Source: a virus
IMG/VR virus record: IMGVR_UViG_3300030419_004325
Coordinates: 995 to 21,273 of that record
Length of the DNA: 20,279 nucleotides
Direction: 5' to 3' (one strand)
The translations under genes and the position numbers were made by a program. The notes beneath the pieces were generated by a model. It was given only the letters and a program-made list of their open reading frames with translations. It did not search any database and was not told the DNA's origin. Below are positions 1 through 20,279 of this stretch, in pieces. The first letter of the stretch is position 1. The number at the start of each line of letters is the position of its first letter.

Positions 1-99
1 AGTTCTCTTAACAGGGTCCACCACACACTTAGTCAAATATTCGTCATCCATAGGCTGATGCATCCCAGTAGCACCTCCAAATATAGCACAGGTCAACAT
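1..99 (-). CDS. N-terminus of an unidentified gene, cut by window edge
   Basis: An open frame starts with ATG at 99-97 and stays open to position 1, giving 33 residues (MLTCAIFGGATG, then MHQPMDDEYL and on). It begins only 5 bases after the stop codon of the upstream 243-residue gene, the same tight spacing seen throughout this minus-strand cluster, which is the main reason to believe it. A second in-frame ATG lies at 63-61 and could be the true start. No clear Shine-Dalgarno sequence precedes either. The product is not recognised from this fragment; position suggests another tail or baseplate protein. Confidence 0.5.
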   Translation of the reverse strand, partial: MLTCAIFGGATGMHQPMDDEYLTKCVVDPVKRT

Positions 100-104
100 A
101 GAAG

Positions 105-836
105 TCAACCCGTTGTTGTATTTGGATAATCGTGGTCTGCTTCAGGACGGTCTTCCCATGTCTCTCCAGTATACTCAACTATTAATGGTTTAACATCCTT
201 TCTCTCTGCATAGATGTGATAGAAACAATCAATTGGCATCCCACCTTTTGACTGTAGATATACTTTCTCATCATCCCATCTCTTCACAATAATATCTTGA
301 TGAGCACCAACAGGTTGAAGTTGAACACTAATACTATTAATATGTACTAAATCTTTCCAATAAGAAGGAAATATAATCTCTTTTGAATTTCTACAACGTC
401 CACGATAAAAAACTGAAACCTCAGGACCCTCAATACATGCATGAGCAAGACGCATCCCTGGCGTAGAAGGATGCTCCATATCAAAAAGTTTTGGTTTAGA
501 GTCTGCTGTTCTATGTCTTGCTTCTAATCTACCTGTAGAAAGACAATCAACAGTACCACTCACATACATATTACCCTTAATATAAACCGCATCTCCTGAT
601 CCAGTTACCAATAAAGAATGTTTAGCAGAAGGACAATCAGGATCATCATTAGAAAGAGGTCCTACCATCAAAGTGGCTTCTGTTGATGAATAAGTATCAG
701 GTGGACCAACAACCACTGGACCTTCAAGAGCTGCTGATCCATTTATTTTCTTTCTACCTTCCCTAATCGCAGGATAAACACCAGTACCAACATGAAGTTG
801 TCCACCAATATTTACATCATCCAAATTAAATGACAT
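105..836 (-). CDS. virion structural protein with a C-terminal domain common in marine phages
   Basis: This 243-residue protein probably sits on the tail or baseplate. Residues about 1-105 are beta-rich and low in complexity, with segments such as VVVGPP, SLLVTGSGDAVYIKGNMYVSG, resembling short repeats of phage fibre shafts. Residues about 117-223 form a distinct domain that begins LFDMEHPSTPGMRLAHACIE, continues GPEVSVFYRGR, IIFPSYWKDLV, SISVQLQPVG, and ends CFYHIYAERKD, LIVEYTGE. I recognise this pattern (D-x-x-HP-x-x-x-G-x-RL-x-H-x-C-x-EGPE) from many marine phage and algal-virus structural proteins, where its role is not settled. A strong AGGAGGA lies 7 bases before the ATG. It follows the spike-like gene with a gap of 12 bases. 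No catalytic motif is seen. Tail fibre or adhesin is possible but inferred. Confidence 0.75.
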   Translation of the reverse strand: MSFNLDDVNIGGQLHVGTGVYPAIREGRKKINGSAALEGPVVVGPPDTYSSTEATLMVGPLSNDDPDCPSAKHSLLVTGSGDAVYIKGNMYVSGTVDCLSTGRLEARHRTADSKPKLFDMEHPSTPGMRLAHACIEGPEVSVFYRGRCRNSKEIIFPSYWKDLVHINSISVQLQPVGAHQDIIVKRWDDEKVYLQSKGGMPIDCFYHIYAERKDVKPLIVEYTGETWEDRPEADHDYPNTTTG

Positions 837-843
837 TCTTTAA

Positions 844-850
844 TCCTCCT
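844..850 (-). promoter_or_regulatory. strong Shine-Dalgarno of the 243-residue gene
   Basis: AGGAGGA on the minus strand, 7 bases before the ATG at 836. It overlaps the TAG stop codon of the preceding gene (851-849), so a ribosome terminating there is already on the next start site. It is one of the best SD matches in the window; most neighbours have weak ones. Confidence 0.7.
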
Positions 851-1520
851 AATCCCTAAAAATGTTAATGGCGGTAAGTATATTATTTAACCGCTGTACT
901 AATTGCCCACCAACTTTAGAATCTTTATAGAAGGTGGCAGCAGTAAAACCTTTAATGGCTGCCCCATAGATGGTTAAAGGACCACACGTACTGATTTCAC
1001 CATATCCTACAGAAGAAATTCTATACAAAAAACTTGAACTAACTAAAAATTTCTTACTCTTAATACTAACACTTTCAGTGGCATCCATAATAATATTACC
1101 ATTACTCCCTTTGCCATCAACAGCAATCATTTCAATATCATTAGCTTGTAATCTAATCTTTCCATTGCTAGCAATAATAGTAATGTTACCATTATCTGCA
1201 ATTATACTGCAAGTATCTTCTGCAGGACTTATAATTTGCCCAGAAGTATCTGTTCCAGTTCTAACTGAAAACTTACCCGGACTAGTTGCCGTAGTGCATC
1301 CCCTACGAACACCATCATTATCTAAAGTAAGTTGATGACGACCATCCTTTGCTTGAAGTTGTACTCCAGCAGTGACCTGTGCATTCCTATCAATCCTACC
1401 AAAATACATTCCACCATGGTCATTACCATAACCCGTGGCAGTATAATTCATCTTGGCATTTTCATTCTTGCCTGCGGGTGTCTTACTGGTTTCTTGGGGT
1501 ATCCTAGGTTCGTCTGCCAT
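849..1520 (-). CDS. beta-helix spike-like protein (gp5 needle / VgrG-like C-terminal type)
   Basis: This 223-residue protein has a polar, probably disordered N-terminus (residues 1-35), then a region of short alternating strands. Residues about 104-158 carry stacked repeats of the form GNITIIASNGKIRLQANDIE, then GNIIMDATESVSIKSKK. This is the pattern of the triple-stranded beta-prism needle at the C-terminus of T4 gp5 and of VgrG spikes. The C-terminal part (residues 160-223) is less repetitive. It may therefore be the membrane-piercing needle, or a trimeric shaft protein near the central spike. The gp5 homologue encoded upstream has no such region, which supports a split of functions. The start ATG at 1520 has a weak purine-rich AAGAAAG before it and lies 14 bases after the stop of the 1945-residue gene. 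The alternative is a tail fibre shaft with the same fold. Confidence 0.6.
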   Translation of the reverse strand: MADEPRIPQETSKTPAGKNENAKMNYTATGYGNDHGGMYFGRIDRNAQVTAGVQLQAKDGRHQLTLDNDGVRRGCTTATSPGKFSVRTGTDTSGQIISPAEDTCSIIADNGNITIIASNGKIRLQANDIEMIAVDGKGSNGNIIMDATESVSIKSKKFLVSSSFLYRISSVGYGEISTCGPLTIYGAAIKGFTAATFYKDSKVGGQLVQRLNNILTAINIFRD

Positions 1521-1534
1521 TCTTTCTTAACTAT

Positions 1535-4500
1535 TTAAGTGAGATTCTCAGGAGTTCCTGGAATATTAAGTCTAGGATCATTACTAGTAACATCACTACC
1601 CTGTCTCTGGATCGCAGATGGAGGTGTAGTAACTGTAGCATCGATGCTTTCCTGTAGTGTATCATATATCTGGATAGGTTGTCCAGCAGTTGCATACCAA
1701 CCAGCATACTTGATACCATTCTCATAGTAAACCGCACCGTAGTATGGTTTACCATTGTAGTATCCAGTTTGTTTGATGCCAGCCAAATCTGTTACCTGAA
1801 TAATATCCTCAGGAGGAAGTATGTCTGGTGGAACAACTACAAATTCAAACTCAGGTATAAGACGAGTCCCTAATCCTGTTGGCGTATCAATCCAAATCTG
1901 CGGAACAGATGGAACTGGTGTGAGTTGGGGTGGAGGAGTCACTATAACATCAACTACTCGTCCAAAATTATCACAAACTGGTTTAAATTTATACCCCAAA
2001 TCAGGCTCCATTATAATCTTATCCGTTGAACAATCATTATTAATACCTGGTTGCTCAACCTTCACCTTCTTGATAACCGGAACTACTGGATATTGTGGAT
2101 CATCAGGTCCAGGACCCTCATCCTCAAAACCAGTACCAGGATCATTAATTTCTACCTCAGTCACAACACCCTTTCCACCCACTTCTTTAGGGCAAGGTGG
2201 AGGAACAAGAATACCAGAGACTCCCATAGGATTTTTTGTCCAGGATTTTCCCTTATCAACGGCAACACTTACATCCTTTCTAATCTCTAGTACTACACCA
2301 GCAGGATTACTTCTAAACACATCATCATTAGGACTACCAACTTCAAGTCCTTGATGATGAGTATTGATTAATCTAATCTTAACATCATATCTACCAGGTG
2401 TTCCAATGTTAATCTTATCATAACTCTTATCACTACTTAATGTATAATTCTCATCCGCAAATAATAATTGCTCACCATTAATATATAATTCTGCTTTATT
2501 ATCTGCAGCAAAAAGAATATCATACTGACCCTTAAGAGGGAAATCAACATTCTTCCACTCTAAAACTTTCGTTCCTACATTATCAGGAGTAGGTTTATCT
2601 AAATCTGTATCAACATTAGCAGGAGAAACCCCAAACTTATTCATCACCTTACCCCATCTCTTATCCGTATAATGGAAAAGGTTGGGACCACTATAAGAAA
2701 CCTCTCCTTTCTTTTGTTTAATTATCTTTGTCTCATTTGCTGGTGGTCCAGATACTACCTCAACATAACTATCACCACCATTCTCTCCACCTTTAACATT
2801 CTTACCCTGTCCTCCTTTACCAACAACAATTTTTAATTTCCGACCTGCTTCAATTTCCTCCGTCACATAAGCATAAGCACCACCACTACCACCACTTCCC
2901 TGCCTATCTCCGTCAGTATCTTTAAATCCACTTCCACCACCACCAATACAAACTATCGTTACACTATTCTTCTGTTTAGATTCTCCCGGAACTGTTACAT
3001 TATAAACTCCTGGAGAAGTCCATTGCTGAGACTTGGAAGTAAGTCCCCACGTAATTTTTACACCACCACTTCCACCATGTCCTCCTCTACCACTAGAATT
3101 TTTTCTAACAGCACCACCACCGCCACCACCCATAGCAACTCCATCACCACCTGAAGAATATGTATTATTAGAATCTTTAGTTACTGTCTGCTCAATAGAT
3201 CCTACTTGAGTTCCTTGGAAATTAACACCAAATCCACCAGGACCACCCTTATATCTCCCACTCCCCATAGAATCTATTTGACTATGACTTAAAGTATTAA
3301 TACTATGACCACCATTTCTTAATCCAGCACCACCACCACGTCCACCATGATGCTTACCATACATGTTATCATCACCACCTGGTCCACCAGAACCACCCTT
3401 ACCTACAATAACTTTACCGCCAACTAACTGTTCACTATTATCTGTTCCTCCTTTACCACCACCAGCATGGCATACAATTCCTGTTGCCGATGGAGCAGGT
3501 GCAGTAGGAGGTGTTCTTCTCCAATCTCTAGCACTGAAAATTTTCTTACTTACATCCTTATACGTAACAAAACTATAATTTTCTACTTCAATTCTTAAAG
3601 TCTTTAACCCAGCAGTTAAGAAAAACTTAGAACTACCCCTTATTTTATTCTTTCTTCTAGAAAGATCTAACTTTAAATCATCATCAATATAATACCTTGC
3701 TATATCATCCACCTCACCTTTAAGTTGATAGTATCCATCATAAGGAACATCTATCTTCCATGTGTTAGTAAATACTTTTCCTCCATGAGCAGTTCCAGGA
3801 GTATTTAAAGGTAAGACAGGCGAAACAGCATATCGATTAAGAAACTCACTCCAACCCTTACCAGTGTGCTTATGTCTCTTAGCCATCTCAGCATCCATTC
3901 TCACTGGATACCATTGTCCTCCAGAAACTACCTTACTACCTCCACTACTCCCACTACTATTTCCACTACCATCATCTATAACTCCAGCAATATCCGCCTG
4001 ATGTCCCAATATTCCTTTACGAATAGCACTAGAAGACTTACCTGTACCTATCCAATCATCAACTTCCTTCTCACTAGCTACTCTATTCCAACGTTGTTTA
4101 TACCAGTCCTTAATATTACTACGAAGTCCACCATCAAAACTAGAAGCACCACCACTTGCACCACTACGTGCACCACCAGAAGTAGGAAATCTAGTAGTCC
4201 ACATAGGATTGTTAGGACATCTCCCCTTTGCCTTAGGAATTTCTTCTACTGGAACAGGAGGGAGGGGTGCCTTAATTGTAAAAGCAACACCCATAGGATT
4301 CTCTTGCCAAGACTTAGCAGATACTACAGTCTTAGTAGCATAAGCAACCTCAACATCAACAGCCAGAACCATAGGGTTAATACCCTTAATAGTTTCTTCT
4401 AATTTAAACTTACATTGATTACCCTTTACACTATAAAATTGACCTTCAGTTACTGTACATACAATGTCTTGCCAATCACCATCTCTCCACTCTTCCATCT

Positions 4501-7372
4501 CCAATCTTCTACCATTATCCCTTACACGTACTCTTACATTAGAACTTTGCTCACTAGTACATATCACATCATATTCTTTTCCAACCTCAACATTCTTCAT
4601 AAAGTTTTGATTTAATTGAGGACCCTTCAACTGTTTCCCTACCGAAAATAATCCAGGAATAGTAATCTTATTAGCAAAATCAGCAGCACTGGTAACTTTA
4701 AAGGAAACTTCTTTGTCCTTTACTGTCTTACCTCCTTCTTGTCTAAAACCAAACCTACCCCCTGGTATCTGTTCTAAACCAGCATCAAGTGTATAGTTTC
4801 CTTTCTTAAAGAACCTAGTGTAAGTACTGGTACCAGTAGGAAGACTCGCCTGTCCATTAATAAAACCTTCCTTCCTGATGCTTACATCTCCACCGGGACC
4901 ATGGAACCTAAGATTTACACTATCATCAACAGCAACTTTGATAATATAATTTCCATCAATCGGGAAATTAATATTCCTCCATTTGATCTCATGTGTTCCT
5001 GCATAAGGATTGGTATCTAATTCTTTAGTAGTATCAAAAGGACAAACACCAGCAGTATTTACAAACCCACCTCTACCATAGACATTAGTTCTCCATAACT
5101 GTCGGTTCGCTTTACCCATCCAGTCAACAGTATTGAAAACCTTCTGTACTTTTATTCCTGCTGCTGGTGAAGTCTTAGGTTTAGCAGGAGGTTTTAATCT
5201 TTTCTTCTCTGGTGTTACAGAATTTACTCTAAGATTAATGCTTGCATTGCGATCAAACCCACCTTGAATATCATCATCTAGTTCTATTCTTGTATCTGCA
5301 ATCCCCTTTGCAGATATACCTTCTCTCTTAAAAAGTGATGCACTATCATGTCCTGAAACAGTAGAAGAAACAATACGAGCACCAGCACCTCCAGATTGGC
5401 CGATTATTTGTATTGGATAACGACCAGCAGGAAACTTAGCAGTTCCAGTTAAAGTCTCTCTCCTTCTACCTTTAGTTCTTGTTAAAATAATATCACCACA
5501 TCTCATCTCTCTCACAGATAAACCTGATGTGCTCCACTTATCATTAGTATCCAGTAACAAAGTACATTCCGCAGTACCAGCACCACTAACTACCAATGTA
5601 AGATCACTTATACTACTCCCTTCAAACTTTGCTGTAGCAGTGGATACATCTTCATATTCAACATCAACACTATCTTTTTGAGGAGGTTCCTGTATCGTAA
5701 CATCTTTATATTGTAAGGTATTAAGAAGATCTATTCTCATCTTATGAACCTTTCCTTTCGTATCACTATCTTCCCAATCAAAATGCTTCTTAAGAATAGA
5801 AGGTTTATCTTTCCACTTAGCAATCTTTGGCATCAATTGCTGACCATCCAAATAAAATGATGCTTCATTATCACACTGAGCTTTAAAGGTATACTCACCT
5901 GGATAAGGGAACTCTTCTTCCCATTCCATAGTAAATAACATCCCTGCAAAATCACTACCTGGTGCATTAGACATAGGTACTGGTGATATTGCATGATCAT
6001 TCATAAAACTACGTGCTATATCAGTTGGCTTACCCTTCTGAGAAGATGAAACCGCACCCTGAGTTCCTGGAATGGTTAATTTATAAGTTAAATCATAAGT
6101 ACTATGACCACTCACCTTTCTTACATTGCTTGACTTAAATATACCAGTCTTAGCTTGTATCTGTAGATCGTCATTATCATTACCACTTTTAGCCAAGTCA
6201 GCAAAAATAGAAGAAGAAGTTCCTAGTCCCTTTTCTACTCCTCTAGTTCCAAAATTCTTTAAAAGAAGTCCTTGCTCAGTTCCCTTCTTTTTATATGACC
6301 CCTGAGATGTTACTTTATAATCAACATTAGGTTTTATCTGTTTAGTTATGGACCTTGGTTCTCCACCATCAGTATAATCATCTGCCTTTACTACGAAGGT
6401 ATGAGAGCCACCTACTTCAGTAAAAGTAAACTGCAATCCCTTTCCCTTTCCACCTTCAGTATAAATGTCAAATACTACGTCTTCAAAAGCACCTGGTAAC
6501 TTTGTGACAGTACCATGAGTTAATTGACTACCACCCCATGCCCAATGATATACAGGATATACAGTTCTATTAGGGTTAAAGTTTAATTTCTTTTGCCTCT
6601 TAACAAATCCTTCTTCATTATCAGAGACAACACTAAGAGGAGCTTCCTTTCTTGTAAACCACCAAGGGTCAGTTAAAGCAGCAAGATACTCTTGAAACTG
6701 TATTATCTGTCTCTTAATAGGATCCTTTTCATCATTCACATAGATTGATGGATCCCAAGGACCTAGATCTTTTCCATCAGGAGAATACCGTTGTCCATAA
6801 CCTACATCATTTTTCTTACTGTTTGCTTCACATAAATTTTTAATATCAGGTGGAAAATACTCCTCAAATTCTTCTTCAGCATCATAAACTTCTTTTACTA
6901 TAGCAGTCTGTCCCAATCCAGCTATAGCAACTACCCCACCACCTTTCTGACCCCCACCATCCTTTATCTTAACAATAGGAGGATACTTATATCCATGTCC
7001 ACCTGATATTAGATGGACACCTAATATACCACCATCCTTACCCACTACAGCATTTCCTTTAACACCTACACCACCTCCTCCAAAGAACTCTACTCTTGGA
7101 GTACCATAAGGTTTCTTTAAATTAATTCCATCACACTGATTTTCTGGTTCTGCAGGAATAAAAACATCTGCTGGTTGTAACTTATTAACCTCATTAATAT
7201 TTTTATATTCAATCCTTTTCCTATTCCTTATAATAAAGGTAGTGCCAGGATTTAATTCAGCATATCTATTAGCATCACAGACATCAACACCTTCCACATA
7301 GCCTCTATCGGTAGAAATATATCCTACCCTAATATCACTCTTTGATGGTGGCCCAAATAGATTAAATCCCAT
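1535..7372 (-). CDS. giant modular virion protein with PA14-like and glycine-rich modules
   Basis: At 1945 residues this is the largest gene here, uninterrupted over 5838 bases. The N-terminal part (residues about 95-155) is glycine-rich with the fibre-type pattern HLISGGHGYKYPPIVKIKDG. Four related modules follow at about 455-550, 757-875, 1172-1265 and 1571-1660. Each resembles a PA14/lectin-type fold: a W or F, then (F/Y)xVSP, a PGT-like turn, an aromatic strand ending in FPxxGxY, and D(D/N)xAxxYxxGxxL. Two are followed by a tag W-x-x-NPMGV (about 1020 and 1710). Residues about 1300-1540 are glycine-rich with a strand pattern GVYNVTVPG, VTIVCIGGGG, LKIVVGKGGQG, as in phage adhesin tips. 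The C-terminus has a tyrosine-rich segment near 1869 (GYYNGKPYYGAVYYENGIKY). It directly follows gp5 (11-base gap). The likely role is a large baseplate-attached fibre or carbohydrate-binding structural protein, inferred from domains and place. Confidence 0.8.
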   Translation of the reverse strand: MGFNLFGPPSKSDIRVGYISTDRGYVEGVDVCDANRYAELNPGTTFIIRNRKRIEYKNINEVNKLQPADVFIPAEPENQCDGINLKKPYGTPRVEFFGGGGVGVKGNAVVGKDGGILGVHLISGGHGYKYPPIVKIKDGGGQKGGGVVAIAGLGQTAIVKEVYDAEEEFEEYFPPDIKNLCEANSKKNDVGYGQRYSPDGKDLGPWDPSIYVNDEKDPIKRQIIQFQEYLAALTDPWWFTRKEAPLSVVSDNEEGFVKRQKKLNFNPNRTVYPVYHWAWGGSQLTHGTVTKLPGAFEDVVFDIYTEGGKGKGLQFTFTEVGGSHTFVVKADDYTDGGEPRSITKQIKPNVDYKVTSQGSYKKKGTEQGLLLKNFGTRGVEKGLGTSSSIFADLAKSGNDNDDLQIQAKTGIFKSSNVRKVSGHSTYDLTYKLTIPGTQGAVSSSQKGKPTDIARSFMNDHAISPVPMSNAPGSDFAGMLFTMEWEEEFPYPGEYTFKAQCDNEASFYLDGQQLMPKIAKWKDKPSILKKHFDWEDSDTKGKVHKMRIDLLNTLQYKDVTIQEPPQKDSVDVEYEDVSTATAKFEGSSISDLTLVVSGAGTAECTLLLDTNDKWSTSGLSVREMRCGDIILTRTKGRRRETLTGTAKFPAGRYPIQIIGQSGGAGARIVSSTVSGHDSASLFKREGISAKGIADTRIELDDDIQGGFDRNASINLRVNSVTPEKKRLKPPAKPKTSPAAGIKVQKVFNTVDWMGKANRQLWRTNVYGRGGFVNTAGVCPFDTTKELDTNPYAGTHEIKWRNINFPIDGNYIIKVAVDDSVNLRFHGPGGDVSIRKEGFINGQASLPTGTSTYTRFFKKGNYTLDAGLEQIPGGRFGFRQEGGKTVKDKEVSFKVTSAADFANKITIPGLFSVGKQLKGPQLNQNFMKNVEVGKEYDVICTSEQSSNVRVRVRDNGRRLEMEEWRDGDWQDIVCTVTEGQFYSVKGNQCKFKLEETIKGINPMVLAVDVEVAYATKTVVSAKSWQENPMGVAFTIKAPLPPVPVEEIPKAKGRCPNNPMWTTRFPTSGGARSGASGGASSFDGGLRSNIKDWYKQRWNRVASEKEVDDWIGTGKSSSAIRKGILGHQADIAGVIDDGSGNSSGSSGGSKVVSGGQWYPVRMDAEMAKRHKHTGKGWSEFLNRYAVSPVLPLNTPGTAHGGKVFTNTWKIDVPYDGYYQLKGEVDDIARYYIDDDLKLDLSRRKNKIRGSSKFFLTAGLKTLRIEVENYSFVTYKDVSKKIFSARDWRRTPPTAPAPSATGIVCHAGGGKGGTDNSEQLVGGKVIVGKGGSGGPGGDDNMYGKHHGGRGGGAGLRNGGHSINTLSHSQIDSMGSGRYKGGPGGFGVNFQGTQVGSIEQTVTKDSNNTYSSGGDGVAMGGGGGGAVRKNSSGRGGHGGSGGVKITWGLTSKSQQWTSPGVYNVTVPGESKQKNSVTIVCIGGGGSGFKDTDGDRQGSGGSGGAYAYVTEEIEAGRKLKIVVGKGGQGKNVKGGENGGDSYVEVVSGPPANETKIIKQKKGEVSYSGPNLFHYTDKRWGKVMNKFGVSPANVDTDLDKPTPDNVGTKVLEWKNVDFPLKGQYDILFAADNKAELYINGEQLLFADENYTLSSDKSYDKINIGTPGRYDVKIRLINTHHQGLEVGSPNDDVFRSNPAGVVLEIRKDVSVAVDKGKSWTKNPMGVSGILVPPPCPKEVGGKGVVTEVEINDPGTGFEDEGPGPDDPQYPVVPVIKKVKVEQPGINNDCSTDKIIMEPDLGYKFKPVCDNFGRVVDVIVTPPPQLTPVPSVPQIWIDTPTGLGTRLIPEFEFVVVPPDILPPEDIIQVTDLAGIKQTGYYNGKPYYGAVYYENGIKYAGWYATAGQPIQIYDTLQESIDATVTTPPSAIQRQGSDVTSNDPRLNIPGTPENLT

Positions 7373-7383
7373 AGGTATATTTA

Positions 7384-9216
7384 TTAGGCTTGATATAAAT
7401 CAGAAGCAGCATCAAGAGCTTGTTGACCCTTTTCAGTAGCAATATCTGTTACCTTCTCTATTACTTTATCATTTAAAAGATCAATCATTCCCTGATCTTT
7501 AGATGGTTCAGCGAATGGAATCTTAGTAGTAGGAGGAGGTGGGACCTCCATCTGAGCAATTTGACCAATCGCCGCAGGGCTAGGAGTAGTTTTCTCTGTT
7601 TGAGCACCAGATCCTTCTGCCATAGTATAAAAATCAGATGCAGCAAGTTCAGGTGGCATCTCAAAAGAAAGAACGTTTGCTGGTAGATTTTCAAACGCGA
7701 GGGCAGATTCTACACTACCTTGCATATCAGGAAGTTTCATCTGAATATTACCCAAGGAATCAGTAAGTCCCGCAAGTTGTGAAGACATATCACCTAAGAA
7801 CATATTCATCTTATTCAACATATTATCATTTGCATCATTAATCTTATCACGTTGAAGTGCAATTGTTTTTCCTATAAGTTCTTCAGAACTACAAATAGCA
7901 ACCTCAGGATAAGTTTTTTTTGAATCTGGAGGTAAAGACTTTGCCATTTCCCGCGCTTCTTTTTCCTTATTTGCAAGATCTAATGCTTGATTTAATATAC
8001 CCTTCACTGAATCCTCAAGTCCATTAGTAATTTCTAAATATTCTTCTTGCAATTTATTAGCAAATCCTTCTTGAACATCAGCATACTGAAATCTACTTGC
8101 TGCTGGCATCTCAGCCATAGTTGCTGCTGCCTCAGAAAACATTGACTTCAAACTAAACTCTGCCAACTTATCAACAGAAATTTTATTAAACTTAGCAAGA
8201 TGTTTACTAGTTAAATCAACTTCCTTTTGCATATCAGGAATTTTATTTGCTACTGCTGTAGTATAATCTGTCAAACTTTTAAGATGTCTTTCCGCTTTAG
8301 AAGAAAGATTCTCAAGTTCAGTTTGAACTCCTTTCTCTGCTGACTCTACAATATGACCTGGTTTAAGCATAACAGTTTTATGCTGATAGAGTTCATCTTT
8401 TATCACACTTGAAGCAGGTTTTAAATTAGGAGCAGTTCCACCTGATTCCAGAGCCACTCCTGGTTCTGCTTGTGCTAAAGGAGAATTTGCTTTCTTACAT
8501 CTCGCTGCCTTACCAGCAAGAACACCTTCCTTAACCTTATCCTCTAAATCTTGTCCACTTAAACCTGCTGCTTCTCCTTCTGCTCTTGCACTTGCAGCAT
8601 CTTTTTGTTGAGCAGAATTTAATGGACGATCAGATCTCAATCCATACTTATTAAGAAGAACACCAGGAGGAACCTCAGCACACTCTTTCTCTAACTCTTC
8701 ACTCTTAGGTTTCTCTATACCAACATCATCATCAGGAGGCCATGACCTTCCCTGTAATCTTGATGGATCATTACTCCGTGCATACCCACTAACGCCAGAG
8801 AAATTGTCTTCAGTAGTTCCTACTGATGTAGATAATTTCGTTTGAGGATTGTTCCCCAAGATTCCCATAATGACAGGAACCTGTTGGTCAGGTCCATCCA
8901 TAAAGAATCCAAAGACAAAGTTACCCTGACGGATTTGTGGTGACTGAAAAGCATTAGCAGCACCACTACCCGCTGTAACAGGGTATAATATAGTAGCCCA
9001 AGGAAGTTGATCAGAAGGAATCGTTTCCTCATCCTTATCATGAACCCCAAGAATCCTTACCTTATATCTACGACCCCATCCAAGTTGATGATCCCTCTCT
9101 GAATAAACACCAGGCTCAATATTCTCTCTCCAAGTAGCATCATCAGGTATCTGACCTACCCACCAGAGAAATTGTCCTCCTAGAAATCCAGGATCAAATA
9201 GGGCTCCTCCTTCCAT
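7384..9216 (-). CDS. 5: baseplate hub/spike protein, gp5-like with OB-fold
   Basis: This 610-residue protein resembles T4 gp5 at its N-terminus. Residues about 18-122 form the OB-fold: WWVGQIPDD, then GWGRRYKVRILGVHDKDEE, IPSDQLPWATILYPVTAG, and GNFVFGFFMDGPDQQVPVIM ending GILGNNP. T4 gp5 then carries a lysozyme and a beta-helix needle; neither is visible here. Instead, residues about 175-265 are polar, and residues about 270-530 are mostly helical and partly coiled coil (ELENLSSKAERHLKSL and similar), with a proline-rich C-terminus (MEVPPPPTTKIPFAEPSKDQ). It should trimerise and plug the tail tube below gp27. The ATG follows the TAA of the 85-residue gene with no base between them, so coupled translation is likely. 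An SD-like AAGGAGGA lies inside codons 2-4 rather than before the start, which is odd; no better downstream start is seen. Confidence 0.85.
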   Translation of the reverse strand: MEGGALFDPGFLGGQFLWWVGQIPDDATWRENIEPGVYSERDHQLGWGRRYKVRILGVHDKDEETIPSDQLPWATILYPVTAGSGAANAFQSPQIRQGNFVFGFFMDGPDQQVPVIMGILGNNPQTKLSTSVGTTEDNFSGVSGYARSNDPSRLQGRSWPPDDDVGIEKPKSEELEKECAEVPPGVLLNKYGLRSDRPLNSAQQKDAASARAEGEAAGLSGQDLEDKVKEGVLAGKAARCKKANSPLAQAEPGVALESGGTAPNLKPASSVIKDELYQHKTVMLKPGHIVESAEKGVQTELENLSSKAERHLKSLTDYTTAVANKIPDMQKEVDLTSKHLAKFNKISVDKLAEFSLKSMFSEAAATMAEMPAASRFQYADVQEGFANKLQEEYLEITNGLEDSVKGILNQALDLANKEKEAREMAKSLPPDSKKTYPEVAICSSEELIGKTIALQRDKINDANDNMLNKMNMFLGDMSSQLAGLTDSLGNIQMKLPDMQGSVESALAFENLPANVLSFEMPPELAASDFYTMAEGSGAQTEKTTPSPAAIGQIAQMEVPPPPTTKIPFAEPSKDQGMIDLLNDKVIEKVTDIATEKGQQALDAASDLYQA

Positions 9217-9474
9217 TTACTCGTCGTATACTCTACACTCTTCTGCATCGGGATGATTATCACAGTAGACTTCTAGATGCTTATCTTGATGTCTAGTATG
9301 CCAATCGTTGATGCCAGTCTCTGGTTCATCATCCTTATGATATTCCTCATAATAAGCATGAGCACTCTCTAAGTCTGCCTTAGTGTACTCCATCTTACCA
9401 TGATTAATATGTTCCTTGCCATCTTTAGGATCAAGGTAAACTTCGTGATCTAAATCGTGTTTAATGTCGGTCAT
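9217..9474 (-). CDS. small acidic histidine-rich conserved protein between hub genes
   Basis: An 85-residue, highly polar protein rich in Asp, Glu, His and Tyr (HEVYLDPKDGKEHINHGKME; HAYYEEYHKDDEP; NDWHTRHQDKH; YCDNHPDAEECRVYDE). It has two cysteines near the C-terminus, CDNHPDAEEC, and many His/Asp/Glu that could bind metal, though no named motif is matched. I recall similar small proteins between gp27 and gp5 in T4-like cyanophages but know no function. A GAGGGG Shine-Dalgarno formed by the last codons of gp27 precedes the ATG at 9474. The stop codon abuts the gp5 start. It may be a minor hub component or assembly factor, purely from context. Confidence 0.75.
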   Translation of the reverse strand: MTDIKHDLDHEVYLDPKDGKEHINHGKMEYTKADLESAHAYYEEYHKDDEPETGINDWHTRHQDKHLEVYCDNHPDAEECRVYDE

Positions 9475-9476
9475 AC

Positions 9477-11024
9477 TTACCCCTCGGTTGGTGTGCCCTT
9501 TCTTTCAGTAGAATCTCTAATGAGATTCATTTTAGTATAGGTTTCTTTACTTGTAGTGTAGTGACAGATGTCAGCTATAATATATAGACCTCCATCCTTC
9601 TCGTCCATACTATCTTTTTTCTCATCCCCGGTCAATTGAGGACCATCAAAAAAGATACTATCACCAGCATGTAAAGAAAAGTCTCCTGGTATAGTAACAC
9701 TTATTTTAGTAGAGAACAACTGATTATATCTCATTGATGATTGGTTCAAGATATTTGCAATCTCAAAGTTCTCATCCGTCTGAGACTTTTGTAGTTGGTC
9801 TTTAGTACCTTCTGACCATTTCTTAGGATCCTTCTTTCCATCTGCTATTAGGTTCCCACTATCTATAAACATATATTGAGTCCTAGAGAATTCTTTAGAA
9901 GCACTTATCTCTCCTTTTCCACTAGAATTTTTAGTAGCAGCACCTGGAGGCATAGTAAATTCTTTATTCATAACAGGAAGTTTTTCTCCTGCTAATTTTA
10001 AATTATCTTGAGATCCCTTTTCAGTTTTAGATCCATATGCATCAGGAGTAATAACAGAATAAACTAAATTAAAAGGATTAAATGTAATAGTACGAGTAGA
10101 AAATGTACCCATCATTAACTTCTTCTGAATGTCAAGACGATTATCTTTCTCCATTGAGAGTGCTTTAACATCATAACCTTCAGGCATCTTCTTACCAGCA
10201 TCATCAGGAGTATCATTATAGATAATAGATTTTGTTTTAGGATTCATTTCTTTATCCAACAACCATTCAATAGATCTAAAGTGAAACCCTTTTGCAGTTT
10301 CCCATAGGAAATATCCAGCACTGTTACCAAATGCAGGTCCTGGTCCTTTCTTACTGTCCTTTTTATCTTTATCATCTCCACCACCCGGAACTCCTTTCTT
10401 AGATAACCAATTCATAGTATAAAAAGGTTTCCAATTATTTCCACAGAAAATATAATCTCCTGTCGTCTCCTCAATAAACAATTCCTTTTCAGTTTTAAGA
10501 TAATCCTTCTGTATATCTTTTCCTTCCCGCTTATATTCCATCTTGGTCAATATTCCTTTCACATGATCAGATATCTTCCCATCAAATCTAGTATTAATTC
10601 TCACCTTTTCATTCATAATAAATTCTTTCGATACCAAATCTAACATCACCAATGACCTAGTACTATCACTCTGTACTGGAACAAATTTATTAACATATAA
10701 ACTATTCTTCCCCTCCTTCCCAAACTTAACTGTGTTGTCATTATTATCTGTAAATTCTAATTCGACTCTCTCTTGACCTACTATAGGAAGTCCTTCAACC
10801 GCACTCACTAACTTCCCATCCTTTTCTATAGTAGAACCAGAATCAGCATAGGTTACCACAACTCTTACCGTATCTTGTAGGATACTTTCATAGTATTCTA
10901 GACGCAAAAGACCTCCACGAAGATCCGCTTTCTTCTCTGGCTCCACATTAGAAAAAACATCTAGTTTATTAATTTCTGCTGGAAGAGCACTTCTTATACT
11001 GATTGGAGTTGACTTGTCTGCCAT
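9477..11024 (-). CDS. 27: baseplate hub protein, gp27-like
   Basis: This 515-residue protein is taken as the T4 gp27 homologue (391 residues in T4), the trimeric torus that adapts the sixfold tube to the threefold gp5 spike. Evidence is its place directly between the tape-measure genes and gp5, and the hub-type composition: beta-rich N-terminal domain (RGGLLRLEYYESILQDTVRV, VELEFTDN), the segment SLVMLDLVSKEFIMNEKVRI typical of tail-hub families, a central FHFRSIEWLLDKE, and a C-terminal region with PGDFSLHAGDSIFFDGPQL and GLYIIADICHYTTSKETYTK. The last two match the usual hub ending in which a mature ligand-binding domain is followed by a tube-contacting beta domain. An insertion of Lys/Asp/Gly residues (about 215-230) explains part of the extra length. 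GAGG lies about 10 bases before the ATG. Distant homology, so the name rests partly on synteny. Confidence 0.78.
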   Translation of the reverse strand: MADKSTPISIRSALPAEINKLDVFSNVEPEKKADLRGGLLRLEYYESILQDTVRVVVTYADSGSTIEKDGKLVSAVEGLPIVGQERVELEFTDNNDNTVKFGKEGKNSLYVNKFVPVQSDSTRSLVMLDLVSKEFIMNEKVRINTRFDGKISDHVKGILTKMEYKREGKDIQKDYLKTEKELFIEETTGDYIFCGNNWKPFYTMNWLSKKGVPGGGDDKDKKDSKKGPGPAFGNSAGYFLWETAKGFHFRSIEWLLDKEMNPKTKSIIYNDTPDDAGKKMPEGYDVKALSMEKDNRLDIQKKLMMGTFSTRTITFNPFNLVYSVITPDAYGSKTEKGSQDNLKLAGEKLPVMNKEFTMPPGAATKNSSGKGEISASKEFSRTQYMFIDSGNLIADGKKDPKKWSEGTKDQLQKSQTDENFEIANILNQSSMRYNQLFSTKISVTIPGDFSLHAGDSIFFDGPQLTGDEKKDSMDEKDGGLYIIADICHYTTSKETYTKMNLIRDSTERKGTPTEG

Positions 11025-11047
11025 TTAATATTACCTCTTATTTCTAT

Positions 11048-13357
11048 TTAACTACCTTTATATAATATCTCATAAGGATCCTTACCACCCCCACCACCAG
11101 AAGTAACTAACGGAGCAGTAGCACTACCACCAGTCCCAGATATATCCTCCACTGCAGTCTTCGTAGGTGCAGGAACTGTTACTACTTCAGTTTCATTTTT
11201 ATCATAAGATGCAGTAGTAGATATAGATTCTATCACTGCCTTAGCACCACCTTGTTCATTAGCAGTCTTTAATTTATTCTCAACAGTAGATTGTGTTGCA
11301 AGAGGAGATGCTGATTCACCCTTCAGAGATTGATTCTTATCACCCAATGCATCACTTATCGATACTTCTGTCGCCTCAGATTTATCTGACTTATTCTTTT
11401 CACTCAAAGCATTACCCTTACCACCACCAGTTATCCAATTCCATGCCTTACCTGCAGCTCCTGTCACTGCTCCAGTCACATTACCCACAGTCTTCTTCAT
11501 TCCTTCTATCATTTCTTTCCTTTTTTCCTCTCGTATCCTCTCTTCTTCTGCCTTAACAGAGTCTGTTGTTATTTCTGGAGGTGGTGAGGGTGCTTTTGCT
11601 AAACCTTTAGGTGGTGTAGGTTCACCAAATACCCCTGGTAAGAATGACTTAGCAATAAGAGGTGTAAGGAAAGGTAATCCTAGAGGAGTAAGCATTGCCA
11701 GATTAGGTATGGCTAATAACTTTCCATTTTCTATATACCTACCCATGCCAGGAATAAATTTAGCAAAGAATCCCATCACCTCCTGCAATCCAGGAAGACC
11801 TTTTAGCATATTTAATATACTAAAATCATCACCAAAAGGATTCCAAATTTTAATACCAAGAACACCACCCAGTCCCACCTTCTGCATTATACCAGCAATA
11901 ATATCTCCTGGTCTAAAATCTGGGATAGGAATTGTAGGGAAGTTGTCAATAACATTAGTCACTCCAGTTTTAACAAAATCAAATACAAACTTTCCTGCCT
12001 TAAAGATACCCATAATAGTATCCCTAAGCATCTTCATTGCTGCTTTAGGATCTTTCTTAATAATTAAATGATAGAGTAAGTCACCAACAAATACACCAAT
12101 AGCCTCACCTAAAAGTGTCCCAACAATAGGAATAGGTATAAAGGTTCCAAGTAATCCACCAATAGCAGCACCGAATGTCTTAAAGAGTGCCTGTCCTAGT
12201 GGTTCTCCAGACACTAAAGAAACAATACCAATAATTAAAGGTCCAATAATAGGAACCTTACCAAAGATTTTACTAGCAGCCTTTACAAAAGTTTTGCCAA
12301 ATAATTTTAAGGCACCTCTCTTCATCAATCCACCAGCACCCTTCTTCATCAAACTACTGGCACCCTTACCAATTCCCTTAAAGAATTGTCTACCACCTCT
12401 TCCTATTAATCGTCTAGCACCAACTGATATTCCTCTACCAAGACGACTAAGACCTCTACCAGCTGCTCCTGCTAATCTCCCTGCGGCACCACGAGTTATA
12501 AAATTAACTAACTTCCATGCATTAGCAACAATAGACTTAGCAATACTAAAAGCAATCTTTATATTTCTTATAACAGCAGCAACTATTTTCTTACCTATAA
12601 ACTTCCAGACTAAGAAGGCACTAATTAAGTCCTTCACATTAGTCATAAATGTCTTAAACTTCTCAGCACCTTCTTCACCGAAGATGTTCTTCACCATACT
12701 TTCCATTCCATCAACCAGTTTATATCCCCAGTTGATAAAAGTTGCTAGCGCATTAAGAATAAATCCACCAGCATCAATAATCCAATCAGCAATCCTTCCA
12801 AGTGTAGGAAGAATCTTCTGAATAGTTGGTATAAAATCAACCAACTTCATCATTACCATACCAAAAACTAATTGTCCAACAAATCCAAAGACACTATCCA
12901 ACAATCCCTTACCAGGCATCTTGGGCATTTTAAATCCCGATACCATTCCTTTTGCTTTCTCTAACGCACCCTCTGCACCCTTTCTATCTTTCTTCTCATT
13001 TCTTTTCCTACTATTCTTTAACTGTTCTTTCTCAAGTACATAGGACCCCTTCAAAAGAGTAGCAACTTGAATAGTAGTAGTCTTTATAGATAACGCTGCT
13101 TCCTTTTCTGTTGCAAATTTACTCCCACCACCACCTCCTCCACCAGCAGAAGGAACACCAGGTGCAAGAGTTTGTTGAGGTTGAACTGTCTGTGCGGGTG
13201 CTCCAACCTGTGCCTTAGGTTGAGGCTTGCCCATCATTACTCGACCTTCTCTACCTAATAACTTTCCAGCCTTAGTCTTACCGATATTCTTTGCTCTTTC
13301 TTTAAGAGCACCCCCAATCATTCCTTTAACTAAAGAACCTCCTAGTCCTAGTGCCAT
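11048..13357 (-). CDS. tape-measure-like tail protein, second of two
   Basis: This 769-residue protein is largely helical. It starts with a basic glycine/alanine region, a Pro/Gln stretch and a heptaglycine (residues about 72-78). Residues about 84-198 contain a basic charged helix (KNSRKRNEKKDRK) then a hydrophobic one (SVFGFVGQLVFGMVMMKLVD). Residues about 285-355 are rich in Gly, Arg and Lys (GRGLSRLGRGISVGARRLIG). Residues about 357-431 are strongly hydrophobic (VPIIGPLIIGIVSLVSG; FIPIPIVGTLLGEAIGVFVG). The C-terminus is low complexity with another Gly run. Hydrophobic segments within a long helical tail protein are characteristic of tape measures, which fill the tail tube and may help DNA cross the inner membrane. 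It sits between the lysozyme-bearing protein and gp27, where T4 gp29-type function would be expected. It starts 4 bases after the preceding stop. No T4 gp29 sequence similarity is obvious. Confidence 0.65.
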   Translation of the reverse strand: MALGLGGSLVKGMIGGALKERAKNIGKTKAGKLLGREGRVMMGKPQPKAQVGAPAQTVQPQQTLAPGVPSAGGGGGGGSKFATEKEAALSIKTTTIQVATLLKGSYVLEKEQLKNSRKRNEKKDRKGAEGALEKAKGMVSGFKMPKMPGKGLLDSVFGFVGQLVFGMVMMKLVDFIPTIQKILPTLGRIADWIIDAGGFILNALATFINWGYKLVDGMESMVKNIFGEEGAEKFKTFMTNVKDLISAFLVWKFIGKKIVAAVIRNIKIAFSIAKSIVANAWKLVNFITRGAAGRLAGAAGRGLSRLGRGISVGARRLIGRGGRQFFKGIGKGASSLMKKGAGGLMKRGALKLFGKTFVKAASKIFGKVPIIGPLIIGIVSLVSGEPLGQALFKTFGAAIGGLLGTFIPIPIVGTLLGEAIGVFVGDLLYHLIIKKDPKAAMKMLRDTIMGIFKAGKFVFDFVKTGVTNVIDNFPTIPIPDFRPGDIIAGIMQKVGLGGVLGIKIWNPFGDDFSILNMLKGLPGLQEVMGFFAKFIPGMGRYIENGKLLAIPNLAMLTPLGLPFLTPLIAKSFLPGVFGEPTPPKGLAKAPSPPPEITTDSVKAEEERIREEKRKEMIEGMKKTVGNVTGAVTGAAGKAWNWITGGGKGNALSEKNKSDKSEATEVSISDALGDKNQSLKGESASPLATQSTVENKLKTANEQGGAKAVIESISTTASYDKNETEVVTVPAPTKTAVEDISGTGGSATAPLVTSGGGGGKDPYEILYKGS

Positions 13358-13361
13358 ACTC

Positions 13362-15362
13362 TTATACCATTATCCCCAACGTTCTAATCTTATAAACAGA
13401 TACCATCATTCCAGCATCAATTTCCGGTAAACTTGGAGTTACATTTTGAGGAAGAGGTGCATCTGCTCCATCTTCTTCATGTTGATGTGCCGATGCCATT
13501 GAAGTACCCTTAACAGGAGGTCCAATATTACTTACAGGAGGTGGTGCTGTAACATTTGCAGGTGTAGAACTACTTCCACCATATCTACCACCAGACTCAC
13601 CACCTTTAAGAGCACCAGCACCAGCACCGCCACCACTACCTAAGTATGAACCTTCAGGAACTCCCTTACCTTTAATCAAACTTACAATAGTAGGTGCTCT
13701 ACGTGCTACATCTCCATACCATTTACTATTCTCTAATTCTGCACCTGCCAATTCATAATTACCTGCCTTAAATGCAGCAGTAAATTTAGGAAAATCTGTG
13801 TGCCAATCAGGACCCATATTAAATGTAAGATCTATCAATGCTGCTTGCTGCTTCTCATCTGCCTTACCATATCCAGGAATCTTTTTAGCAGCATCTGCAT
13901 GCTCCTTATAATCTTGTTCAAATAATTTTTCTGCCCTTTCTTTAGTAATCGTAGCACCTTCCTGCAGTGCCTGAATATCTGGAGGAGAACCCTTATCAAT
14001 TAAGTGCCCATAACCAACCGTAAGGAATCCTTTTGAATCTTTATACGCATCCAATCTCAATCCTTCATGCTCCTTCACCATATCTTTAGCGAATTCGTTT
14101 CCTCCTCCACCTCCTCCACCACCCATCATCTCAGCAAGACCACCACCCCTCTTATCAAAATCAAATATACCACCCGTCATCCAGTCAGCAGCACCAGCAA
14201 GACCTCTCATCAATCCTTGAGGTTTCTTCTGCTCATCATCACCAGGAACAACACCACCACCTCTGAATCCCATCACTCCTTCACCACTCATAGTTGCTGA
14301 GTTAGATCCACCACCAGCAGCATTCATTCCTGCTAGAGTACCAGCACCAAACTTATTAACTGCTCCCTTACTCATCACAAACTCACCAGGAGTTAGCATA
14401 GCAGGGACTGTATCCTTATCTCCTTTACCAGGAACCTGACCACCCTTATTAAAGTTCTGACCTTCAGGTGCCTTAGGATCAGTCTGAGTGGGAGATACTT
14501 CTGGTTGACCTTGCTGACCCTTCTTTATCTGGTCCTCCATCCCCTTATTAGCATTCTCTCCTGCAACCAACAGTTCCTTTTCATTCTGCTTTGAACCACT
14601 CTTTAATTCTTTATCAATATCCTTTCCAAATCCAAAGATACTTTTAATAGCATCCTGTATCTTAACAACTCCCCAGATTACTAAGGCAGTTATCCCTGCT
14701 ATTACTCCTACAGGCCCTAACAATGGAGAAGCAAATGCAATAAGACCTGCTACTATTGCTGGCCACCAATCCTTAATAAATCTGAATATAGATGTTATCT
14801 TCTCTGTATTTCCAGGATCAGCAAACCATTCCCATAATTTTATAGCAATCCTTCCAGTAAATATAGTCGTCAGGAATCCCATAACCGTATCCCATAAACT
14901 CACAAAAGGTTTAGTTACTGCATCTGCTGCCTTCTTAATAGTACCTTTTACTCCTTCTATTGCACTCTCTTTTAAACTTCTTTTATCTTTCTCATCTTGT
15001 TTTCTTTGATTATTAGCAACCTCAGTATCTAATTTATTCTGCTTGTTTAGTGTATCTACAATACCACTCATCGTCGAAGCAATATCACCTAAGATATCCT
15101 TCAAACTTCCACCATCACCAGGTAACTTATCACCTACAGTGTCACCTGCATCCTGCTTCTGTTGTTCCTTTGTTATATTTTTTAAAAGAGTAATCTTCCT
15201 AGCATTAATTGCTATTGCTTTCTTATTTCCTCTTACAATCTGAGCAAGTTTACCAGTCTTACCTAGCCCACCAAACAAACCTCCACCAACTTTGCCCAAC
15301 TCACCACCATCCTTTCCCATCAGTTTGGACGGAGATATTTTTTTATCAGTTGTACTTGGCAT
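13362..15362 (-). CDS. tape-measure-like tail protein with embedded GH24 lysozyme
   Basis: This 666-residue protein combines tape-measure features with a T4-lysozyme-type (GH24) muramidase. A charged helical N-terminal part (NNQRKQDEKDKR, 118-128) is followed by hydrophobic segments at about 153-175 and 197-232 (GLIAFASPLLGPVGVIAG). Residues 307-330 hold the motif GGQVPGKGDKDTVPAMLTPG-EFVM, common in phage tape measures. An octaglycine near 415-422 leads into the lysozyme domain, about 424-562. It begins EHEGLRLDAYKDSKGFLTVG-YGH and aligns with T4 lysozyme so that E433, D442 and T448 correspond to catalytic E11, D20 and T26. A second Gly/Ala/Ser linker follows (about 567-600). It likely digests peptidoglycan locally during DNA entry. 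Its ATG lies inside the end of gp51 (17-base overlap). Confidence 0.82.
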   Translation of the reverse strand: MPSTTDKKISPSKLMGKDGGELGKVGGGLFGGLGKTGKLAQIVRGNKKAIAINARKITLLKNITKEQQKQDAGDTVGDKLPGDGGSLKDILGDIASTMSGIVDTLNKQNKLDTEVANNQRKQDEKDKRSLKESAIEGVKGTIKKAADAVTKPFVSLWDTVMGFLTTIFTGRIAIKLWEWFADPGNTEKITSIFRFIKDWWPAIVAGLIAFASPLLGPVGVIAGITALVIWGVVKIQDAIKSIFGFGKDIDKELKSGSKQNEKELLVAGENANKGMEDQIKKGQQGQPEVSPTQTDPKAPEGQNFNKGGQVPGKGDKDTVPAMLTPGEFVMSKGAVNKFGAGTLAGMNAAGGGSNSATMSGEGVMGFRGGGVVPGDDEQKKPQGLMRGLAGAADWMTGGIFDFDKRGGGLAEMMGGGGGGGGNEFAKDMVKEHEGLRLDAYKDSKGFLTVGYGHLIDKGSPPDIQALQEGATITKERAEKLFEQDYKEHADAAKKIPGYGKADEKQQAALIDLTFNMGPDWHTDFPKFTAAFKAGNYELAGAELENSKWYGDVARRAPTIVSLIKGKGVPEGSYLGSGGGAGAGALKGGESGGRYGGSSSTPANVTAPPPVSNIGPPVKGTSMASAHQHEEDGADAPLPQNVTPSLPEIDAGMMVSVYKIRTLGIMV

Positions 15363-15528
15363 TAGCTTGGCGTTGATTCTCTTTCATCTGTTCCTCTTCA
15401 AGATGTTGTTGAAGAAGACCCACGTAGATGTCTCGTTCCCAAGGCATCAAATTTTCAATCTCTGTTAAGCTATATTTATGGTACTGCATCAACGCAAAAT
15501 TGAGCCTGAAGTAATTCTCCAGGTTCAT
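15346..15528 (-). CDS. 51: gp51-like baseplate hub assembly catalyst / chaperone extension
   Basis: The 60-codon frame from the ATG at 15528 encodes MNLENYFRLNFALMQYHKYS and then LTEIENLMPWERDIYVGLLQ, ending in a charged helix. The core (Y-x-L-x-E-I-x-x-[LM]-PWERD-x-Y) is that of T4 gp51-type hub assembly factors and, more broadly, of the T extension of tail assembly chaperones. It would act transiently in hub or tail assembly and not be in the virion. T4 gp51 is much longer (about 249 residues), so alone this is a short version. The ATG has no Shine-Dalgarno, and the same frame is open upstream to a TGA at 15579-15577, through the end of gp26. Expression is therefore more likely by -1 frameshifting from gp26, giving a fusion of about 304 residues, than by separate initiation. 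Confidence 0.75.
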   Translation of the reverse strand: MNLENYFRLNFALMQYHKYSLTEIENLMPWERDIYVGLLQQHLEEEQMKENQRQANAKYN

Positions 15529-15539
15529 ATGTACCAGGG

Positions 15540-16259
15540 CTAGGCGAAAAAAGCCGCTAAACCCTCCAATACTACATCACTCTTCACTTTTGTCTTGGGA
15601 TTTGTTACTGAAATAGTATGAGATAACTTAGGCATCGTAGTAAAGAATGCTTCAATCTCTTTGAACTGATTGGAATTCATACCTTCAAGAAATTCATTGA
15701 CTTCTTTCTTAGTACAATCAGCAGTTGCCCATACCTCATCTTCTGTATAAATTTTATCAATGCAAGATGCAATCAATTGGAAAGACTGATCCATCTGATT
15801 CTTATCATCAAAATCAAAATTATTCTTAATAAATTCATCCAGTGAAGGATACTTCATCTCCATCATTAAAGTATCATCAAGTTTAATTTTATTAGTATGA
15901 TTCTCAGGACGTTGAACTTCAATATCATCAAGGTCAATGGTTACAGCAACCTCAGTCTTCTCATCATCAGGACAAATAATATTAACCTCAAGTTCTTCAC
16001 CAACAGACTTACCCCTAATATTAAGGAACAAGAACTCAATATCAAAGGTTGGTAAAGTTTCTATCTTAATACCCTTAGTAAGAACACAGGCTTTAAGTAC
16101 TGCTTTAATTGCTGTAGTAATCTGCTTATTATCTTCGCTCTCTAAAGCGATTACTAATAATTTTTCTTCCTTAACTAAGAACGGTCTGTATTGAACCGTT
16201 TTTCCTGTTGAAGGTAGTGTCAACTCATACGTCGGAGTCGCAATCTTTGGTAAAGGCAT
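15540..16259 (-). CDS. 26: gp26-like baseplate hub / tail assembly chaperone
   Basis: This 239-residue protein resembles T4-type gp26 (208 residues in T4). It has an N-terminal strand pair with MPLPKIATPTYELTLPSTGK and TVQYRPFLVKEEKLLVIALE, a helical SEDNKQITTAIKAVLKACV, a beta-rich middle (EELEVNIICPDDEKTEVAV), and a C-terminal helical domain (FKEIEAFFTTMPKLSHTI) ending GLAAFFA. The VKEEKLLVIALES and I-x-FLFLNIRGKSVGE segments are typical of this family in T4-like marine phages. It is expected to be needed for hub assembly, and family relations link gp26/gp51 to tail assembly chaperones that bind the tape measure. AGGAT lies about 5 bases before the ATG. It follows the gp54-like gene after 31 bases. 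Its last codons contain the slippery heptamer for gp51, so it corresponds to the G part of a G/GT pair. Confidence 0.82.
   Translation of the reverse strand: MPLPKIATPTYELTLPSTGKTVQYRPFLVKEEKLLVIALESEDNKQITTAIKAVLKACVLTKGIKIETLPTFDIEFLFLNIRGKSVGEELEVNIICPDDEKTEVAVTIDLDDIEVQRPENHTNKIKLDDTLMMEMKYPSLDEFIKNNFDFDDKNQMDQSFQLIASCIDKIYTEDEVWATADCTKKEVNEFLEGMNSNQFKEIEAFFTTMPKLSHTISVTNPKTKVKSDVVLEGLAAFFA
15546..15567 (-). promoter_or_regulatory. predicted programmed -1 ribosomal frameshift signal (gp26/gp51)
   Basis: Minus strand, read from 15567 down: GGAGGG (15567-15562), 9 bases, then T TTT TTC (15552-15546), in phase with the gp26 codons GCT TTT TTC. The gp26 stop TAG follows at 15542-15540, one codon beyond. 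A slip of one base back makes the next codon CGC, then CTA GCC CTG GTA CAT ATG, joining the gp51 frame. The product would be gp26 residues 1-238, six bridging residues (RLALVH) and the 60 gp51 codons, about 304 residues. GGAGGG is too far (33 bases) from the gp51 ATG to serve as its SD, but is placed like the SD-like stimulator of the E. coli dnaX shift. Downstream, AGCC(C)TG at 15541-15535 could pair with CAGGCT at 15508-15503; this stem is weak. Confidence 0.75.
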
Positions 16260-16290
16260 AATATCCTATAGAAAATTTCAGTATGTTTAT

Positions 16291-17052
16291 TTAGAAGAGA
16301 TTTCTAACAGCTCTTCCAGCAAGTCCAGCACCAATGTTACCTAGTGCAGCACTACCAGTCAATCTATTTACTGCAGAACCAGCTAGATTTGCAGCAGCAC
16401 CACTCAAGAATCCAGCAGCATTGAATTGAGATTGTTGGAATGGATTATAGATACCACCACCAGGAGAAAGAGGACTTTGATTTCCCTTAAGAACATACCT
16501 TATATAAGTCATCTGTACACTACACTTAAGTAAAGAAGATGCCTCATAAGAAACAGGCATAGAAGTTATTGCTAGAGGAAAACTCTTCACAAATTCATAT
16601 TCTATTTGAGATTTGTGATCTCTTTCAAACTTCCTAACTGTCAATCCAGTAGCAGTATATGTAGTGGGGTATGCAGCTCTATATGAATAATATTCACTAG
16701 CCATCTCACTATCACTCTGCTCATTCATTGCGAGAGATATCCACTTCTCAAAAAATTTGATAGGTATATACTTCTCAGCATCGACATAGAAAGTTAAATC
16801 AATAGATTGATCAAACTGTCTACGATAAGCATGACGTTCAGTAACTCCTTGATAATCATTTAGTATCTCAATGGTGGCCAATTGAGAACCAGGTAATACA
16901 GCTTCAGAACACATCAAGTTTAACTTATCTTGACTTTGACCAAGCCAAGAACGCAAAGGATCAGGAATACCAAGCTCTACCTCAAAATGAGAAGTGAGTG
17001 CTGGTCTTAACAGATTCGCTTTGATATTAGAAACTGTTCTTATCGCTGGCAT
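16291..17052 (-). CDS. 54: tail-tube-fold protein, gp54-like baseplate tube initiator
   Basis: This 253-residue protein has the look of the gp19/gp54 tail tube fold: N-terminal NIKANLLRPALTSHFEVELG, LMCSEAVLPGSQLATIEILN, the exposed loop DYQGVTERHAYRRQFDQSID, LTFYVDAEKYIPIKFFEKWI, and a C-terminal strand set FVKSFPLAITSMPVSYEAS and LKCSVQMTYIRYVL. The pattern VLPG...R...D..I.LTFYVD.....K.FFEKWI recurs in T4-type tube and tube-initiator proteins. The Gly/Ala-rich tail (SGAAANLAGSAVNRLTGSAA) is typical of the gp54 group in marine T4-like phages. It should sit on the hub under the first tube ring. It is the first gene of the minus-strand cluster, diverging from gp4 across 39 bases. No good SD is present; AAGG lies 16 bases before the ATG. 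A gp19-like tube protein is the alternative. Confidence 0.75.
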   Translation of the reverse strand: MPAIRTVSNIKANLLRPALTSHFEVELGIPDPLRSWLGQSQDKLNLMCSEAVLPGSQLATIEILNDYQGVTERHAYRRQFDQSIDLTFYVDAEKYIPIKFFEKWISLAMNEQSDSEMASEYYSYRAAYPTTYTATGLTVRKFERDHKSQIEYEFVKSFPLAITSMPVSYEASSLLKCSVQMTYIRYVLKGNQSPLSPGGGIYNPFQQSQFNAAGFLSGAAANLAGSAVNRLTGSAALGNIGAGLAGRAVRNLF

Positions 17053-17053
17053 T

Positions 17054-17061
17054 TATAAATA
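17054..17061 (+). promoter_or_regulatory. T4-type late promoter for the gp4 operon
   Basis: TATAAATA, an exact match to the T4 late-promoter octamer used by the gp55-type sigma factor. With T4 spacing, transcription would start near 17067, giving a leader of about 25 bases before the gp4 ATG at 17092. It overlaps the start of the opposite gene by position only, not by strand. It is the only exact match I found on either strand at a sensible location. Confidence 0.75.
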
Positions 17062-17076
17062 ATATTTACCTTATAC

Positions 17077-17084
17077 TATGTATA
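17077..17084 (-). promoter_or_regulatory. probable late promoter for the minus-strand tail cluster
   Basis: TATACATA on the minus strand matches the late octamer at 7 of 8 positions. Transcription would begin near 17071, about 19 bases before the gp54-like ATG at 17052. It faces the TATAAATA at 17054-17061, so the two predicted starts nearly coincide. Confidence 0.5.
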
Positions 17085-17091
17085 ATGGATA

Positions 17092-17535
17092 ATGGGAGAA
17101 AGTATTAAAAGTCTATTTAAACCCAAGCATCCACGGAAATATCAAGGCAATCCTAATAATATTATCTGTAGAAGCACGTGGGAAAGAAAGTTCTGCAACT
17201 ACTGTGACCAAAGTGCAAACATTTTAGAGTGGGGTAGTGAAGAATTTTGGATACCCTATCGTGCTCCTGATGGTAAACCTCGTCGATACTTCCCTGATTT
17301 TATCATAAAAGTAAAAGAAAGTACAGGTGACCTCAAAACATATGTGATTGAAGTTAAACCTGCCAAGCAAACTAGACCTCCTCTACCACGTAAAAGAGTA
17401 TCTAAATCCTACCTGTATGAAATGAAAACCTATGCAGTCAACCAAGCAAAATGGAAAGCAGCAAAGGAGTGGTGTGCTGATAGGAGAATTGAATTTAAAA
17501 TTATTACTGAAAGAGAACTAGGTCTTAGGTCATGA
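17092..17535 (+). CDS. 4: head completion nuclease, gp4-like
   Basis: At 147 residues this matches the length and pattern of T4 gp4 (about 150), needed to finish DNA-filled heads before tail joining. It shows a PD-(D/E)XK nuclease core: E31 in STWERKFCNYCD, P68-D69 in RRYFPDFIIKVK, and E87-V88-K89 in TYVIEVKPAKQT. These are followed by the helix YLYEMKTYAVNQAKWKAAKE and a final strand IEFKIITERELG, an arrangement also seen in TnsA-type endonucleases. It could trim DNA left after packaging; the motif is seen, the activity is inferred. The start at 17092 lies about 25 bases after the predicted late start site and lacks a clear SD; an ATG at 17085 is out of frame. The stop overlaps the next start as ATGA. 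Confidence 0.88.
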   Translation: MGESIKSLFKPKHPRKYQGNPNNIICRSTWERKFCNYCDQSANILEWGSEEFWIPYRAPDGKPRRYFPDFIIKVKESTGDLKTYVIEVKPAKQTRPPLPRKRVSKSYLYEMKTYAVNQAKWKAAKEWCADRRIEFKIITERELGLRS

Positions 17536-17948
17536 CAGACTCTTTCGGATTTCAAGAAGCACTAGACCAGGAGGTTAACCTAGAAAGTAATCCTACTGCA
17601 CGTGTAGAAGAACTTAAAGCAAGAGTTCTAAAAGAAAATGTGAATGACCCTGAAGATATTATGCTCCTCATCATGGAGATCTTTACCATTCAGGAGATCG
17701 TTCCAGAAGCAGGTAAGTTTTATACATTTATATACAATGCTAAGACCCCTAACATTAGTTATGACCAACACCCTTTGATTGCTTGTGTAGAAGTATTCCG
17801 ATGGGGATTCAGAGGACTTAACTTTCATTGGCAAAACTATAGAAACTATACCTGGGAAGAGTTACCAGGACAACTGCATGTAGTAGAGTTCCAAGAACTA
17901 GATGAACTACTTGCATTACAGTATGGAAAATTCATCCTAAATAACTAA
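17532..17948 (+). CDS. conserved small protein of unknown function between gp4 and gp48
   Basis: A 138-residue acidic protein. The N-terminal half is helical and charged (VEELKARVLKENVNDPEDIM), then a hydrophobic helix LLIMEIFTIQEIV. The C-terminal half has an SH3-like or beta-barrel look: AGKFYTFIYNAKTPNISYDQ, HPLIACVEVFRWGFRGLNFH, WQNYRNYTWEELPGQL, VEFQELDELL. The motif YDxHPLIxxVxxFxWGFRGxNFHW recurs, as I recall, in hypothetical proteins of T4-like marine phages, usually near head completion or baseplate genes; no function is known to me. Its ATG overlaps the gp4 stop by 4 bases (ATGA), with AGGTC just before, so the two are translationally coupled. A part in virion completion or baseplate assembly is suggested by place only. 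Confidence 0.75.
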   Translation: MTDSFGFQEALDQEVNLESNPTARVEELKARVLKENVNDPEDIMLLIMEIFTIQEIVPEAGKFYTFIYNAKTPNISYDQHPLIACVEVFRWGFRGLNFHWQNYRNYTWEELPGQLHVVEFQELDELLALQYGKFILNN

Positions 17949-17962
17949 AACTTTTGTTGTAA

Positions 17963-19354
17963 ATGTCAGAACCAGTTACTAGCGATATAAGTGTAACAAG
18001 AGTAGGAACTTCTGTGAGAAACCGGAAGGATATTTATACTGCCACAAAAGTAACGAAGACACAATCAGATCCTCCAAAATATAAAACAGAAATAGTAAGG
18101 TATAGTGATGCTAAAAAATCTAACCCTGTTGTAATAGGAGAAAGAGATTCAAAGACCGGAAAAATATCCTTTAATGATAATGCATCATCAACAGAACAAA
18201 AATATACATCACAACTAGGGAAAACATCATCAGGACAAATAAAATCTATATCAAGTAGTGTTACATCTAATGCTGCTGATAAAGCAGCACTGAATGCCTC
18301 TGCTGGACAGAGTAATCAAGCACTTGGTTCAGGGGTATCAACTCAACAGCAAGGAGGAAAAAGAGGACAAGGTGGAAGACCTCTAGGTGATACAACACAA
18401 AGAGGAGGTGGAGTCAATTCTAGTGCTAATGGTGGTGCTGATAATAAAGCAGCAGAAAAAACACAAATACCACCAGGTAAAGAGAAAACAGGTACAAGAA
18501 ATGCTGGGTTCCCTCATCTAGTATTCCCAGAAGGTCTCGCATCAGTAGATCGAGATGTACTTAAGATTGATATGCTCCAATATATTGCTAGTGGATTTGG
18601 TACGGGACAAGGTGGACTAGGTAGTGGAAAAGGAAGAGACGACCTGTGGACCAAAAAGATGATTGGTAGTGTAACTCTGCCTGTTCCTGGAGGAATCAGT
18701 GACACTAATGCAGTTGACTGGGGATCAGGAACTATGAACCCAATACAAGCTGCCGCTGCTAACGCTGCTTTAACAACATTAAAAGAGGGGTTGAAAAAGG
18801 GAGCAGATGTAGCAGTTGACACACTAGGAAAAGTAAAAGATGCTGGTCCTGATGTTAAAAAAGGAATTGCTTCTTTGATAGCAGGTTCTGCTACTCAAAT
18901 AGGAAAGCAGGCACTCCAAAGAGGAGAAGGGATGGTATTAAATCCTAATATGGAAGTCCTCTTCAACGGTCCGATGCTAAGAACTTTTGGTTTCTCATTT
19001 AAACTATCACCTCGTAGTCAAAAAGAAGCACAAGAGGTTGTTAAGATTATTAAATTCTTTAAGCAAGGGATGTCCCCTATAAGAACTCAAGCAAACTTCT
19101 ACCTTAAAGCACCTCATACATTTAGATTAAAATACCTTAATCGTGCTGGTGGTGATCAACAAAAATACTTAAATAAGTTTAAAGAGTGTGCTCTACAAAA
19201 TGCAACTGTTCAATACACACCAGACGGTAACTACAATACCTTCGTCGATGGTGTAATGACTTCTTATTCTCTACAACTTACATTTGCTGAACTTACACCT
19301 GTCTTTAATGATGATTATGGTAACGGCGATTTCGATGCATCAATAGGATTCTAA
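17963..19354 (+). CDS. 48: baseplate tail tube cap protein, gp48-like
   Basis: This 463-residue protein is the gp48 homologue (364 residues in T4), which caps the hub with gp54 and starts tail tube growth. The conserved C-terminal part (about 329-460) has NPNMEVLFNGPMLRTFGFSF, KLSPRSQKEAQEVVKIIKFF, KQGMSPIRTQANFYLKAPHT, a segment YLNRAGGDQQKYLNKFKECA, and VDGVMTSYSLQLTFAELTPV, a typical gp48 ending with tube-fold strands. The N-terminal 165 residues are low complexity, rich in Ser, Gln, Gly and Thr, and explain the extra length. A mid part at about 185-215 (VFPEGLASVDRDVLKIDMLQ) is common in marine T4-like gp48. An in-frame TAA lies directly before the ATG, so the start cannot be upstream, yet no SD is visible. 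It is followed by gp53 with a single base between. Confidence 0.88.
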   Translation: MSEPVTSDISVTRVGTSVRNRKDIYTATKVTKTQSDPPKYKTEIVRYSDAKKSNPVVIGERDSKTGKISFNDNASSTEQKYTSQLGKTSSGQIKSISSSVTSNAADKAALNASAGQSNQALGSGVSTQQQGGKRGQGGRPLGDTTQRGGGVNSSANGGADNKAAEKTQIPPGKEKTGTRNAGFPHLVFPEGLASVDRDVLKIDMLQYIASGFGTGQGGLGSGKGRDDLWTKKMIGSVTLPVPGGISDTNAVDWGSGTMNPIQAAAANAALTTLKEGLKKGADVAVDTLGKVKDAGPDVKKGIASLIAGSATQIGKQALQRGEGMVLNPNMEVLFNGPMLRTFGFSFKLSPRSQKEAQEVVKIIKFFKQGMSPIRTQANFYLKAPHTFRLKYLNRAGGDQQKYLNKFKECALQNATVQYTPDGNYNTFVDGVMTSYSLQLTFAELTPVFNDDYGNGDFDASIGF

Positions 19355-19355
19355 C

Positions 19356-20021
19356 ATGTCAAATTACTTTAGAAAAGTTCCAGACTTTGAATACGTTAGT
19401 CGTCTTCCTGATGCTAAGATATCAGATTATATTACAGTAAAAAATCTTTTTAAAAAGAATGAACTAAGACCAGACATCTTTAATGATGCAACAGTCTTTA
19501 CGGAATATCAAATCAAAGGAGATGATAGACCTGATAATGTTGCCTTTGAACTCTATGAAGATTCAACTTTTGATTGGTTAATTCTTCTATGCAATAATAT
19601 TATTAACGTCCAAACTGAATGGCCTCTTCTGCAAAATGATTTTGATAGATTCCTTTTAGATAAGTATGGAACTTATGAAGAACTAAATGCAGTTCACCAT
19701 TATGAAACTAAAGAAATAAAAGATAGTAATGGAGTAATAATAGTTCCTCAAGGACTTCATGTAGCATCCGATTATTCAATTACCTATTGGGATACTACAG
19801 TTAGAGGATATGTAGCAGAAACTGATATACCTGAACCAGTTACTAACTATCAATATGAAATGGATATAGAGAATAGAAAAAGAAATATCCGCACATTAAA
19901 ACCACTATACTTGAGCGTGGTTCGAGATGATATGAAGCAACTCATGACATATAAAAAAGGTGGTAGTCAATATGTGAATACCACCTTAAAGAGAGGAGAA
20001 AATATTAAATTATATCAGTAA
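19356..20021 (+). CDS. 53: baseplate wedge protein, gp53-like
   Basis: At 221 residues (196 in T4), this is a gp53 homologue, which links wedges into the hexagonal baseplate around the hub. The core signature is TEYQIKGDDRPDNVAFELYE followed by DSTFDWLILLCNNIINVQTE WPL; T4 gp53 has the same order (YxIKGxxRPExxAxxxYxxxxxxWxxLxCN). The C-terminal region has YEMDIENRKRNIRTLKPLYL and VVRDDMKQLM, the usual gp53 tail helix. The ATG lies one base after the gp48 stop, with AGGATT about 10 bases upstream. Its TAA stop abuts the stop of gp32 on the other strand with no spacer. Confidence 0.9.
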   Translation: MSNYFRKVPDFEYVSRLPDAKISDYITVKNLFKKNELRPDIFNDATVFTEYQIKGDDRPDNVAFELYEDSTFDWLILLCNNIINVQTEWPLLQNDFDRFLLDKYGTYEELNAVHHYETKEIKDSNGVIIVPQGLHVASDYSITYWDTTVRGYVAETDIPEPVTNYQYEMDIENRKRNIRTLKPLYLSVVRDDMKQLMTYKKGGSQYVNTTLKRGENIKLYQ

Positions 20022-20024
20022 TTA
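20019..20024. other. back-to-back stop codons of gp53 and gp32
   Basis: The hexamer TAATTA carries TAA for gp53 (20019-20021) and, on the minus strand, TAA for gp32 (20024-20022). The genes converge with zero bases between them and no hairpin terminator is visible within about 40 bases either side. Confidence 0.85.
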
Positions 20025-20279
20025 TTCCTCAGCAAGTTTCTGGAAATAACTTAGTGCATCATCCTCATCAGCACTAGCAGATGCTACTGGAGCTGCTGCA
20101 ACTGGTGCTCTGGATTTGAAGTCAGGTGTGTATGTTCCACGACCTTCACTCTCATCTTCTAAAGACTCATCAACTACTCTACGTTGAGCAGGTTTCTGTC
20201 CAAGTACATACTTGAGACGCTTCTCCAAGTCATCATAAGACTTGAACTGATCTGCTGCAACTAAGGCAGAAAGAGAATA
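20022..20279 (-). CDS. 32: C-terminus of single-stranded DNA binding protein, gp32-like (partial)
   Basis: The last 85 codons of a minus-strand gene that runs in from beyond the right edge. The visible part begins YSLSALVAADQFKSYDDLEK RLKYVLGQ, which lines up with T4 gp32 near LSEMTSKDKFKSFEELNTKF. It then has a basic-to-acidic linker with an Ala/Val/Pro stretch, and ends in DEDDALSYFQKLAEE. Acidic residues at the extreme C-terminus of gp32 are what other replication proteins contact; here the tail is less acidic than the T4 DDxxLLNDL-type ending and carries the aromatic pair Y-F. The DNA-binding core and zinc site lie outside the window. A TTG at 20228 is not the start, because the frame continues upstream without a stop. 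Confidence 0.8.
   Translation of the reverse strand, partial: YSLSALVAADQFKSYDDLEKRLKYVLGQKPAQRRVVDESLEDESEGRGTYTPDFKSRAPVAAAPVASASADEDDALSYFQKLAEE

Follow-up and report, generated by a model that had tools for sequence, protein, structure and literature searches.

A conserved signal for −1 frameshifting at the gp26–gp51 junction, a predicted tail assembly chaperone locus of a marine T4-like phage

The adjacent genes gp26 and gp51 of a marine T4-like phage appear to form a single tail assembly chaperone locus with two readings, in which a −1 slip would give a gp26-51 fusion. We put the probability of this reading at about 0.92. The locus lies in a 20,279-nt stretch of DNA (the window), part of a 21.3-kb virus contig that is itself a fragment. 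The case is built on a slip signal and its phase with gp26, their conservation in relatives, coding selection in the −1 frame, the frequent absence of an independent start for gp51, and a fold match. Judged from the sequences compared, the signal at the junction is real and deeply conserved.

The 3' end of gp26, on the minus strand, reads GAT GTA GTA TTG GAG GGT TTA GCG GCT TTT TTC GCC TAG (features in Table 1). The first-pass annotation had described a heptamer in exact phase near the end of gp26, a GGAGGG nine bases upstream of it, the gp26 stop one codon past it, a gp51 frame open in the −1 phase from a TGA upstream, and a gp51 ATG without a Shine-Dalgarno (SD) sequence. All of these were recovered at the positions tabulated. 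The bases before the ATG at 15528 are CTAGCCCTGGTACAT. After the slip, the −1 frame would read FFRLALVHMNLENYF..., up to the gp51 stop at 15346. A fusion of about 304 residues had also been proposed, and this length agrees with the predicted sum of 238 gp26 residues, the six residues RLALVH and 60 gp51 residues.

Table 1. Features of the gp26–gp51 junction and its surroundings in the window.
Feature	Position	Strand	Evidence or remark
gp26, 239 aa, proposed short tail assembly chaperone (TAC-N)	15540-16259	-	PF12322 T4_baseplate 3.7e-76; phrog_150 4.5e-81
TGA, final stop of the -1 frame	15579-15577	-	Upstream limit for the frame change
SD-like GGAGGG, proposed 5' stimulator	15567-15562	-	9 nt 5' of heptamer; codon bias and GAA-GGG linkage in relatives
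Slippery heptamer T_TTT_TTC	15552-15546	-	X_XXY_YYZ phase with gp26; T_TTT_TT[C/T] in 138/139 clusters
gp26 stop TAG	15542-15540	-	One codon (GCC) 3' of heptamer
-1 frame after slip, RLALVH + gp51, C-terminal part of predicted 304-aa TAC-NC	15546-15346	-	Open frame; pN/pS in relatives
Alternative stem-loop of most relatives, loop over gp51 ATG	15522-15535	-	5/5 pairs covary in relatives; window 4/5 pairs
gp51 as conventionally called (60 aa, ATG without SD)	15346-15528	-	phrog_634 1.5e-25
Stem-loop CCTGGAG-AATTA-CTTCAGG, proposed 3' stimulator in window copy	15505-15523	-	22 nt 3' of heptamer; 7 pairs, about -8.9 kcal/mol
Next gene, 666 aa, tape-measure candidate	13362-15362	-	PF00959 (lysozyme domain) 3.7e-17; phrog_37649 and phrog_8010 tape-measure profiles, weak

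In the mechanism that we propose, most ribosomes would terminate at the gp26 TAG and release the 239-aa TAC-N, and some would slip by −1 at T_TTT_TTC and make the 304-aa fusion, TAC-NC. A single tRNA-Phe species would decode both UUU (P site) and UUC (A site), and the tRNAs in the two sites could re-pair with UUU UUU. The SD-like GAGGG about 10 nt upstream, by pairing with 16S rRNA, probably raises slippage, and RNA structure downstream probably does so too. As in lambda G/GT, TAC-N would then form a coat on the tape-measure protein, and tail-tube subunits would be recruited by the gp51 domain of TAC-NC.

Conservation of the heptamer was assessed in 255 loci with a readable gp26 stop, drawn from IMG/VR scans and cultured phages. 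It was present in phase in 252 of them, as TTTTTTC in 228 and TTTTTTT in 24 (one of the 252 being cut at a contig end). When the loci were clustered by gp26, it was retained in 138 of 139 clusters at 90% identity and in 40 of 41 at 70%, and in-phase T_TTT_TT[C/T] persisted down to about 30% gp26 protein identity. This conservation makes a chance origin of the heptamer untenable. The first-pass annotation had proposed aligning the junctions of T4-like marine phages, and each comparison that it suggested agreed with its reading; in our alignment both the heptamer and its phase proved to be conserved. The heptamer was also seen in phages of Synechococcus, Prochlorococcus, Pelagibacter, Sinorhizobium, Desulfovibrio, Stenotrophomonas and Aeromonas, and in Vibrio phage D490.

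The codon carrying the first T of the heptamer was NNT in all 138 clusters, against background T-ending rates of 30–83%; the residue itself varied (A, S, N, D, G, H or T). The remaining Phe-Phe pairs in gp26 were mostly TTC TTT, and none was T_TTT_TTC. Across the three slip codons, no synonymous change was found in 88 neighbour pairs, and the ratio was hence not computable. The whole 20.3-kb window carried TTTTTT[CT] only three times on its coding strand.

Three of the 255 loci lacked an in-phase heptamer. One (L093) carried an indel within gp26. In another, the Stenotrophomonas phage record L261, a run of five T's destroyed the heptamer, which we attribute to either a sequencing error or a mutation; the near-identical record L260 differs by one T near position 1949 (T6 instead of T5). 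The third, Vibrio phage D510 (L087), truly lacked the heptamer. This phage and Vibrio phage K475 (L264) carry CTT TTC or CTT TTT in its place, and the TAATG that closes their gp26 overlaps a small gp51-like frame. The overlap is possibly a third way to express the pair. The D510 protein, used as a search query, returned no relatives.

Selection on the −1 frame was examined in the same 88 nearest-neighbour pairs. For the three codons immediately 5' of the gp51 ATG, pN/pS was 0.27 in the −1 frame and 1.7 and 3.1 in the other two. The body of gp51 gave 0.14. By these values, the codons between stop and ATG evolve as protein in the −1 frame only.

The usual start of gp51 was frequently missing. 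Within the first 14 codons after the slip, an ATG was absent in 46 of the 138 clusters, and in 33 there was no ATG, GTG or TTG. Where an ATG was present, an SD preceded it in just 4 of 92 clusters, so that the lack of a gp51 SD noted in the window extends to nearly all ATG-bearing clusters. In three loci (L083, L084 and L262) annotation went astray: the annotated gp51 is only 30 aa long in P-HM2 and 45 aa in HTVC008M, and in Aeromonas phage 65.2 it was missed, apparently because there is no ATG near the slip site. For S-SM1, the predicted sequence spanning the junction is ...FFRIALMHSDLK.

These data bear on the rival in which gp51 is a separate small protein, translated from its own ATG once the gp26 stop has been passed, through re-initiation or coupling, with the T run incidental. 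The ATG is conserved in two-thirds of the clusters (92/138), it lies only 11 nt past the gp26 stop, the hairpin whose loop holds it in relatives (see below) could control access to it, and the two Vibrio phages have the TAATG overlap and no heptamer. On the other hand, the frame stays open back to the heptamer in the third of clusters without an ATG, 33 of which have no usual start at all; the ATG has no SD; protein-level selection extends 5' of it in the −1 frame alone; the slip codons are invariant; and in T4 both parts form one protein. We consider this rival improbable. Since an ATG stands at the usual gp51 start in the window copy, some free gp51 could also arise by re-initiation, in addition to the fusion.

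The SD-like site upstream was analysed in the 122 clusters with Glu-Gly at the corresponding residues. The Glu codon was GAG in 87 of these (71%), compared with a background of 30%, and GGG was enriched. The two choices were linked: GGG was the partner of GAA in 16 of 35 clusters and of GAG in 7 of 87 (p = 6e-6, an optimistic value, the sequences being related). Elsewhere in gp26, Glu-Gly was encoded with GAA in 42 of 54 cases. Linked synonymous codon choice apparently keeps a purine-rich, SD-like stretch about 10 nt 5' of the heptamer. Among the first 80 loci GAA was followed by GGG without exception, but the larger set broke this rule and left only a statistical bias.

Downstream structure was studied by covariation in the 78 closest sequences (alignment A3). 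The first stem (columns 33–37/42–46), with the gp51 ATG in its loop, showed changes on both sides in all five pairs. There were 49 double-changed cells against 11 expected in shuffles (0 of 500 shuffles), and the signal collapsed when the stem was slid. The stem was the best of 765 placements, and RNAalifold predicted it unaided. In the window copy it has one A.A mismatch. The second stem (columns 45–51/57–63), the form carried by the window, also covaried. The stabilities of the two were anti-correlated (Spearman −0.41, p 2e-4). A single universal hairpin, which had been expected, did not emerge: close relatives use one of the two alternative stems, the structure of the S-SM1-like group lies elsewhere, and in distant groups structure is only weak.

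When the region was compared with synonymous-codon shuffles, the 78 close relatives gave a mean z of −2.62, with 71% individually at p <= 0.05, and the window gave −3.2. A control region of gp26 in the close-relative group gave −0.16. The z values of the region in the other groups were −1.0 and −0.94.

Stimulators usually lie 5–9 nt from the slip site. The hairpins here begin 10 and 22 nt past the heptamer, and their position varies between lineages. Since this spacing is longer than usual, a stimulating role is suggested with caution, and hiding the gp51 ATG is an alternative role. The gp51 AUG in the loop means that the hairpin could both stimulate slippage and silence separate initiation of gp51. 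Tentatively, and at somewhat less than even odds, the shift site of marine T4-like phages would be a complete dnaX-like cassette, with an SD-like element kept by linked synonymous codons and with alternative downstream hairpins that substitute for one another across lineages, of which one would serve this double role. We know of no description of stimulators, whether SD-like element or downstream structure, for the gp26–gp51 locus.

Slippage of RNA polymerase on the T run would give a mixed mRNA population and join the frames into the same fusion, and a homopolymer of 6–8 T's might seem suited to it. Runs of this length are short for transcriptional slippage, however, and the invariant codon phase is not something that a polymerase requires. 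The SD-like element and the downstream structure also fit ribosomes instead, and we regard polymerase slippage as very improbable. A sequencing or assembly error splitting one continuous gene, though homopolymer indels are common and L261 and L260 do differ by one T, is refuted by the recurrence of this frame break in hundreds of independently assembled sequences, among them those of cultured phages.

The identity of the products was approached through profiles and structure. The 60-aa gp51 belongs to phrog_634 and also matches the final 40 positions of the phrog_150 profile. For gp26, an AlphaFold2 model reached a mean pLDDT of 87. Its residues 1–86 matched the HK97 tail assembly chaperone 2ob9 with Z 7.8 and rmsd 4.1 over 84 aligned residues. 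Further matches of this N-terminal domain were 3fgx (Z 7.7), YqbN 3klu (7.3) and 5ir0 (5.0), followed by the next at 3.8; 3fgx and 3klu are presumably chaperone relatives as well. Foldseek alone gave weak E-values for gp26, yet placed 2ob9 near the top. The model argues with moderate strength for a chaperone fold in gp26, and a Z just under 8 could possibly reflect a shared common arrangement alone. Because the N-terminal domain matches the HK97 chaperone best, we interpret gp26 and gp26-51 as the short and long tail assembly chaperones. The fold match, together with homology to T4 gp26 and gp51, lends support to the chaperone reading of the first-pass annotation.

T4 itself expresses the two parts differently. 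T4 gp26 and T4 gp51 each match the full length of PF12322, and T4 gp51 further matches phrog_634 as well as phrog_150, the latter to its end. By these matches, the counterpart of the small gp51 is the C-terminal part of T4 gp51, and that of the predicted fusion is T4 gp51 as a whole. T4 gp51 is thus a gp26-like protein that closes with the domain seen in the small gp51. In T4 a short gene 26 and a long gene 51, separate and divergent, stand in place of one N-terminal gene with a frameshift. For a split arrangement of the T4 kind, the window gp51 has only 60 aa and no gp26-like part (the contig being a fragment), and tblastn gave a single gp26 place in each of 712 phage records. Taking the pair here as one frameshifted locus supports the view that T4 is the exception, two genes having replaced a frameshift.

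Frameshifting is reportedly conserved in several T4-like groups, and T4 is said to use separate genes 26 and 51. A 2016 review held lambda-type G/GT frameshifting to be widespread in long-tailed phages, 'except T4' (PMC5009743). Vladimirov, Gautam and Davidson (2022; doi 10.1016/j.virol.2021.11.003), as cited in PMC10885494 and PMC12846349, identified the chaperone genes of T4-like phages. The latter paper cites them for poly-T slip signals in T4-like TAC-N genes, and the former for T4-like phages that have a short and a long gene and no frameshifting. The first-pass annotation knew of no description of such a frameshift for T4-like marine phages; the 2022 study, according to these papers, covers T4-like phages. 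The frameshift proposal is very probably correct and not new, a T4-like chaperone frameshift having been reported, on the same account, in 2022. As far as the citing papers tell, those groups have the same gene pair, function and poly-T slip sites as here, with no essential difference. Full-text literature searches found no other description of a 26-51 frameshift. Our comparison of sequences adds how widely the signal is conserved, that a third of clusters have lost the gp51 start, and that the site has apparent stimulators. The locus is a well-supported new example, not a discovery, of a marine T4-like phage that very probably makes two chaperone versions from one message.

In lambda, a low-level −1 frameshift at the end of TAC-N adds a C-terminal domain (PMC5009743), and the extension proposed here is of the same kind. 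The likeness does not extend to every element, as the slip site here is T_TTT_TTC, an SD-like element and hairpins are suggested, and the fold match is to the HK97 chaperone. The lambda slip site is G_GGG_GGA. Escherichia coli dnaX resembles the present site in its upstream SD-like element, a homopolymeric heptamer read by one tRNA, and a downstream stem-loop. It differs in that its frameshift gives a shorter product and ours a longer one, and in that the stem-loop lies farther away here.

In cyanophages and other marine T4-like phages, gp26 and gp51 are still labelled 'baseplate hub' and 'hub assembly catalyst', and gp51 is often cut short or overlooked because annotators search for an ATG. 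Hundreds of records would be corrected if the pair were read as a single frameshifted tail assembly chaperone. The conserved slip site and its apparent stimulators would also make a well-defined system for UUU-UUC frameshifting outside enterobacteria.

The statement that gp26–gp51 precedes the tape-measure gene is plausible for the window. The product of the next gene showed no similarity to the annotated tape measure of HTVC008M. This gene and the following one (11048–13357, minus strand) have a stretch of about 107 residues in common (BLASTP E 6e-7). Either of the two large genes could be the tape measure, and they may be partial paralogues. Downstream of a gp5-like hub gene, a 1945-aa protein (1535–7372, minus strand) contains repeated glycine-rich, similar-looking segments.
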